The notes under the pieces are model-generated. The model had not been told where the DNA came from and searched no databases. It saw nothing but the letters and a program-made list of their open reading frames with translations. From the NCBI RefSeq assembly GCF_000236405.1, contig NC_016621.1, forward strand, positions 285,001 through 349,000: a stretch of DNA of 64,000 bases. The letters are read 5' to 3'. The DNA comes from Blattabacterium sp. (Cryptocercus punctulatus) str. Cpu. Its GTDB lineage: Bacteria; Bacteroidota; Bacteroidia; Flavobacteriales; Blattabacteriaceae. Below, piece after piece: positions 1 through 64,000 of this stretch (positions are counted from its first letter, which is position 1; each line of letters opens with the position of its first letter). A program made the position numbers and the translations under genes.

Positions 1-1097
1 TCAGATTTTACGGAAATAAAAGGAATCATTTTAGATTGTAAATAAGAATGCCAACCTAAAGCCCCCAATCCTAAGGCTCTACTTTTTTCAGCAAAACGAA
101 CAGAATCTTCTATCCCCCGAATATTTTTTCCTTTATTAATAAATTCTTGTAAAACAGAATCAAGAAATAAAATGGCATAAAAAACGGTATTAGTATTTTT
201 CCATTCTACATATTTATATAAATTTAATGAAGAAAGACAACATACAAGAGTATGACTTTCATCTGTAGGTAACATAATTTCTGAACAAAGATTGCTATGA
301 TGTATTTTTAATCCATATTTTTTCCAATTATCCGGTATATTTTTATTAGCATTATCTTTAAAAAAAAGATATGGTTCTCCCGTTTTTACACGTTCTTTAA
401 GGGTATTGATCCATAATAATCTTTCTTGTCCATTTTTTTTTAAAACTTTATCCATAAAAGAATTAGAAATAATTGCTCCCTGATGAAGATTATGACATTG
501 TCGATTAATATCCCCTTTAGGTTCTCTTATTTTTAAAAATTCTGGATATTCTTTGTGTTCTATGTTTAGATAAATAGCTACAGCTCCTCTTCTTGTACTT
601 CCTTGTTTACTAGCAATAATAGTACTATCGTATGATTTAATAAAAGGAATAATCCCATCCGAATATCCTAATGCTCCATTTTTTATAGGACTTCCAATAG
701 GTCTAACTATACTAAAATCATAAGAAGTTCCTCCTCCATGTTTACTTAAAATAGCCATTTCTAAATTTTTTCTATATATCTCATACATACTATCACCAAT
801 CCGTCCAGAAAAACAACTAATAGGCAATCCTTTTTTTGTTCCTAAATTAACCATAACTGGAGTGGAAGGAATGAGCCATCCTCTCCATAGAATTTTAAAA
901 AATTTTTCTTCCATATTTGGTTTTTTAAGAATTTTTGCAGCATTGATAGCCAACCTTTTATATCCTTCAAAAGGAGTTTCTCCATCTAATAAATATCCAC
1001 CTTTAATTGTAGTTAAATACAGTTCATTATTAGCCCATACTGGTAAATCTTTTCCTACTTTCCATCCTTTTTTTTCTGCAATAGGGTGTGTTTCCAT
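1..1097 (-). CDS. nrdA: Ribonucleoside-diphosphate reductase alpha subunit (partial, 3' end cut by window)
   Basis: This is the N-terminal 365 residues of a class I ribonucleotide reductase large subunit, which reduces NDPs to dNDPs in the cytosol. I translated it from the minus strand; it starts METHPIAEKKGWKV. Visible motifs are LPISCFSGRIGDSM, holding the first redox cysteine, and SNLCSEIMLP, holding the catalytic Asn-Cys-Glu triad of the thiyl-radical site. The C-terminal cysteine pair lies outside the window. The protein begins directly at the ten-stranded barrel, so there is no room for an N-terminal ATP-cone; this matches the short alpha subunits found in many Bacteroidota. It follows rpsA on the same strand after 24 bases and is probably cotranscribed with it. 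The small-subunit gene is not visible here. The family call is secure. Confidence 0.93.
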   Translation of the reverse strand, partial: METHPIAEKKGWKVGKDLPVWANNELYLTTIKGGYLLDGETPFEGYKRLAINAAKILKKPNMEEKFFKILWRGWLIPSTPVMVNLGTKKGLPISCFSGRIGDSMYEIYRKNLEMAILSKHGGGTSYDFSIVRPIGSPIKNGALGYSDGIIPFIKSYDSTIIASKQGSTRRGAVAIYLNIEHKEYPEFLKIREPKGDINRQCHNLHQGAIISNSFMDKVLKKNGQERLLWINTLKERVKTGEPYLFFKDNANKNIPDNWKKYGLKIHHSNLCSEIMLPTDESHTLVCCLSSLNLYKYVEWKNTNTVFYAILFLDSVLQEFINKGKNIRGIEDSVRFAEKSRALGLGALGWHSYLQSKMIPFISVKS

Positions 1098-1121
1098 TTT
1101 TAATATTGAAATTTCCTTTTT

Positions 1122-2939
1122 TTACTTTTTTTCTTTTTCTATTTTTTCTTTTAATTTAGCTAATCCGACAATATCTCCAAGAGTAGATTTTTCGAATTTT
1201 CTATTTCTTATACGTTTTTCTTTTTTTTGATCTCTATCACGATAAATCGCTGTATGAGAAACTACAATTTTTTTAGTTTCTTTATTAAGATCGACAACTT
1301 TAAAATTAATTTTTTCTCCTTTTTTAAGAATACTTCCATCTTTTTTTTCTAATGAACGAAGTGGTGCAAATGCTTCTATTTCTTGATCACTAAATTGAAT
1401 AGAGGCTCCTTTATCCAATAAATTTTCTATCATTCCATTATGAATACTCCCTACATAATAAATTTTTTCATATTTATCCCATGGATTTTCCGTTAATTGT
1501 TTATGCCCTAAATTTAATTTTCTAGTTTGAAAATCTAAAAAAAGAATAATTACTTCTAATTGATCATTAATATTGCAAAATTCAGAAGGATGTTTTATCT
1601 TTTTAATCCATGAAAGATCTTTTGTATAAATAATTCCAGATATTCCTTTTTCCAATTCTAAAAAAACTCCAAAATTAGTAAATTTTCGTATCAATCCCAT
1701 ATGTTTTGATCCTATAGGATATTTATTATGAATATTGATCCAAGGATCTGAAGTAAGTTGTTTTATACTCAAAGACATTTTTCTTTCTTGACGATCTATA
1801 GTCAATATAATAGCTTCTAATTCATCTCCTATTTGTACAAAATCTTGTGTAGAAGACAAATCGGAGGACCAAGACATTTCACTAATATGCAATAAAGCTT
1901 CTACACCTGGAATAATTTCTACAAACGCCCCATAATCAGCTAAAACACTAACTTTACCTTTTACTTTACTTCCTACTTTTAATTTTTCATCCAAAGAATT
2001 CCAAGGATGAGGTAGCAATTGTTTTAACCCTAGTTGTACACGATTTTTATCTTTATCTACACCTAAAACAACAAATTTTAATTCCTGTTCTAATTGAACT
2101 ACTTCTGTAGGATGATTAATATGATGCCAGCTCATATCGGTAATATGCAATAAAGCATCGACTCCTCCTAGATCTACAAAAGCACCATAAGGAAGAATAT
2201 TTTTTATTTTTCCTTCTAAAACTTGACCTTTATCTAATTTAGAAATCATTTCTTTTCTTTGCTCTTCAATATCTCTTTCTATTAAAACTTTATGGGATAC
2301 GACAACATTTTTTGTTTTTTTATTAATTTTAACTACTTTTACCTCCATTGTTTTCCCAACATAAGTATCATAATCTCGAACAGGTTTAACATTAATATGC
2401 GATCCTGGTAAAAAACATTCAATCTCAAAAATTTCTACAATTAAGCCCCCTTTAGTTCTAGCAGCTACATAACCTAAAATAACTTCTTCTTTTGTATATG
2501 CTTGATTAATTTTTTGCCAATTTCTTAACGTTTTTGCTTTTTGATAGGAAAGAATACATTGCCCTTTATAATCCATTTTAACAATCATAACTTCCATATT
2601 ACTTCCTACTTCAAAATTCAAATTTTCTTTAAATTCTCTAATTGGAATTGACCCCTCCGCTTTGAATCCTATATCTACAATAACATGATTATCCATAATA
2701 TTTGTAACAATTCCCTTATATATTTCCAATTCATGGATATCTGGCAAAGTTTCTTCATATATTTTTTCCCACTTTTTTCTTTCTTCTTTTATCTCATTAT
2801 TTAAATGAGTTTCGTATTTTGTCCAATCGAAACTTTTTTCTTTTTCCTGATATTTCAATTTTATGTTTCTATCACTACTATTGATCCTATCAGATGAATG
2901 AGTAGGTTTTTTTTTAGTTTCTTCTGTTTGATTAGACAT
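1122..2939 (-). CDS. rpsA: 30S ribosomal protein S1
   Basis: The 605-residue protein binds single-stranded mRNA on the 30S platform and helps initiation on leaders without a Shine-Dalgarno site. After a charged, low-complexity N-terminus of about 70 residues I count six S1 (OB-fold) repeats, beginning near residues 74, 153, 238, 323, 410 and 496. The third and fourth carry the typical GAFVDLGGVDALLHITDMSW-like core. The sixth repeat and the Lys-rich tail are more divergent. Length and repeat number fit Bacteroidota S1. S1 should matter in a lineage whose ribosomes largely ignore Shine-Dalgarno pairing. It is transcribed divergently from dnaE across a 263-base spacer and is followed by nrdA. 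Confidence 0.96.
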   Translation of the reverse strand: MSNQTEETKKKPTHSSDRINSSDRNIKLKYQEKEKSFDWTKYETHLNNEIKEERKKWEKIYEETLPDIHELEIYKGIVTNIMDNHVIVDIGFKAEGSIPIREFKENLNFEVGSNMEVMIVKMDYKGQCILSYQKAKTLRNWQKINQAYTKEEVILGYVAARTKGGLIVEIFEIECFLPGSHINVKPVRDYDTYVGKTMEVKVVKINKKTKNVVVSHKVLIERDIEEQRKEMISKLDKGQVLEGKIKNILPYGAFVDLGGVDALLHITDMSWHHINHPTEVVQLEQELKFVVLGVDKDKNRVQLGLKQLLPHPWNSLDEKLKVGSKVKGKVSVLADYGAFVEIIPGVEALLHISEMSWSSDLSSTQDFVQIGDELEAIILTIDRQERKMSLSIKQLTSDPWINIHNKYPIGSKHMGLIRKFTNFGVFLELEKGISGIIYTKDLSWIKKIKHPSEFCNINDQLEVIILFLDFQTRKLNLGHKQLTENPWDKYEKIYYVGSIHNGMIENLLDKGASIQFSDQEIEAFAPLRSLEKKDGSILKKGEKINFKVVDLNKETKKIVVSHTAIYRDRDQKKEKRIRNRKFEKSTLGDIVGLAKLKEKIEKEKK

Positions 2940-3202
2940 ATATTTTTATATTTTTTATAAAAAAAACCTAACTAATTAATATTTAATATTATACTAGGAA
3001 TAGTATACATTCAAAATATCCACTATGATTAGGCCTATTGTTTAGGTTGTTTAGGAATACAAAACTAATAATTTTTCAGAACATAAAATTTTTGATTTTT
3101 TCTTTTATTTTGATATATTATAAAAAAACTTATTCCAAAAATTCATTATGATAGTGTAAATTGATTGATTTTATAAACTAATAAATAGTAAAATAAAAAA
3201 TA
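2940..3202. promoter_or_regulatory. Divergent rpsA/dnaE intergenic region
   Basis: This 263-base AT-rich spacer separates the divergent starts of rpsA and dnaE and must hold both promoters. I see a short direct repeat TTGTTTAGG TTGTTTAGG at about 3040-3057 and several TTTG-containing stretches, but no box pair convincing enough to name. No RNA gene or small ORF is apparent. Confidence 0.35.
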
Positions 3203-6200
3203 ATGTATCTTATTGTTGATACCGAAACTACAGGATTACCTTCTTCCTATAATCTTCCTATTACCAATTCCGATAATTGGCCAAGAGTAGTACAAATAGC
3301 ATGGCAATGTCATGATATTTCAGGAAAAATAATAGAATTTAAAAATTTTATTATAAAACCGGATGGTTATGATATTCCTTATAATGCTTTTAAAATTCAT
3401 GGAATTACTAATGAAAGAGCAGAAAAAGAAGGAAAAAATTTAGATTTTGTGCTGAATCAATTTAAGAAATCATTTGAAAAATCTAAATGTTTAATTGGAC
3501 ATAATTTGGATTTTGATAGAAAAGTTATTGAATGTGAATTTTTTAGAATGAAAAAAGAAATTTCTTTTCTTGAAAAGAAATTTTTAGATACTAAAGAAGT
3601 TTCTGTTAATTATTGCAAATTACCTGGTATTAGAAAAAAATTTAAATGGCCTACATTAACCGAATTATACTATAAATTATTTGGAATAGATTTATCTAAT
3701 TTTCATCATAATGCGGAAAATGATGTAAAAGCAACCTCTCGTTGTTTTTTAGAACTTTTACGGATTGGAATTATATCCTATAATGATATTGGAATAGATG
3801 AATCCATCATCAAAAATTTTCGAGAATCTTTTCCAACTATTATTTCTTCCTCTATAGTTTTTTTAAATCCCCATAATAATCCCAAAAAAAATACAGAAAA
3901 AAAAATAGAAAATAAAATAATTAATAATAAGGAAAAATTAAAAAAAAAAAATATTCTCATATTCATAATCATACTTCTTTTTCTATTCTTTTTTTCAACT
4001 ATGGATCTTTTTTCCATGATAAATAAAGCTATATCCTGTAATATGCCTGCTATTGGAATAACAGATTATGGAAATATGATGGGGAGTTTCCATTTTTTAA
4101 ATATCATTCATTCTGTCAACAAAAAATATGCTTCATTGAAAAAATCCATAAAAGGAATTATTGGTTGTGAAATGTTTATTTCCGAAAATTATTTACAGAA
4201 AAAGTTTACTAAAGAAATACCGGATAAACGTTATCATCAAGTTCTATTATCTAAAAATAAAGCAGGATATCATAACTTATCCAAACTTTGTTCTTATGGA
4301 TTTTTAGAAGGCCTTTATGGTGGAATTCCTAGAATAGGAAAAAATTTGATTGAAAAATATAAGGAAAATTTAATTGCTCTTACCGGAGATCTCAATGCAG
4401 AAATTCCACAGATTATTCTTAATCAAGGAGAAAGAAAAGCAGAAAAGGTTTTTCTATGGTGGAAAGAACTTTTCGAAGAAGATTTTTACATAGAATTATT
4501 ACGTCATGGATTAAAAGAAGAAGACTATGTTAATAGGATACTACTTAAATTTTCAGAAAAATATCATGTAAAGTACATTATACAAAATAATACTTTTTAT
4601 TTAGATCAAAAAGATGCTGATGTTCATGATATTTTGCTTTGCGTAAAAAATGGAGAAAAACAATCAACTCCTATAGGTATAGGAAGAGGGTATAGATTTG
4701 GATTTCCCAATAAAGAATTTTATTTCAAAAGTACAGAAGAGATGAAAGAAATATTTTCAGATATTCCAGAATCTTTTGATTTCTTAGATGAATTAGTCAG
4801 TAAAATTGAATTTTATAATCTATCACAAAAAATATTACTTCCAAAATTTCAGATACCAAAAAATTTTGAAATTCCTTTAGATAAAAAAAATGGAGTAGAT
4901 ATAGTAGGGGAAAATTCTTTTTTAAGAAGTATTACATATGAAGGGGCTAAAAAACGTTATAAAAATATAACTAAGGAAATAGAAGAAAGAATTCACTTCG
5001 AATTAAAAACCATTGAAAAAATTGGATATCCTGGTTATTTTTTGATTGTTCATAATTTAGTTTCTCAAGCTAGAAAAATGAATATTTCAGTAGGACCTGG
5101 AAGAGGGTCTGTGGCTGGATCTGTAGTTGCCTATTGTATAGGTATTACTGAAATAGATCCCCTAAAATATCATCTTCTTTTTGAACGATTTTTAAATCCA
5201 GATAGAATATCTTTACCAGATATTGATATTGATTTTGATGATCGAGGACGTGAAAATATTATTGAATGGGTAGTACAAAAATATGGAAAAAATAAAGTTG
5301 CACAAATCATTACATATTCAAAAATGGGGGCGAAATCTTCTATTCGAGATACTGCTCGGGTATTAAATTTATCTTTAAAAGATACAGATCGTATAGCAAA
5401 AATGGTACCTAATTTTCTATCATTAAAAGTTATTTTATCTTCGGAAGTATTAGAAAATAGAAATAAGGAAGAAATAGAAAATATCAAAAAATTGAGAAAA
5501 ATTGCAGAAAATGAAGAAACTTTAGAGGGAAAAATTTTGCAAAAAGCAAAAAAATTAGAAGGATCTATAAGAAGTACGGGTATACATGCTTGTGGAATCA
5601 TTATCAGTCCATACGATATAAGAGAATATATTCCAGTTTCTATTTCTAAAGAATCCGATTTATTGTTAACACAATTTGATAACAATGTAGTAGAACATGC
5701 TGGATTATTAAAAATGGATTTTTTAGGATTAAAAACTCTTACTATTATTAAAGATTCCTTGAATCTTATAAAAAAAAACATCAATATTACAGAATTTTCA
5801 TTTTCTATAGAAGATTTAAAGACTTATTCTCTTTTTCAAAAAGGAGAAACCGTAGCTATTTTTCAATATGAATCTCCAGGAATGCAGAAATATTTACGCC
5901 AACTTAAACCTGATAAATTTGATGATTTAATTGCAATGAATGCATTATATCGACCTGGACCATTACAATACATTCCTAACTTTATTTCCAGAAAACAGGG
6001 AAAAGAAGAGATTACCTATGATTTACCAGAAATGAAAGAATTTTTAAAAGAAACTTATGGGATAACTATATATCAAGAACAGGTTATGTTAATATCCCAG
6101 AGAATAGCAGGTTTTAGCAAAGGAGAAGCCGATTTACTTAGAAAATCTATGGGAAAGAAACAAAAAGAGGAACTAAATAAATTGAAAAATAAGTTTCTTA

Positions 6201-7501
6201 ATCAAGCTATTAAAAAAGGATATCCCAAAAATATATTAGAAAAAATCTGGAAAGATTGGGAGTATTTTTCTTGCTATGCTTTTAATAAATCTCATGCTAC
6301 CTGTTATGCTTATATAGCATTTCAGACAGCTTATCTTAAAACGCATTTTCCCTGTGAATATATGGCTTCTGTATTAAGTAATCACATGGACAATATTAAA
6401 CAGCTCACTTACTTTATAAAAGAATGTAAGCGTATGGATCTATCGATTGTAGGTCCCAATATTAATGAAAGTGATGATTTTTTTAAAGTAAAAGATAAAA
6501 ATTGTATTCAATTCGGTCTTAGAGGAATAAAAGGTATAGGAGAAAATTCTGTAAAAATGATTGTTCAGGAAAGAAAAAAAAATGGACCATTCACTTCTAT
6601 TTTTAATCTGGTCAAACGTATTAATTTACGTATAGTGAATAAGAAAACTTTAGAAAGTTTAGTTTTATCTGGAGGATTAGATCAATTCCATTTACGTAGA
6701 GAACAGTATTTCCACTTTGAAGAAAAAAGTAAGTTAAGTATTTTAGAAAAAATCATTCAATTTGGATCTAAATACAAGAAAATAAACAAAATAAATAATA
6801 TTTCCAAAAAAAATATGGAAATAGAAAAACCCAGGATTATTGAATGTAAACCATGGAGTAATCTATATAAATTATATAAAGAAAAAGAAGTATTGGGAAT
6901 TTATGTGACTTCACATCCTTTAGATGATTATTTTTATGAAAGAAAATATTTTACAAATATATCTTTAGACCAATTAAATAAAAATGAACAAAAACTTATA
7001 GGAAAAAAAATATATATATGTGGAATTTTATCTAAAATTGAAAAAAAAATATATATCAAAAGTGGAAAAAAATATGGAATTTTTTTATTAGAAGATGATC
7101 ATTCTTCTAAATTATTTCGTATTTATGGACAACAATATTTAAAGTATGAACATTTACTATTTAGTAATAGCCTATTATATTTATATATTTTTATGGAACC
7201 CTCTAAAGAACGAAAAATACATATATTTCATATCGAAAGTCTACAAAATGTTTTAAAAAAATTTTCCCATAAATTGGTAATTAGGATAAATATAAAAAAC
7301 TTAGATAGCATAATTATTAATGATCTAGAAAAATTATTTTCTGAACAACCAATAGGATATAAAAAGCTGAATATTCTTCTTTATGATAAGGAAAATCATA
7401 TTTCTTTAAATTTTGAATCAAAAAAGTATGGAGTTGACATTAATTCCAGTTTTTTAAAAAAGTTGGAAAAAATAAAAGGGTTAGATTTTGCTTTGAATTA
7501 A
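3203..7501 (+). CDS. dnaE: DNA polymerase III alpha subunit with N-terminal 3'-5' exonuclease domain
   Basis: This is the replicative polymerase, 1432 residues. Residues 1-190 form a DEDDh proofreading exonuclease (VDTETTG, GHNLDFDRKV, HNAENDVKA), the arrangement usual in Flavobacteriia. Then come a Lys/Asn-rich linker, a PHP domain, the polymerase core with PDIDIDFDDRGR near residue 675, and a C-terminal OB-fold. The join between linker and PHP domain is abnormal. Residues 251-265 read as a hydrophobic string (IFIIILLFLFFF) where relatives have a histidine-rich HLHNHTQFS-like motif. In the -1 frame the same DNA reads YSHIHNHTSFSILF, bracketed by an A12 tract (3940-3951) and a T7 tract (3989-3995). 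The sequence after it (STMDLFSMINKA...ITDYGNMMGSFHF) is normal PHP. A TDH-type ligand position is Tyr here. The hydrophobic string should not be read as a real membrane segment. Confidence 0.95.
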   Translation: MYLIVDTETTGLPSSYNLPITNSDNWPRVVQIAWQCHDISGKIIEFKNFIIKPDGYDIPYNAFKIHGITNERAEKEGKNLDFVLNQFKKSFEKSKCLIGHNLDFDRKVIECEFFRMKKEISFLEKKFLDTKEVSVNYCKLPGIRKKFKWPTLTELYYKLFGIDLSNFHHNAENDVKATSRCFLELLRIGIISYNDIGIDESIIKNFRESFPTIISSSIVFLNPHNNPKKNTEKKIENKIINNKEKLKKKNILIFIIILLFLFFFSTMDLFSMINKAISCNMPAIGITDYGNMMGSFHFLNIIHSVNKKYASLKKSIKGIIGCEMFISENYLQKKFTKEIPDKRYHQVLLSKNKAGYHNLSKLCSYGFLEGLYGGIPRIGKNLIEKYKENLIALTGDLNAEIPQIILNQGERKAEKVFLWWKELFEEDFYIELLRHGLKEEDYVNRILLKFSEKYHVKYIIQNNTFYLDQKDADVHDILLCVKNGEKQSTPIGIGRGYRFGFPNKEFYFKSTEEMKEIFSDIPESFDFLDELVSKIEFYNLSQKILLPKFQIPKNFEIPLDKKNGVDIVGENSFLRSITYEGAKKRYKNITKEIEERIHFELKTIEKIGYPGYFLIVHNLVSQARKMNISVGPGRGSVAGSVVAYCIGITEIDPLKYHLLFERFLNPDRISLPDIDIDFDDRGRENIIEWVVQKYGKNKVAQIITYSKMGAKSSIRDTARVLNLSLKDTDRIAKMVPNFLSLKVILSSEVLENRNKEEIENIKKLRKIAENEETLEGKILQKAKKLEGSIRSTGIHACGIIISPYDIREYIPVSISKESDLLLTQFDNNVVEHAGLLKMDFLGLKTLTIIKDSLNLIKKNINITEFSFSIEDLKTYSLFQKGETVAIFQYESPGMQKYLRQLKPDKFDDLIAMNALYRPGPLQYIPNFISRKQGKEEITYDLPEMKEFLKETYGITIYQEQVMLISQRIAGFSKGEADLLRKSMGKKQKEELNKLKNKFLNQAIKKGYPKNILEKIWKDWEYFSCYAFNKSHATCYAYIAFQTAYLKTHFPCEYMASVLSNHMDNIKQLTYFIKECKRMDLSIVGPNINESDDFFKVKDKNCIQFGLRGIKGIGENSVKMIVQERKKNGPFTSIFNLVKRINLRIVNKKTLESLVLSGGLDQFHLRREQYFHFEEKSKLSILEKIIQFGSKYKKINKINNISKKNMEIEKPRIIECKPWSNLYKLYKEKEVLGIYVTSHPLDDYFYERKYFTNISLDQLNKNEQKLIGKKIYICGILSKIEKKIYIKSGKKYGIFLLEDDHSSKLFRIYGQQYLKYEHLLFSNSLLYLYIFMEPSKERKIHIFHIESLQNVLKKFSHKLVIRINIKNLDSIIINDLEKLFSEQPIGYKKLNILLYDKENHISLNFESKKYGVDINSSFLKKLEKIKGLDFALN

Positions 7502-7622
7502 AACTTAATTAATAAGACTTTATTAAATTTACACTTAAAATAATAAAGTAAATATTATGAATTCACTTTTTTATAAATCAATAAATTACATTTTTTTTTA
7601 GTAGTTATTGGTTTTTTTTAAG

Positions 7623-9395
7623 ATGAGAATAAAAGTTAGAGTATCTCATGAAGAGGATACAAAATATGCTTCCTTAATTTGCAAAAAAATCCAAGAATCC
7701 GCAAAAATTAGAGGAACTGGTATTGCTAAAAAAGATCCAGAATATATTAAATCAAAAATGATTAATGGAAATGCCGTAATGGCTTTCTATAATGGAAAAA
7801 TTGCAGGTTTTATTTACCTTGAAGTTTATCAAAATAAAGAATTTGTTGTTAATTCTGGTTTAATTGTTTTTCCTGAATTTAGAAAAAAAGGATTAGCAAA
7901 TATTATAAAAATTGAAATATTTAAACTTTCTAGAAAAAAATTTCCAAATTCTAAAATTTTTAGCATTACCACCAGCCATTCCGTGATTAAAATGAATACA
8001 AAATTGGGTTTTAATCCTGTTTCTTTTAGTGAATTAACTAATTCAGAAGAATTTTGGAAAGGATGTAAAAGTTGTGCTAACTTCGATATATTAACCAGAA
8101 ATCAAAGAAATATGTGTCTTTGTACAGGTCTTTTATATAAACCATCTGAATCATCTTATGAAGATAAAAACGTTCAAAAAAAAAACATAGATAATTTAAT
8201 TCGTGGGGATAAAATTATTTTAGCCTATAGTGGTGGATTAGATACCTCTTATTGTTTAAAATATCTTCTACAAAAAGGATACAATGTGCATACGGTGATT
8301 ATTAATACAGGAGGATTTAAAGAAGAAGAATTGAAAAAAATTGAAGAAAGAGCTTTAAATATTGGATCTCAATCCCACAAAACCATCGATGCTATAGAAG
8401 ATTATTATCAAAATTGCATAAAATATCTGATATTTGGAAATATTCTTAAAAACAATACATATCCACTTTCAGTAAGCTCCGAAAGAATTTTTCATGCTAT
8501 TAAAATTGCACAATATGCGACTTTTATTAAGGCAAAAGCAATTGCTCATGGAAGTACAGGAGCAGGAAATGATCAAATTAGATTTGATATAGCTTTTCAA
8601 ATTATTTGTCCAGATAAAATTACTTTATCCCCAATAAGAGATTTAAGAATTTCCCGAACTGAAGAAATTCAATATTTACGAAATAGTGGTATATCCATTT
8701 GTTGGAATGAGGCAGAATATTCTATTAATAAAGGAATTTGGGGAACTAGTATAGGAGGAAAAGAAACTTTAACTTCTTATCAAGATTTTCCAGATGAGGC
8801 TTATCCAACTAAATTAAGTAGAAAAAAAAGTGAAAATCTAGAATTAGAATTTGAAAAAGGAGAATTAGTAAGTGTTAATAAAGAAAAGGGAAAAGCTATA
8901 AAAAATATCCTAAAAATTGAAAAAATTGCCTCTCAATTTGCTATAGGAAGGGGGATACATATAGGAGATACTATTTTAGGTATTAAGGGGCGAGTAGCAT
9001 TTGAAGCTTCTGCAGCTATTATTATTATTAAAGCACATCATTTATTGGAAAAGCATATTCTTACAAAATGGCAACTTCATTGGAAAGAACAATTATCCAA
9101 TTGGTATGGAATATTACTTCATGAAGCTCAATATTTAGATCCTGTCATGCGGGATATAGAAATGTTTTTAACAAGTACCCAAAAAAGACTTACTGGAACC
9201 GTATATATAATTTTACATCCTTATAGATTTCACTTAATTGGAATTAAATCTAAATTTGATTTAATGGAATCTAATATGGCTAAGTACGGAGAAATGAATT
9301 ATTCTTGGACTGCAGAAGATGTTAAAGGATTTACAAAAATATTGAGTAATCAAATGAAAATGTATCATAATTTAAATAAAAATAAAAAAAAATAA
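7623..9395 (+). CDS. argG: Fusion of GNAT N-acyltransferase and argininosuccinate synthase
   Basis: The gene encodes 590 residues from the ATG at 7623; an upstream in-frame TTG at 7608 is less likely. Residues 1 to about 185 are a GNAT acetyltransferase, with a V/L-x-x-x-FRKKGLAN acyl-CoA loop and a C-terminal Cys-rich stretch (WKGCKSC...MCLCTG) known from the separate GNAT gene that precedes argG in flavobacteria. From about residue 198 it is argininosuccinate synthase, which joins citrulline and aspartate using ATP, with the P-loop motif AYSGGLDTSY. It leads the arginine operon. The GNAT half may supply the acyl-glutamate synthase step, since no other candidate for it is visible; that is inference. 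The downstream argC overlaps its stop by one base (TAATG). Confidence 0.93.
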   Translation: MRIKVRVSHEEDTKYASLICKKIQESAKIRGTGIAKKDPEYIKSKMINGNAVMAFYNGKIAGFIYLEVYQNKEFVVNSGLIVFPEFRKKGLANIIKIEIFKLSRKKFPNSKIFSITTSHSVIKMNTKLGFNPVSFSELTNSEEFWKGCKSCANFDILTRNQRNMCLCTGLLYKPSESSYEDKNVQKKNIDNLIRGDKIILAYSGGLDTSYCLKYLLQKGYNVHTVIINTGGFKEEELKKIEERALNIGSQSHKTIDAIEDYYQNCIKYLIFGNILKNNTYPLSVSSERIFHAIKIAQYATFIKAKAIAHGSTGAGNDQIRFDIAFQIICPDKITLSPIRDLRISRTEEIQYLRNSGISICWNEAEYSINKGIWGTSIGGKETLTSYQDFPDEAYPTKLSRKKSENLELEFEKGELVSVNKEKGKAIKNILKIEKIASQFAIGRGIHIGDTILGIKGRVAFEASAAIIIIKAHHLLEKHILTKWQLHWKEQLSNWYGILLHEAQYLDPVMRDIEMFLTSTQKRLTGTVYIILHPYRFHLIGIKSKFDLMESNMAKYGEMNYSWTAEDVKGFTKILSNQMKMYHNLNKNKKK

Positions 9396-10369
9396 TGATT
9401 GAAATAGGAATTATAGGAGGTACTGGATATACTTCGGGAGAATTAATTAGATTAATAATTAATCATTCAAAAGCAAGGATTAATAGTGTGGTTAGCAGAA
9501 GTAAACCAGGAAAATTAATTCATTCGGTACATCAAGATTTATTAGGAGAAATAGATGATTTGAAGTTTACTGATTCCTTAAGCAAAAAAATTGATGTAGT
9601 ATTTATATGTTCCGGCCATGGACAATCTATCAAAGAATTAAAAAATATATCCGAAAGTATAAAAGTAATTGATCTTAATCAAGATTTTAGAATTATAAAT
9701 CATTCAGTTTTCAGAAATAGAAATTTTATTTATGGATTACCAGAATTACAGAAAGATATCATTAAAAAATCTAGTAATATTTCTAATCCAGGATGTTTTT
9801 CTACAGCTATTCTTTTAGCTATTTTACCTTTAGCTAAAGAAAAATTATTAAAAAATGATATTCATATAAGTGCAATAACTGGTTCCACAGGATCTGGAAA
9901 AAGAAATCTCGATACAAATCATTTTAGCTGGAGAAATAATAATATTTCTTCTTATAAAATATTTAAACATCAGCATTTACAAGAAGTAAAACAAACTATT
10001 CTTCAAATGCAAAATAATTTCCATTCGGAAATTTATCTTATTCCTTATAGAGGAAATTTCTCTAGAGGAATTATAGTTACTTTATATACTTATTCTAGTT
10101 TTTCTTTAGAAAAAAATAAGGAAATATATAAGGAATATTATAAAAATCATCCTTTTGTAGAAATATCGAACATAAATGTTGATGTAAAACAAGTGGTAAA
10201 TACCAATAAGTGTATTTTGCATCTTCTTAAAGAAAAGGATCAACTGATTGTTATAAGTGTTATAGATAATATGATAAAAGGAGCTTCTGGACAAGCTATA
10301 CAGAATATGAACCTTTTATTTAATTTAGATGAAACTTGTGGTTTAAAATTAAAATCCATTCGTTTTTAA
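9395..10369 (+). CDS. argC: N-acyl-gamma-glutamyl-phosphate reductase
   Basis: The 324-residue enzyme reduces N-acyl-glutamyl phosphate to the semialdehyde using NADPH, the third step from glutamate to ornithine. It has an N-terminal Rossmann motif IGGTGYTSGEL and the active-site cysteine in NPGCFSTAILL near residue 133. The C-terminal half keeps the HQHLQE histidine stretch and IPYRGNFSRGI. The length is slightly below the usual 340-350. Its ATG shares a base with the argG stop, and argD begins 11 bases after its stop, so translational coupling is likely. Confidence 0.95.
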   Translation: MIEIGIIGGTGYTSGELIRLIINHSKARINSVVSRSKPGKLIHSVHQDLLGEIDDLKFTDSLSKKIDVVFICSGHGQSIKELKNISESIKVIDLNQDFRIINHSVFRNRNFIYGLPELQKDIIKKSSNISNPGCFSTAILLAILPLAKEKLLKNDIHISAITGSTGSGKRNLDTNHFSWRNNNISSYKIFKHQHLQEVKQTILQMQNNFHSEIYLIPYRGNFSRGIIVTLYTYSSFSLEKNKEIYKEYYKNHPFVEISNINVDVKQVVNTNKCILHLLKEKDQLIVISVIDNMIKGASGQAIQNMNLLFNLDETCGLKLKSIRF

Positions 10370-10380
10370 TAGAAAAAAAA

Positions 10381-11514
10381 ATGGAACTATTTGACGTTTA
10401 TCCAGTTTTAGATATAGAATTAACCAAGAGTAAAGGAATCTATGTTTTTGATAAAAAAGGACATATGTATTTAGATTTTTATGGAGGACATGCAGTCATT
10501 TCCATTGGTCATTCTCATCCATATTATATAAGATCCTTAACAGAACAAATTCATAAGATATCCTATTATTCAAATAGTGTTTTTATTTCTCAAAAAAAAG
10601 AATTAGCCTATTTACTTGGCTGTATTTCAGGATATGAAAACTATTCGTTATTTCTTTGCAATTCTGGTTCTGAATCTAATGAAAATGCATTGAAAATAGC
10701 TTCTTTTCATACAGGAAAAAAAAAAGTTATTGCTTTTAAAGGGGCATTTCATGGAAGAACGAGCGGTAGTTTATCCGTAACGGATAATCATAAAATTATA
10801 TCTCCTTTTAATACGCAACATAAAACTATATTTGTAGATTATAAAGATCTTAATTCCTTAGAAAAGGAATTAAAAAATGGTGATATTTGTGCCTTAATCA
10901 CGGAAGGAATACAAGGGGTATCTGGAATTATAGATCCTGGTTTAAATTATTTTCGTAAATATTGGGAACTTTGTATAAAATATGACACAATTTTTATTAT
11001 TGATGAGATTCAAAGTGGATATGGAAGAACTGGATCTTTTTTTTCTCACCAATTATATTCTATAAAACCAGATTTAATCACGATTGCTAAAGGTATGGGA
11101 AACGGATTTCCCATAGGAGGGGTTCTTATCCATCCTAAATTTAAACCATATTACGGAATGTTAGGAACTACATTTGGTGGAAATCATTTAGCTTGTGTAG
11201 CTGGTATTGCTGTATTAAAAATTATTCTCAAAGAAAATTTAATTGAAAATGCAAAAAAAATGGGAGAAATACTATTAAACGAATTGCGTAGGATTCCTAA
11301 AATAAAAAAAATAAGTGGTAGAGGACTTATGTTAGGGTTAGAATTTGATTTTCCTATTGATGATTTAAAAAATATTTTAATTTACAATGAAAAAGTATTT
11401 GTAGGAACATCCAATAACTCATATATATTACGATTGCTACCTCCACTTAGTATCAACCTAAGTCATATAAAATTATTTATTAAAAAACTAAAAAAGGCCT
11501 TATCATATATATAA
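10381..11514 (+). CDS. argD: Acetylornithine (or succinylornithine) aminotransferase
   Basis: This class III PLP aminotransferase converts the N-acyl-glutamate semialdehyde to N-acyl-ornithine using glutamate. I start it at 10381 (MELFDVYPVL, 377 residues); an upstream ATG at 10336 would overlap argC and adds an unconserved leader. Motifs are CNSGSESNENALK, FHGRTSGSLS, IIDEIQSGYGRTG with the PLP-ring Asp, and the Schiff-base lysine in TIAKGMGNGFPIGG. It sits between argC and carA with spacers of 11 and 3 bases. Related enzymes also accept LysA-pathway or succinylated substrates, so acyl specificity is not settled by sequence. Confidence 0.92.
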   Translation: MELFDVYPVLDIELTKSKGIYVFDKKGHMYLDFYGGHAVISIGHSHPYYIRSLTEQIHKISYYSNSVFISQKKELAYLLGCISGYENYSLFLCNSGSESNENALKIASFHTGKKKVIAFKGAFHGRTSGSLSVTDNHKIISPFNTQHKTIFVDYKDLNSLEKELKNGDICALITEGIQGVSGIIDPGLNYFRKYWELCIKYDTIFIIDEIQSGYGRTGSFFSHQLYSIKPDLITIAKGMGNGFPIGGVLIHPKFKPYYGMLGTTFGGNHLACVAGIAVLKIILKENLIENAKKMGEILLNELRRIPKIKKISGRGLMLGLEFDFPIDDLKNILIYNEKVFVGTSNNSYILRLLPPLSINLSHIKLFIKKLKKALSYI

Positions 11515-11517
11515 AAA

Positions 11518-12591
11518 ATGAAAAAAAATAATAGGAGTAAAAAGGCTATGCTTATATTGGAAGATGGAACTAAGTATGAAGCTTATCATTTTGGAGCTCC
11601 AGTTTCCTCTTCCGGAGAAGTAGTATTTAATACTGCTATGACCGGATATACGGAAAGTATGACGGATCCATCTTACAAAGGTCAAATTTTGACTTATACT
11701 TATCCTTTAATAGGAAATTATGGCATTCCTGCTCCATCTTCTAAAGAATCTATCCATGAATTTTACGAATCTGATAAGGTTCAAGTATCCGGCCTGATTA
11801 TTTCATATTATTCCAACCGTCCGTATCATTGGAATATGTATACGACTTTATCTGATTGGTTAAAAGAAAATGAAATTCCTGGATTATATGGGATAGATAC
11901 TAGATTTATTGCAAAAAAACTTATAAATAAAGGAGGATCCATGTTAGGTAAAATTTTAATAATGGAACAAGAAAATATTCCCTTTTATGATCCTAATAAA
12001 GAGAATCTTTCTAAAAAAGTTTCTACCTCTAAAAAAATCATATATGGAAATGGAAAATATAAAATATTACTTGTAGATTTTGGATTAAAAAATAATATTT
12101 TACGTTGTTTATTGCGAAGAAATTGTACCATAATAAGGGTCCCATGGGATTATGATTTTACGAAGGAAGAATATGATGGACTAGTCCTTTCTAATGGACC
12201 TGGAAATCCCCATATTTATGAAAAACCTATCTCCTATATTCGTATTGCTATGAAAAAAGAACGACCTATATTTGGGATATGTTTAGGAAATCAACTTTTG
12301 GGTATTGCTGCAGGAGGATATACTTATAAACTTCAGTATGCACATAGAGGACATAATCAACCGGTTGTATTTATAGAAACAGGACAAAATTTTATTACAT
12401 CCCAAAATCATGGATATGTTTTAGACACTACCAATATTTCTAGAGAATGGAAGATATTCTTTAAAAATTTAAATGATAACACTTGCGAAGGAATCATTCA
12501 TGATTTTAAACCTTTTTTTTCGGTTCAATTTCATCCAGAAGCATCCAGTGGACCGACCGATACCGAATTTTTATTCGATTTTTTTTATTAA
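11518..12591 (+). CDS. carA: Carbamoyl-phosphate synthase small (glutaminase) subunit
   Basis: The 357-residue subunit hydrolyses glutamine and channels ammonia to CarB, making carbamoyl phosphate for arginine and pyrimidines. The N-terminal half has the family-specific FNTAMTGYTESMTDPSY stretch. The C-terminal half is a class I glutamine amidotransferase with nucleophile Cys in FGICLGNQLLGIA, and His and Glu in QFHPEASSGPTD. Its location inside an arginine operon rather than with pyrimidine genes points to arginine-linked supply. The start at 11518 is 3 bases after the argD stop; an internal ATG at 11548 is an alternative. Confidence 0.96.
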   Translation: MKKNNRSKKAMLILEDGTKYEAYHFGAPVSSSGEVVFNTAMTGYTESMTDPSYKGQILTYTYPLIGNYGIPAPSSKESIHEFYESDKVQVSGLIISYYSNRPYHWNMYTTLSDWLKENEIPGLYGIDTRFIAKKLINKGGSMLGKILIMEQENIPFYDPNKENLSKKVSTSKKIIYGNGKYKILLVDFGLKNNILRCLLRRNCTIIRVPWDYDFTKEEYDGLVLSNGPGNPHIYEKPISYIRIAMKKERPIFGICLGNQLLGIAAGGYTYKLQYAHRGHNQPVVFIETGQNFITSQNHGYVLDTTNISREWKIFFKNLNDNTCEGIIHDFKPFFSVQFHPEASSGPTDTEFLFDFFY

Positions 12592-12635
12592 TTTGATTGG
12601 ATCTTCAAGAAAATTACAAAAATAGATAGTATGAA

Positions 12636-15600
12636 ATGAAAATAGATAAAATACTTATACTTGGATCAGGTGCATTAAAAATAGGAGAAGCTGGTGAATT
12701 TGATTATTCTGGAACACAAGCTTTAAAAGCTCTTAAAGAGGAGGGAATTTATACTATATTGATTAATCCAAATATCGCAACTGTTCAAACTTCGAAAGAA
12801 GTTGCTGACAAAGTTTATTTTCTACCTCTCACCTTTTTTTTTATAAAAAACGTCATTGAAAAGGAAAAACCAAAAGGAATTTTTCTTTCTTTTGGAGGAC
12901 AAACTGCATTAAATTGTGGAATAAAACTTTTTAAAGAAGGAATTATAGAAAAATATAAAATTCAAGTTTTAGGAACATCTATTGAATCTATAATGAACAG
13001 TGAAGATAGAAATCTATTTCGAAATCGGTTAAGTCGTATTAATATAAAAACGGCAAAAAGCTTTGTAGTCCATTCCATGGATCATGCCATATCCTATTCT
13101 TTAAAGATTGGGTTTCCTATTATAATTAGGTCTTCTTATACACTTGGAGGTTTAGGTAGTGGGTTTGCCAAAGATATTCATGATTTAAAGAAAATCGTCC
13201 GTAAAGCTTTCGATTACTCTTCTCAAGTTGTTGTAGAAGAATATTTAGAAGGATGGAAAGAAATTGAATATGAAATAGTTAGAGATAAATATAATAATTG
13301 TATTGCAGTATGCAATATGGAAAACTTTGATCCTATAGGAATTCATACTGGGGAAAGTATTGTGGTATCTCCTTCGCAGACTTTAACAAATTCAGAATAT
13401 TATGGTTTAAGAAATTTAGCTATCCATATAGCTAGGGATTTAGAGATAGTTGGAGAATGTAATGTTCAATTTGCATTAGATCCTAGATCGGAAGATTATC
13501 GTGTTATTGAAGTGAATGCACGTCTTTCTCGTTCTAGTGCTCTTGCTTCTAAAGCAACTGGTTATCCATTAGCTTTTGTTTCTGCAAAATTATCTATAGG
13601 ATATGGATTGCATGAATTAAAGAATTCGAATAAAAAAACTTATGCGTTTTTTGAACCCGCATTAGATTATGTAGTATGTAAAATTCCCAGGTGGGATCTA
13701 AATAAATTTTATGGTATTTCCAATAGAATTGGAAGTAGTATGAAAAGTATAGGAGAAGTTATGGCTATTGGAGGTTCGTTTGAAGAAGCCTTACAAAAAG
13801 GAATTAGAATGTTAGATATTGGAATGCTAGGATTCATAAATTCTAAAAAAAAAATTGGATCTACTCTTTTACTTAAGGAATTTTTGAAAAAACCAACTGA
13901 TCAAAGAATTCTATTTTTAGAAGAAGCTTTCGAAAAAGGAATTTCTATAAAAGAAATACATGATCTTACAAAGATAGATCCATGGTTTTTATACCAGTTA
14001 GATAACATATTTCAAACAAAAAAAGAGATTTCTTCTTATAACGATTGGAGGGATATTCCAGATGAATTATTACGTCAAGCTAAGAAAGAAGGATTTTCTG
14101 ATATGCAAATTGCTAACCTTTTTATTATTGATAATAAGGATCAAGATAATATTGATGCGATGGAAGAAAAAATAAGAAAATATAGAAAAGAAAAAGGAAT
14201 TATTCCATATGTTCGAAAAATTGATACTTTGGGTTCTGAATATACATCAGATAAAAATTATTTGTATTTAACCTACCATTCAATTCAACATGACGTTATT
14301 TATGAAAAAGATTATAAATCTGTAATTACTTTAGGATCTGGTGTTTATAAAATTGGAAGTAGTGTTGAATTTGATTGGTGTTGTGTAAATACATTAAATA
14401 CTATTAATAAAGAATCTTATAGATCAATAATGATTAATTACAATCCAGAAACAGTTAGCACAGATTTTGATGTTTGTGATCGTTTATATTTTGAAGAAAT
14501 TACTTTAGAACGTGTATTAGATATTATTGATTTAGAAAATCCAAAAGGAACAATAGTATCTATGGGAGGACAAATTCCCAATAACTTAGTTTTAAAACTT
14601 TATCAAAAAGGAGTAAAAATTCTAGGGACATCTCCTATTTCTATAGATCAAGTGGAAAATAGATATAAATTTTCTAACGCTATGGATCTTTTAGGTATTG
14701 GACAACCTAGATGGAAAGAATTATCAGATTTTGATAGTATTTATCAGTTTGTAGAAGAAGTAGATTATCCTATATTAGTTAGACCCTCTTATGTTCTTTC
14801 AGGTTCGTATATGAATGTTATTTCCAATTATGAAGAACTACAGCACTATCTTATTCGTAATAAAAAATCGGTGGATCATCCATTGGTGATCACAGAGTTT
14901 ATTAGAAATGCCAAAGAAATGGAATTAGATGCTGTTGCTCAAAATGGAGAGATATTATATTATGCTATATCAGAACATGTAGAATTTGCTGGAGTTCATT
15001 CAGGAGATGCTACTTTGGTATATCCTCCACATAATTTATATTTATCTACATTAAAGGAAATCATACGTATATCTAATAAAATAGCAAAATATTTTAATAT
15101 ATCTGGACCTTTTAATATTCAATTTTTATCTAAAGAAAATGAAGTAAAAGTAATTGAATGTAATTTGAGAGCTTCTAGGAGTTTTCCTTTTGTATCAAAA
15201 ATATCTAAGTTCAATATGATAGAACTCGCAACTCAAGTACTTCTTGGAAAGAAAAAAAAGAAAAAGGATCCTAATTTTTTTACTACTAATTTTTTAGGGA
15301 TAAAAGCCTCTCAATTTTCTTTTTCTAGGTTAAAAGATGCAGATCCTATATTAGGTGTAGATATGACTTCAACGGGAGAAGTAGGATGTTTAGGATATTC
15401 CTTTGATGAAGCTCTTTTAAAATCTATGCTTTCTGTTGGTTATACTATTCCAAAAAAGAATATTCTTATATCTAGTGGTCCGATGGATTCTAAATTAGAT
15501 TTGTTAAATATGGTTAAACTTTTGCATAAAAAAAGATATATATTATTTGCTACAGAAGGAACAAATAATTTTTTTTCCGATTGTGGAGTCCCATCAATAA

Positions 15601-15854
15601 GAGTTCATTGGCCAAATGAAAGAAAATATCCTAATGTAATTGACTTGATCAAAGATAGAAAATTCGATCTTATTATCAATATTCCTAAAAATTTAAGTAA
15701 ATTCGAGTTAGATAATGATTATGCGATAAGACGTTTTTCCGTAGATTTTAATATTCCTCTACTAACTAATACGCGCTTGGCAAAAGCTTTTATACAAGCT
15801 TTTTGTAATTTATCTATGGATAAACTATCCATAAATTCTTGGGATGAATATTAA
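12636..15854 (+). CDS. carB: Carbamoyl-phosphate synthase large subunit
   Basis: This 1072-residue synthetase uses bicarbonate, two ATP and glutamine-derived ammonia. The two homologous ATP-grasp halves are both complete: the first carries QTALNCGIKL and SYTLGGLGSGFA, the second LGSGVYKIGSSVEFDWC and VRPSYVLSGSYMNV. A C-terminal MGS-like allosteric domain follows (ATEGTNNFFSDCGV, LIINIPKN). The length matches the family. The start at 12636 is chosen because the ATG five bases upstream meets an immediate stop. Its end lies beside the transcarbamylase start. Confidence 0.97.
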   Translation: MKIDKILILGSGALKIGEAGEFDYSGTQALKALKEEGIYTILINPNIATVQTSKEVADKVYFLPLTFFFIKNVIEKEKPKGIFLSFGGQTALNCGIKLFKEGIIEKYKIQVLGTSIESIMNSEDRNLFRNRLSRINIKTAKSFVVHSMDHAISYSLKIGFPIIIRSSYTLGGLGSGFAKDIHDLKKIVRKAFDYSSQVVVEEYLEGWKEIEYEIVRDKYNNCIAVCNMENFDPIGIHTGESIVVSPSQTLTNSEYYGLRNLAIHIARDLEIVGECNVQFALDPRSEDYRVIEVNARLSRSSALASKATGYPLAFVSAKLSIGYGLHELKNSNKKTYAFFEPALDYVVCKIPRWDLNKFYGISNRIGSSMKSIGEVMAIGGSFEEALQKGIRMLDIGMLGFINSKKKIGSTLLLKEFLKKPTDQRILFLEEAFEKGISIKEIHDLTKIDPWFLYQLDNIFQTKKEISSYNDWRDIPDELLRQAKKEGFSDMQIANLFIIDNKDQDNIDAMEEKIRKYRKEKGIIPYVRKIDTLGSEYTSDKNYLYLTYHSIQHDVIYEKDYKSVITLGSGVYKIGSSVEFDWCCVNTLNTINKESYRSIMINYNPETVSTDFDVCDRLYFEEITLERVLDIIDLENPKGTIVSMGGQIPNNLVLKLYQKGVKILGTSPISIDQVENRYKFSNAMDLLGIGQPRWKELSDFDSIYQFVEEVDYPILVRPSYVLSGSYMNVISNYEELQHYLIRNKKSVDHPLVITEFIRNAKEMELDAVAQNGEILYYAISEHVEFAGVHSGDATLVYPPHNLYLSTLKEIIRISNKIAKYFNISGPFNIQFLSKENEVKVIECNLRASRSFPFVSKISKFNMIELATQVLLGKKKKKKDPNFFTTNFLGIKASQFSFSRLKDADPILGVDMTSTGEVGCLGYSFDEALLKSMLSVGYTIPKKNILISSGPMDSKLDLLNMVKLLHKKRYILFATEGTNNFFSDCGVPSIRVHWPNERKYPNVIDLIKDRKFDLIINIPKNLSKFELDNDYAIRRFSVDFNIPLLTNTRLAKAFIQAFCNLSMDKLSINSWDEY

Positions 15855-15861
15855 TAAATTT

Positions 15862-16821
15862 ATGAAAAGATTTTTTAGCGTTGAAGATGTTATAAACGTA
15901 TATGATATCATTAAAGAAGCCATAAATTTGAAGAAAAATCCATATTGTTTTCAACATATTGGGAAGAATAAAACAATTGGATTGGTATTTTTTAATCCTA
16001 GTTTACGTACAAGAATTAGTTGTCAAAAAGCTGCTTTTAACTTAGGAAGTAATACTTGGGTGTTAAATATTCATCGGGATTCCTGGAATATCGAAATGAA
16101 AGATGGAAATGTGATGAAAGATACTCAAGAACATATAAAGGAGGCTATTTCTGTAATGAGTTTATATTGTGACATTCTTGCAGTAAGAACTTTTCCTCAT
16201 CTTATAGACAGAGATTATGATTATAATGAAGTTCTTTTTAAGAAAATATTGAGCTATTCTAAAGTACCCGTAGTTAACATGGAAAGTGCTACTTTGCATC
16301 CTTTGCAGTCTTTAGCGGATGTAATGACTATTGCAGAATTTATACCTTTTTTTTCTAAAAAAAAATGTAAAGTAGTGTTAAGTTGGGCTCCTCATGTAAA
16401 GCCATTGCCACATTCTGTGGCAAATTCCTTTTCCCAATGGATATCCAAAATTGAAGAAATAGATTTAACCATTACTTGTCCAGAACAGTATGATTTATAT
16501 GAAGAATTTTCTAATGGAGTTTATACTACATATAACCAAAATGAAGCATTTTTAAATGCAGATTTTATTTATGCTAAAAATTGGAGTAGTTATCTAAATT
16601 ATGGAAAAATACTCTGTAATAATAATGATTGGATGATTACCGAAAGAAAAATGAAAATAACAAATAAAGCAAAATTTATGCACTGTTTACCTGTAAGGAG
16701 AAATATGGTAGTGGAAGATTCAGTTTTGGATAGTCCAAATTCCATTGTTTTGCAACAAGCAGAAAATAGAATTTATGCTTCGCAAATAATTTTCTTGAAA
16801 ATTTTACAATCTTTCTCATGA
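15862..16821 (+). CDS. argF': N-acyl-ornithine (acetyl/succinyl) carbamoyltransferase
   Basis: The 319-residue enzyme transfers a carbamoyl group to an N-acylated ornithine, the route used in Bacteroidota instead of ordinary ornithine transcarbamylase. It shows the carbamoyl-phosphate loop FNPSLRTRIS, the Bacteroidota-type MESATLHPLQSLADVMTIAEF, and MHCLPVRRNM near the C-terminus. At the position where acetylornithine enzymes have Glu and the succinylornithine enzyme has Pro (as I recall the published specificity switch), this protein has Gln in DTQEHIKEA. I prefer the start at 15862 (MKRFFSVEDV) because relatives start there; an in-frame ATG at 15844 overlaps carB by 11 bases. The argB ATG overlaps the stop (ATGA). 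Confidence 0.9.
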   Translation: MKRFFSVEDVINVYDIIKEAINLKKNPYCFQHIGKNKTIGLVFFNPSLRTRISCQKAAFNLGSNTWVLNIHRDSWNIEMKDGNVMKDTQEHIKEAISVMSLYCDILAVRTFPHLIDRDYDYNEVLFKKILSYSKVPVVNMESATLHPLQSLADVMTIAEFIPFFSKKKCKVVLSWAPHVKPLPHSVANSFSQWISKIEEIDLTITCPEQYDLYEEFSNGVYTTYNQNEAFLNADFIYAKNWSSYLNYGKILCNNNDWMITERKMKITNKAKFMHCLPVRRNMVVEDSVLDSPNSIVLQQAENRIYASQIIFLKILQSFS

Positions 16822-17609
16822 AAATACATATAGTAAAAATTGGAGGAAATTTAATTAGTGATCAAAAATGGCTTAATTTTTCTTTAAAAGAATTTGTAAA
16901 ACTACAAGGGAATAAGATATTAATTCATGGTGGAGGAAAAAAGGCTACCCTTATTTCTGATCAAATGGGGATTACTCCAAAATTTATACAAGGAAGAAGG
17001 ATTACGGATAAAGAAACGATTGACCTAGTTGTCATGACCTATGCTGGTCTTATAAATAAAAATATTGTCGCAAGATTACAATCTTATTACTGTAATGCTT
17101 TGGGATTATGTGGTGCAGATGGAAATTGTCTTAAGTCATGCTTCCGTTTAAAAAAAAAAAATACCGATATTGATTATGGATATGTAGGGGATATCACCAA
17201 TAAAAGTGTTAATACATATTTTATAAAATTTCTTTTGAAAAATAATATTGTTCCTGTATTATGTTCTATCACTCATAATGGTAAAGGAAATCTTCTAAAT
17301 ACGAATGCAGATACTATAGCTGCATGGATTGCTATATCATTGAAAAAGAATTTTAAGGATGAAATAGAGTTACATTTTTGTTTCGAAAAAAAGGGGGTAT
17401 TACGAGATTTACATGATGAAGAATCCTATTTAAAAAAAATAGATTTTACTTTATTTCAAATAATAAAAAAAAATCATACTATTAAAAATGGGATGATACC
17501 AAAATTAGAAAATGCCTTCCTTGCATTAAAAAATGGAGTATCTAAGGTAAGTATTGGTCATCCATATTATTTAAATGATCTTAATAATAAGACCATTATA
17601 TGTCTGTAG
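16818..17609 (+). CDS. argB: N-acyl-glutamate kinase
   Basis: This amino-acid kinase family protein (263 residues) phosphorylates N-acyl-glutamate, the second ornithine step. It begins with the conserved MKIHIVKIGGNLI, then LIHGGGKKATLISDQ and GLCGADGNC, and ends with a KNGMIPKLENAF lysine loop. It overlaps the transcarbamylase stop by four bases and the argE-like gene by ten. No N-terminal extension typical of arginine-inhibited hexameric forms is present, so it may not be feedback regulated; that is inference. Confidence 0.95.
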   Translation: MKIHIVKIGGNLISDQKWLNFSLKEFVKLQGNKILIHGGGKKATLISDQMGITPKFIQGRRITDKETIDLVVMTYAGLINKNIVARLQSYYCNALGLCGADGNCLKSCFRLKKKNTDIDYGYVGDITNKSVNTYFIKFLLKNNIVPVLCSITHNGKGNLLNTNADTIAAWIAISLKKNFKDEIELHFCFEKKGVLRDLHDEESYLKKIDFTLFQIIKKNHTIKNGMIPKLENAFLALKNGVSKVSIGHPYYLNDLNNKTIICL

Positions 17610-18679
17610 TGAAATTGAAAGTTTTAAAGGAAGAAGCTATAAAACTTCTTATACAAATAATTAATACTCCATCTCTATCTAAAAAAGAAAAAAAGGTCTC
17701 TTATCTGATAGAAAACTATATTTCTAAATATGGATTTTACATAAAAAGAAAATTTAACAATATATGGACAGAAAATACTAATTATAATAAAAAAAAAAAT
17801 ATTCGTACTATCCTATTGAATTCTCATCATGATACAGTAAAACCAGGAAAAAATTGGGAAACTGATCCTTTTACTTCAATAAAAAAAGAGGATAAGTTAA
17901 TAGGATTAGGAAGTAACGATGCGGGAGCTTCCGTTGTTTCCTTAATTTCTACCTTTATCTATTTAAGTAATTTCTATGTATTACCTTACAAATTGGTACT
18001 TTCTATTACTGCAGAAGAAGAAATTTCGGGATCATTAGGCGTAAGATCAATTTTACCTGAATTAGGATATATTGACTTAGGAATAATAGGAGAACCAACA
18101 AAAATGAAAGTGGCAATAGCTGAAAAAGGATTGATCATATTAGATGGAATTTCAGAAGGAAAAACTGGACATTCTGCAAGTAATCAAGGGGTTAATGCCA
18201 TTTATATTGCTACAAAAGATATAGAATTTTTAAGAAATTTTCAATTTGATCGAAAATCTAAATTGCTCGGATTTCCAATATTAACGGTTACTCAAATAAA
18301 AGGGGGGATACAGCATAATGTTATTCCTGATTTATGCTCTTTTGTCATTGATATTAGAACTAATGAATTATATTCCAATGAGGAATTAATTGAAATAATA
18401 CAAAAAAAAATTCGTTCTAAAATAAAACCACGTTCTTTACATTTCCATTCTTCTTTCATAAATCCAATACATCCCATTGTATTAAAAGCAAAATTAATAG
18501 GTATAAAAACTTATGGATCTCCTACCTTATCTGACCAAAGTATTATGCCATTTCCAACCATTAAAATTGGTGTAGGAGACAGCATACGCTCTCATACTCC
18601 TAATGAGTATGTTCTTATTTCAGAAATTCTAGATGGAATAGATATTTACATACGTTTGTTAAAAGACTTTCAATTTTAA
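17600..18679 (+). CDS. argE: M20 family deacylase, probable acyl-ornithine/acyl-citrulline deacylase
   Basis: This 359-residue zinc amidohydrolase of the ArgE/DapE (M20) family should remove the acyl group late in arginine synthesis, from N-acyl-citrulline if the transcarbamylase works on acyl-ornithine. Metal and catalytic motifs are present: NSHHDTVKPG, GSNDAGAS, TAEEEISGS, GEPTKMKVA and a C-terminal SIRSHTPNEY histidine. It is the last arginine gene here; argH does not follow it. The ATG at 17600 overlaps argB by ten bases. By sequence alone a DapE (succinyl-diaminopimelate) role cannot be excluded, but the operon favours arginine. Confidence 0.85.
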   Translation: MSVVKLKVLKEEAIKLLIQIINTPSLSKKEKKVSYLIENYISKYGFYIKRKFNNIWTENTNYNKKKNIRTILLNSHHDTVKPGKNWETDPFTSIKKEDKLIGLGSNDAGASVVSLISTFIYLSNFYVLPYKLVLSITAEEEISGSLGVRSILPELGYIDLGIIGEPTKMKVAIAEKGLIILDGISEGKTGHSASNQGVNAIYIATKDIEFLRNFQFDRKSKLLGFPILTVTQIKGGIQHNVIPDLCSFVIDIRTNELYSNEELIEIIQKKIRSKIKPRSLHFHSSFINPIHPIVLKAKLIGIKTYGSPTLSDQSIMPFPTIKIGVGDSIRSHTPNEYVLISEILDGIDIYIRLLKDFQF

Positions 18680-18719
18680 AACAAAAAAGGTAAATTTGTC
18701 TTGTTATTATTTTATTTAA

Positions 18720-19052
18720 ATGGAAAAAAGTATGATACAAGAAATAAACGATGATAACTTTGAAAAAGTTGTTCTTGAATCGGATAAACCGATTTTAGTA
18801 GATTTTTGGGCTCCATGGTGTGCTCCATGTAGAACTTTATCTGCTATATTAAAAGATCTATACATAGAGTATAAAGAAAAAGCTATGGTTTTCCAGTTAA
18901 ATGTAGATAAAAATCCAAAAACTTCTTCTAAATATGGAATCCGAAGTATTCCTACCATGTTTTTTTTTAAAAACGGAGAAAAAAAAGATATGCATATTGG
19001 AGTTGCCTCTAAAGAGGAGATAAGTAAAAAATTAGATTCTTTAATAAAATAA
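18720..19052 (+). CDS. trxA: Thioredoxin
   Basis: The 110-residue thioredoxin fold protein has an active site WCAPCR where the common form is WCGPC; the cis-proline is in RSIPTMFFFKNG. Thioredoxins supply electrons to ribonucleotide reductase, peroxiredoxin and methionine sulfoxide reductase; nrdA and a peroxiredoxin are in this window. The Gly-to-Ala change between the cysteines may tune redox potential but is not disabling. An internal Met5 could be the start. It lies between the arginine operon and tRNA-Asp. Confidence 0.93.
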   Translation: MEKSMIQEINDDNFEKVVLESDKPILVDFWAPWCAPCRTLSAILKDLYIEYKEKAMVFQLNVDKNPKTSSKYGIRSIPTMFFFKNGEKKDMHIGVASKEEISKKLDSLIK

Positions 19053-19068
19053 GAATTCAATAAATTTT

Positions 19069-19142
19069 GGTCTGGTAGTTCAGTTGGTTAGAATACATGC
19101 CTGTCACGCATGGGGTCGCGGGTTCAAATCCCGTCCAGACCG
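19069..19142 (+). tRNA. tRNA-Asp (GTC)
   Basis: This is a 74-base cloverleaf with a perfect seven-pair acceptor stem GGTCTGG/CCAGACC, T-loop TTCAAAT and anticodon GTC at 19103-19105. The discriminator is G; CCA is not encoded. It follows trxA by 16 bases and is probably read from the same transcript. Confidence 0.97.
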
Positions 19143-19164
19143 CATTTAAAAAAAATAAACTACT

Positions 19165-19812
19165 CTATGATGCTTCTTTATGATATTGGATGAGATTTTC
19201 TATGGAAATAATTTTCATATGAAATTTTTTAGCCATTTGAATTAATTGTGGAAGACGTGCCATAGATCCGTTTTTATTAAGAATTTCCACTAAAACACCT
19301 CCTGGAATACATCCTGATAATCTAGTTATATCAATAGCAGCTTCTGTATGTCCTGGTCTTTCTAGGACACCACCTTTTTTTGCTCGAATAGGAAAAATAT
19401 GACCTGGTTTATTAAAAGATTCTGGGTTTTCTTCATGTACTAGTGCTAGGATTGTCTTTGCTCTATCGAAAACAGATATTCCTGTTCTAACTCCATAACC
19501 TCGGACATCTACAGATACCGTAAAAGCCGTTTTTCTAGGATCTGTGTTATTTTTTACCATCATTGTAAGTTCTAATTGATCACATCTTTCCTCTGTTAAA
19601 GAAACACAAACTAATCCTCTTCCATGAGTGATCAAAAAATTAACAATTTTAGGAGTTATTTTTTCTGCTGCAACAATAAAATCCCCTTCATTTTCACGAT
19701 TTTCATCATCAACCACAATAATCATTTTTCCATTTTGGATATCCTGTAATGATTCTTCAATCCCATTTAGATTAAACAATTTTTTGTTTTTATCATAAAA
19801 ATAAAAAGCCAT
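19165..19812 (-). CDS. ribB: 3,4-dihydroxy-2-butanone-4-phosphate synthase
   Basis: The 215-residue enzyme makes the four-carbon precursor of riboflavin from ribulose 5-phosphate. Motifs are VDDENRENEGDF (metal and substrate acidic loop), ERPGHTEAAIDI and GVLVEILNKNGSMAR. Many Bacteroidota relatives are bifunctional RibBA proteins with a GTP cyclohydrolase II half; here the protein stops at the interdomain position (ISIENLIQYHKEAS), so only the RibB half remains and RibA, if kept, must be elsewhere. It is last in an ftsK-permease-ribB unit on the minus strand, 33 bases after the permease. Confidence 0.95.
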   Translation of the reverse strand: MAFYFYDKNKKLFNLNGIEESLQDIQNGKMIIVVDDENRENEGDFIVAAEKITPKIVNFLITHGRGLVCVSLTEERCDQLELTMMVKNNTDPRKTAFTVSVDVRGYGVRTGISVFDRAKTILALVHEENPESFNKPGHIFPIRAKKGGVLERPGHTEAAIDITRLSGCIPGGVLVEILNKNGSMARLPQLIQMAKKFHMKIISIENLIQYHKEAS

Positions 19813-19845
19813 CTAAATTATCTATTTTTATTTTATTAGTATGAT

Positions 19846-21153
19846 TTAAAAATCATCCATTACAGTTTTATAAGTAATCCATATACTGATAGGAAAAAAA
19901 GTAAAATTTGGGATCCAAGCACTTATCCATGGATAAATATCAGCTTTCTCTCCTTGATTTTGTGTAATGGTAAGTAAAGTATGATAAATGATGAATATAG
20001 TTATTGCCATAATAGTTGGAAAACCAATTCCTCCTTTTCGTATAAGAGCTCCTATTGGAGCACCCGTAAGAAACATTATAATGCATGTTACTGGAAATAT
20101 AAATTTTTTTTGCAATTCTAATTGATACTTTGCTAAATTTATTTTTCTTTTTTTTAGAATTTTTTTTTGATGTTTAAGTTTTTCTATCCAAAAGGATAAA
20201 CGATCTATCATTTTATTATATAGGATAATAGATCTATTATTTGAAATTTTTTCCAATTTTTTTTTAAAAAAAAGAAAATCGTAATTTTTTTTCTTAAATT
20301 CAGAATCCAATTGATTTTGTTTTTTTTTAAAAAAATTGATTTTTTCGATCAATTTGATTGTATCAAAAGTTTGATAAGAATCATAATCCTCTAAGTTTTT
20401 TATTTTATTTTCTATCAAAGGTATTTTAAAATATTGAATTAAAGTATCAAATTGAACGATTTGATAAGATGGTCTTTTTTTTTCATCATGGTGGTCACTA
20501 TAAAAAAAACCATTAATGAGTTTGATCCTAAAGGACCCATCTTCTCTATTTGGTATCAAAATTCCTTCTTTAGCAAGAATAGTATTGATAAATAAATTTT
20601 TTTCATAAAAAAAAATGAATATCCCATTCATATGATTTTTATCTTTTCCTGATTGTTTATCTATTTTTATGAAAAAATCGGGAAAAATGTTAACAAAAAT
20701 TCCTTCCTTTAACTTTAAAGATGGATGGGCTACTGAAATTTGATAACCTAATTCTTTCGCTTTTTTTTTTACTTTTGGAATGGCATAATCAGAGAAAAAA
20801 TATAAACCTAAGGAAAGGAGCAATGTTAAACCTAAAATAGGTTTCATAATCCTAAAAAGGGAAATTCCAGAAGATTTAATTGATATAAGTTCTTGGCTTT
20901 CTGATATTTTTCCATAAGTCATGATAGAAGTTAACAATATTGAAATTGGAGTTACTAAAGGAACTATCGTAATACCAAAATAAAATATAAATTTTAGGAT
21001 GATGAAAATATTAATATCTTTTCCTGTTAATTCATCAATTTTACTCCAAAAAAATTGAACGATAAATACAAAAATTACCGAAAAAAAAATAACTAAAAAA
21101 GGAACTATAAATAAACGAATCATATATAGATCCAGTTTTTTTAGTTTTAACAT
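19846..21153 (-). CDS. lptG: LptF/LptG family lipopolysaccharide export permease
   Basis: This is a 435-residue inner membrane protein of the YjgP/YjgQ family, which with LptB extracts LPS from the inner membrane. Three N-terminal membrane segments (about residues 8-30, 48-70, 98-120) precede a periplasmic beta-jellyroll region of about 200 residues, and three more segments close the protein (TCIIMFLTGAPIGALIRKGG). The periplasmic part ends in a Lys-rich helical stretch. It lies between ftsK and ribB, an order I recall from flavobacteria. Which of LptF or LptG it represents cannot be told from sequence. Confidence 0.85.
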   Translation of the reverse strand: MLKLKKLDLYMIRLFIVPFLVIFFSVIFVFIVQFFWSKIDELTGKDINIFIILKFIFYFGITIVPLVTPISILLTSIMTYGKISESQELISIKSSGISLFRIMKPILGLTLLLSLGLYFFSDYAIPKVKKKAKELGYQISVAHPSLKLKEGIFVNIFPDFFIKIDKQSGKDKNHMNGIFIFFYEKNLFINTILAKEGILIPNREDGSFRIKLINGFFYSDHHDEKKRPSYQIVQFDTLIQYFKIPLIENKIKNLEDYDSYQTFDTIKLIEKINFFKKKQNQLDSEFKKKNYDFLFFKKKLEKISNNRSIILYNKMIDRLSFWIEKLKHQKKILKKRKINLAKYQLELQKKFIFPVTCIIMFLTGAPIGALIRKGGIGFPTIMAITIFIIYHTLLTITQNQGEKADIYPWISAWIPNFTFFPISIWITYKTVMDDF

Positions 21154-21201
21154 TATGTTAATTTTATTAATTAATTATTAAGATAATAAAAAAGTATTTT
21201 A

Positions 21202-23127
21202 TCAATTATTCATCCGGATACGGTAAAAAAAAGTATTCGTTTTTTTTAAGTTCTTTTTTCCATAAAAAGAAATAATATTTTGAAGATCTGATAGATCTAT
21301 GAAAGGACATTGTAATCGGATTAATTCATTTTTATTGGAAAATAACAGGTCTCCTCTTCCAATGAGTTGTTCCGCTCCTGTGCAATCTAGTATGGTTCTA
21401 GAATCTATTTTAGAACTAACTCTAAAGGCAATTCTTGCAGGAAAATTAGATTTAATTAATCCAGTAATCACATCTACCGATGGACGTTGTGTAGAAATAA
21501 TTAAATGAATACCTACTGCACGGGATAACTGTGCTAAACGAGTGATATATATTTCTATTTTTTTTTGTTGAAAAGAAAAACTTAAATCTGCAAATTCATC
21601 AATAATTAGGATAATATAAGGAAAATGATATTTTTTTTCATATTTTATATTGTATTCTTTGATATTTCTTACCATAGATTTTTCCAAAAGATCATATCGT
21701 TTATCCATTTCTTTGCATAAAGAATTTAATATATTTTTTACTTCATATATGTTTGTAATGATAGGTTCTTTGGAATTAGGCAACATAGCAAAATAAGATT
21801 TGGAAATTTTTTTGTAAATAGATAATTCTACTTTTTTTGGATCAATCAAAATAAATTTAATATCTTCTGGATTTTTTTTACATAATAAGAATACAATTAT
21901 AGAATTTAATCCTACTGATTTTCCTTGTCCAGTGGATCCTGCTATCAGCAAATGAGGCATTTTTGTTAGATCTACAATAAAAGTTTCATTAAATACTGTT
22001 TTTCCTAAGGCAATGGGAAGTTCCATATTGGTACTTTTATTGAAACTTTCTTCTGAATAAAGGATATTTTTCATATATACGGTAGTAGTTGGATTATTTG
22101 GAACTTCTATTCCAATAGACCCTTTTCCCGGTATTGGAGCTATAATTCTTATACTTAAAGAAGATAAATTTAAAGCTATCTCATTTTCTAAATTTTTTAT
22201 TTTTGAAATTCGTACACCTACCTTAGGAAATATTTCGTACAAAGTGATATTAGGTCCTATAGTGGACTTTATTTGATCGATTCCTATTTTATAATAGTTA
22301 AGTATTTGTAGTATTTTTTTTTTATTATCTTTTTCTATATATTTTTCTTTTTTTTCTTCATGAATAGAAATAGAAGAAGATAAAATAGGGATATCTATCC
22401 TTCTTTTTTTTTCTTTAAAATTAATAAAAAATGGATGATTATTAATAGCATATTCCTTTTTTTCATATTTTTTATAATTGAAAAAATTTTTTTTAAAATT
22501 ATGGAATAATTTGAGGAATAGACCCTTATTGTCTTTGAAATTTTTTTCCTTTTCTTTTTTTAATTTTTTAGTATTTTTTATATGACTAAATATGATTACG
22601 TAATAAAGTAAAAAGCTAGTCAATACTAGAATTCCTAATCCTACTTTTCCCAATAAACTTATCAAAAAATTTCCTATTTCAAACCCAAAAATCCCACTTA
22701 ATATTCCATAATTAGGAAAAATAAGATAAAATGTGATTGGTATCCATATACTAAAAAATAAAAATTTATATGTTATGAATTTATAAATATTCAATAGAAG
22801 GATTCCTCTAAAAAGTATTTTTAACCCTATTAATAAAAAGAATATTGGAAAAAAAAAGGAACTAATTCCTATTCCACAGTGTATAAAATAGTGAGATAGA
22901 GTTGCTCCGATTTTTCCAAGTAAATTTTCTGCTACTATATCTTTATCAAAGAGTTGGTTAATTTGACTTTGATCATTTTTCCAATGAAAAATAAAAGAAA
23001 AAAAGCTTAAAAATAAGAATAGGCTATTCCCTAATAAAAAAAAACCAAAAATAGTTTCCATAATATTTTTTTTCTTTTTTTTCGTAAAATTTTTGTACAT
23101 TCTTTTATTTTGAATTTTATTATCCAT
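21202..23127 (-). CDS. ftsK: FtsK/SpoIIIE DNA translocase (lacks C-terminal gamma domain)
   Basis: The 641-residue ATP-driven DNA pump acts at the division septum. Several N-terminal membrane segments lie within residues 1-185, followed by a linker, an alpha domain (NITLYEIFPKVGVRISKI) and the RecA-like motor with Walker A GSTGQGKSVGLN and Walker B IILIIDEFADL. The motor ends in IGRGDLLFSN...LQCPFIDLSDLQNIISF, and the protein stops about 20 residues later. The winged-helix gamma domain that reads polar KOPS/SRS sites and contacts XerD is absent. Sequence-directed translocation is therefore doubtful, although the motor looks intact. Confidence 0.94.
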   Translation of the reverse strand: MDNKIQNKRMYKNFTKKKKKNIMETIFGFFLLGNSLFLFLSFFSFIFHWKNDQSQINQLFDKDIVAENLLGKIGATLSHYFIHCGIGISSFFFPIFFLLIGLKILFRGILLLNIYKFITYKFLFFSIWIPITFYLIFPNYGILSGIFGFEIGNFLISLLGKVGLGILVLTSFLLYYVIIFSHIKNTKKLKKEKEKNFKDNKGLFLKLFHNFKKNFFNYKKYEKKEYAINNHPFFINFKEKKRRIDIPILSSSISIHEEKKEKYIEKDNKKKILQILNYYKIGIDQIKSTIGPNITLYEIFPKVGVRISKIKNLENEIALNLSSLSIRIIAPIPGKGSIGIEVPNNPTTTVYMKNILYSEESFNKSTNMELPIALGKTVFNETFIVDLTKMPHLLIAGSTGQGKSVGLNSIIVFLLCKKNPEDIKFILIDPKKVELSIYKKISKSYFAMLPNSKEPIITNIYEVKNILNSLCKEMDKRYDLLEKSMVRNIKEYNIKYEKKYHFPYIILIIDEFADLSFSFQQKKIEIYITRLAQLSRAVGIHLIISTQRPSVDVITGLIKSNFPARIAFRVSSKIDSRTILDCTGAEQLIGRGDLLFSNKNELIRLQCPFIDLSDLQNIISFYGKKNLKKTNTFFYRIRMNN

Positions 23128-23185
23128 AATTAATTATGGATAAAGGAATTTAATTATTATATTATATAAAAAAATATTGAAAACA

Positions 23186-24289
23186 ATGAAAAAAATAAAA
23201 ACTATCTTTTTTTTTCTTCTTTTAGTTTTTTTCTATCCTTTTGATGGTATACATAGCAAAATAAAAAAAAACATAGAAAAAAATGAAGATCGGAATTTGA
23301 ACATGTATATAGATTTTATTAGTAATATTTCTTCTAAAGTTGAAAAAGAGGTTTTTGATGGAGGAATTTTTTCTGAAGAATTTTTGAAATTAGACTTGAT
23401 AGGAAAGGCCAATGAAAATATTGATTATCGTTTTGTACAAAAAATTAATCTGTATCCTGAATCTTATAATATTGATACAAAAATGGATATAGCTTATTTG
23501 AAATGCAAACTCAATAATCAACTATCTTTTTTGATAGGGAAACAACCAATTTCTTTTGGAAGTATGGAATATAATTCAAAAGCTCTTCAGGTATATAAGT
23601 ATCCAGATATATACAAAAATGAGGAGAATCCTATTGGGATAAATTTTATTTATACTCCAAAAAAAAATCATGAATTTCGATTTCAAATTGTAAATCATTT
23701 GAATAAGGAAAATAATTCAATTCAAAGTCATCCTATGGGATATTCTTTGAATTGGAATTGGAATTTATTACATAATAAAATCCAAAATAGATGGTCATAT
23801 TCTATTTTTAAAGAGATGGTAAAGGATCACTTTTGGAAAGTTTTAGCATTGGGAAGTAAATTAGATTTCAAACCTATTTCTCTGGAATCAGATTATATAT
23901 TGAGTGATGAAGATATAGAAAAAAATAGATATTTTACACAAATTTTTAGTTCCCTTACCAAGGAGGTATCCTCTATAAAATATGGAACATATTTACTTAA
24001 ATTTAAATACAACTTTATTCCAAGATGGAACTTATTTGCGAAAGGTGTGTATGAACTAGGAAGATCTAAAAAAGAAATTAATAAAATTATTGGAAAAAAT
24101 CAATTATTCAAAAAGGGATATACTTATTATGGTGGTATAGAATATCAACCTATTAAACATAATGAGGATCTAAATTTATATTTTGTATATCAAAGAAAAA
24201 ATGTAAAATATATGGATATAGTTGAACAAGAAAACAAAAATAATCATTTTATTTCTTTAGGATTGAGTTATCGTGTGAAGTTATTTTAA
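23186..24289 (+). CDS. Outer membrane porin, phosphate-selective porin (OprO/P)-like
   Basis: The 367-residue protein has an N-terminal signal peptide (MKKIKTIFFFLLLVFFYPFDG) and then alternating beta-strand-like segments to the end. It closes with a terminal Phe in SYRVKLF, the usual C-terminal signal for beta-barrel insertion. The pattern IAYLKCKLNNQLSFLIGKQP...GINFIYTPKKN is typical of the OprO/P porin family found in Bacteroidota. It would let small solutes cross the outer membrane. I start at the ATG at 23186; a TTG three codons earlier is possible. A rho-independent terminator follows directly, so it is probably a single-gene unit. Substrate specificity is unknown. Confidence 0.75.
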   Translation: MKKIKTIFFFLLLVFFYPFDGIHSKIKKNIEKNEDRNLNMYIDFISNISSKVEKEVFDGGIFSEEFLKLDLIGKANENIDYRFVQKINLYPESYNIDTKMDIAYLKCKLNNQLSFLIGKQPISFGSMEYNSKALQVYKYPDIYKNEENPIGINFIYTPKKNHEFRFQIVNHLNKENNSIQSHPMGYSLNWNWNLLHNKIQNRWSYSIFKEMVKDHFWKVLALGSKLDFKPISLESDYILSDEDIEKNRYFTQIFSSLTKEVSSIKYGTYLLKFKYNFIPRWNLFAKGVYELGRSKKEINKIIGKNQLFKKGYTYYGGIEYQPIKHNEDLNLYFVYQRKNVKYMDIVEQENKNNHFISLGLSYRVKLF

Positions 24290-24304
24290 AAGATAACACA
24301 AAAA

Positions 24305-24340
24305 ATATCGAGTCTGCAATGCAGCTCGGTATTTTTTTTT
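24305..24340 (+). terminator. Rho-independent terminator after the porin gene
   Basis: A stem formed by ATATCGAG(T)CTGCA and TGCAGCTCGGTAT (one bulged T, short loop) runs 24305-24332 and is followed by nine T residues. This is one of the very few GC-containing hairpins with a T-run in the window, and it separates the porin from nadD. Confidence 0.85.
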
Positions 24341-24356
24341 ATTTTTTTTCGGTATT

Positions 24357-24950
24357 ATGAAAATAGGACTTTATTTTGGATCCTTTAACCCGATTCATTT
24401 AGGACATATTATTATTGCTAACCATATAGTAGAATTTTTAGATATAGATCATATTTGGTTCGTAGTCTCTCCACAAAATCCACTAAAAAAAAAAACGAAT
24501 CTTTTAGATTATGTTCATAGAGTTAAAATGCTTCGTATAGCCGTTTTCGGTTATAAAAAAATGAGTGTTCTAGATATAGAATCTGGATGTTCCCCTTCTT
24601 ATACAATTAATACACTTTATGTTATAGAAAAAAAATATCCTAAAGATAAATTTACTATCATTATAGGAATAGATACTTTATATTCTATCAAAAAATGGAA
24701 AAATTATAAAATAATTTTAAATAAATATGATATTTTTGTATACCCTCGTATTGGTACTTTCTCTAACTATAATCATTTTTTTATTCCTATTAAACATAAT
24801 AAAAATATTTTTTTGAAAGCGCCAATTATTGAAATATCTTCTTCTTTCATTCGAAATTCTATTCAAAAAGGAAAGAATATGAACCATTTACTTCAAACAG
24901 AAGTTTGGAAGTATATAAAAAAACATAATTTTTATAGAACAAAAAATTAG
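24357..24950 (+). CDS. nadD: Nicotinate-nucleotide adenylyltransferase
   Basis: The 197-residue enzyme of NAD synthesis joins nicotinate mononucleotide and ATP. It has the nucleotidyltransferase signature GSFNPIHLGHIIIANH near the N-terminus and the C-terminal ISSSFIRNSI motif that binds phosphates. Length is typical. It sits between the porin terminator and the convergent PolA-type nuclease, with a 12-base gap to the latter. Confidence 0.95.
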   Translation: MKIGLYFGSFNPIHLGHIIIANHIVEFLDIDHIWFVVSPQNPLKKKTNLLDYVHRVKMLRIAVFGYKKMSVLDIESGCSPSYTINTLYVIEKKYPKDKFTIIIGIDTLYSIKKWKNYKIILNKYDIFVYPRIGTFSNYNHFFIPIKHNKNIFLKAPIIEISSSFIRNSIQKGKNMNHLLQTEVWKYIKKHNFYRTKN

Positions 24951-24962
24951 ATTGTATTTTTT

Positions 24963-25862
24963 TTATTTCATTCTAAAAAGAAAATATTGATAGGCCTTTT
25001 TTAATAATATTCGAAATTCTAATTCCAAAAATATTTTTTCTATGGAATTCCAATTTGGTTTTTTTATATAAAATTTTTCATCATGAAAATAAAAAAGAGG
25101 AATATTAGTAACAATAGTTACTAATCTTTTAGATAAAAAACCTAATTCTTTATTTTCTTCAATATTTTTTTTAATTTTTCCACTAAGATCATGAGTGGAA
25201 TTTAAAAAATTTTCAAGAGTTCCATACTTTTGAATAAATTTTCTAGCATTTTTTTCTCCTATTCCTGGTAGTCCTGGAATATTATCCGAATTATCCCCCA
25301 TCATACTCCATAAATCTATAACTTGTTTTGGGTTTTTTACCCCAAATTTTTCTTTTATTTCTTCAATACCTAATATTTTTTTTGGATTTCCTTTAAAAGG
25401 CGGTCTTAAAATTTTTATATTTTTTGTAACAAGTTGGAAAAAATCTTTATCTAAAGTAATTATATAAATTATATATCCTTTTTTTTCTGCTTTTTTTGCT
25501 ATAGTTCCGATAAGATCATCTGCTTCGTAGCCATATTTAGCATAAAAAAAGGAAATACTAAAAGATTTTAAAATATTTATCACATAAGGAATAGCAATAG
25601 AAATATCTTTTGGTGTTTTTTTTCTATGAGCTTTATATTTATGATATTCTTTTTTACGAATAGTTTTTTTACTGCTATCAAAAATTGCAGCCATATAGAA
25701 AGGTTTTTCTTCATTAAGGGTATTAATCAACAAATAAGTAAAATTAAAGATAGGAGAAGTATTTAGGCCTTTAGAAGTACAAAGAGGATTATTTATATAT
25801 GCATAATATCCTTGATAAAGGATTGTATATGTATCTATTAAAAATAATTTTTTATTATTCAT
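24963..25862 (-). CDS. polA: Stand-alone 5'-3' exonuclease domain of DNA polymerase I
   Basis: The 299-residue protein corresponds to the N-terminal flap nuclease of PolA. It begins with LFLIDTYTILYQGYYA and has the metal-binding cluster YEADDLIGT, TLDKDFFQL and MGDNSDNIPGLPGIGEKNA (the H3TH DNA-binding motif). No proofreading or polymerase domain follows; the frame stops cleanly and nadD occupies the next bases. It should remove RNA primers and flaps. Gap filling would then need DnaE or another enzyme. It is divergent from metG with a 39-base spacer. Confidence 0.92.
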   Translation of the reverse strand: MNNKKLFLIDTYTILYQGYYAYINNPLCTSKGLNTSPIFNFTYLLINTLNEEKPFYMAAIFDSSKKTIRKKEYHKYKAHRKKTPKDISIAIPYVINILKSFSISFFYAKYGYEADDLIGTIAKKAEKKGYIIYIITLDKDFFQLVTKNIKILRPPFKGNPKKILGIEEIKEKFGVKNPKQVIDLWSMMGDNSDNIPGLPGIGEKNARKFIQKYGTLENFLNSTHDLSGKIKKNIEENKELGFLSKRLVTIVTNIPLFYFHDEKFYIKKPNWNSIEKIFLELEFRILLKKAYQYFLFRMK

Positions 25863-25901
25863 ATTTCATAATAATTTTGCAAGATTAGGTAGTTATAATT
25901 T

Positions 25902-27587
25902 ATGAAAAAATCAAATAAATATATAGTAACAGCGGCCTTTCCATATGCAAATGGACCAATCCATATAGGACATTTGGCAGGAGTTTATTTACCTGCAGAT
26001 ATTTTTGTTCGTTTTCTTAGACGAAAAAATAAAGAGGTTGTTTTTATATGTGGATCGGATGAACATGGAGTTCCTATTACTATACAAGCTAAAAAGGAAA
26101 ATACTACTCCTAAAGAAATAGTAAACAAATATCATTTCATGATTAAAGATAGTTTTACTAATTTTGGAATACATTTTGACAACTATTCCAGAACTTCTAC
26201 AATGATTCATCACGAAATTTCGACTTATTTTTTTAAAAAACTTTATAAAGAAAAAAAAATTTTTGAAAAAGTATCTGAACAATATTATGATAACGAAGCT
26301 AAACAATTTTTAGCAGATAGATATATATCGGGAAAATGTCCTCATTGTAAAAAAAAGGATGCTTATGGAGATCAATGTGAAAATTGTGGTTCTTCGTTAA
26401 GTTCTGATGAATTAATAGATCCAAAATCTACTATCAGTGGTAGTTTACCCGTTTTAAAAAAAACTAAACATTGGTATTTACCTTTAAACGAATATCAAGA
26501 ATTTTTAGAAAAATGGATTTTAAAAGATCATAAAAAAGATTGGAAAGTCAATGTTTATGGACAATCAAAATCATGGTTAGATAAAGGATTACAACCTCGT
26601 GCTATAACAAGAGATCTGAATTGGGGGATTTCTATTCCTTTTCCGAAAAAAATAGGAAAAGTTCTATATGTATGGTTTGAGGCACCCATAGGATATATTT
26701 CCTCTACCATAGAATGGGCAAATCGTAAAAAAATCGACTGGAAGCCTTATTGGAAAAATAAGAATACTCGATTAATTCAATTTATAGGAAAAGATAATAT
26801 TGTATTTCATTGTATTATTTTTCCAGTTATACTTAAAGCGTGTAATCTGGGATATATTTTACCGGATAAGATTATTGCTAATGAATTTCTTCATTTAGAA
26901 AATCAGAAAATTTCTACTTCTAGAAATTGGGGTGTCTGGCTACATGAATATTTGGATGATTTTCCCAATCAACAGGATTCACTTCGTTACATTCTCATAG
27001 CAAATATGCCAGAAAAAAAAGATAATAATTTTAATTGGACAGATTTTCAAAGAAAAAATAATACGGAATTAGTAGCTATATTAGGAAATTTCGTGAATAG
27101 AAGTATAACTTTAATTCAAAAATATAATAATGGAATTATTCCTAATCCTGGAATTCTATCGATTAGGGATAAAGATATTTTAAAAAAAGTAAGAAAATAT
27201 CCAGAAAATATAGGTAATTTGATCGAAGCTTTTCAATTTCGTGATGCTTTAGTATGCTTTATGGATTTGGCTAGACTTGGAAACAAGTATTTAACAAAAG
27301 AAGAACCTTGGAAAGGTTTATCTAATCCAAGATTTAAACCCATTATTTATGTTTCTTTCCAAATTGTTGGAATGTTAGCGCAATTATCCGATATTTTTCT
27401 TCCATATACAGCCAAAAAATTATTAAAAATGCTACGTTTAAAAGCGTTTTTTTGGAAAAAAATCGAAAACAAAGAAGAAATTTTATGTCCAGGACATGTA
27501 TTGGGAAAATCCATATTGTTATTTAAAAAAATAACAAATGAAAAGGTTGAAAAACAACTAAAAAAATTAAAAAAAATAAATATATGA
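25902..27587 (+). CDS. metG: Methionyl-tRNA synthetase (no C-terminal tRNA-binding domain)
   Basis: The class I synthetase has 561 residues. Motifs are PYANGPIHIGHLAG (HIGH), a zinc knuckle CPHCKKKDAYGDQCENCG near residue 145, and ENQKISTSRNWGVWLH, the local form of KMSKS. The anticodon-binding helical domain is present, with FVNRSITLIQKYNNG at its start. Free-living flavobacterial proteins continue into a roughly 110-residue EMAP/Trbp111 tRNA-binding domain; this one stops at KKINI, just before it. The 450 bases that follow hold no clear remnant of that domain. Confidence 0.96.
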   Translation: MKKSNKYIVTAAFPYANGPIHIGHLAGVYLPADIFVRFLRRKNKEVVFICGSDEHGVPITIQAKKENTTPKEIVNKYHFMIKDSFTNFGIHFDNYSRTSTMIHHEISTYFFKKLYKEKKIFEKVSEQYYDNEAKQFLADRYISGKCPHCKKKDAYGDQCENCGSSLSSDELIDPKSTISGSLPVLKKTKHWYLPLNEYQEFLEKWILKDHKKDWKVNVYGQSKSWLDKGLQPRAITRDLNWGISIPFPKKIGKVLYVWFEAPIGYISSTIEWANRKKIDWKPYWKNKNTRLIQFIGKDNIVFHCIIFPVILKACNLGYILPDKIIANEFLHLENQKISTSRNWGVWLHEYLDDFPNQQDSLRYILIANMPEKKDNNFNWTDFQRKNNTELVAILGNFVNRSITLIQKYNNGIIPNPGILSIRDKDILKKVRKYPENIGNLIEAFQFRDALVCFMDLARLGNKYLTKEEPWKGLSNPRFKPIIYVSFQIVGMLAQLSDIFLPYTAKKLLKMLRLKAFFWKKIENKEEILCPGHVLGKSILLFKKITNEKVEKQLKKLKKINI

Positions 27588-28040
27588 GTAATGAATGTAT
27601 TTTCATTAGAAAATGATTCCAAAAAAGGAATTATTTTTTCTTATTTGATAGCGAAAATATACATAAATATCCATTTTTTACGAATATAGTGTAAGTAGTA
27701 TTATTAAAGTTTATTTGGATGGATAATTTTTAATATTTTTTTGGATGAAATTGAGTAAAAACCTTAATTAAGGGAAAAAAAATATAAAAATATCAGTTAT
27801 GGTAAAGTTATATTTATCCATGATTCCTTAGGAATATTATTATTTCAGATATTTTTTCCATACAAGTTAGACTTAAAAGGTAATTTTTAGTTCAAATTTA
27901 CAGTAAAAAAAATGATAAACTAGATTTAAAATATTCTATAAAAAAGTGTAATTCCATCATCTTATTTTTAGGAAAATTAAAAATTTTTAAGTATGTAATT
28001 GAATCATATCAAAATTTATTTCAATCCATATTAAAATTTG
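27588..28040. other. Gene-free AT-rich spacer between metG and tRNA-Ser
   Basis: These 453 bases are extremely AT-rich and broken by stops in all frames. I see no RNA gene, no convincing hairpin terminator and no recognisable coding remnant. It may be the eroded 3' part of metG, but a weak AKIYINI-like match near 27655 is too short to prove it. Confidence 0.5.
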
Positions 28041-28128
28041 CGGAGAGAGAGGGATTCGAACCCCCGGAGGAATAAAAAACCTCAACGGTTTTCAAGACCG
28101 CCGCAATTAACCACTCTGCCATCTCTCC
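28041..28128 (-). tRNA. tRNA-Ser (TGA)
   Basis: This 88-base class II tRNA has a long variable arm (TTGAGG...CCTCC region), a perfect GGAGAGA/TCTCTCC acceptor stem, T-loop TTCGAAT and anticodon TGA at 28092-28094 (read on the minus strand). The discriminator is G; CCA is not encoded. It stands alone in a gene-poor stretch. Confidence 0.96.
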
Positions 28129-28474
28129 ATTTTTTTTATATTTTTATTATATACACGATATTTCTAATAATATCTTGCATAGTTTATCTTCTTATTATAA
28201 GAAAATATTTTCCTTTAATAATCATTACCTAATAAGGTATATAACGAGAATTATAATAATTTTTTGAGGACATAGAAAAACGGGAACCCCCCACATTTTG
28301 AATCCACAAAATATACCCTTCCCTGATTTATGAAATCTTCCGATTTTACCCAAAGGGATATACGATTCACCAATATATCATACTACTGGATAAAAACGAA
28401 AATATACTCCCCATAAAATACGGTATAAGTGGTAGGTTTGATCACATTAACATTAACTAAAAAATATCCGTATA
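28129..28474. other. Gene-free stretch with probable minus-strand coding remnants
   Basis: About 345 bases lack any intact gene. Between about 28250 and 28450 the base composition is less extreme than in the flanks and includes runs of C/G. On the minus strand short readable pieces occur (for example GRVYFVDSK switching frame at a G6 run into GGSRFSMSSKNYYNSRY). This looks like decayed coding sequence continuing from the segment beside it. I cannot name it. Confidence 0.3.
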
Positions 28475-29340
28475 TTATTCACTAACCAAAAATTTTTCTG
28501 GTTCCAATATCAAAGTCCCATGACTATCATAATCTTTACAAAAAGATTGAAACTCCTCTGTAAAATAATTACTTAAAAAATAAAGATCCGTTTTTATATC
28601 ATTTTTTTTATATGGAACGGAAAATCCAATTACAAAATCAATATAATCAAAATTGGTAAAATCGATAGCTATTTGAAATAAGATTTTAGCTGCTCGTAAA
28701 AAAAAATTGATATCTAAAATATAAGATCCTGTATGCATATATTATATATAATATATGAATACCCTCTATTTTTAGTACTGTATTTTTTAATATTCTTTTC
28801 ATATGAGTAATTTTATGGTAAGATATTCCAAATTTATAATCTACATAGTCACTGAAATTTTATAATTTACTCCATCCATAATATGTTGTAGATTTATTCT
28901 TATTTTACTACAGGATAATCTTGATAATAATTCCCAAAACAACTGTTCTAAAATAGATAGATTATCTTCTATTTTGATTCAAATTCCGAAATCAACCGCT
29001 TTTTTTATTTTTTGTATAAAAAAACAGGAGTAAATATAATATTTTTTTGTATGAAATCCAGATTTTAATCCTAGTTCGATTTCTTGAATAGATCCGGTAT
29101 ATAATCCACTTCTCAAGTTTTATAAAAATTTTAAAATATTCAAATTTGTGTTTTCTTTATACAAGCATCATTAATTTTTAAATTTTTTCCACTACTAAAA
29201 GCTTTTTTAATCTTAGAGATATTGTATCTATATTTTTCCATAATCATATATATAAAGTAAGTGGAGTACTGAATTGTATTCCTATTTGTATTAATTAACT
29301 GTTCTTTATGAATTGTATGATTCATATTTTTAAAAAACAT
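28475..29340 (-). pseudogene. Decayed protein-coding gene, unidentified (possibly AsmA-like)
   Basis: Reading the minus strand from 29340 to 28475 gives protein-like pieces in shifting frames. They are a 66-codon opening frame, then YTGSIQEIELGLKSGFHTKK (about 29103-29044) after a frame switch at an A-rich run, then KIEDNLSILEQLFWELLSRL (about 28974-28915), then an intact 87-codon frame (28738-28475). At least three frameshifts and one stop separate them. The last piece (FSVPYKKNDIKTDLYFLSNY, then GTLIL) recalls the repeated domain of Bacteroidota AsmA-family envelope proteins, but this is from memory and weak. The final 87-codon frame could still be a small real gene. It lies directly downstream of lon on the same strand. 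Confidence 0.35.
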
Positions 29341-29380
29341 ATATAAAAAAAATAGAATGTATTTTTTATTATAAAATCTA

Positions 29381-31783
29381 TTATAATAGGGATAAATGAA
29401 CTACATCATTCATATCTCTAACATAATCAAAGATTAATCCTTTTAAGTGGTCTTGTTTAATTTCTTCTACATCTTTTTTATTATCTTGTGAAAGAATAAT
29501 TTCTTTGATATTAGCCCTTTTAGCAGCTAATATTTTTTCTTTAATTCCTCCTACAGGTAGTACTTTTCCTCTTAAAGTTATTTCTCCAGTCATAGCTAAA
29601 TGAGGTTTTAATTTCCTATTTTTATAACTGGATACAAGAGAAGTTAACATAGCAATTCCTGCAGAGGGACCATCTTTAGGTACAGCACCTTCCGGGACAT
29701 GAACATGTACATTTTGTTCTTCAAACATTTTAGGATCAATATGAAATTCTTCATAATGAGCTTTAATATATTGCAAAGCAATTGTTGCAGATTCTTTCAT
29801 TACATCTCCTAAATTCCCGGTAATACTTAAATTTCCTTTTCCTTTGGAAAGACTGGATTCAATATATAAAATATCTCCACCAAAATTAGTCCAAGCTAAA
29901 CCTGTAACGACTCCTGTAATATTATTTCCTTCATAACGATCTGGATCATTGGGAATTCCAAGAATTTCCTCTATTTTTTCAATATTTAAACGTTTTACAT
30001 ATTTTTTATTCATAGCAATATGCTTTGCTGCATAACGTGCTAATTTAGCAATATGTTTTTCTAGAGTTCTTAAACCCGATTCTCGGGTATAACTTTCAAT
30101 TACCTTTTCAATTTGTTTATTACCAAGTATTAAATCAGATTTTTTCAATCCATTTTCTTTCAATTGCTTAGGTAAAATATGTTTTTTTACAATTGGAGTT
30201 TTTTCTTCCACCGTATATCCATTCATTTCGATTACCTCCATCCGATCTATAAGAGCCGCTTGGATATTAGAAAGAGAATTTGCTGTAGCAATAAACAATA
30301 CTTTTGATAGATCATAACCCATTTCCAAAAAATTATCGTAAAAAGAAGTATTTTGTTCCGGATCTAAAACTTCTAACATTGCCGAAGATGGATCTCCATT
30401 TGTTCCTAATCCCATTTTATCGATCTCGTCAATTACAAAAACTGGATTGGAAGTTCCTACTTTTCGTATAGATTGTAACAGACGTCCTGGCATAGCTCCA
30501 ATATAAGTTCTTCTATGACCCCGTATTTCCGATTCATCGTGTAATCCTCCTAAAGAAACACGTACATATTTTCTTTTAAGAGCGGTAGCTATAGATCGAC
30601 CCAAAGATGTTTTTCCTACTCCAGGTGGACCATAAAAGCATAAAATAGGAGAACGCATATCCCCTCTTAATTTTAATACAGCTAAATATTCTATAATCCT
30701 TTCTTTAACTTTTTCCAATCCGTAATGATCTCTATCCAATATTTTTTGTGCAAATTCTAAATTGAAATTATCTTTTGAATATCGACCCCATGGAAGATCA
30801 ATCATTAATTCTAAATAATTTCTTTGAACCGTATATTCTGGCATTTGGGGGTTAGTTCTTTGCATTTTAAGTAATTCTCTATCAAATTGTTTTTTAGCTT
30901 CTTTAGGCCATTTTTTTCTGGAAGCTTTAGCACGCATTTCATCAATTTCTTTTTCATAAGATATATCACCTAATTCTTCTTGTATAGCTTTAATTTGTTG
31001 ATGTAAAAAATATTCTCTTTGTTGCTGATCCATATCACTACGAACACGGGACTGAATATCATTTTTTAACTTTATTTGTTGATGTTCTACGTTAAGGAAA
31101 CGTAATGTTTCCATAGCTCTTTTTTTTAAATCATTGTATTCTAATAATTTTTGTTTATCTCTAGTAGCTAAATTCATATTAGCAGCTACAAAATTGATTA
31201 AAAAAGAAGGACTTTCTATATTACGAATAGCAATACTAGCTTCTGATGGAATATTGGGATTATCCTGAATAATTTTTATGGAAATTTCCTTGATTGATTC
31301 TACCAAAGCAAGGTATTCCTTATCTTTGCAAGACGGTTTATTTTCTTTTAACGCTATAATTTCTGCTTTAAAATATGGATCGTTTTGAATAAAACGGTTC
31401 ACTTTAAATCTCCTTTTTCCTTGTAAAATTACAGTAGTATTTCCATCAGGCATTTTTAACAATTTCAATATTTTAGCTACTGTTCCTATAGTATATAAAT
31501 CTTTTTCACTAAGATTTTCTATTACAGAATTTTTTTGTGTTAATACCCCAACCGTTTTATCCAATCCATAAGCATCTTGTAATAACTGAATTGATCCACT
31601 TTTTCCGGCTATAATAGGAAAAACGATCCCAGAATACAAAACCATATTTCTCACTGTTAATATACATAATTGTTCTGGTATCTCATCTTTAAGAAGCTGA
31701 TCTTCTTCATCTTGACTAATTAAAGGGATAAATTCTGCTTCAGACTCGAATCCAGATTCGGTAAATATATTTTTTAGTAACAT
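29381..31783 (-). CDS. lon: ATP-dependent protease Lon
   Basis: The 800-residue soluble AAA+ protease removes misfolded and regulatory proteins. It has an N-terminal substrate domain (LCILTVRNMVLYSGIVFPI), a long coiled helix region (about residues 240-310), Walker A in FYGPPGVGKTSLGRS, Walker B in VFVIDEIDKM, and a proteolytic domain with the Ser-Lys dyad (PKDGPSAGIAML, GKVLPVGGIKEK). It is full length, in keeping with retained protein quality control in symbionts. It follows ligA on the same strand after a 162-base gap. Confidence 0.97.
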   Translation of the reverse strand: MLLKNIFTESGFESEAEFIPLISQDEEDQLLKDEIPEQLCILTVRNMVLYSGIVFPIIAGKSGSIQLLQDAYGLDKTVGVLTQKNSVIENLSEKDLYTIGTVAKILKLLKMPDGNTTVILQGKRRFKVNRFIQNDPYFKAEIIALKENKPSCKDKEYLALVESIKEISIKIIQDNPNIPSEASIAIRNIESPSFLINFVAANMNLATRDKQKLLEYNDLKKRAMETLRFLNVEHQQIKLKNDIQSRVRSDMDQQQREYFLHQQIKAIQEELGDISYEKEIDEMRAKASRKKWPKEAKKQFDRELLKMQRTNPQMPEYTVQRNYLELMIDLPWGRYSKDNFNLEFAQKILDRDHYGLEKVKERIIEYLAVLKLRGDMRSPILCFYGPPGVGKTSLGRSIATALKRKYVRVSLGGLHDESEIRGHRRTYIGAMPGRLLQSIRKVGTSNPVFVIDEIDKMGLGTNGDPSSAMLEVLDPEQNTSFYDNFLEMGYDLSKVLFIATANSLSNIQAALIDRMEVIEMNGYTVEEKTPIVKKHILPKQLKENGLKKSDLILGNKQIEKVIESYTRESGLRTLEKHIAKLARYAAKHIAMNKKYVKRLNIEKIEEILGIPNDPDRYEGNNITGVVTGLAWTNFGGDILYIESSLSKGKGNLSITGNLGDVMKESATIALQYIKAHYEEFHIDPKMFEEQNVHVHVPEGAVPKDGPSAGIAMLTSLVSSYKNRKLKPHLAMTGEITLRGKVLPVGGIKEKILAAKRANIKEIILSQDNKKDVEEIKQDHLKGLIFDYVRDMNDVVHLSLL

Positions 31784-31945
31784 AAAAAAATAGATTTCTT
31801 ACTTAAATGATGCAAATGATGATTAATAAAATAATCATCACCTTTATTTTTAAATATACTGTTTTCTATATGAAAAAAAAACCTTAAATATAGACTCCAT
31901 ATCCCTTTTTTTATACTATTCTTAATAATTCTGTTAAGATTTGAT

Positions 31946-34003
31946 TTATTTTTCTTTATTTTCCTTTTTAAGGAGCTCAATAAAAATATCTTCAGTCAAA
32001 ATTTTAACATTATTTTTTTTCATTCCTTTTTCTAATTTTGAACCAAAATTTTTTCCAACAACGATAAAATTAGTTTGATTAGTAACAGTACTAAATACTT
32101 TTCCACCTAAAATTTCTACCATATTTTTAGCTATATTCCGTGACATACAAGATAGTTTTCCTGTAAAAACAAAAGATTTTCCTTCAATTATAGATTTTCC
32201 TTCAATTATAGATTTTCCTTCAATTATAGAATATTGTTTTTTTGAAAAATTTAATCCATATTTTATAAGTTGTTCGACCATTTTTTTATTTTCCATGATT
32301 GAAAAATAAGTACTTATACTTTTTGCTATTTTTTTACCTATACCTGAAATAGACGTTAAAATATTATAATCTGCATTTATCAAATAATTTATATCTGTAA
32401 AGGTTTCTGTTAACTTTTTAGAAATATATTCTCCTACATGAGGAATTCCTAATCCATATAAAACTCTATAATAAGAATTATATTTAGATTTTTCTATATT
32501 TTTTATTATATTATCTGTTAATTTTTCTTTAACTCCCTTCAGTTGAAGAAATTCTTCCTTTTTTAATCTATATAAATCGGAAATTTTGTATAAAAAACCC
32601 TTTTTATATAGTTTTTTAATCATTTTATTTCCAATTCCTTGTATATTCATTGCTTGTATACTTACAAAATGTTGGATTTTTCCAATCCTTTGAGAAGGAC
32701 AGTTATTATTATTGGAACAGTATAACAATTTATTTTTTTTTATTAAATAACTCTCACATGATGGACATTTTTTTAAAAAATATATCGGATTTGCATTGAT
32801 CAATCGTTTTTTTACATTTATTTTGGTCACTTTAGGAATGACATCCCCTCCTTTTTCCAAAAAAATAGAATCTCCATAATGGAGGTCCATTTTTTGTATA
32901 AAACGATCATTATAAAGAGAAACTTTTTTAACCATGGTTCCAGAAATATTTGTAGGACGTACATAAGCTACAGGGGTAATGATCCCAGTACGTCCTACTT
33001 GAAATTTTATGTTTAACAACTTTGTTTCTGATAATATTTGTCTAAATTTATAAGAAATGGCCCATCTTGGATATTTATTCGTAAATCCTAAAAGATATTG
33101 TTTTTGGTACTCATTAACCTTAATTACTATCCCGTCAATATGGTAGGGTAGATGATTCTTCCATAGATTCCAATAGTCCATGAAATGAAATATATCCTTT
33201 TTTGTTTTACAAAGCATAGCCGTTTCTGGTATTTTGAATCCCCAATTTCGTAGATATTTGAAAGATTGATATTGTGTATCAAAAGGAAGATTTTTTCCTA
33301 TAACCGTGTATACAATACAAGATAGATTTCTTTTAGATACTTCTTTGGCATCCTTAATTTTTAGGGTCCCACTAGCTGTATTTCTTGGATTAGAATAAGG
33401 AATTATTCCTTTTTTTTTCGTTCCTATATTAATTTCTATAAATTTTTTTTTAGAAATAAAAATTTCTCCACGTATTTCAAGATACCTAGGATAGGTTTCT
33501 CCAATTAATTTTATGGGAATTGATTTTATGGTTCGTACATTTTTTGTAACATTTTCTCCTTTTTTCCCATCTCCACGAGTTACGGCATTGGTTAATAATC
33601 CATTTTGATAGATTAAATTAATGGATACTCCATCATATTTTAGTTCACACACGAAAGAATAAAAAGAAATAGATTGATCAATTCGATTTTTCCAAATCAT
33701 TAATTCACTTTTAGAATAGGTATTTTGAAGGGAGTACATTTTATATTTATGATGAATGATTGTAGATCCATATTTTTTGGGGTGAATATTTCCACCTATT
33801 CTTATTGTAGGAGATTTAGGATCATAGAATTCTGGATTTTTTTTTTCTAATAAATATAATTCTCTCAATTTTTTATCAAATTCGTAATCCGATACATTAT
33901 AAGTATCTAAAATATAATATTGATAATTGTATTCTGATAATTCTTTTCTTAGTTTGTATATTTTTTCTTTGATATATTTTTTTTTATTATTCATTTCATT
34001 CAT
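31946..34003 (-). CDS. ligA: NAD-dependent DNA ligase
   Basis: The 685-residue ligase seals nicks in replication and repair. Domain order is Ia (YYILDTYNVSDYEFD), adenylation domain with active lysine in CELKYDGVSINL, OB fold (KGGDVIPKV), a four-Cys zinc finger (CPSCESYL...YCSNNNNCPSQ), HhH repeats, and a C-terminal BRCT domain (FVFTGKLSCMSRNIAKNMV). Just before the BRCT domain the peptide IIEGKS is repeated three times, encoded by a perfect 18-base tandem repeat. prmC precedes it by four bases, so they are cotranscribed. Confidence 0.96.
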   Translation of the reverse strand: MNEMNNKKKYIKEKIYKLRKELSEYNYQYYILDTYNVSDYEFDKKLRELYLLEKKNPEFYDPKSPTIRIGGNIHPKKYGSTIIHHKYKMYSLQNTYSKSELMIWKNRIDQSISFYSFVCELKYDGVSINLIYQNGLLTNAVTRGDGKKGENVTKNVRTIKSIPIKLIGETYPRYLEIRGEIFISKKKFIEINIGTKKKGIIPYSNPRNTASGTLKIKDAKEVSKRNLSCIVYTVIGKNLPFDTQYQSFKYLRNWGFKIPETAMLCKTKKDIFHFMDYWNLWKNHLPYHIDGIVIKVNEYQKQYLLGFTNKYPRWAISYKFRQILSETKLLNIKFQVGRTGIITPVAYVRPTNISGTMVKKVSLYNDRFIQKMDLHYGDSIFLEKGGDVIPKVTKINVKKRLINANPIYFLKKCPSCESYLIKKNKLLYCSNNNNCPSQRIGKIQHFVSIQAMNIQGIGNKMIKKLYKKGFLYKISDLYRLKKEEFLQLKGVKEKLTDNIIKNIEKSKYNSYYRVLYGLGIPHVGEYISKKLTETFTDINYLINADYNILTSISGIGKKIAKSISTYFSIMENKKMVEQLIKYGLNFSKKQYSIIEGKSIIEGKSIIEGKSFVFTGKLSCMSRNIAKNMVEILGGKVFSTVTNQTNFIVVGKNFGSKLEKGMKKNNVKILTEDIFIELLKKENKEK
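32175..32228 (-). repeat. In-frame 18-bp tandem repeat (three copies) within ligA
   Basis: Three identical copies of GATTTTCCTTCAATTATA (plus-strand form) run 32175-32192, 32193-32210 and 32211-32228. On the coding strand each encodes the hexapeptide unit IIEGKS in the linker before the BRCT domain. Copy number may vary without breaking the frame. Confidence 0.97.
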
Positions 34004-34007
34004 TTAA

Positions 34008-34892
34008 TTAATATTTTGCACGAATCATTCGGAACCCCCCTTGAAAATCTTTTCTAATTTCTATATCCGTAAACCCATATTTTTTCATAAAATGAATAAA
34101 ATCTAAATGAATAAATTGGTTGATCTCAAAATAAACATATACTACTACACCAGTAAACTTTTTTTTTATCCAATAAATAATTTTTTTATAAAAAATGAAT
34201 GGATCCTCATCTGGAACAAATAATGCTTGAAAAGGTTCATATTGAAAAATATTTGGATGCATAAATTTTTTCTCAGAGACTCTTACATATGGAGGATTAC
34301 TCACGATAATATTAACGGGATATTTTTTTATTTTTTGTAAAAAAATTAAATTATGAAGAATATCCACTTTTCTTAAAAAAATTTTTACGTTATGTAATTT
34401 TGAATTTATTCTTGCTATAGAAAGGACTTCATGAGAAAGATCGATTGCATGAATAGAACGTATTTTAGGAAGTTTTTTTTTTAAAGTAATACTAATACAT
34501 CCACATCCTGTTCCAATATCAAATATTTGAATATTTTCACTATTTTTTATTTTGTAATCATTTATTATCCAATATACTAATTCTTCTGTTTCTGGTCTTG
34601 GGATAAAAACTTTTTCATTAACAATGAAATCCATTCCAAAAAAGTTGGTCTTTCCAATTACATATTGAATGGGTCTGTTTTTTTTCAATTCCCATAATTT
34701 TCTTATTAATTTTTTGTATATGAAATCATCTATTTTTTCCTTTATACTTAATTTTAAGATTATTTTTATTTTATCACATTTCAAAACATGAGTTGTTAGA
34801 ATAAAAAATAGATGATTTAATTCCTGGATTTCTGGATATACTTTTTTAAGAGTATCATAAAATAAATGGTAAAATTCATATAAATACATCAT
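34008..34892 (-). CDS. prmC: Peptide chain release factor glutamine N5-methyltransferase
   Basis: The 294-residue HemK-family enzyme methylates the glutamine of the GGQ motif in release factors, using SAM. An N-terminal helical domain ends with RPIQYVIGKTNFFG. The methyltransferase has motif I in IFDIGTGCGCISI and the catalytic VSNPPYVRVSEK. It is first of the prmC-ligA pair and divergent from mnmE with a 70-base spacer that must hold both promoters. Confidence 0.95.
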   Translation of the reverse strand: MMYLYEFYHLFYDTLKKVYPEIQELNHLFFILTTHVLKCDKIKIILKLSIKEKIDDFIYKKLIRKLWELKKNRPIQYVIGKTNFFGMDFIVNEKVFIPRPETEELVYWIINDYKIKNSENIQIFDIGTGCGCISITLKKKLPKIRSIHAIDLSHEVLSIARINSKLHNVKIFLRKVDILHNLIFLQKIKKYPVNIIVSNPPYVRVSEKKFMHPNIFQYEPFQALFVPDEDPFIFYKKIIYWIKKKFTGVVVYVYFEINQFIHLDFIHFMKKYGFTDIEIRKDFQGGFRMIRAKY

Positions 34893-34962
34893 AAAATAAA
34901 AAATGAATTCAAAAAAATACTTATTTTTTGTGGAATTTTATTTGATTAATAAATAATTTTTT

Positions 34963-36384
34963 ATGTTTGATGATGATACCATTGTGGCTTTAGCTACTCC
35001 TACTGGTTCCAGTGCAATTTCGGTGATTCGTATTTCTGGAAAAAAATCTATATCTACCGTTGAAACTATTTTTAGTTCCGTTCATTATGGAAAAAAATTG
35101 GAAAATCAATCTACTCATACTATTCATTTAGGATATATTGTAGATGATAATATAGATGATAGAAGTGATAGTAGTAGAAGGAATTATTTGGATCAAGTTT
35201 TAGTATCTATATTTAAATCTCCTTTTTCTTATACAGGAGAAAATATGATAGAAATATCTTGTCATGGATCTTATTATATTCAACAAAATATTTTACAATT
35301 GTTAATCAGAAAAGGAATCCGTTTAGCTCGGCCTGGAGAATTTACATTTCGTGCATTTTTAAATAAAAAAATGGATTTATCTCAAGCAGAAGCTATAGCA
35401 GATCTTATATTATCGGATAATCAAGCCTCTCATGAATTATCTTTGCAACAAATAAAGGGAGCCTTAACTAGTACTATTAAAAATTTACGTAAAAAATTAT
35501 TGGATTTTTATTCCTTATTAGAATTAGAACTGGACTTTTCTGAAGAAAATGTGATTTTTGCAAAAAGATCCGATCTTTTTTCTTTCTTAAAGGATTTAGA
35601 AGAAACTTTAAAAGATTTAATTGAATCTTTTTCTCTAGGAAATTCTATAAAAAAAGGAATTTATGTAGTCATTATTGGAGAACCAAATGTAGGTAAATCT
35701 ACATTATTCAATTACGTAATTAAGGAAAGCCGTTCGATTATATCTAACATAGAAGGTACAACTAGAGATAGTATAGAAGGAGAATTGATTTTGAATGGTA
35801 TACATTTTCATTTTGTGGATACAGCAGGAATTAGAGATCCGAAAGATACAATTGAAAGAATGGGGGTTAAAAAGACTATGGAAAAAATACAAGAAGCTCA
35901 AGTCCTATTATACCTTTTGGATTCCTCTAAAAATGATAGAAAAAAACAGAAAAAAATTCTCAAAAAAATTCAAATTATACACGAAAAAAATCCACTTAAA
36001 AAAATTTTAGTGATTGCTAATAAATCGGATTTATCCTCTTTTAAAGACTTCTATAACTTAAAATCAAAGTTTTCTTATTTTTTTGAAATTTCTGCAAAAA
36101 ATCATCACGGTATAAAAAAAATTCTCTATACTTTAAGTCAGTTATTCATTGAAAAATTAAAAGAAAAAAATATTATTGTGACACAAAATCGACATTATGA
36201 AGCATTGAAAAAATCCTTAAAGGAAGTATTACTTGCTCATGATGCATTAAGTAAAAAAGTACCAGAAGATTTAGTTTCTATACATATCAAAGAAGCTTTA
36301 CATCATTTAGGAAAAATTACCGGTGAAATAACTAATGAAGAGGTACTAAAAAACATATTCTCCAAATTTTGTATTGGAAAATAA
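34963..36384 (+). CDS. mnmE: tRNA modification GTPase MnmE
   Basis: With MnmG, this 473-residue protein installs the cmnm5 group on U34 of certain tRNAs. An N-terminal folate-binding domain (TIVALATPTGSSAISVIRI) is followed by a helical domain and an inserted G domain with GEPNVGKSTLFN (G1), DTAGIRD (G3) and NKSD (G4). The protein ends in the invariant FCIGK, whose Cys is needed for modification. The gene is complete. gltX follows. Confidence 0.97.
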   Translation: MFDDDTIVALATPTGSSAISVIRISGKKSISTVETIFSSVHYGKKLENQSTHTIHLGYIVDDNIDDRSDSSRRNYLDQVLVSIFKSPFSYTGENMIEISCHGSYYIQQNILQLLIRKGIRLARPGEFTFRAFLNKKMDLSQAEAIADLILSDNQASHELSLQQIKGALTSTIKNLRKKLLDFYSLLELELDFSEENVIFAKRSDLFSFLKDLEETLKDLIESFSLGNSIKKGIYVVIIGEPNVGKSTLFNYVIKESRSIISNIEGTTRDSIEGELILNGIHFHFVDTAGIRDPKDTIERMGVKKTMEKIQEAQVLLYLLDSSKNDRKKQKKILKKIQIIHEKNPLKKILVIANKSDLSSFKDFYNLKSKFSYFFEISAKNHHGIKKILYTLSQLFIEKLKEKNIIVTQNRHYEALKKSLKEVLLAHDALSKKVPEDLVSIHIKEALHHLGKITGEITNEEVLKNIFSKFCIGK

Positions 36385-36400
36385 AGAAAAAAAAAAAGTA

Positions 36401-37927
36401 ATGTCATGTATAAGAGTTCGTTTTGCCCCTAGTCCTACAGGCCCACTACATTTAGGTGGAATAAGGACTGCTTTATATAACTATCTTTTTGCTAAAAAAA
36501 ATCGAGGAACATTTATTCTTAGAATAGAAGATACGGATAGAAAAAGATTTGTTCCAAATTCTGAATCCTATATTTTGGAAACATTAAAATGGTGCCAGAT
36601 AGAACCTGATGAAGGAGTTGGTTATGGTGGGAAATATTTTCCTTATTATCAATCTCAACGTGGATATATTTATCGTATTTATTTAAATAAACTGTTAGAT
36701 AAAGGATATGCTTATTATGCTTTTGACACCGATCAAGAACTTAATAAAAAAAGGAAGGAATATTCCGATCGTGGATTAACTTTTTCTTATAATGCAAGAG
36801 TACGAATGTACCTTAATAATTCCTTAACCATGACAAAAAAACAATTATCTTACAAATTAAATGATGGGACTTCCTATGTCATTAGATTTAAAATTAAACC
36901 TGGAGAAAAATTGAAAATCCAGGATATGATACGTGGAAATATTATGGTAAATACAGATACTTTAGACGATAAAGTATTATTAAAATCTAATGGAGTTGCT
37001 ACTTATCATTTAGCTAATACTATAGACGATTATTTAATGAAAATTACTCATGTAATAAGAGGAGAAGAATGGATCCCCTCCATGCCAGTTCACCTATTGT
37101 TGTATCGTTCATTGGGTTGGATACCTCCTCTTTTTGCACATTTACCTTTAATATTAAGAGATGATGGAAAAGGAAAAATAAGCAAACGAAATGCAGAAAG
37201 TTTAGATTTTCCTATATTTCCTTTGCAATGGAAAGTCCCCGGTCATAAAACCATTATTCAAGGATACAGAGAGCTAGGTTATTTTCCAGATGCTTTTGTT
37301 AATATGCTAGCTTTTTTAGGATGGAATCCTGGAGGGACAAAAGAAATTTTTTCTTTACAAGAATTAAAAAATTCTTTTTCTTTAGAAAAAATCAATAAAT
37401 CTGGAGTTACTTTTAATCTAAAAAAGGCAAATTGGTTCAATAAACAATATTTAAATAAAAAAAAAGAAGAAATATTTTCATTTCTTTGTACAGAACTCCA
37501 AAATCGTTCTCTTTTCTATGAAAAAGATTACTTATGGAAAGTGATCCATCTAACAATAAATAGGATTAATTTTATTCATGAAATTTGGGAACATTCTTTT
37601 TACTTTTTTGTTTATCCTAGTTATTATGATCCCAGTTTTTTTGATAAAATTTGTCATCAAAATACTATTGATCAATTAAAACTTTGTAAAGAATTATTAT
37701 CCAAGGTTCAGAAATTTACATCCGTAAATTTACGATTTTTGTTCAAAAAAAGAATCTACGATAAAAATATCCGTGAAATAATGCAACTATTTCGTTTATC
37801 TTTAGTAGGATCTTTAAAAGGATCTGACCTTTTCATGATATTGGAAATGTTAGGTAAAGAAGAAAGTATACGCCGTATAGAAAATATGATGAAAAAAATT
37901 AAAGAAAAAAATGATTCTTTTTGTTGA
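36401..37927 (+). CDS. gltX: Glutamyl-tRNA synthetase
   Basis: The 508-residue class I synthetase starts MSCIRVRFAPSPTGPLHLGG; I choose 36401 because relatives begin at this point, while an upstream ATG (36374) overlaps mnmE and adds KEKKK encoded by an A11 run. It carries the HIGH-type motif PTGPLHLGG and KISKR in the KMSKS position (GKGKISKRNAES). The length and the C-terminal anticodon domain are normal. It may also charge tRNA-Gln if the genome lacks glnS, which cannot be judged here. Confidence 0.96.
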   Translation: MSCIRVRFAPSPTGPLHLGGIRTALYNYLFAKKNRGTFILRIEDTDRKRFVPNSESYILETLKWCQIEPDEGVGYGGKYFPYYQSQRGYIYRIYLNKLLDKGYAYYAFDTDQELNKKRKEYSDRGLTFSYNARVRMYLNNSLTMTKKQLSYKLNDGTSYVIRFKIKPGEKLKIQDMIRGNIMVNTDTLDDKVLLKSNGVATYHLANTIDDYLMKITHVIRGEEWIPSMPVHLLLYRSLGWIPPLFAHLPLILRDDGKGKISKRNAESLDFPIFPLQWKVPGHKTIIQGYRELGYFPDAFVNMLAFLGWNPGGTKEIFSLQELKNSFSLEKINKSGVTFNLKKANWFNKQYLNKKKEEIFSFLCTELQNRSLFYEKDYLWKVIHLTINRINFIHEIWEHSFYFFVYPSYYDPSFFDKICHQNTIDQLKLCKELLSKVQKFTSVNLRFLFKKRIYDKNIREIMQLFRLSLVGSLKGSDLFMILEMLGKEESIRRIENMMKKIKEKNDSFC

Positions 37928-37966
37928 AAAAAAATATAGATTTACATTTTTGAAAAAAAAATTCAA

Positions 37967-38314
37967 ATGCTTAAACATTATGAAAATATAATGATAATTA
38001 CACCAGTTTTGTCTGATGATCAAGCAAAAAAAACGGCAAAGGAATATGAAAATTATCTAATAAAAAAAAATGGAAAAATAGTTTATCAAGAACATTGGGG
38101 GTTAAAAAAATTAGCTTATCCAATTCAAAAAAAACAAAGTGGTTGTTATCATTTATTTGAATTTTTATTCAATTCTAACTTAGTATCTGATTTAGAATTG
38201 AAATTAAGACAAGATGAACGAATTTTACGTTTTATTACTGTAAAATTAAATAAATATGGAATAGAATATGCAGAAAGGAGAAGAAATAAATTTTTTAAAC
38301 AGGACAAAGAATAG
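37967..38314 (+). CDS. rpsF: 30S ribosomal protein S6
   Basis: This 115-residue platform protein binds 16S rRNA together with S18. It has the family core YENIMIITPVLSDDQAKK, WGLKKLAYPIQKKQSGCY and an RFITVKLNKYG ending. It leads the standard rpsF-rpsR-rplI operon with S18 starting five bases after its stop. In Bacteroidota S6, S18 and S21 form the pocket that hides the 16S 3' tail. Confidence 0.96.
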   Translation: MLKHYENIMIITPVLSDDQAKKTAKEYENYLIKKNGKIVYQEHWGLKKLAYPIQKKQSGCYHLFEFLFNSNLVSDLELKLRQDERILRFITVKLNKYGIEYAERRRNKFFKQDKE

Positions 38315-38318
38315 AATT

Positions 38319-38627
38319 ATGATTTTAGAATATATAGATCAAAAAAATATAAAAAAAAAAGGAGGTGATAGCGATTTAAGATACTTATCTCCTCTTAAAA
38401 TAGAAACAAAATTAGAAAAAAAATATTGTTTTTTTGAAAAAAGTAATATAAAGTATATAGATTATAAGGATCCTACATTTTTAATAAAATTTTTGAATGC
38501 ACAAGGTAAAATTTTACCACGTCGTATTACAGGTACTCGAAAAAAAAATCAAAATAAATTAAATTCTGCTATAAAAAGATGTAGACAAATTGGTCTTTTA
38601 CCTTTTGTGACAGATGATTTAAGATAA
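38319..38627 (+). CDS. rpsR: 30S ribosomal protein S18
   Basis: The 102-residue S18 is recognised by DLRYLSPLKIETKLEKKYC, IKYIDYKDPTFLIKFLNAQG and KILPRRITGT. I start at the ATG at 38319, five bases after the S6 stop; an upstream ATG at 38268 would overlap S6 by 47 bases. Inside the gene, codons around residue 14 contain AAAGGAGGTGAT, a perfect complement of the 16S 3' tail, at the end of an A10 run and within a predicted hairpin. rplI begins one base after its stop. Confidence 0.95.
   Translation: MILEYIDQKNIKKKGGDSDLRYLSPLKIETKLEKKYCFFEKSNIKYIDYKDPTFLIKFLNAQGKILPRRITGTRKKNQNKLNSAIKRCRQIGLLPFVTDDLR
38358..38396 (+). promoter_or_regulatory. Internal Shine-Dalgarno-like site in a hairpin within rpsR
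   Basis: AAAGGAGGTGAT at 38358-38369 matches the full complement of the usual 16S rRNA 3' end. A segment TATCTCCTCTT at 38386-38396 can pair back with it (about eight pairs with one mismatch, loop of about 14 bases). No start codon stands 5-9 bases downstream, so it is not an ordinary ribosome binding site. It may be chance, since it encodes KGGD. Confidence 0.35.
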
Positions 38628-38628
38628 T

Positions 38629-39078
38629 ATGAAAATTATTCTCAAAAAAGACGTGGAAAATTTAGGGTTTCAATACGATGAATTAGATGTTAAACCCGGG
38701 TATGCTAGAAACTATCTAATTCCTAATGATTATGCTATTTTAGCACTTCCTGGAACAATAAAAAATATTCATGAAATATTGAAACAACGCTATAAAAAGG
38801 AAAGTTTTTTAATCGAAAAATCCAAAGAAATAGAAAAAAAATTAAAAAAATTAACTATAAAAATAAAAGCTAAAGTAGGAAAAGGAGGAAAACTATTCGG
38901 TTCCATTAACAATCAAGAACTAATGAAAGTTTTAAATAAAAAAGGAATTTCTATAGAAAAAAAATCTATAAGAATTCCTGGTAATAAAGTCATTAAGACA
39001 ATTGGAAAACATCAGGTAAGTATACGTTTACATCATAAAAAAGAGTTCACTCTCAATTTTGAAGTATTGTCTTCCTGA
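38629..39078 (+). CDS. rplI: 50S ribosomal protein L9
   Basis: The 149-residue protein has the N-terminal L9 domain (LKKDVENLG...VKPGYARNYLIP), a long connecting helix rich in Lys and Glu (residues 45-75), and the C-terminal domain (GKLFGSINNQEL). It is last in the rpsF-rpsR-rplI operon and converges on mntH with 17 bases between stops. Confidence 0.96.
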   Translation: MKIILKKDVENLGFQYDELDVKPGYARNYLIPNDYAILALPGTIKNIHEILKQRYKKESFLIEKSKEIEKKLKKLTIKIKAKVGKGGKLFGSINNQELMKVLNKKGISIEKKSIRIPGNKVIKTIGKHQVSIRLHHKKEFTLNFEVLSS

Positions 39079-39095
39079 TACGACTTAATTTTAAA

Positions 39096-40430
39096 TTATT
39101 GAAAAGTATTGTATAATAAAACTAAATTTAATAGAACAATGATAATAGTGATAAACCAAGATAATATTTTTAAAAAAGGTCCATTAACAAATAATCCCAT
39201 TTTATTATAATCTCCTGTAAAATTAACTAAAGGAATAATTGCAAAACTTAATTGGATTGATAAAATTATTTGACTAATTATTAGTAATTCTGCAGTTCCT
39301 TTTTCGCCATAAATAATCGAGGCGATCATAGCAGGAACGATAGCAATTAACCTAGTTATTAGTCTTCTAACCCAAGGTTTTAATCGTATATGAAGAAATC
39401 CTTCCATCACAATTTGTCCAGATAAAGTTCCAGTAAGTGTAGAATTTTGTCCTGAGGCTAGTAAAGCTAGTGCAAAAAAAACTCCTGAAAGACTAGATCC
39501 TAGTATAGGCGATAAAAGTTTATGTGCATCCAGAATATCTGCTACTTCTGTATGCCCATATTTATGAAAAGTTGCTGCAGATATGATTAATATTGCTGCA
39601 TTGATAAAAAAAGCTAAAGATAAAGATAATGTACTATCTATCGTTGCATATTTTATGGCCATTTTTTTACCTTCAATAGTACGTTGGTAGTTCCTTGTTT
39701 GTATGATACTTGAATGTAGGTAAAGATTGTGTGGCATTACAGTTGCTCCTAAGATTCCAATAGAAATGTAGAAAGAATGTGAATTTTTAATGATTTCAGG
39801 ATTTGGAATAATTCCTTTTAAAATAGGTAAAATTTCGGGTTTAGAACTAATAATTTCAAAACTAAAACAAATCAAAATTGTAAAAATTAATACAGCTACT
39901 ACACTTTCAATATATCTGAATCCTTTATATTGAAAAAATAAAATGAGTAAAACATCTATGGTCGTAATTAATACCCCCCACGTAATGGGAATTCCAAAAA
40001 GTAATTTTAAGGCTAATACGGAACCAATAATTTCTGCTAAGTCACATGAAGCAATAGCAATTTCGCATAAAATCCATAATATAAAACTAATAAAGGGAGG
40101 ATAATGATCCCTACAGGCTTGTGCTAAATCTCGTTCACAAACAATTCCTAATTTTAAAGATAAATGTTGCAAAATGATAGCAAAAATATTGGATATAAAA
40201 ATAACGGATAAAAGCATGTATCCAAATTTCGACCCTCCAGCAATATCTGTTGCCCAATTTCCTGGATCCATATACCCTACAGCAATTAATAGTCCTGGTC
40301 CAGTAAAAGCAAAAAATTTTCTCCATATTCCTTTTTTTTTAGGAACATAAACAGTAGAAAAAACCTCAGAAAGGGAAGGAGATTTATTCTTTTTTCTCCA
40401 TCCTTTTATTGGATCTTTATTTTTTAGCAT
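39096..40430 (-). CDS. mntH: Nramp family divalent metal (Mn/Fe) transporter
   Basis: This 444-residue inner membrane protein, with about eleven hydrophobic segments, takes up manganese or iron with protons. It shows the metal-site motif MDPGNWATDIAGG in helix 1 and MPHNLYLHSS in helix 6, plus the family loop ASGQNSTLTGTLSGQIVMEG. The N-terminal 35 residues are hydrophilic. It stands alone on the minus strand, divergent from the aromatic operon. No MntR/Fur-type operator was recognisable in the 287-base spacer. Confidence 0.93.
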   Translation of the reverse strand: MLKNKDPIKGWRKKNKSPSLSEVFSTVYVPKKKGIWRKFFAFTGPGLLIAVGYMDPGNWATDIAGGSKFGYMLLSVIFISNIFAIILQHLSLKLGIVCERDLAQACRDHYPPFISFILWILCEIAIASCDLAEIIGSVLALKLLFGIPITWGVLITTIDVLLILFFQYKGFRYIESVVAVLIFTILICFSFEIISSKPEILPILKGIIPNPEIIKNSHSFYISIGILGATVMPHNLYLHSSIIQTRNYQRTIEGKKMAIKYATIDSTLSLSLAFFINAAILIISAATFHKYGHTEVADILDAHKLLSPILGSSLSGVFFALALLASGQNSTLTGTLSGQIVMEGFLHIRLKPWVRRLITRLIAIVPAMIASIIYGEKGTAELLIISQIILSIQLSFAIIPLVNFTGDYNKMGLFVNGPFLKILSWFITIIIVLLNLVLLYNTFQ

Positions 40431-40717
40431 AAAAATAGAATTAGTAGAGTATGAAAATATAAAGTTAACCGTTTTACTATTTTTATTTTTTTTTACGATT
40501 ATCTTCTTTAGGATAAAATTTTTTAAAAAAAATTGTATAAAATAAAATTATTTTTTACCTTTATTCTTTATTTTTTTGATTCCGCGAAGTAAGTAAGAAA
40601 TAAAAAGAAAATGAATAGGACTCCTTATTATTATTATTTTTTTATAGAATTGGTGAATCGGTTTATGGAGGAGTATAGTATATAGTATTATGAGGTAAAT
40701 TAAATATTTCTTACAAC
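40431..40717. promoter_or_regulatory. Divergent mntH/pheA intergenic region
   Basis: This 287-base AT-rich spacer lies between divergent genes and should contain both promoters. A TACCTTTA stretch at 40556 resembles the Bacteroidota -7 element on the plus strand but has no well-spaced partner. I found no leader peptide, no Trp/Phe-rich attenuator and no riboswitch. Confidence 0.35.
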
Positions 40718-41551
40718 ATGAAAAAAATTGCTATACAAGGGATAAAGGGGTGTTTTCATCATGCTGCAGTTTCTAGATACTTTGAAGGATCTCATTACAA
40801 ATTAATGGAATGTTATTCCTTTAGAGAACTTGCCTTTTCGGTTGCTAAATCTAATGTAGATATTGGGGTAATGGCTATAGAAAATACTATAGCAGGTACT
40901 ATATTGACTAATTATAGTCTTTTATCTGAATATAACTTAAGAATAGTTGGAGAAATATATATGCCTATAAGACATCATTTGATGGCTGTTCCTGGACAAA
41001 ATATGAAAGAAATAAAGGAAATTTACTCTCATCCAATGGCCATTTTGCAATGTGAGTTTTTTATAAATTCACATCCTTATGTAAAAATATCCAAGTATTC
41101 TGATACGGCTTCTGCCGCTAAATACATTTCTATATGCAAAAAAAAAGGATTAGCTGCGATTGCATCAGAATATGCAGCTAAAGAATATGGATTAGAAATT
41201 ATTTCTAGAAATATCCAAACCATTAGAAGAAATTTTACCAGGTTTTTTATTATTAAAAATTTTTCAAATAAAGAAGATAATTTTAATAAAGCTTCACTAA
41301 GATTCAAAATTTTCCATACTACTGGTAGTTTATCTCAAATATTGAGTCTTATATCAAATCTTGGAATAAATATGACTAAAATACAATCTATTCCTATAAT
41401 AAAAAAACCTTGGGAATATTTTTTTTATGTGGATATTATATTCAATAATATAAAAGATTATGAGAGAATGAAAATATGTATACAAAGTAACCCCAATCTT
41501 CATAAACTTTCTATTATTGGAGAATATAAAAATGGAAGAATTAGATCTTAA
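40718..41551 (+). CDS. pheA: Prephenate dehydratase
   Basis: The 277-residue enzyme converts prephenate to phenylpyruvate. Catalytic-domain motifs include GIKGCFHHAAVSRYF, AIENTIAGTI, SDTASAAK and NFTRFFII (the TRF signature). A C-terminal ACT domain is present (TTGSLSQILSLISNLGINMT). The GSLSQ part of the usual phenylalanine-binding site is kept, so feedback inhibition is possible. It lacks a chorismate mutase domain; that activity is on the DAHP synthase encoded three genes later. The aminotransferase ATG shares a base with its stop. Confidence 0.94.
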   Translation: MKKIAIQGIKGCFHHAAVSRYFEGSHYKLMECYSFRELAFSVAKSNVDIGVMAIENTIAGTILTNYSLLSEYNLRIVGEIYMPIRHHLMAVPGQNMKEIKEIYSHPMAILQCEFFINSHPYVKISKYSDTASAAKYISICKKKGLAAIASEYAAKEYGLEIISRNIQTIRRNFTRFFIIKNFSNKEDNFNKASLRFKIFHTTGSLSQILSLISNLGINMTKIQSIPIIKKPWEYFFYVDIIFNNIKDYERMKICIQSNPNLHKLSIIGEYKNGRIRS

Positions 41552-42708
41552 TGATTGTTGTAGCAAAAAGAATACATCAAATATCGGAATATTTTTTTTC
41601 CGAAAAAATGAAAGAGATTCAGACTCTTGAAAATAAGGGAATAGATATCATTAATTTAGGAATTGGGAATCCGGATATTCTTCCTCCATACGGAGTTATT
41701 CCTAAAATGAAAGAAGCATCAGAAATAAAAAATGCGAACACTTATCAAAGTTATATTGGTATAGAAAGGTTACGTAAAACTATTGCAGATTGGTATGGAA
41801 ATACGTATAAAGTGGATGTAGATTATCAAAAAGAAGTGTTACCTTTGATGGGGTCAAAGGAAGGAATTATGGATATAAGCCTTTCTTATTTGAACAAAGG
41901 TAATCAAGTTCTAATTCCAAATCCTGGATATCCTATTTATTCTTCTATATCCAAACTTTTAGAATCGGAAGTAATTTATTATGATCTTTATGATAGGGAG
42001 GATTGGTGTCCTAATATAAAACTATTGGAAAATAAAAATCTATCTAAGGTTAAGATTATGTGGATCAATTATCCTCATATGCCAACAGGTGCAACTATAA
42101 CTTTTGAAAAGTTGGAAGAAATAGTCTTTTTTGCGAAAAAAAATCGTATTTTACTAGTGCACGATAATCCTTATAGTTTAATATTAAATAATAATAAACG
42201 TCCTTTGAGTATATTTAATATTCGAGGTTCTAAAGATATTGCTTTAGAATTAAATTCTTTAAGTAAAAGTTATAATATGGCTGGATGGAGAATTGGAATG
42301 ATAATAGGAAAACACGAATATATTAAAAATATTTTAAAAGTAAAAAGTCTCATCAATTCTGGAATGTATTATCCAATACAAATTGGGGCTATAGAAGCAA
42401 TGAATCAAAATTCAGAATGGTTTAAAAAACTCAATCTAGAATATTTAAAACGTAAAAAAATTATATTGGAAATATGTGATCGTCTATATTTAAAATATAG
42501 AAAAAAAAGTTCTGGAATATTTGTTTGGGCTAAGATTCTAGATTTAGAAAAAAATGATCGGAAATGGTCCGATAAAATTCTCAAAAATTATCACATATTT
42601 ATTACACCTGGAAGCATTTTTGGAAATAATGGAAAAGGGTATGTAAGATTATCTATGTGTTGTCCTGTAAAAACTTTGGAAAAAGCAAAAAATAGAATTT
42701 TTTCATGA
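41551..42708 (+). CDS. Class I PLP aminotransferase, probable aromatic aminotransferase
   Basis: The 385-residue fold-type I aminotransferase has the substrate stretch INLGIGNPDILPP, the Asn-Pro-Gly turn PNPGYPIYSS, and the PLP lysine in SLSKSYNMAGWRIGM with the carboxylate-binding Arg following. Its position between prephenate dehydratase and prephenate dehydrogenase, with a one-base overlap before and a four-base overlap after, points to phenylpyruvate and hydroxyphenylpyruvate as substrates. This is inferred from context; related proteins also act on aspartate or diaminopimelate intermediates. Confidence 0.88.
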   Translation: MIVVAKRIHQISEYFFSEKMKEIQTLENKGIDIINLGIGNPDILPPYGVIPKMKEASEIKNANTYQSYIGIERLRKTIADWYGNTYKVDVDYQKEVLPLMGSKEGIMDISLSYLNKGNQVLIPNPGYPIYSSISKLLESEVIYYDLYDREDWCPNIKLLENKNLSKVKIMWINYPHMPTGATITFEKLEEIVFFAKKNRILLVHDNPYSLILNNNKRPLSIFNIRGSKDIALELNSLSKSYNMAGWRIGMIIGKHEYIKNILKVKSLINSGMYYPIQIGAIEAMNQNSEWFKKLNLEYLKRKKIILEICDRLYLKYRKKSSGIFVWAKILDLEKNDRKWSDKILKNYHIFITPGSIFGNNGKGYVRLSMCCPVKTLEKAKNRIFS

Positions 42709-43538
42709 ATATTGGAATTATAGGATTAGGTTTAATCGGTGGATCTATTAGTTTAGGATTAAGAAAATCCAATTTTGGAGATAAATTTCTAGGAATAGAC
42801 TCTAATAAAGAAAATGCTATTCATGCTGTAAAACTTGGAATTGTAGATAAAATAATTTCTTTTCAAGATCTTATTATACAATCTTCCGTTATTATTTTAT
42901 CCATTCCTGTAGATGGAATAAAAAAAATACTTCCAATTATTCTTAATAAAATCAGTAATGATACAGTTATTTTAGATACTGGATCTACTAAGTATGAAAT
43001 TTGTAATAGTGTCTATTCTCATCCAAAAAGAAGTCGTTTTGTGGCTACCCACCCTATTGCAGGAATAGAAAATTCTGGACCAGAATATGCTCATTCAGAT
43101 CTTTTCCATAAAAAAAATTGTATTCTTTGTGATTCTGAACTTAGTGATCCAGATGCGATATTTATCGTAGAGAAAATTTATTCTATAATGGATATGCGGA
43201 TGATTTATATCACATCTAAAGAACATGATTTTTATATTTCTTACGTATCTCATTTACCTCATGTAGTTTCCTTTTCTTTAGCTAGTACTGTTTTAGAAAG
43301 ATTTAAAAATGAAAAAAAATTTTTTAATAATATGAGGGGAAGTGGATTGGATTCTACTACACGTTTAGCGAAAAGCAACCCTGAAACGTGGTTACCTATT
43401 TTTATTTCTAATAAAAATAATCTGATTCAAGCTATGGATGTTTATATAGATCACTTAAAAATATTTCGTAAATATTTAAGAAAAAAAGAATTTCATCAAA
43501 TTGATCGGTATATAAAAAAAGCAAATGATATAAAATAA
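42705..43538 (+). CDS. tyrA: Prephenate dehydrogenase
   Basis: The 277-residue enzyme converts prephenate to hydroxyphenylpyruvate. It opens with the nucleotide-binding motif IGIIGLGLIGGSISLGL. It also has DTGSTKYEICN and the catalytic-histidine region ATHPIAGIENSGPEYA. There is no C-terminal ACT domain, so tyrosine feedback may not act here. Its ATG overlaps the aminotransferase stop by four bases (ATGA). Confidence 0.94.
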   Translation: MNIGIIGLGLIGGSISLGLRKSNFGDKFLGIDSNKENAIHAVKLGIVDKIISFQDLIIQSSVIILSIPVDGIKKILPIILNKISNDTVILDTGSTKYEICNSVYSHPKRSRFVATHPIAGIENSGPEYAHSDLFHKKNCILCDSELSDPDAIFIVEKIYSIMDMRMIYITSKEHDFYISYVSHLPHVVSFSLASTVLERFKNEKKFFNNMRGSGLDSTTRLAKSNPETWLPIFISNKNNLIQAMDVYIDHLKIFRKYLRKKEFHQIDRYIKKANDIK

Positions 43539-43568
43539 AAAAAATATGTTTAATGTATAAATTGTATT

Positions 43569-44648
43569 ATGATGGAAAAAAATATTCTAAATAATAGTAT
43601 AGACAGATCTTGGATTGAAAAGTTTGATAAACCCCTAGTCATATCTGGACCTTGTAGTGCAGAAAGCGAAAAACAAATCAAAGAAACAGCTATAAGGATG
43701 GACACATCCTATGTACAAGTGTTTAGAGCAGGTATCTGGAAACCTAGAACTAAACCGAATAATTTTGAAGGGATTGGGGAAGTTGGACTTCAATGGCTAA
43801 AAAATGTAAAAAAAAATACAGGATTAATGGTTGCTACGGAAGTAGCTAATGCAGAACATGTAAAGTTGGCGTTATCTTTTGATATAGATATTCTTTGGAT
43901 AGGAGCAAGAAGTACAGCAAGTCCATTTACTGTCCAAGAAATTGCGGATTCTTTAAAAGGAAAAGAGGAGAAAATTATCTTAGTAAAAAATCCTATACAT
44001 CCTGATCTAGAATTATGGATAGGAGCTTTAGAACGTTTATTTTCCAAAGGAATTAAAAAATTAGGAGTTATACATCGTGGTTTTTATACTTATAAAACAT
44101 CTAAATATCGTAATCAACCCAACTGGAATATATTATTGAATTTTAATAGTATTCTTCCTAGAATTCCTATTATTTGTGATCCTTCACATATTTGTGGAAA
44201 TAAAAAAGGAATTTTAGAAATTTCAAAAATAGCTTTTCATTTTTTTAGATGTGAGGGATTGATGATAGAAAGTCATTGTGATCCTGATAATGCTTGGAGT
44301 GATGCTAAACAACAAATTACTCCTGAAAAACTTTTGGAAATGTTAAAAAATTTGATATATTCTAATTATGATGATGAAAAATATCAAAATCAGTTAGATT
44401 CTTTAAGAATACTTATTGATGAAATAGATGAAAATATTATTACTCTTTTAGCAGAAAGAATGAAAATTTCCAAAAAATTAGGAATTCTGAAAAAAAAATA
44501 TAATATAGCTTTATTACAGAAAAATAGATGGGAGTATATTTTAAATAAATCTATAAAATTAGGAAAAGAATTAGGTGTTTCGGAAGAAATTATTGAAGAA
44601 ATTTTCAAAATTTTGCATAAAGAATCTATTAATATTCAAAAATATTAA
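43569..44648 (+). CDS. aroG: Bifunctional DAHP synthase / chorismate mutase
   Basis: The 359-residue protein unites the first step of the shikimate pathway with the branch-point mutase. Residues 1-260 form a type I-beta DAHP synthase (VISGPCSAESE, RAGIWKPRTKPNNFEG, DPSHICGNKKG, ESHCDPDNAWSDA). Residues from about 275 form an AroQ-type chorismate mutase helix bundle (LDSLRILIDEIDENIITLLA). This arrangement is characteristic of Bacteroidota. It is the last of the aromatic cluster. Coupling both activities lets prephenate level control flux. Start may be either of the tandem Met codons. Confidence 0.94.
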   Translation: MMEKNILNNSIDRSWIEKFDKPLVISGPCSAESEKQIKETAIRMDTSYVQVFRAGIWKPRTKPNNFEGIGEVGLQWLKNVKKNTGLMVATEVANAEHVKLALSFDIDILWIGARSTASPFTVQEIADSLKGKEEKIILVKNPIHPDLELWIGALERLFSKGIKKLGVIHRGFYTYKTSKYRNQPNWNILLNFNSILPRIPIICDPSHICGNKKGILEISKIAFHFFRCEGLMIESHCDPDNAWSDAKQQITPEKLLEMLKNLIYSNYDDEKYQNQLDSLRILIDEIDENIITLLAERMKISKKLGILKKKYNIALLQKNRWEYILNKSIKLGKELGVSEEIIEEIFKILHKESINIQKY

Positions 44649-44694
44649 AAATAAAATTTAGGATAATAGCAAGCTAAGTCATCAAATAAAAAAA

Positions 44695-45951
44695 ATGCCT
44701 TATTTATTCACTAGCGAATCTGTTTCGGAAGGACATCCTGATAAAATATCGGATCAAATATCGGATGCTATATTAGATCATTTTCTGGCCTATGATTCAG
44801 AAGCAAAAGTTGCTATAGAAACTTTAGTTACTACGGGGCAAATTGTATTAGCAGGAGAAGTAAATTCTAAAACTTGGGTTAATGTTCAAAAAGTAGCTCG
44901 TGATACCCTTAGGAAGATTGGATATACTAAAAATGAATATAGATTTAATGCAGATTCTTGTGGGGTAATTTCTTCTATTCAAGAACAATCTAGAGATTTA
45001 TTCCAGGGGATAATACAAAATAAAAAAAAAGAAAATCAAGGTGCCGGAGACCAAGGTATGGTATTTGGATATGCTATTAAGGAAACAGAAAATTATATGC
45101 CTTTATCATTAGAAATATCTCATTATTTATTAAGGGAACTTTCATCCATCCGAAATGAAGGAGAAAAAATGCTTTATTTACGTCCAGATGCAAAATCACA
45201 AGTTACTCTGGAATATTCTGATAAAAATATCCCTATACATATTCATACTATTGTAATTTCAACTCAACATGATGAATTTGATAAAAAAGAAAAAATGCAT
45301 AAACGTATAGTTCAAGATATTAAAAATATTTTAATTCCAAGGGTCAAGAATATACTATCGAAGGATATAAAAAAATTATTTACCGATCGAACGAAATATT
45401 ACATAAATTCTACAGGTAAATTTGTTACTGGTGGACCTCACGGGGATACTGGAATTACCGGAAGAAAAATTATCGTGGATACTTATGGAGGTAGAGGGTC
45501 TCATGGAGGAGGATCTTTTTCTGGAAAAGACCCTTCTAAAGTGGATAGATCTGCTGCTTATGCTGCTAGGCATATTGCAAAAAATCTTGTTGCAGCAGGA
45601 GTTGCAGATGAATTATCAATACAAATATCTTATGCAGTTGGTATTGCAAAACCGATAGGAATTTTTGTGAATACTTATGGTACATCTAAAAAAGAACTTC
45701 TTGATGAAGAGATTTTACTAAAAATTAAAAAAATTTTTGATTTTCGTCCTTACGCTATAACAAAGAGATTAAAATTGTGTAACCCAATATATGAGGAAAC
45801 AGCTGTTTATGGCCATATGGGAAAAATTCCAAAAAAAGTATGGAAATATTTTTCGGATATAGAAGGAAATAAAAAAAAACAAGAAGTAGAACTTTTTACA
45901 TGGGAAAAATTGGACTATTTGCCTATAATCAAAGAAATTTTTGATATTTAA
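44695..45951 (+). CDS. metK: S-adenosylmethionine synthetase
   Basis: The 418-residue enzyme makes SAM from methionine and ATP. It begins with LFTSESVSEGHPDKISDQ and contains the hexapeptide region GAGDQGMVFGYA and the phosphate loop GGGSFSGKDPSKVDRSAAY. The length matches Bacteroidota homologues. SAM is used by several methyltransferases in this window (prmC, rsmG, trmD). No SAM riboswitch is visible in the 46-base leader. Confidence 0.97.
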   Translation: MPYLFTSESVSEGHPDKISDQISDAILDHFLAYDSEAKVAIETLVTTGQIVLAGEVNSKTWVNVQKVARDTLRKIGYTKNEYRFNADSCGVISSIQEQSRDLFQGIIQNKKKENQGAGDQGMVFGYAIKETENYMPLSLEISHYLLRELSSIRNEGEKMLYLRPDAKSQVTLEYSDKNIPIHIHTIVISTQHDEFDKKEKMHKRIVQDIKNILIPRVKNILSKDIKKLFTDRTKYYINSTGKFVTGGPHGDTGITGRKIIVDTYGGRGSHGGGSFSGKDPSKVDRSAAYAARHIAKNLVAAGVADELSIQISYAVGIAKPIGIFVNTYGTSKKELLDEEILLKIKKIFDFRPYAITKRLKLCNPIYEETAVYGHMGKIPKKVWKYFSDIEGNKKKQEVELFTWEKLDYLPIIKEIFDI

Positions 45952-45990
45952 TTCAATAAAAAATAGGTATTTTTGGTTAAATTTTTAACT

Positions 45991-46791
45991 ATGTCTTACA
46001 ATTTATTGAAAGGAAAAAAAGGGATTATATTTGGAGCTTTAGATGAAAATTCTATTGCTTGGAAGGTAGCAGAACGTGCTTATAAAGAAAAAGCGTCTTT
46101 TATTTTAACAAATACCCCTGCTGCTTTAAGAATGGGAAAAATTTATGAATTATCTCATAAAACAGAATCCATGGTAGTCCCAGCAGATGCTACTTCTATT
46201 ATAGATCTTAATATTTTATTTGATAAAGCTTTAGATCATTTTGGAGGAAAAATAGATTTTCTATTGCATTCCATCGCTATGTCCATAAATATTCGAAAAG
46301 GAATTCCTTATACCTCTATTAATTATGAATTTTTAAGAAAAGGATGGGAAATATCTGCCGTATCCTATCATAAAATCATGCAAACGGCTTGGAGTAAAAA
46401 TGCCATGAATAAATGGGGATCTATTGTAGCTCTAACTTATATTGCTTCTAAAAGAAGCTTTTCATATTATGGAGATATGTCGGATTATAAGTCTTATCTA
46501 GAGAGTATTACACGTAATTTTGGTTATCATTGGGGAATAAAAAAAAAAGTTAGGGTGAATACGGTTTCACAATCTCCTAGTGTTACAAAGGCCGCAAAAT
46601 CTATTAAAGGATTCAATCAATTTTTTATTTTATCTGAAAAAATATCTCCTTTAGGAAATGCTTCGGCACAAGATTGTGCAAACTATATAATTACACTATT
46701 TTCAGATTTTACAAGAAAAGTAACAATGCAAAATTTGTATCATGATGGAGGTTTTTCTAAAACAGGGATTAATGAAACGATGATTTCATAA
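45991..46791 (+). CDS. fabI: Enoyl-[acyl-carrier-protein] reductase
   Basis: The 266-residue short-chain dehydrogenase completes each fatty acid elongation round. It starts MSYNLLKGKKGIIFGALDE at 45991; the upstream TTG gives an unconserved leader. The catalytic Tyr-x6-Lys is in SYYGDMSDYKSYLES, and the NAD/substrate loop is VRVNTVSQSPSVTKAA. It follows metK by 39 bases. FabI is the triclosan target, and no second enoyl reductase is seen in the window. Confidence 0.95.
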   Translation: MSYNLLKGKKGIIFGALDENSIAWKVAERAYKEKASFILTNTPAALRMGKIYELSHKTESMVVPADATSIIDLNILFDKALDHFGGKIDFLLHSIAMSINIRKGIPYTSINYEFLRKGWEISAVSYHKIMQTAWSKNAMNKWGSIVALTYIASKRSFSYYGDMSDYKSYLESITRNFGYHWGIKKKVRVNTVSQSPSVTKAAKSIKGFNQFFILSEKISPLGNASAQDCANYIITLFSDFTRKVTMQNLYHDGGFSKTGINETMIS

Positions 46792-46833
46792 TCTTTATTT
46801 ATTCATTTCAATTTTTTTAGAAAAATATAAAAT

Positions 46834-47490
46834 ATGAAAAAAATTATTTCTCCATCTTTACTTTCAGCAAACCTGGCATTCTTATATCGTGATATAGAAA
46901 TGCTGAATAAAAGTGAAGCAGATTGGTTCCATATTGATATTATGGATTCTTCTTTTGTTTCTAATATTTCTTTTGGTACTTTATTTATCAAACATGTAAA
47001 AAAATATACTCATAAACCTATAGATGTGCATTTAATGATTATGCACCCAGAATACTATATAGAAGAATTTAAATTTTGTGGGGTAGATAACTTACATGTT
47101 CATTATGAAGCTTGTATACATTTAAATAGAACTATTTATTCCATTAAAGAATATGGTATGAAAGTAGGTGTAGCAGTAAATCCTCATACTCCAGTTTTTC
47201 TTTTACAAGATGTTATTAAAGATATAGATTTTGTTTTATTAATGAGCGTAAATCCTGGTTTTAGCGGACAAAAATTTATTCATCAAACTTATCAAAAACT
47301 AGAAGATACTAAAGATTTGATTTTAAAAAAACATTCTTCTGCACTTATCGAAGTAGATGGAGGGATTAATTTAGAAATTGCTTCTTTATTATTCAAAAAT
47401 GGGGCAGATATATTGGTAGCAGGAACTACTATTTTTTCGAATTCTAACCCAAAAAAAATTATTCATAGAATGAAATTAGAAAGCATTTAA
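46834..47490 (+). CDS. rpe: Ribulose-phosphate 3-epimerase
   Basis: The 218-residue TIM barrel interconverts ribulose and xylulose 5-phosphate in the pentose phosphate pathway. Motifs are SPSLLSANLAFL, the metal-binding WFHIDIMDSSFV and HLMIMHPE, MSVNPGFSGQKFI, and IEVDGGINLE with the second catalytic Asp. Its product pool also feeds ribB, which uses ribulose 5-phosphate. Complete and ordinary. Confidence 0.96.
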   Translation: MKKIISPSLLSANLAFLYRDIEMLNKSEADWFHIDIMDSSFVSNISFGTLFIKHVKKYTHKPIDVHLMIMHPEYYIEEFKFCGVDNLHVHYEACIHLNRTIYSIKEYGMKVGVAVNPHTPVFLLQDVIKDIDFVLLMSVNPGFSGQKFIHQTYQKLEDTKDLILKKHSSALIEVDGGINLEIASLLFKNGADILVAGTTIFSNSNPKKIIHRMKLESI

Positions 47491-47531
47491 AATCAGATTT
47501 TTGTATTATTATTCTTTTTTTTTTAATAATC

Positions 47532-49370
47532 ATGATTTCTAAAGAAACTATAAAACGAATATTTTCTACTTCGTGTATAGAAGAAGTTATCGGAGATTTT
47601 GTTTTTTTAAAAAAAAGTGGTCTAAACTATAGAGGTCTTAGTCCATTTTCTAATGAAAAAACACCTTCTCTGATCGTTTCTCCTACAAAAAAAATATGGA
47701 AAGATTTCAGTTCTGGAAAAGGTGGAAATATTATTACTTTTCTTATGGAATACGAAAAATTTACTTATGTAGAATCCTTATATTATCTAGCTAAAAAGTA
47801 TAATATAAAGATTCATGAATCTGAAAAAAATACAGATTTTAGGAAAATTTATCATGAAAAATATGGAATTTTATACTTAATACAGAATTATGCAAAATGT
47901 TTTTTCATTAAACAATTGCATTCCACAAAAGAAGGTCAAGAAAAGGGATTGAATTATTTAATAAAAAAAAGAGGATTTGATATGAAAACGATTCATCAAT
48001 TTGAATTAGGTTATGCCCATTCCTCTTGGATATTATTTACGGAAACAGCTTTAAAAAAAGGATTTAAAATACGTGATTTAAAAAAATCTGGTCTTACTAG
48101 ATTCAAAAAATCCAATAATTTTGACTGTTTTCGTGAACGTGTCATTTTTCCTATACATGATTTATCAGGTTGGGTAATAGGATTTGGTGGTAGGACGATT
48201 AATAGTTATTCCCGTACAACGAAATATTTAAATTCATCTGAAAACGATATTTTTCAAAAAAGTAAAATTTTGTATGGTTTATTTCAAGCTAAAAAAACTA
48301 TTTTAAGAGAAAATTTTTGTTATTTAGTAGAGGGATATGCAGATGTACTTTCTTTGCATCAATCTGGAATAAAAAATGTGGTATCCTCTTCGGGGACTTC
48401 CTTGACCATTGATCAAATATTGTTAATTAAGAAATTTACAAGAAATATTGTTCTTTTTTATGATGGGGACCGTTCTGGAATTCAAGCTTCTTTAAGAGGA
48501 ATAAATATGTTATTAGAACAAAAAATGAATTTACGTATATTATTTACTCATAATGGAGAAGATCCAGATACTATTTCGAAAAAATATTCTTATTCTCAAT
48601 TGAGATATTTTTTAGAAAAAAAAAGTTATAATTTTGTTTCTTTTAAACAAAAAATGTTTGAAAAATTCTGTCAAGATGATCCAATTAAAAAATCATTTTT
48701 AGTTTTGAATATTTTGAATAGCATTTCAAAAGTATCCAATCTTATCCAAAGAGAATTATATATAGAAGTCGCTTCCAAAAATCTAAAAATTCGTAAAGAA
48801 ATTTTAATTTCTGAATTGAAAAGAATAAGTCATAAAAAAATTTATAAGAAAAATTCTACTATTAGTATTAGTTCAGAAAAAACTAACAAAAATATTCTTA
48901 TTCTAATTGAAGAAAAGTTGATTCAGTTAATTTTAAATTATGGAGATAAAAAAATAAAAATAGAAGGATCTAAGACTACAGTTTCCGAAAAAATATTCCA
49001 GACTTTTAAATTCCATAACTTTCGTTTTTCTTTAGATTATCATCAGAAAATATTTGACCAAATTTATTTACAAAAAAATTCCATAAAAAAATGGAAATTT
49101 TTGTATCATAAAAATACGAAATCCTATTCCTTATCCAAATGGGATAAAAAAGGAATTGAAGTATCCTCCAAAGAGGACAACATAGATCGATATCTTATCG
49201 ACCTTTTATTAAGATATAAGTCCCAATATTTTTTGAAATTAATTCAAAACGAAATCAGTAATTTTCGAAAAAATATTAAAATTGAGGATAAGAAAGATCT
49301 TTTGCAAAAGATAATGAATTTAACAAGTTTAAAAAATGAACTGAATAAAAAATTACATAGATATGTATAA
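47532..49370 (+). CDS. dnaG: DNA primase
   Basis: The 612-residue enzyme synthesises RNA primers for replication. The N-terminal domain keeps the fold of the CHC2 zinc finger (LSPFSNEKTPSLIVSPTKK, WKDFSSGKGGN) but every zinc ligand is replaced (Cys/His to Ser, Asp). As I recall, this loss is shared by Flavobacteriia rather than specific to this genome. The TOPRIM core is present (YLVEGYADVLSLHQSGI, LFYDGDRSGI). The C-terminal DnaB-interacting region is shorter and Lys-rich. It belongs to a long run of plus-strand genes. Confidence 0.95.
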   Translation: MISKETIKRIFSTSCIEEVIGDFVFLKKSGLNYRGLSPFSNEKTPSLIVSPTKKIWKDFSSGKGGNIITFLMEYEKFTYVESLYYLAKKYNIKIHESEKNTDFRKIYHEKYGILYLIQNYAKCFFIKQLHSTKEGQEKGLNYLIKKRGFDMKTIHQFELGYAHSSWILFTETALKKGFKIRDLKKSGLTRFKKSNNFDCFRERVIFPIHDLSGWVIGFGGRTINSYSRTTKYLNSSENDIFQKSKILYGLFQAKKTILRENFCYLVEGYADVLSLHQSGIKNVVSSSGTSLTIDQILLIKKFTRNIVLFYDGDRSGIQASLRGINMLLEQKMNLRILFTHNGEDPDTISKKYSYSQLRYFLEKKSYNFVSFKQKMFEKFCQDDPIKKSFLVLNILNSISKVSNLIQRELYIEVASKNLKIRKEILISELKRISHKKIYKKNSTISISSEKTNKNILILIEEKLIQLILNYGDKKIKIEGSKTTVSEKIFQTFKFHNFRFSLDYHQKIFDQIYLQKNSIKKWKFLYHKNTKSYSLSKWDKKGIEVSSKEDNIDRYLIDLLLRYKSQYFLKLIQNEISNFRKNIKIEDKKDLLQKIMNLTSLKNELNKKLHRYV

Positions 49371-49479
49371 AAATGAAAAAATATTCATTATAGAATGGAT
49401 GTAAAAGGGGAAATTACTTGTTTTATTTTTGATTCTTATAATAATTTTGGTAAATTCGTGCATATAAAAATATAGAAAA

Positions 49480-50109
49480 ATGAATACATTAATTGCAAAA
49501 AAAGCACCTAATTTTACAGCTAATGCAGTATTGAATGGAAAAGATATTGTTCCCAATTTTACTTTGGAACAATTTAAGGGAAGTAAATATGTATTGCTTT
49601 TTTTCTATCCTAAAGATTTTACTTTTGTATGTCCAACAGAAATATATGCATTTCAAGAAAAAATGAATGATTTTGAATCTAGAAATGTACAAATAATAGC
49701 TATATCTACAGATACAGAACAATCGCACTGGGCTTGGTTGCAAATTCCAAAAGAAAAAGGTGGGATATCTGGTGTTACATATCCTATTGTTTCCGATATC
49801 AATAAAACTATATCCCATAATTATGGAGTTTTATCTGAAAATTGGATTTGCAATAATAATGAAGAATTAAAAGCAACAGGAGAAATTATTGCTTATAGAG
49901 GATTGTTTTTAATAGATAAAAATGGGATTATCAGACATCTTTTAATTAATGATTTCCCTTTGGGTAGAAATGTAGATGAAGCAATTAGGATGATTGATGC
50001 TCTTCAGTATTATGAAAAAAGTGGTGAAGTTTGTCCAGCAAATTGGAAAAAAGGTGAAAAATCTCTAGAAGCTAGTCATAGTGGACTTTTAGATTATTTT
50101 TCTTCTTAA
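49480..50109 (+). CDS. ahpC: 2-Cys peroxiredoxin
   Basis: The 209-residue thiol peroxidase removes hydrogen peroxide and alkyl peroxides. The peroxidatic cysteine is in DFTFVCPTE and the resolving cysteine in GEVCPANWKKG near the C-terminus. The protein continues about 25 residues past it, as in typical AhpC/Prx proteins. No ahpF is nearby, so thioredoxin is the likely reductant (inference). A 109-base spacer precedes it and probably carries its own promoter. Confidence 0.95.
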   Translation: MNTLIAKKAPNFTANAVLNGKDIVPNFTLEQFKGSKYVLLFFYPKDFTFVCPTEIYAFQEKMNDFESRNVQIIAISTDTEQSHWAWLQIPKEKGGISGVTYPIVSDINKTISHNYGVLSENWICNNNEELKATGEIIAYRGLFLIDKNGIIRHLLINDFPLGRNVDEAIRMIDALQYYEKSGEVCPANWKKGEKSLEASHSGLLDYFSS

Positions 50110-50166
50110 AAAAAAACTCTGTAAAAAAAGGTTCCTTTCCGTTAATGAATATTATTTTTTATCGAA

Positions 50167-51486
50167 ATGGGTAAAAAAAGAATTGCATTTTATACAATGG
50201 GGTGTAAGCTAAATTATGCTGAAACTTCCACTATAGCGAGAAAATTTTCTAATTTAAATTATGAACATGTTTCTTTCAAGGGAGTTGCAGATATTTATGT
50301 TATAAATAGTTGTTCTGTAACCAAAAATGCAGATTTGGAATTTAAGTATATGGTACGTTTTTTTATGAAGAAAAATGCAAAATCTTTTATTATTGCAGTA
50401 GGATGTTATGCACAACTTAATCCTAAAGAGATTTCTTATATACGTGGTGTAGATATGGTATTGGGGTCTGAAGAAAAATTTAAAATAATCGATTATATCC
50501 ATCCGATCTATTTATTTAAAAGATATCCTGCAAAAATTATTTCAAAAAAAACATCTTCTTATTTTTCATCGTATTCTATTGGAGATAGAACTCGTTCTTT
50601 TTTAAAAATCCAAGATGGATGTGATTATAAATGTAGTTATTGTATTATTCCTATGGCAAGAGGTGTATCTAGATCGGATAGTATAGAAAATATTTTAAAA
50701 AAGATAAGGTTTCTTTTTAATAAAGGAATAAAAGAAATAGTATTAACGGGGATAAATATTGGAGACTATGGAAAGAAAATAGATGGGATCCATCAACATC
50801 GTTTCTATACATTTTTTGATTTGATCCAGGCAATAGATAAAATAAAAGAAAAGGGAAGAATACGTTTATCTTCAATAGAACCTAATTTATTGAACAAAGA
50901 ATGTATTGAATTTTTATCAAAAAGTAAACATTTTGTTCCTCACTTTCATATTCCTTTACAATCTGGAAGTAACGATATATTGGGAAAAATGCAAAGACGT
51001 TATAGAAGAGAACTTTATCAAGAAAAAGTGAAAATTATCCGTAAAATTCTACCAGATGCTTATATAGGTTCAGATATTATTGTTGGATTTCCTGGAGAAA
51101 CACATAAACATTTTTTAGAAACTTTTCATTTTTTGAAAAAATTAGAAATTTCTTCTTTACATATATTTTCTTATTCTCAAAGACCCAATACTAGATCTAT
51201 AACTATACAGGAGAAAATTTCTAAAAAAATACAATGGAAAAGGAATAAAATATTAAGAGCACTTTCAAAAAAAAAATATCTTTCTTTTTGTGAAAGACAA
51301 ATTTATACAAAAAAAACTGTTTTGTTTGAAAAAAATTCTACTAATAATGAATATTTATATGGATATACAGAAAATTATATTCGAACAAAAATATCTTCAA
51401 ATCCAATATTAAAAAATACATTACAAAATGTACTTTTAACGGAAGTAGATCAAGATGGGATCATGATTGCTAAATCTATTAGATAA
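50167..51486 (+). CDS. mtaB: tRNA t6A37 methylthiotransferase MtaB
   Basis: The 439-residue radical SAM enzyme converts t6A to ms2t6A at position 37 of tRNAs reading ANN codons. Three N-terminal cysteines for one Fe-S cluster are in TMGCKLNYAE, INSCSVTKNAD and AVGCYAQL, and the radical SAM cluster is in DGCDYKCSYCIIP. The C-terminal TRAM-like region is short. The MGCKLNYAE form favours MtaB over MiaB or RimO. It converges on lipB and overlaps it by eight bases. Confidence 0.93.
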   Translation: MGKKRIAFYTMGCKLNYAETSTIARKFSNLNYEHVSFKGVADIYVINSCSVTKNADLEFKYMVRFFMKKNAKSFIIAVGCYAQLNPKEISYIRGVDMVLGSEEKFKIIDYIHPIYLFKRYPAKIISKKTSSYFSSYSIGDRTRSFLKIQDGCDYKCSYCIIPMARGVSRSDSIENILKKIRFLFNKGIKEIVLTGINIGDYGKKIDGIHQHRFYTFFDLIQAIDKIKEKGRIRLSSIEPNLLNKECIEFLSKSKHFVPHFHIPLQSGSNDILGKMQRRYRRELYQEKVKIIRKILPDAYIGSDIIVGFPGETHKHFLETFHFLKKLEISSLHIFSYSQRPNTRSITIQEKISKKIQWKRNKILRALSKKKYLSFCERQIYTKKTVLFEKNSTNNEYLYGYTENYIRTKISSNPILKNTLQNVLLTEVDQDGIMIAKSIR

Positions 51487-52180
51487 ATTTTACATTAAAA
51501 ATTTCTTGAAAAGATTTTTTTACTAGATATTTTGTATCGGAAAAGGATATCTTATTTTTTAATTCTTTTTCTAACGAAGTAACTTCTTTATTGAAAAGGC
51601 CACAAGGAATGATATAATCGAAATACCGTAAATCTGTATTTATATTTATAGCAAAACCATGCATGGTAACCCAACGACTCATTCTAATTCCTATCGAACA
51701 TATTTTTTTATATTTACCGTTTTTTTTCTTTAACCAAACTCCTGTTTTTCCTTTTTCTCGTTCTCCTTTTATTCCATGATTTTTTAGAAAATGAATAATG
51801 ACTTCTTCTAATAAACGTAAATATTTGTGAATATCAGTAAAAAAATAGTCCATATTTAAAATTGGGTATCCAACTAATTGTCCTGGCCCATGATAAGTTA
51901 TATCACCTCCTCGATCTGTTTGATAAAATGTAGCATCTATTTTTTTAAAAAAATCCGATGATACTAATAAATGTTTATTTTTTCCATTTTTTCCTATCGT
52001 ATATACATGTGGATGCTCTACAAATAGTAAATATCCTGCTATTTCGTTTTTATTATTATGAAAAAATATATTTTTTACTTTTTTTTGGATAATATCATCA
52101 AATAATATTTTTTGATATTTCCAAGTTTCTTTATATTCTTTTTTTCCTAAATCTTCGAAAAAAAGTATTTTTTTTTTCAT
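51479..52180 (-). CDS. lipB: Octanoyltransferase (lipoate-protein ligase B)
   Basis: The 233-residue enzyme moves octanoyl groups from acyl carrier protein to lipoyl domains of 2-oxoacid dehydrogenases. It has the signature RGGDITYHGPGQLVGYPI, the catalytic Lys region CSIGIRMSRWVTMHGFA and the nucleophile Cys in IIPCGLFNKEVTS. Its stop overlaps the end of convergent mtaB. A plausible Bacteroidota promoter lies about 40 bases upstream. LipA, needed to insert sulfur, is not in the window. Confidence 0.95.
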   Translation of the reverse strand: MKKKILFFEDLGKKEYKETWKYQKILFDDIIQKKVKNIFFHNNKNEIAGYLLFVEHPHVYTIGKNGKNKHLLVSSDFFKKIDATFYQTDRGGDITYHGPGQLVGYPILNMDYFFTDIHKYLRLLEEVIIHFLKNHGIKGEREKGKTGVWLKKKNGKYKKICSIGIRMSRWVTMHGFAININTDLRYFDYIIPCGLFNKEVTSLEKELKNKISFSDTKYLVKKSFQEIFNVKFI

Positions 52181-52220
52181 AATTTTTTAATTTTGAAAAA
52201 TTAATAATACAATAAAAAAA

Positions 52221-52249
52221 CAAATGTACCTTCGTATTGTTTTTACAAT
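52221..52249 (-). promoter_or_regulatory. Candidate Bacteroidota-type promoter for lipB
   Basis: On the minus strand the sequence ATTG, 17 bases, TACATTTG fits the Bacteroidota consensus (TTG-rich -33 element and TAnnTTTG -7 element). The -7 element is 52221-52228 and the -33 element 52246-52249. The expected transcript would have a leader of about 35 bases before the lipB ATG at 52180. Confidence 0.45.
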
Positions 52250-52277
52250 CGTACAATTATCTGCATGAAATATTTTT

Positions 52278-53795
52278 ATGCCTAATTTATCAGAACAACA
52301 AATTATACGTATAAAAAAATTAAATCAACTAAGAAAATTAGGTATAAATCCTTATCCTCCAGAGGAATATTTCATTACAAACACAATTTTTGATATAAAA
52401 AAAAATTTTAGAGAAAAAGACCCAATCAGCATAGCTGGACGTTTAATACGTTTGCGAATTTTAGGAAAAGCTTCTTTTGGAGAAATGAAAGATCACACTG
52501 GATGTATACAAATATACTTTAATAAGAATCATTTTTACTCAGAAAAAATGGAAAAAGAAGAATCCTACAATATTTTTTTAAAAAAACTTATAGATATAGG
52601 AGATATTATTGGAATTAAAGGTAATTTATTTAAGACAAAAATGAATGAAATTACTATCCATGTCCATAGATTAACTATCCTATCTAAATCTTTACGACCA
52701 TTGCCACAAGTAAAAATAGATAAAAAAAATAAAAAAATATATGATGCTTTTTCTAATACTGAACAACGTTATCGTATGCGTTATGTAGATCTTATTGTGA
52801 ATGATCATGTTAGAAATATTTTTTTAAAACGTACTCGTATAATACGAGAAATTAGAAATTTTTTAGACCATAAAGGTTATTTAGAAGTGGATACTCCTAT
52901 TCTACAATCTATTCCTGGTGGAGCTGTAGCTCGTCCTTTTATTACCTATCATAATTCACTTGGAATTCCATTATATTTACGTATTGCTAATGAACTTTAT
53001 TTAAAAAGACTAATCATTGGTGGATTTCACGGAGTATATGAATTTTCTAAAAATTTTAGAAATGAAGGGATGGATCGTATTCATAATCCAGAATTTACGG
53101 TATTAGAACTTTATGTTGCTTATAAAGATTATTATTGGATGATGAAATTTACAGAAGAACTTTTAAAGTGTATTTACAAAAAAGTTCAAAAGGAGGATAA
53201 GGATATTTTAATAGAAAAAAATCGTATTAATTTTAAAACTCCATTTCCAAGAATTCCTATATTAGATTCTATTCAAAAAAATACGGGATTTAATCTTATA
53301 GATATGGAAGAGGAAGAATTAAGAAAAGTTTGTAAAAAATTGCATATAGAGATAGAGGAAAATATAAAAATGAGCAAAGCTAAAATGATTGAAAAAATTT
53401 TTGAAGAAAAATGCGAAAAAAATTACATCAATCCTACTTTTATTATCGATTTTCCTATAGAAATGAGCCCATTAACGAAAAGACATCGTCAGAATAAAAA
53501 TTTGTCAGAACGTTTTGAATTACTTATCAATGGACAAGAAATTGCTAATTCTTATTCAGAACTTAATGATCCTATAGATCAACTCGATCGTTTTAGAGAA
53601 CAAATCAAATTATCTGAAAAAAATACAGATGAATCTATGTTTCTTGATAAAGATTTTATACGATCTTTAGAATTTGGTATGCCTCCTACTGCAGGTATTG
53701 GAATTGGAATAGATCGATTGGTCATGTTATTTACGCAGAAAAGTTCTATTCAAGAAGTCTTATTTTTTCCGCAAATGCGACCAGAAAAAAAATAA
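52278..53795 (+). CDS. lysS: Lysyl-tRNA synthetase (class II)
   Basis: This 505-residue synthetase has an N-terminal OB-fold anticodon domain (ISIAGRLIRLRILGKASF), motif 2 around FSKNFRNEGMDRIHNPEFT and motif 3 GIGIGIDRLVMLFT near the end. The length matches bacterial LysS without extension. It is divergent from lipB across 97 bases and is followed on the other strand by the amidohydrolase. Confidence 0.97.
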   Translation: MPNLSEQQIIRIKKLNQLRKLGINPYPPEEYFITNTIFDIKKNFREKDPISIAGRLIRLRILGKASFGEMKDHTGCIQIYFNKNHFYSEKMEKEESYNIFLKKLIDIGDIIGIKGNLFKTKMNEITIHVHRLTILSKSLRPLPQVKIDKKNKKIYDAFSNTEQRYRMRYVDLIVNDHVRNIFLKRTRIIREIRNFLDHKGYLEVDTPILQSIPGGAVARPFITYHNSLGIPLYLRIANELYLKRLIIGGFHGVYEFSKNFRNEGMDRIHNPEFTVLELYVAYKDYYWMMKFTEELLKCIYKKVQKEDKDILIEKNRINFKTPFPRIPILDSIQKNTGFNLIDMEEEELRKVCKKLHIEIEENIKMSKAKMIEKIFEEKCEKNYINPTFIIDFPIEMSPLTKRHRQNKNLSERFELLINGQEIANSYSELNDPIDQLDRFREQIKLSEKNTDESMFLDKDFIRSLEFGMPPTAGIGIGIDRLVMLFTQKSSIQEVLFFPQMRPEKK

Positions 53796-53824
53796 AATAA
53801 ATAGGTCTATTCTTCTAACCCGCC

Positions 53825-54784
53825 CTAACATAACCCTAACACTTTTAATCCGTTTTTTGTAGAAATTTCCACCAAATGGTCTATGTCATAATAATGACAA
53901 GCTTCTAACATAACTCGTAATTCTATCCAAAGATTCCCATCAGAAAAAGGTTTGTATATATCGCATATATTATCTGTTCCAAAAGCAACTATAATTCCTT
54001 CAGGAATCATTTCATCTACTGGAGTAATCGAATTATGGATCGGAGTCAAACGTTCACTTCTAGTATGGTCAATCCAAGCTATAGGACAAGATATTACCAT
54101 TAAATTAGCTTTTTTCATTAATCTATATATTTCATAACGATATTTTTTATCATGTGCTGCTAAAGAAATACAATGTATGGCTACTACCTTTCCTTGCATC
54201 CCATGTTCAATAGTTTTTTTTGCTAGTTTTTCAGTTTCTTTTTCTTCACTTGTATTAAATTGATCTACATGGACATGTACTAATTTACCCTCTTTTTTAG
54301 CTATTTGTAATAATACATCTAAATGTTCATTTTCTTTTCCATAATCTTTAGCTGGTAATCCACCAATAATATCTACAAATTCCACTGATTTATCGAACCA
54401 ATATTTCGATTGTTTATTCAAAATTCCTTTAAGTACTTGATTTGCAAAACGAATATGAATTAAATTTCCATAATTATTTCTCAATTTTTTAGCTGCTTTT
54501 AATGCCCTATCTTCAATAATTTCATCCACATCAATAAAAGTACATAAAGCTTGTGTCCCTTGTTTTAGAAAATATTCCAAAGCTTTTTCCATTCGGATAT
54601 AAATGTCTTCTTCTGAAGATAAACGTTTCATTTCATCAACTAAATACCATTTTTTATTCAGGGGATAATAAGAATATTTAAAATTTTTTTTTGTCAGAGT
54701 ATAAGCTCTATCTAAGTGAGAATGAGCATTTACCCACCCTCCTTTCTGTTTTACTTTTTCAATAATTTTTTTTTTTGGATTCAT
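53825..54784 (-). CDS. Amidohydrolase, cytosine deaminase-like
   Basis: The 319-residue metal-dependent hydrolase has the TIM-barrel amidohydrolase ligand set: NAHSHLDRAY near residue 20, VHVHVDQFNTSE, AIHCISLAAHD and the C-terminal FGTDNICDIY aspartate. The pattern is closest to the cytosine deaminase/N-isopropylammelide branch. Its true substrate is unknown. It is shorter than CodA (about 420 residues) because the small beta-sandwich parts at both ends are missing. It precedes nothing obviously related. In a symbiont that recycles nitrogen, deamination of a pyrimidine or other heterocycle to release ammonia is an attractive but unproved role. Confidence 0.7.
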   Translation of the reverse strand: MNPKKKIIEKVKQKGGWVNAHSHLDRAYTLTKKNFKYSYYPLNKKWYLVDEMKRLSSEEDIYIRMEKALEYFLKQGTQALCTFIDVDEIIEDRALKAAKKLRNNYGNLIHIRFANQVLKGILNKQSKYWFDKSVEFVDIIGGLPAKDYGKENEHLDVLLQIAKKEGKLVHVHVDQFNTSEEKETEKLAKKTIEHGMQGKVVAIHCISLAAHDKKYRYEIYRLMKKANLMVISCPIAWIDHTRSERLTPIHNSITPVDEMIPEGIIVAFGTDNICDIYKPFSDGNLWIELRVMLEACHYYDIDHLVEISTKNGLKVLGLC

Positions 54785-54812
54785 TTTTATTTTTATTTAT
54801 AATAAACAAATA

Positions 54813-55433
54813 TTAAATATTGGAAATCCAAATAACTTTTTTGGAAATGAAAAATGGTTCTCTAAAATAATTAATGAGAGGATATTCTACTGCATGAGGA
54901 AATTTTTCTAATTCTTTAGAAAGGTCACCACCTTTTAAATATAAGGATCCATTCTGGATTATATAGTTAGATTTATATCTAAATTTATTTTTTATCCATT
55001 TTTGAATTTTGGATATTTTTGTTACAAATCTACTAACAACAAAATCAAATCGATATTCTAATTTTTCTGCACGTATACAAATAGCATGTGCATTTTTTAA
55101 GTGTAGATCATAGATTATTTTCTCTACAATTTTAATTTTTTTTTTAATGGAATCAACCAATATAAATTGTGTATTAGGAAAAATTATAGATAAAGGAATT
55201 CCTGGAAATCCACCTCCTGTACCTAAATCCATAACAAAGGATCCAGGAAAAAAAGGAAACACTTTAGCAATCCCTAAACAAAAAAGAACATGTTGTTGAT
55301 AAAAATTATAAAATGTTTTTCTAGAAATAATATTTACATAAGTATTCCAATATTCATATAAATTTTTTAAAGAAGATAATTGATGTATTTGATAATCCAA
55401 TAGATTTGGAAAATACTTTTTAATTAATTCCAT
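54813..55433 (-). CDS. rsmG: 16S rRNA (guanine527-N7)-methyltransferase
   Basis: The 206-residue SAM-dependent enzyme methylates G527 in the 530 loop. Motif I is FVMDLGTGGGFPGIPLSI, followed by FILVDSIKKKIKIV and FDFVVSRFVTKI. It is first in a two-gene minus-strand unit with the amidohydrolase 28 bases downstream, and divergent from the aminotransferase. Confidence 0.94.
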   Translation of the reverse strand: MELIKKYFPNLLDYQIHQLSSLKNLYEYWNTYVNIISRKTFYNFYQQHVLFCLGIAKVFPFFPGSFVMDLGTGGGFPGIPLSIIFPNTQFILVDSIKKKIKIVEKIIYDLHLKNAHAICIRAEKLEYRFDFVVSRFVTKISKIQKWIKNKFRYKSNYIIQNGSLYLKGGDLSKELEKFPHAVEYPLINYFREPFFISKKVIWISNI

Positions 55434-55509
55434 TCCATATTATTGATAAATGAATCCAAATTTATAATCAAATTTATTTAGATTTGCAATCATTTCAAAT
55501 TATCTATCC

Positions 55510-56706
55510 ATGAAAAATAGATTATTATCCAAACGATTACAAAATATATCTTATTCGCAAACTTTAGCTATGTCTAATAAAACTATAAAATTAAAAAATA
55601 AAGGGTATGACATTATTAACTTAAGTTTGGGAGAACCTAATTTTTATCCACCAAATTTTATTTTAAACGATGCAAAAAAAGCTATTGATGAAGGTAGCTA
55701 TCATTACTATACTCCAGTATCTGGATATTTAGAACTTAGAGAAATAATATGCAAGAAATTTTATCGTGATAATGGATTGAAATATATTCCATCACAAATT
55801 GTGGTTTCTACTGGTGGTAAACAATCTATTATGAATGTTCTTTTATCTTTACTTAATCCAAAAGATGAAGTGATTATTCCCGCACCCTATTGGGTAAGTT
55901 ATTATCAAATGGTAAAATTATGTGAAGCTATTCCTATTATTATTCCAACGATTATGGAAAAAAATTTTAAAATTAATCCAAAAAAATTAGAAGAATCTAT
56001 TACAAAAAAAACAAAATTATTTATTTTAAATACACCATGCAATCCTACAGGGAGTGTTTACTCTTATAAAGAATTAAAAAATTTAGTAGAAATTTTTAAG
56101 AGATATCCAAAAATAATTATTCTTTCTGATGAAATTTATGAACATATTTGTTATTCAGTAAAACATACTAGTATTGCCATCTTTCCTGATATCTATGATA
56201 GAGTCATAACACTAAATGGATTATCTAAAGCTTTTTCTATGACTGGATGGCGAATTGGTTATATTGGAGCTCCTGAATGGATTGCTAAGTCTTGTGAAAA
56301 AATACAAGGACAAATAACTTCTTGTGCTAATTCTATTGCACAACGTGCAGCTATTTCTGCATTAAACGCTTCACCAATTAAAATAGAATATATGATCAAA
56401 GAATTTAAAAAAAGAAGAAATTTAATTTTGGATATGATGAAGGAAATTCCTGAATTTAAAATAATCAATAAACCAAATGGAGCTTTTTACGTATTTCCAA
56501 AAGTTTCAAATCTTTTTGGAAAAAAGTTCTATGGAAAAATTATTCAAAATTCAGAAAATTTATCTTCTTTTTTTCTTGAAAAAGCTCAAGTTGCCACTGT
56601 TAGTGGAAGTGCTTTTGGAGATAATGAATATTTACGTATTTCTTATGCTACTACAGAAGATCAAATTATAGAAGCTCTTACAAGGATAAAAAAAGTATTA
56701 AAATAA
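55510..56706 (+). CDS. aspC: Aspartate aminotransferase (class I PLP aminotransferase)
   Basis: This 398-residue fold-type I aminotransferase has INLSLGEPNFYPP, IIPAPYWVSYYQM, LNTPCNPTGSVYS, and the PLP lysine in GLSKAFSMTGWRIGY. The I-gamma-type features suggest aspartate/2-oxoglutarate activity; aspartate is also a substrate for ArgG and for lysine and pyrimidine synthesis. It is divergent from rsmG and converges on tRNA-His with a 10-base gap. Broad specificity including aromatic or prephenate substrates is possible. Confidence 0.9.
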   Translation: MKNRLLSKRLQNISYSQTLAMSNKTIKLKNKGYDIINLSLGEPNFYPPNFILNDAKKAIDEGSYHYYTPVSGYLELREIICKKFYRDNGLKYIPSQIVVSTGGKQSIMNVLLSLLNPKDEVIIPAPYWVSYYQMVKLCEAIPIIIPTIMEKNFKINPKKLEESITKKTKLFILNTPCNPTGSVYSYKELKNLVEIFKRYPKIIILSDEIYEHICYSVKHTSIAIFPDIYDRVITLNGLSKAFSMTGWRIGYIGAPEWIAKSCEKIQGQITSCANSIAQRAAISALNASPIKIEYMIKEFKKRRNLILDMMKEIPEFKIINKPNGAFYVFPKVSNLFGKKFYGKIIQNSENLSSFFLEKAQVATVSGSAFGDNEYLRISYATTEDQIIEALTRIKKVLK

Positions 56707-56716
56707 TTTAATTTTG

Positions 56717-56792
56717 GGTGGAAGACCGGATTTGAACCGGCGCCCCTCAGAACCACAATCTGATGCTCTAAACCAACTGAGCTACATCCACC
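56717..56792 (-). tRNA. tRNA-His (GTG)
   Basis: The cloverleaf is read on the minus strand with anticodon GTG at 56754-56756. G-1 at 56792 is encoded opposite discriminator C73, the identity element of tRNA-His. The acceptor stem GTGGATG/CTTCCAC has a U-U mismatch at pair 6-67. CCA is not encoded. It lies 57 bases downstream of mvaD. Confidence 0.95.
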
Positions 56793-56849
56793 ATCACTAT
56801 TATATTAGATTGTAATAATAAATAACAAATATAGACAATCAATTATAAT

Positions 56850-57914
56850 TTATTGACAAAAACTTTCAATAATTTTTTTGCAATAATAGATAAGTTCACT
56901 ATATATCCACCTTATTATGACCTTTTTTTCTTGAATAGGATACAAAAGGTGAACATTTGCACCTGCATCTAGTGTAAAATAGATGTTTTTTTTACTTTGT
57001 TTTCTAAAATCCCATACTTTATGAAGTACGTGAAGTGTATTCGGTCTCATCCATAAAAAATAGGGATTTGAGGTCATGATCATAGCATGAAGATTTAAAG
57101 ATTCATGTTCTATTAATTCTCCAAATTTTGGAAAATCTCCTATTTTTAATATAGATATCAGTTGATCCATATTTCTATTAGCGAATTTTAATCTTTCTTT
57201 AGCATAAGGATGGTGATTCATTAATTGATGTCCTTTTGAACTTAAAATTTTTTTAGGTTCTTCATCTATTACTAAAATAGTATCCCAAATTTTTTTAAAA
57301 ATTGGGTGTATTTTATAGGGATAAGGGATAGAATAAAGATTATTACTCCCTTTTATTGATTTATGTTTTCCCCAAACTACAAGTCCTGGATATATTGATC
57401 TACAAGCACTTCCAGATCCTAATCTAGCTAAAAAAGAAGCTTTTTTTAAAAAAAAAGCTTCTTTTAAAGAAGAATCTAATTTTTTTTCTATTTCCATAAT
57501 ACATAAAGCTAAAGCACTCATAGAAGAAGCAGAAGAAGCAATTCCACTACTGTGGGGGAAAGTATTATCGGTTTTTATAACAAAATTAAAATATCGTAAA
57601 TAAGAACAATAAAATGATATTCTATGAAAAAATTCAAAAATTTTTGGGAGAAAATTAGTTTTTTCTTTTCCAGAAAAAAAAATTTTTATAGATCTTTTTT
57701 TTTTTCTATCTCTAAGATAATAAATTAGTTTTGTTACCGTATAAACCTTTTCTAAGGAATAACTAATAGAAGAATTCATCGGTATTTGAATTTTATTCTT
57801 TCGTTTTCCCCAATATTTTATTAGAGCTATATTAGAATAGCTCTTTTTGGTAACTACTCCATTTGAAACTATAGAATAGTTTTTTTTCTTATAAAAGAAA
57901 CAATTACTTTTCAA
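56850..57914 (-). CDS. mvaD: Diphosphomevalonate decarboxylase
   Basis: The 354-residue GHMP kinase family enzyme makes isopentenyl diphosphate, the last step of the mevalonate route to isoprenoids. It has NIALIKYWGKR near residue 28, the ATP loop HSSGIASSASSMSALAL and GSGSACRSIYPG. Flavobacteriia use mevalonate rather than the MEP pathway, which supports the taxonomic call. A roughly 20-residue N-terminal leader before NGVVTKKSYSNIALIKY is unusual and the real start may be internal. It follows the symporter by 30 bases. Confidence 0.93.
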   Translation of the reverse strand: MKSNCFFYKKKNYSIVSNGVVTKKSYSNIALIKYWGKRKNKIQIPMNSSISYSLEKVYTVTKLIYYLRDRKKKRSIKIFFSGKEKTNFLPKIFEFFHRISFYCSYLRYFNFVIKTDNTFPHSSGIASSASSMSALALCIMEIEKKLDSSLKEAFFLKKASFLARLGSGSACRSIYPGLVVWGKHKSIKGSNNLYSIPYPYKIHPIFKKIWDTILVIDEEPKKILSSKGHQLMNHHPYAKERLKFANRNMDQLISILKIGDFPKFGELIEHESLNLHAMIMTSNPYFLWMRPNTLHVLHKVWDFRKQSKKNIYFTLDAGANVHLLYPIQEKKVIIRWIYSELIYYCKKIIESFCQ

Positions 57915-57944
57915 AAGTTCTGTAAAAAAATACGATTAAATTTA

Positions 57945-59351
57945 TCAACCGTTATCACGTTTTTTTTTTATATAATCTAACATTTTTTCATCATCTAATT
58001 CTCCTTCGGAACGAGCAATAACGCAACTAGCTAATCCATTACCTATAACATTTACGGTAGTACGAGCCATATCCATTAATTCATCTATTCCGATAATCGC
58101 TAATATAGGCCAATTTGGTAGACCAAAAGAAGAAACAGTAGCTAAAAGAATGACTAAAGAGGCTCTAGGTACTCCAGCTACACCTTTACTAGTTAAAATT
58201 AAAGTTAAACCTATAAATATTTGCTTACTAAAACTTAGAGGAATTCCAGAAGCTTGCGCTACAAAAACAGTAGCTAAAGATAAGTAAAGAGTAGTTCCAT
58301 CTAAGTTAAAGCTATAACCTGTAGGAATCACAAAAGCAATAATTTTTCTTGGAACACCTAATTTTTCTAAATTCTCCATAAGTAGAGGTAAAGCAGATTC
58401 GGAACTTGTAGTTGCAAACGCTAATGAGACAGGTTCCATTAAAGCTTTTATAAATCCTCTTAAAGGAACTTTAATCCATAAAATAATAGGAAATAACACC
58501 ATTATCAAAAATATAAATAAAGCAATATAAAGCGTCAATAATAACTGAAAAAGATTATATAATATATCTAACCCCATATGTCCTACTGTATAAGCTATAG
58601 CTGAACCTACTCCTATAGGAGCAAAATACATGATAATCTTAGTAAATTTAAACATAATCTCTGAAATACTCTCTGTAAATGATAATATAGGACTACGTTT
58701 TTTTTCATCTAAAAAAACCATAGATATCCCGAAAATGACGGAAAATACAACAATAGGTAATACATCTCCATGATATATAGATTTAATGAAATTTTCTGGA
58801 AATACATGAATGATAGTCTCTTGCCAAGTTTTACTTTCTACTTTTGGCAATTGATGCACCGTTATTCCTGAAGGCATAACAATTCCTACTCCAGCTTGAG
58901 AAATATTAATAGCAATAAGACCAATGAACAATGCTAAAGTAGTAACTATTTCGAAATATAATAAGGATTTCCATCCCATATTCCCTAATTGTTTAATATT
59001 AGAATGACTTGCTATACCAACTACTAAAGTGGAAAATAATATTGGAGCTATAATAGTTTTTATAAGCCTTAAAAATATTTGAGATAAAAATCTAAGTTCT
59101 ACAGCAATTTTAGGATGATCTATACCGAATTCTATTCCTATGATTATGGATAATAAGATCCAAGTAGTTAGGTTTTTTTTCAAAAAAGCATAAAAAATGA
59201 AAATAGAGATAACGAAATATCTAAACAGTAAAAGAGGAAATTTATCTAATCCAAAAAAATTTTTTGATAAGTGAATAAACACATATGCGAAAAAACTTAA
59301 AAATGCTATTAGTAAAATTTTTTCTTTTTTTACTTTCATTCCAATACTCAT
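57945..59351 (-). CDS. gltP: Dicarboxylate/amino acid:cation symporter (DAACS family)
   Basis: The 468-residue inner membrane transporter has about eight helices and two re-entrant loops. Family motifs are FATTSSESALPLLMENLEKL (first hairpin), FNLDGTTLYLS and SKGVAGVPRASLVIL, plus GIDELMDMARTTVNVIGNG with the substrate Asp/Asn region. It would import glutamate, aspartate or C4-dicarboxylates, which are carbon and nitrogen sources for arginine synthesis. I start at 59351; a longer frame to 59453 runs through tRNA-Gln and is rejected. Met at 59339 is also possible. Confidence 0.9.
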   Translation of the reverse strand: MSIGMKVKKEKILLIAFLSFFAYVFIHLSKNFFGLDKFPLLLFRYFVISIFIFYAFLKKNLTTWILLSIIIGIEFGIDHPKIAVELRFLSQIFLRLIKTIIAPILFSTLVVGIASHSNIKQLGNMGWKSLLYFEIVTTLALFIGLIAINISQAGVGIVMPSGITVHQLPKVESKTWQETIIHVFPENFIKSIYHGDVLPIVVFSVIFGISMVFLDEKKRSPILSFTESISEIMFKFTKIIMYFAPIGVGSAIAYTVGHMGLDILYNLFQLLLTLYIALFIFLIMVLFPIILWIKVPLRGFIKALMEPVSLAFATTSSESALPLLMENLEKLGVPRKIIAFVIPTGYSFNLDGTTLYLSLATVFVAQASGIPLSFSKQIFIGLTLILTSKGVAGVPRASLVILLATVSSFGLPNWPILAIIGIDELMDMARTTVNVIGNGLASCVIARSEGELDDEKMLDYIKKKRDNG

Positions 59352-59389
59352 TTTGTGAAATTCAACATTTATAAAAGGATAATCGTTAA

Positions 59390-59460
59390 CAGACCCGTAG
59401 GGACTCGAACCCCAACTAACAGAACCAAAATCTGCTGTGCTACCGTTACACAACGGGTCT
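59390..59460 (-). tRNA. tRNA-Gln (TTG)
   Basis: This is a 71-base tRNA on the minus strand with a perfect acceptor stem AGACCCG/CGGGTCT, T-loop TTCGAGT and anticodon TTG at 59426-59428. The discriminator is G; CCA is not encoded. It starts a minus-strand unit: tRNA-Gln, symporter, mvaD, tRNA-His. Confidence 0.95.
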
Positions 59461-59678
59461 ATAAAAAATGTAAATATATACCATTTTTTTTCAAAAACAT
59501 TACAATTATGGATAAGGATATTTTTTAGATGATAGGATCGATCTACAATAGAAAATTGTCCGAATAGTACCCCATATGAAATAGGAAAAAAAATTAATTA
59601 GTATATTAGAAAGAAAAAAACGAGATGTTGAATAGATAAAAAAAATTTTTTTTTATCATTACCAAAATTCATCAAATT

Positions 59679-60017
59679 ATGTCTGTAAAAATACGTTTAA
59701 AAAGAATTGGAAAAAAACATAAGCCTATTTATCATATAGTTGTAGCCGATTCTCGTTCCCCACGAAATGGAAAATTTATTGAAAAAATAGGAAGTTATAA
59801 TCCTAATACGAATCCACCTTCAACAGTATTAAAAATGAATATTGCTGTATCATGGTTAATAAAAGGAGCACAACCTACTGATACTGTAAGATCTATTTTT
59901 TCTAAAAATGGAGTATTATTAAAAAAACATTTATTAGAAGGAGTTAAAAGAGGAGGATTAAGTGATGAAGAAGTTCAGAAAAAATTTAATTTTTGGAAAA
60001 ATAAAAATTTATCATAG
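59679..60017 (+). CDS. rpsP: 30S ribosomal protein S16
   Basis: The 112-residue protein opens with SVKIRLKRIGKKHKPIYHIV and has the core ADSRSPRNGKFIEKIGSYNP. Many Bacteroidota S16 proteins carry a long Ala/Lys-rich C-terminal tail; this one stops soon after the core. It is preceded by a 218-base spacer with an AT palindrome (GATA8T9ATC, about 59635-59657). No rimM or trmD follows, unlike the common order. Confidence 0.95.
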   Translation: MSVKIRLKRIGKKHKPIYHIVVADSRSPRNGKFIEKIGSYNPNTNPPSTVLKMNIAVSWLIKGAQPTDTVRSIFSKNGVLLKKHLLEGVKRGGLSDEEVQKKFNFWKNKNLS

Positions 60018-60026
60018 AGCATATAG

Positions 60027-60060
60027 TAGGGAAAGTAAACATGTAGGGAAAGTAAACATG
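60027..60060. repeat. 17-bp tandem duplication between rpsP and truB
   Basis: TAGGGAAAGTAAACATG occurs twice in direct succession (60027-60043, 60044-60060) in the short spacer between the convergent rpsP and truB stops. It looks like a recent slippage or duplication event. It does not form a strong terminator. Confidence 0.95.
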
Positions 60061-60070
60061 TATAAAATAG

Positions 60071-60739
60071 TTATAACTCCTTAGAAGAATTTTTTATAGA
60101 AAATGGGCCTATACGTTCTCTTCTTAAAGAAAGAAGATAGGCACCACTTTTTATCTTTATTCCGAAATCTTGGGCTATAGATCGAATATAAGTTCCTTTT
60201 CCACATTCTATCAAAAATTTTATATAAGGTATTCCAATTTTTAGAATATGAAATTGATAAATTCTTACTCGTCTAGGTTTCATATTTTTTATTTTTTTCC
60301 CTTTTCTAGCATATTCATAAAATCGCTTGCCTTCTATTTTTAATGCCGAAAAACAGGGGGGGTATTGATTTATTTCACCAATAAATTTTTTAGATATTTT
60401 TTGAATAAGTTCAGGAGTTATGTGGGAGGTAGAAGAAAAATTATATTCTTTAGTTTCTGAATCAAAAGATGGAGTTACACATCCCATTTTTATAATACCT
60501 GTATAAGTTTTTTTATAATTTTGAATAGAATCTACTTTTTTCGTATATTTTCCTGTAAGAATTATTAAAAGTCCTGTTGCAAGAGGATCTAGGGTTCCAG
60601 CATGTCCTATTTTTATTCTTTTAGAAAAACAAATTATTTTTTGTTTAATCCTTTTCACCACTTCAAATGAAGTCCACCCCCACGGTTTATCTATTAATAA
60701 TAGCTTCCCTTTTTCAAATTCTGAACAATTTTTTATCAA
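60071..60739 (-). CDS. truB: tRNA pseudouridine-55 synthase
   Basis: The 222-residue enzyme makes pseudouridine 55 in the T-loop of all tRNAs. It has the KPWGWTSFEVVKRIK opening and the catalytic Asp in GHAGTLDPLATGLL. The C-terminal PUA domain of longer homologues is absent, as in other short Bacteroidota forms. Its ATG overlaps the uppP stop by four bases, an order also found in flavobacteria. Confidence 0.95.
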   Translation of the reverse strand: MIKNCSEFEKGKLLLIDKPWGWTSFEVVKRIKQKIICFSKRIKIGHAGTLDPLATGLLIILTGKYTKKVDSIQNYKKTYTGIIKMGCVTPSFDSETKEYNFSSTSHITPELIQKISKKFIGEINQYPPCFSALKIEGKRFYEYARKGKKIKNMKPRRVRIYQFHILKIGIPYIKFLIECGKGTYIRSIAQDFGIKIKSGAYLLSLRRERIGPFSIKNSSKEL

Positions 60740-61599
60740 AAATTTTCAATTGGTTTAATAAAATAATGTATAATAATGAATATAATTCCAAAAATAATTC
60801 TATAATATCCAAATATTTTAAAATTATTTTTTTTTAGATAGGACATAAAACATTTTATAGATAAAATTCCTGTAATAAAAGAAACTATATTTCCAACTAA
60901 TAATAATTTTATATTTTCTTGTAAAAAAAATTTTTTATCTATTATTGGAAAAATAAAAAATCTACGAACATTCAATGAAAAAATAAAATACTGGAATTGA
61001 AAGTAATGATCAAATAATTTTTTACATGTAGCAATAAAAATAACAGGAAAAGATAAAAAAAAAGAAAATTCAATTGCCTTTCTTCTTTCAATATTTTGTA
61101 ACATACCGGATACTATAGTAGTAGCGCTTCTAGATACTCCTGGAATAATTGAAAAACATTGTCCTAATCCAATAATAAATGCTTTAAAATAAGTTATTCT
61201 ATAGTCTTTATTTTTATAATTTTTTTTTTCATATAAATTTTCCACTATCAAAATAATTATTCCTCCTATAAAAAGAAAAATAGCTACCATAAGTGGATTT
61301 TTACTAAAAAAAAAATTTATTTTATTTTTTAATAAAAAACCAACAATTAATATGGGTAAACTAGCTATAAAAATTTTTAAATAAAAATCAAATTTTTGAA
61401 AAAAAAATTTTTTTCTGTATAAAAAAACTAATGAAAAAACAGCTCCAAGTTGAACAGATATTAAAAATAATTTTGTTATTTTTTTCTCTAAAATACCCAT
61501 TAAGGAAGCTAAAAGTATCATATGTCCTGTAGAAGAAATAGGAAAAAACTCTGTAATTCCTTCAATAATTCCTAATAGGATTGATTGGATATAATTCAT
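60736..61599 (-). CDS. uppP: Undecaprenyl-diphosphate phosphatase
   Basis: This 287-residue polytopic inner membrane protein recycles the lipid carrier of peptidoglycan and LPS sugars. Both active-site motifs are present: EGITEFFPISSTGHM near the N-terminus and PGVSRSATTIVSGM in the middle. About eight membrane segments are visible. It is coupled to truB by a four-base overlap and lies 71 bases after the gyrB stop. Confidence 0.95.
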   Translation of the reverse strand: MNYIQSILLGIIEGITEFFPISSTGHMILLASLMGILEKKITKLFLISVQLGAVFSLVFLYRKKFFFQKFDFYLKIFIASLPILIVGFLLKNKINFFFSKNPLMVAIFLFIGGIIILIVENLYEKKNYKNKDYRITYFKAFIIGLGQCFSIIPGVSRSATTIVSGMLQNIERRKAIEFSFFLSFPVIFIATCKKLFDHYFQFQYFIFSLNVRRFFIFPIIDKKFFLQENIKLLLVGNIVSFITGILSIKCFMSYLKKNNFKIFGYYRIIFGIIFIIIHYFIKPIENF

Positions 61600-61670
61600 A
61601 TCATAAATTAATTAATTTATATATAATAAAAAAATATGATTATATAGTCTATTCTATTATTTATATATAA

Positions 61671-63608
61671 CTAAACATCAATTTTTGCATGTATCGCATT
61701 TTTTTCTATAAAATTTCTACGTGGTGGAACTTCATCACCCATAAGGATAGAGAATATTTTATCTGCTTCAAAAATATTTTCTATATTAATTTTTCGTAAG
61801 GTTCTTTTTTTTGGATTCATAGTAGTTTCCCAAAGTTGTTCAGCATTCATTTCTCCTAATCCTTTGTAACGTTGTATATTTATATTATTTTTCCTTCCTC
61901 CTAATTGATGAATAATACTTTCTCTTTCTTGATCACTCCAAGCATATTGAGAACGATTACCTTTTCGTATTAAATAAAGTGGAGGCGTAGCAATATAAAT
62001 ATGTCCTTTTTCTATTAATGGTTTCATATAACGAAAAAATAAGGTTAAAATTAAAGTAGAAATATGACTTCCATCTATATCCGCATCTGTCATAATAATA
62101 ATTTTATTATATCTAAGTTTTTGAATATTTAAATTTTTTGTATTTTCTTCTTTATCATCAATAGAAACTCCTAAAGAGGTAAATATATTTATTATTTCCT
62201 CATTTTCAAATATTTTATATTCCATTGCTTTTTCTACATTTAGGATTTTTCCTCGTAAAGGTAATATAGCTTGAAATTTTCTATCTCTACCTTGTTTAGC
62301 GGTACCACCTGCAGAATCTCCTTCTACCAAATAAATTTCGCAATTTTCTGGATCATTAAATGAGCAGTCTGCTAATTTTCCTGGTAAAATATTATTGTAA
62401 ATTGGATTTTTTTTTTGTATCAATTCTCGCGCTTTTTTAGATGCTTGACGAGCTTTAGCAGCTAAAATTACTTTATCAATAATTTTTTTTCTATCATTAG
62501 GGTTTTCTTCTAAATAACTATTTAACCTTTCCCCAACAAATTTTTCTACAATTCCTCCTACTTCATGATTGCTTAATTTTGTTTTAGTTTGTCCTTCAAA
62601 TTTTGGGTCCATCACTCTTATAGAAAGAATAGCTGTAATTCCTTCTCGAAAATCATCTCCCGTAAATTCTATTTTATCTTTATTGGATGAAAAGATATAT
62701 CCATCAGTGTATTTTTTTAACGTTCGAGTTAAGGCTCTTCGAAATCCAGTAAGATGAGTTCCTCCATCAGAAGTATGAATATTATTAACATAAGAATAAA
62801 TTTCTTCTTTGAAAGAAGTATTATATTGCATAGCTAATTCTATAATGGTACTGTCTTTTTCCCCTTCGAAAAAAATAATATTTTTTGTTAAGGATTCTTT
62901 ATTTTTATCTAGAATAGTAAGATATTCATTTAATCCATTTTTTGAGAAGAAGTATTCTTTTTTTTGGTTTTCTATGTTAGTTCTTTCGTCTTTTAAAAAT
63001 AAATGTAGTCCTTTATTTAGAAAAGATAATTCTTGTAAACGTTTTACTAATATGTTATAATCATATGTGATAGAACTAAAAATGGACTGATCAGCAAGAT
63101 AATAAATTTTAGTCCCTTTTCTATTAGTTTTTCCTAAACACTTTACATTATAAAGAGTTTTTCCTTTAAAATATTCTTGTTGGTAAATTTTTCCGTTACG
63201 ATAAATTGTAACAATAAGTGTCCTAGATAAAGCATTTACACAGGATATTCCTACACCATGTAATCCTCCAGAAACTTTATAGGAATTTTTGTCAAATTTT
63301 CCACCTGCTCCAATTTTAGTCATTACCACTTCAAGAGCTGATTTTCCTTCTTTTTTATGAATTTCTATTGGAATTCCACGACCATTATCAATAACTGTAA
63401 TAAATCCATTTTTATGAATTGTAACGAATATCCTATTACAAAAACCTGCTAAGGCTTCATCTACAGAATTATCTATAACTTCGTATACCAAATGATGTAA
63501 TCCTCTAATACCTACGTCTCCAATATACATGGAAGGTCTCATTCTGATATGTTCAATTCCTTCTAAAGATTGTATACTATCTGCAGTATAATCTATTTTT
63601 TTACTCAT
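61671..63608 (-). CDS. gyrB: DNA gyrase subunit B
   Basis: The 645-residue ATPase subunit of gyrase starts MSKKIDYTADSIQSLEGIEH at 63608; an upstream in-frame ATG at 63707 adds an unconserved hydrophobic leader. It has the GHKL motifs EVIDNSVDEALAG, DNGRGIPIEIHKKEG and GGLHGVG, the transducer QTKTKLSNHEV, and the TOPRIM motifs EGDSAGGTAKQGRDR and MTDADIDGSHI. It ends RNFIEKNAIHAKIDV, a GyrB-type C-terminus. ParE is less likely from overall similarity to flavobacterial GyrB. Confidence 0.95.
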   Translation of the reverse strand: MSKKIDYTADSIQSLEGIEHIRMRPSMYIGDVGIRGLHHLVYEVIDNSVDEALAGFCNRIFVTIHKNGFITVIDNGRGIPIEIHKKEGKSALEVVMTKIGAGGKFDKNSYKVSGGLHGVGISCVNALSRTLIVTIYRNGKIYQQEYFKGKTLYNVKCLGKTNRKGTKIYYLADQSIFSSITYDYNILVKRLQELSFLNKGLHLFLKDERTNIENQKKEYFFSKNGLNEYLTILDKNKESLTKNIIFFEGEKDSTIIELAMQYNTSFKEEIYSYVNNIHTSDGGTHLTGFRRALTRTLKKYTDGYIFSSNKDKIEFTGDDFREGITAILSIRVMDPKFEGQTKTKLSNHEVGGIVEKFVGERLNSYLEENPNDRKKIIDKVILAAKARQASKKARELIQKKNPIYNNILPGKLADCSFNDPENCEIYLVEGDSAGGTAKQGRDRKFQAILPLRGKILNVEKAMEYKIFENEEIINIFTSLGVSIDDKEENTKNLNIQKLRYNKIIIMTDADIDGSHISTLILTLFFRYMKPLIEKGHIYIATPPLYLIRKGNRSQYAWSDQERESIIHQLGGRKNNINIQRYKGLGEMNAEQLWETTMNPKKRTLRKINIENIFEADKIFSILMGDEVPPRRNFIEKNAIHAKIDV

Positions 63609-63885
63609 AATATGAATTTTATTAGAAATTTTTTCTAAAAAATTTATAGTTTTATATTTGATTGATCTATTTAATAAAGATAGAAAAAATATAAAAAATG
63701 TTATCATATAAAAATTTGGAAAAAAAAATAATAGATAAATAGAAAATTTTATCTCATATAAATATTGAAAATGGAATCTATTTTTAACTCAATATGATAT
63801 TATGATTATATCATTGGAATGATAGATCATGTAAATAATATGCTATAAAGTATTGTTTTTATCTATAAAAAAAAAATTAAAATAT
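63609..63885. promoter_or_regulatory. Spacer between trmD and gyrB
   Basis: These 277 bases upstream of gyrB (minus strand) are almost pure AT, without an RNA gene or a stable hairpin. They probably contain the gyrB promoter, but I cannot mark boxes with confidence. Confidence 0.35.
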
Positions 63886-64000
63886 TTATAGAATGTTAAA
63901 ATTATAATTTAATAATTCAATTTTTTTTTTCAGTATAGATTTTTTATATAACCAATCTTTTATTTTTTTATGATGCCCAGATACAAGTATTTTTGGGACA
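63886..64000 (-). CDS. trmD: tRNA (guanine37-N1)-methyltransferase, C-terminal end (partial)
   Basis: The last 37 codons of a minus-strand gene enter at the right edge. The peptide VPKILVSGHHKKIKDWLYKK matches the conserved TrmD stretch VPEVLLSGHHKKIEEWR that ends the catalytic knot region. The usual C-terminal RTxERRPDLL-like tail is replaced by SILKKKIELLNYNFNIL. A ten-A run (complement of 63921-63930) lies in this tail. The 5' part is outside the window. Confidence 0.85.
   Translation of the reverse strand, partial: VPKILVSGHHKKIKDWLYKKSILKKKIELLNYNFNIL

Follow-up and report, generated by a model that had tools for sequence, protein, structure and literature searches.

A scrambled PHP motif between two homopolymer tracts in the dnaE record of a Cryptocercus Blattabacterium is probably a fault of the deposited sequence

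An active PHP site has nine ligands, which in order are H, H, D/H, H, E, H, C/H, D/N and H (Table 1 of PMC3666897, from the part available), and in E. coli Pol III mutations at the PHP site lower the stability of the enzyme (section 9 of the same partial source). The Bacteroidetes are named among the exceptions to the conserved PHP metal site, and a fused exonuclease is reported for them (available part of PMC3919608). Here we describe a window of 64,000 nucleotides (positions 285,001 to 349,000 of contig NC_016621.1) from the genome of the Cryptocercus punctulatus symbiont, strain CPU (G000), which comprises 609,561 bases in two contigs of 605,745 and 3,816 bases, and compare it with its nearest relative (G001) and the rest of the genus. 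As a separate observation, the G000 plasmid is up to 98.4% identical, over 81% of its length, to plasmids of B. punctulatus, and NC_017925 (3,423 bases, Blaberus giganteus symbiont) and NZ_CP029809 (3,419 bases, C. punctulatus symbiont) match it with equal score, identity and span; these two are possibly one plasmid under two names. A further B. punctulatus strain, CPUwf, is represented by its plasmid record (NZ_CP029819), and in the sources searched a second chromosome of this species did not turn up.

We found that dnaE of the window (3203 to 7501, forward strand) encodes one chain of 1432 amino acids, the single match to this protein in the G000 genome, in which Pfam and NCBIfam domains follow one another as a DEDDh-type exonuclease, a linker, a PHP domain, a polymerase and an HhH region, that is, the Bacteroidetes-type DnaE1 architecture with an N-terminal exonuclease fused to DNA polymerase III alpha. 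The exonuclease domain (Pfam RNase_T, residues 4-180) occupies 3212 to 3742. Downstream of it lie an A12 tract (3940 to 3951), which is the longest A or T tract within dnaE, a segment of 37 bases (3952 to 3988), a T7 tract (3989 to 3995) and the remaining PHP domain in its ordinary frame (Pfam PHP, residues 266-435; 3998 to 4507). The open frame (frame 3881) continues through the A12 tract and encodes KKKNILIFIIILLFLFFFSTMDLF, with the hydrophobic string NILIFIIILLFLFFF after the tract, and the -1 frame across the same segment encodes KKKKYSHIHNHTSFSILFFN. The conserved motif YSHIHNHTSFSILF is thus found in the -1 frame, displaced from the open frame by the hydrophobic string. The A12 tract is one base too short for an in-frame motif and the frame is restored at T7, so that two shifts of opposite sign enclose an open stretch. 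A preliminary description of the locus had pointed to the two tracts, to the hydrophobic string between them and to the PHP motif in the -1 frame, all of which the frame translations confirm; its reading of opposite one-base changes that preserve the overall frame also holds, the 1432 codons being open throughout, and the stretch replaced by the shift comes to about 14-16 residues. We compared the two out-of-frame readings of each of the 49 dnaE genes with the genus consensus; over 10 residues the top score was 60 in G000 and 63 at the same place in G046, the symbiont of Nauphoeta cinerea, with scores of at most 36 elsewhere, and the hidden motif is therefore far above chance. The plasmid of G046 matches NC_022551 at 100%. 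The window holds a second A12 tract, at 17150 to 17161, within the open frame 16818 to 17609.

When comparing 49 Blattabacterium genomes, with one genome per species, we observe that ligand histidines 1 and 2 of the motif are in frame in 47, the exceptions being G000 and G046. Apart from these two and G010, in which the gene is split, all 46 genomes read dnaE in one open frame with the motif. In G001 the motif is in frame, with A9 followed by G and, further on, T6, which is also the length of the T tract in G047. The 37 bases between the tracts do not differ between G000 and G001, and this only says that the change is recent or absent. The owner of the pair is clear, as the G001 reading scores 74-84 against six other genomes and the G000 reading 1-9. 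Across the genus the A tract at the motif ranges from A4 to A13, with A12 again in G046. Furthermore, in a protein tree of the part of dnaE after the motif, G000 stands beside G001 and G046 beside G020, both partners having an intact motif, and this placement forces two origins.

We consider it probable that the A12/T7 pair is a fault of the deposited sequence and not of the organism. The long A tract would have been called one base short and the nearby T tract one base long in a 454 record, the frame would have stayed open by chance or the tract lengths would have been adjusted until it was open, and the PHP motif of the symbiont itself would then be ordinary and in frame, as in its relatives. 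Sequencing on the 454 platform is known for homopolymer errors. The CPU genome was read on this platform (Table 2 of PMC4567559, from the part available). A uniform scan, in which one or two further genomes decided the owner of each frame-keeping indel pair and the first and last 15 residues of genes were ignored, assigned 5 pairs in 55,279 codons to CPU (G000), 5 in 36,991 codons to Bge (G042) and 1 in 36,630 codons to BOR (G045; one further pair was not open), all three being 454 records. The same scan assigned no pair to the Illumina records BGIGA (G044; 34,884 codons) and BPAA (G017; 36,887 codons), nor to G029, G005, G016, G012 and G021 (34,495 to 39,175 codons each). Pairs are thus concentrated in the 454 records, with 11 in the 128,900 codons of the three versus 0 in the 258,182 codons of the seven other genomes, of which two are verified as Illumina, at a similar divergence from the reference throughout (90.0-94.5% amino acid identity). 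If pairs fell evenly across codons, the chance of all 11 lying in the 454 share would be 5.6e-6; with only the two verified Illumina records for comparison it would be 0.0077. Leaving aside two pairs of unsure owner, these values become 5.0e-5 and 0.019. The pair, the platform and the excess of pairs in 454 records are direct observations; from them we infer that the dnaE pair would be one such error, and in what way its frame may have been kept. Of the three alternatives named in the preliminary description, that of paired record errors now has the strongest support.

Several aspects of this tally bear on how it is read. The genomes G001, G020 and G046 were left out of the main count. A mirror run assigned 2 pairs to G001, which are mirror images of G000 pairs, and 1 pair to G020, in a 389-aa gene, and with these doubtful pairs given to G001 (2) and G020 (1), 9 of 12 pairs lie in 454 records (chance 5.1e-4). 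As to the owner of the two mirrored pairs, comparison points to G000 as the odd one for the first in the single comparable genome, and for the other in four of six genomes. A control with distant references assigned no pair in any of eight comparisons between genomes free of pairs, and none to G001 or G020, and it recovered 2 of the 5 Bge pairs and 1 of the 5 CPU pairs (the dnaE pair not among them); since so few known pairs were recovered, its zero is weak, and the argument rests on the close comparisons rather than on this control. Additionally, a 243-aa gene has opposite shifts at the same two A tracts, with the same signs, in both the CPU and the Bge record; these two genomes belong to different parts of the genus tree.

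The recurrence in G046 was first taken as strong independent support for a real event and was dropped, the same signature being present in metG and in genes of 376 and 170 amino acids. In about 185 kb, G046 has 4 frame-keeping pairs, in dnaE and these three genes; in each, the A tract lacks one base relative to G020 and a loss of two bases comes after it. All four losses fit the first two bases of G020's first shifted-frame stop, with neighbouring placements fitting equally well in dnaE and the 170-aa gene, and the chance of four of four at the first stop is 1.4e-6 if losses are even between tract and stop. A fifth case, in the 389-aa gene, fits by eye and was not counted, as the automatic assignment gives it to G020. 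Besides the pairs, the scan assigned 13 unpaired shifts to G046, and 11 of its 14 tract-length differences from G020 are shorter in G046. The G046 record looks like one of undercalled tracts and some frame repair, rather than of mutation, and it is poor support for a real event, since it appears edited. Conservation of the hydrophobic string in relatives, which had been suggested as the sign of a real protein sequence, is likewise not what we find: the string is present in one of 48 other genomes, and that one is G046, whose record bears this mark of editing. Two faulty-looking records can in this way yield a convincing story of convergence, in which a second species has the same scrambled motif.

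The window record also holds counter-evidence. Tract lengths are equal between G000 and G001 in 1471 of 1485 cases, and by length in 1073/1074 (5-6 bases), 210/212 (7 bases), 124/129 (8 bases), 44/47 (9 bases) and 20/23 (at least 10 bases), one of the two unequal 7-base tracts being T7 of dnaE itself. Because tract lengths otherwise agree so well with the sister genome, a T6 miscalled as T7 is unlikely. Random 454 error alone was rejected as a full account, since it should leave unpaired internal shifts and none of the 4 candidates was assigned to G000 in the pair scan, which excludes gene ends; some frame-guided adjustment must therefore be assumed, and the pairs are the sole evidence for it. 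Moreover, third-position substitutions relative to G001 number 5 of 14 in the five shifted segments of G000, without excess, compared with 206 of 375 elsewhere in these genes, and in a 641-aa gene of G000 the shifted-frame stop is gone by substitution, as in a real old shift. Taken together, the tract agreement, the lack of unpaired shifts, the substitution pattern and the lost stop indicate that there may be real events among the five pairs. Near gene ends, carA (11518 to 12591, forward strand) has T8 close to its 3' end in G000 versus T7 in G001 and G047, and an FtsK-like gene (21202 to 23127, reverse strand) has A8 close to its 3' end versus A9 in the same two genomes; C-terminal residues are altered in both.

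The most credible rival, which we nevertheless hold to be unlikely, is a real compensated double frameshift, in which an A was lost and a T inserted about 40 bases further on, before the first shifted-frame stop, so that the length was kept and only the first strand of a non-enzymatic PHP domain was scrambled, with proofreading in the fused exonuclease; slippage may have bridged the intermediate. The reliable tract lengths elsewhere in the record and the absence of any unpaired internal shift assigned to G000 speak for it, and the tract, as the longest A or T tract of dnaE, is a likely hot spot. The state of the PHP domain is a further point in its favour. We mapped the ligand positions through an alignment to Taq and found that in the genus position 4 is Y in 48 genomes and C in one, position 7 is D in all 49 and position 9 is F in all 49, and that in an outgroup made up of the best 80 loci of a longer list position 6 is Q, position 7 is N or S and position 9 is Y or F, in 80 of 80 each. 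A consensus residue of the metal site is hence missing at positions 4, 7 and 9 in 49 of 49 genus genomes and at 6, 7 and 9 in these best 80 outgroup loci, so that the loss of positions 1 and 2 alone would cost no enzyme activity. The preliminary description had spoken of lost presumed metal ligands: these are indeed canonical positions 1 and 2, but the site to which they belong was already incomplete. The catalytic residues of the exonuclease are kept in the genus: motif I has its D and E, and motif II its D, in 48 of 49 genomes (one gap each, which we take to be the split G010), and motif III has its H and D in 49 of 49. With an incomplete PHP metal site and these exonuclease residues retained, a real change might be tolerated.

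Against a real pair stands the near-invariance of the motif, which 47 of 49 genomes keep in frame, with His at position 1 in 80 of 80 of the best outgroup loci, and which so seems to be under selection without metal binding; combined with the loss of stability that PHP-site mutations cause in E. coli Pol III (PMC3666897, in the part available), the conservation of His 1 and 2 suggests that the strand matters for structure. In AlphaFold2 models, the rest of the PHP domain is alike in G000 and G001, as a real pair would allow, whereas the segment has lower confidence in G000 (block means 61 and 35) than in G001 (90 and 56); we give this result little weight, as the alignment pulls the model towards the family fold. 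Furthermore, no pair was assigned to any of the seven comparison genomes, and the sole parallel, in G046, comes from a record that looks edited. Slightly less probable is the fuller account in which an essential polymerase lost its PHP motif through two opposite homopolymer slips, slippage on A12 bridging the way, and kept the PHP domain as a scaffold with proofreading in the exonuclease.

The preliminary description had also raised a rescue by slippage, which we consider very improbable here. The dnaE gene of G000 is not net out of frame at its long A tract, and because the frame is already kept overall, slippage is not needed to keep it. In translations of the record, a +1 slip on A12 runs into a stop behind YSHIHNHTSFSILFFNYGSFFHDK, 24 residues past the tract, and a -1 slip into one behind IFSYS, sooner still; single slips would harm dnaE rather than rescue it, as either cuts the protein off close behind the tract. 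In the relatives with an in-frame motif, a -1 slip would give the exonuclease with a short, mostly hydrophobic tail. We rejected the A tract as a programmed site for making a free exonuclease, because its length changes from A4 to A13 across the genus and A runs may be explained otherwise: in DNA of 26-28% G+C, Lys codons would create them unaided.

It is very improbable that the true gene has lost its frame at the A tract alone and is kept by transcriptional slippage, perhaps like nadD, with T7 as an error or edit. G046 also has A12 there, and in two insect endosymbionts slippage at long poly(A) tracts corrects 12-50% of transcripts (PMC5009743, in the part available), but the 46 genomes that read dnaE in one open frame with the motif argue against it, and about 30% full-length transcripts, as in Blochmannia (PMC3017870, in the part available), would be costly for one replicative polymerase. 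The nadD gene (24357 to 24950 in the window, forward strand), which lends this reading some support, has its frame broken at an A tract, at about codon 47, in 37 of the 48 genomes with both halves, the offset counted in threes being one base in 29 and two bases in 8 (G030 has no usable match), and in the 135 codons after the tract no stop occurs in any of the 48. Counting substitutions in ten pairs of near relatives, with one genome used twice, we observe that 125 of 272 after the tract are at third positions, more than a third, versus 28 of 39 before it. The lack of stops and the third-position excess indicate that the downstream part remains under selection, though of a weaker kind than the first part, and make nadD a candidate, on sequence grounds, for genus-wide dependence on transcriptional slippage. 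The window nadD reads in one frame, unlike that of the closest relatives, G001 and G047, and, coming from a 454 record, may itself be in error. Among the papers searched, none treats nadD of Blattabacterium and a single one, on Walczuchella, brings Blattabacterium together with a frameshift and dnaE; the available parts of PMC6128925 and PMC9603385 yielded no mention of a frameshift. Among the Cryptocercus symbiont genomes G001 and G047, uncompensated shifts are also seen in an mvaD-like gene (the G047 counterpart of 56850 to 57914) and a uppP-like gene (the G001 counterpart of 60736 to 61599), with A12 and T11 tracts across the two. Least probable of all is a programmed double slippage in which a fraction of the transcripts acquires an A and drops a U and both a normal and a scrambled polymerase are made, for although both changes lie in homopolymers, one transcript would have to undergo two opposite slips, a lone +1 or -1 slip brings a stop soon after the tract, and the tract is not conserved in the genus.

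A fault of the deposited sequence thus remains the reading that we prefer, and frame-keeping indel pairs that are unshared by a third genome offer a simple screen for faulty records. If the pair were real, it would test whether the PHP motif becomes dispensable to a replicase when a fused exonuclease has taken over proofreading. Homopolymer assembly errors of the 454 platform likewise consist of one-base changes in A or T tracts, and here the frame-keeping pairs exceed what independent errors would give. Among described systems, Bacteroidetes DnaE1 (PMC3919608, in the part available) likewise has an exonuclease, a linker and a PHP domain without the conserved metal site, and the window dnaE differs in that the first PHP strand is frame-shifted in the record. 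The variant PHP domain of E. coli Pol III (available part of PMC3666897) is comparable in that ligand positions are lost and the domain is kept for structure; it has lost single PHP residues, whereas the window dnaE would have a whole strand replaced. The bridging of frame-shifting indels (described in the available part of PMC3812077) is like a real pair in dnaE in that slippage makes a shift tolerable until a second change arrives, but that case is the laboratory drift of one gene, unlike the window dnaE. Finally, the poly(A) frameshifts of Buchnera and Blochmannia (PMC5009743 and PMC3017870, in the parts available) share with this locus a long A tract in an AT-rich endosymbiont gene that is one base from frame, but those genes are out of frame and restored by slippage, whereas the window dnaE is already back in frame downstream.
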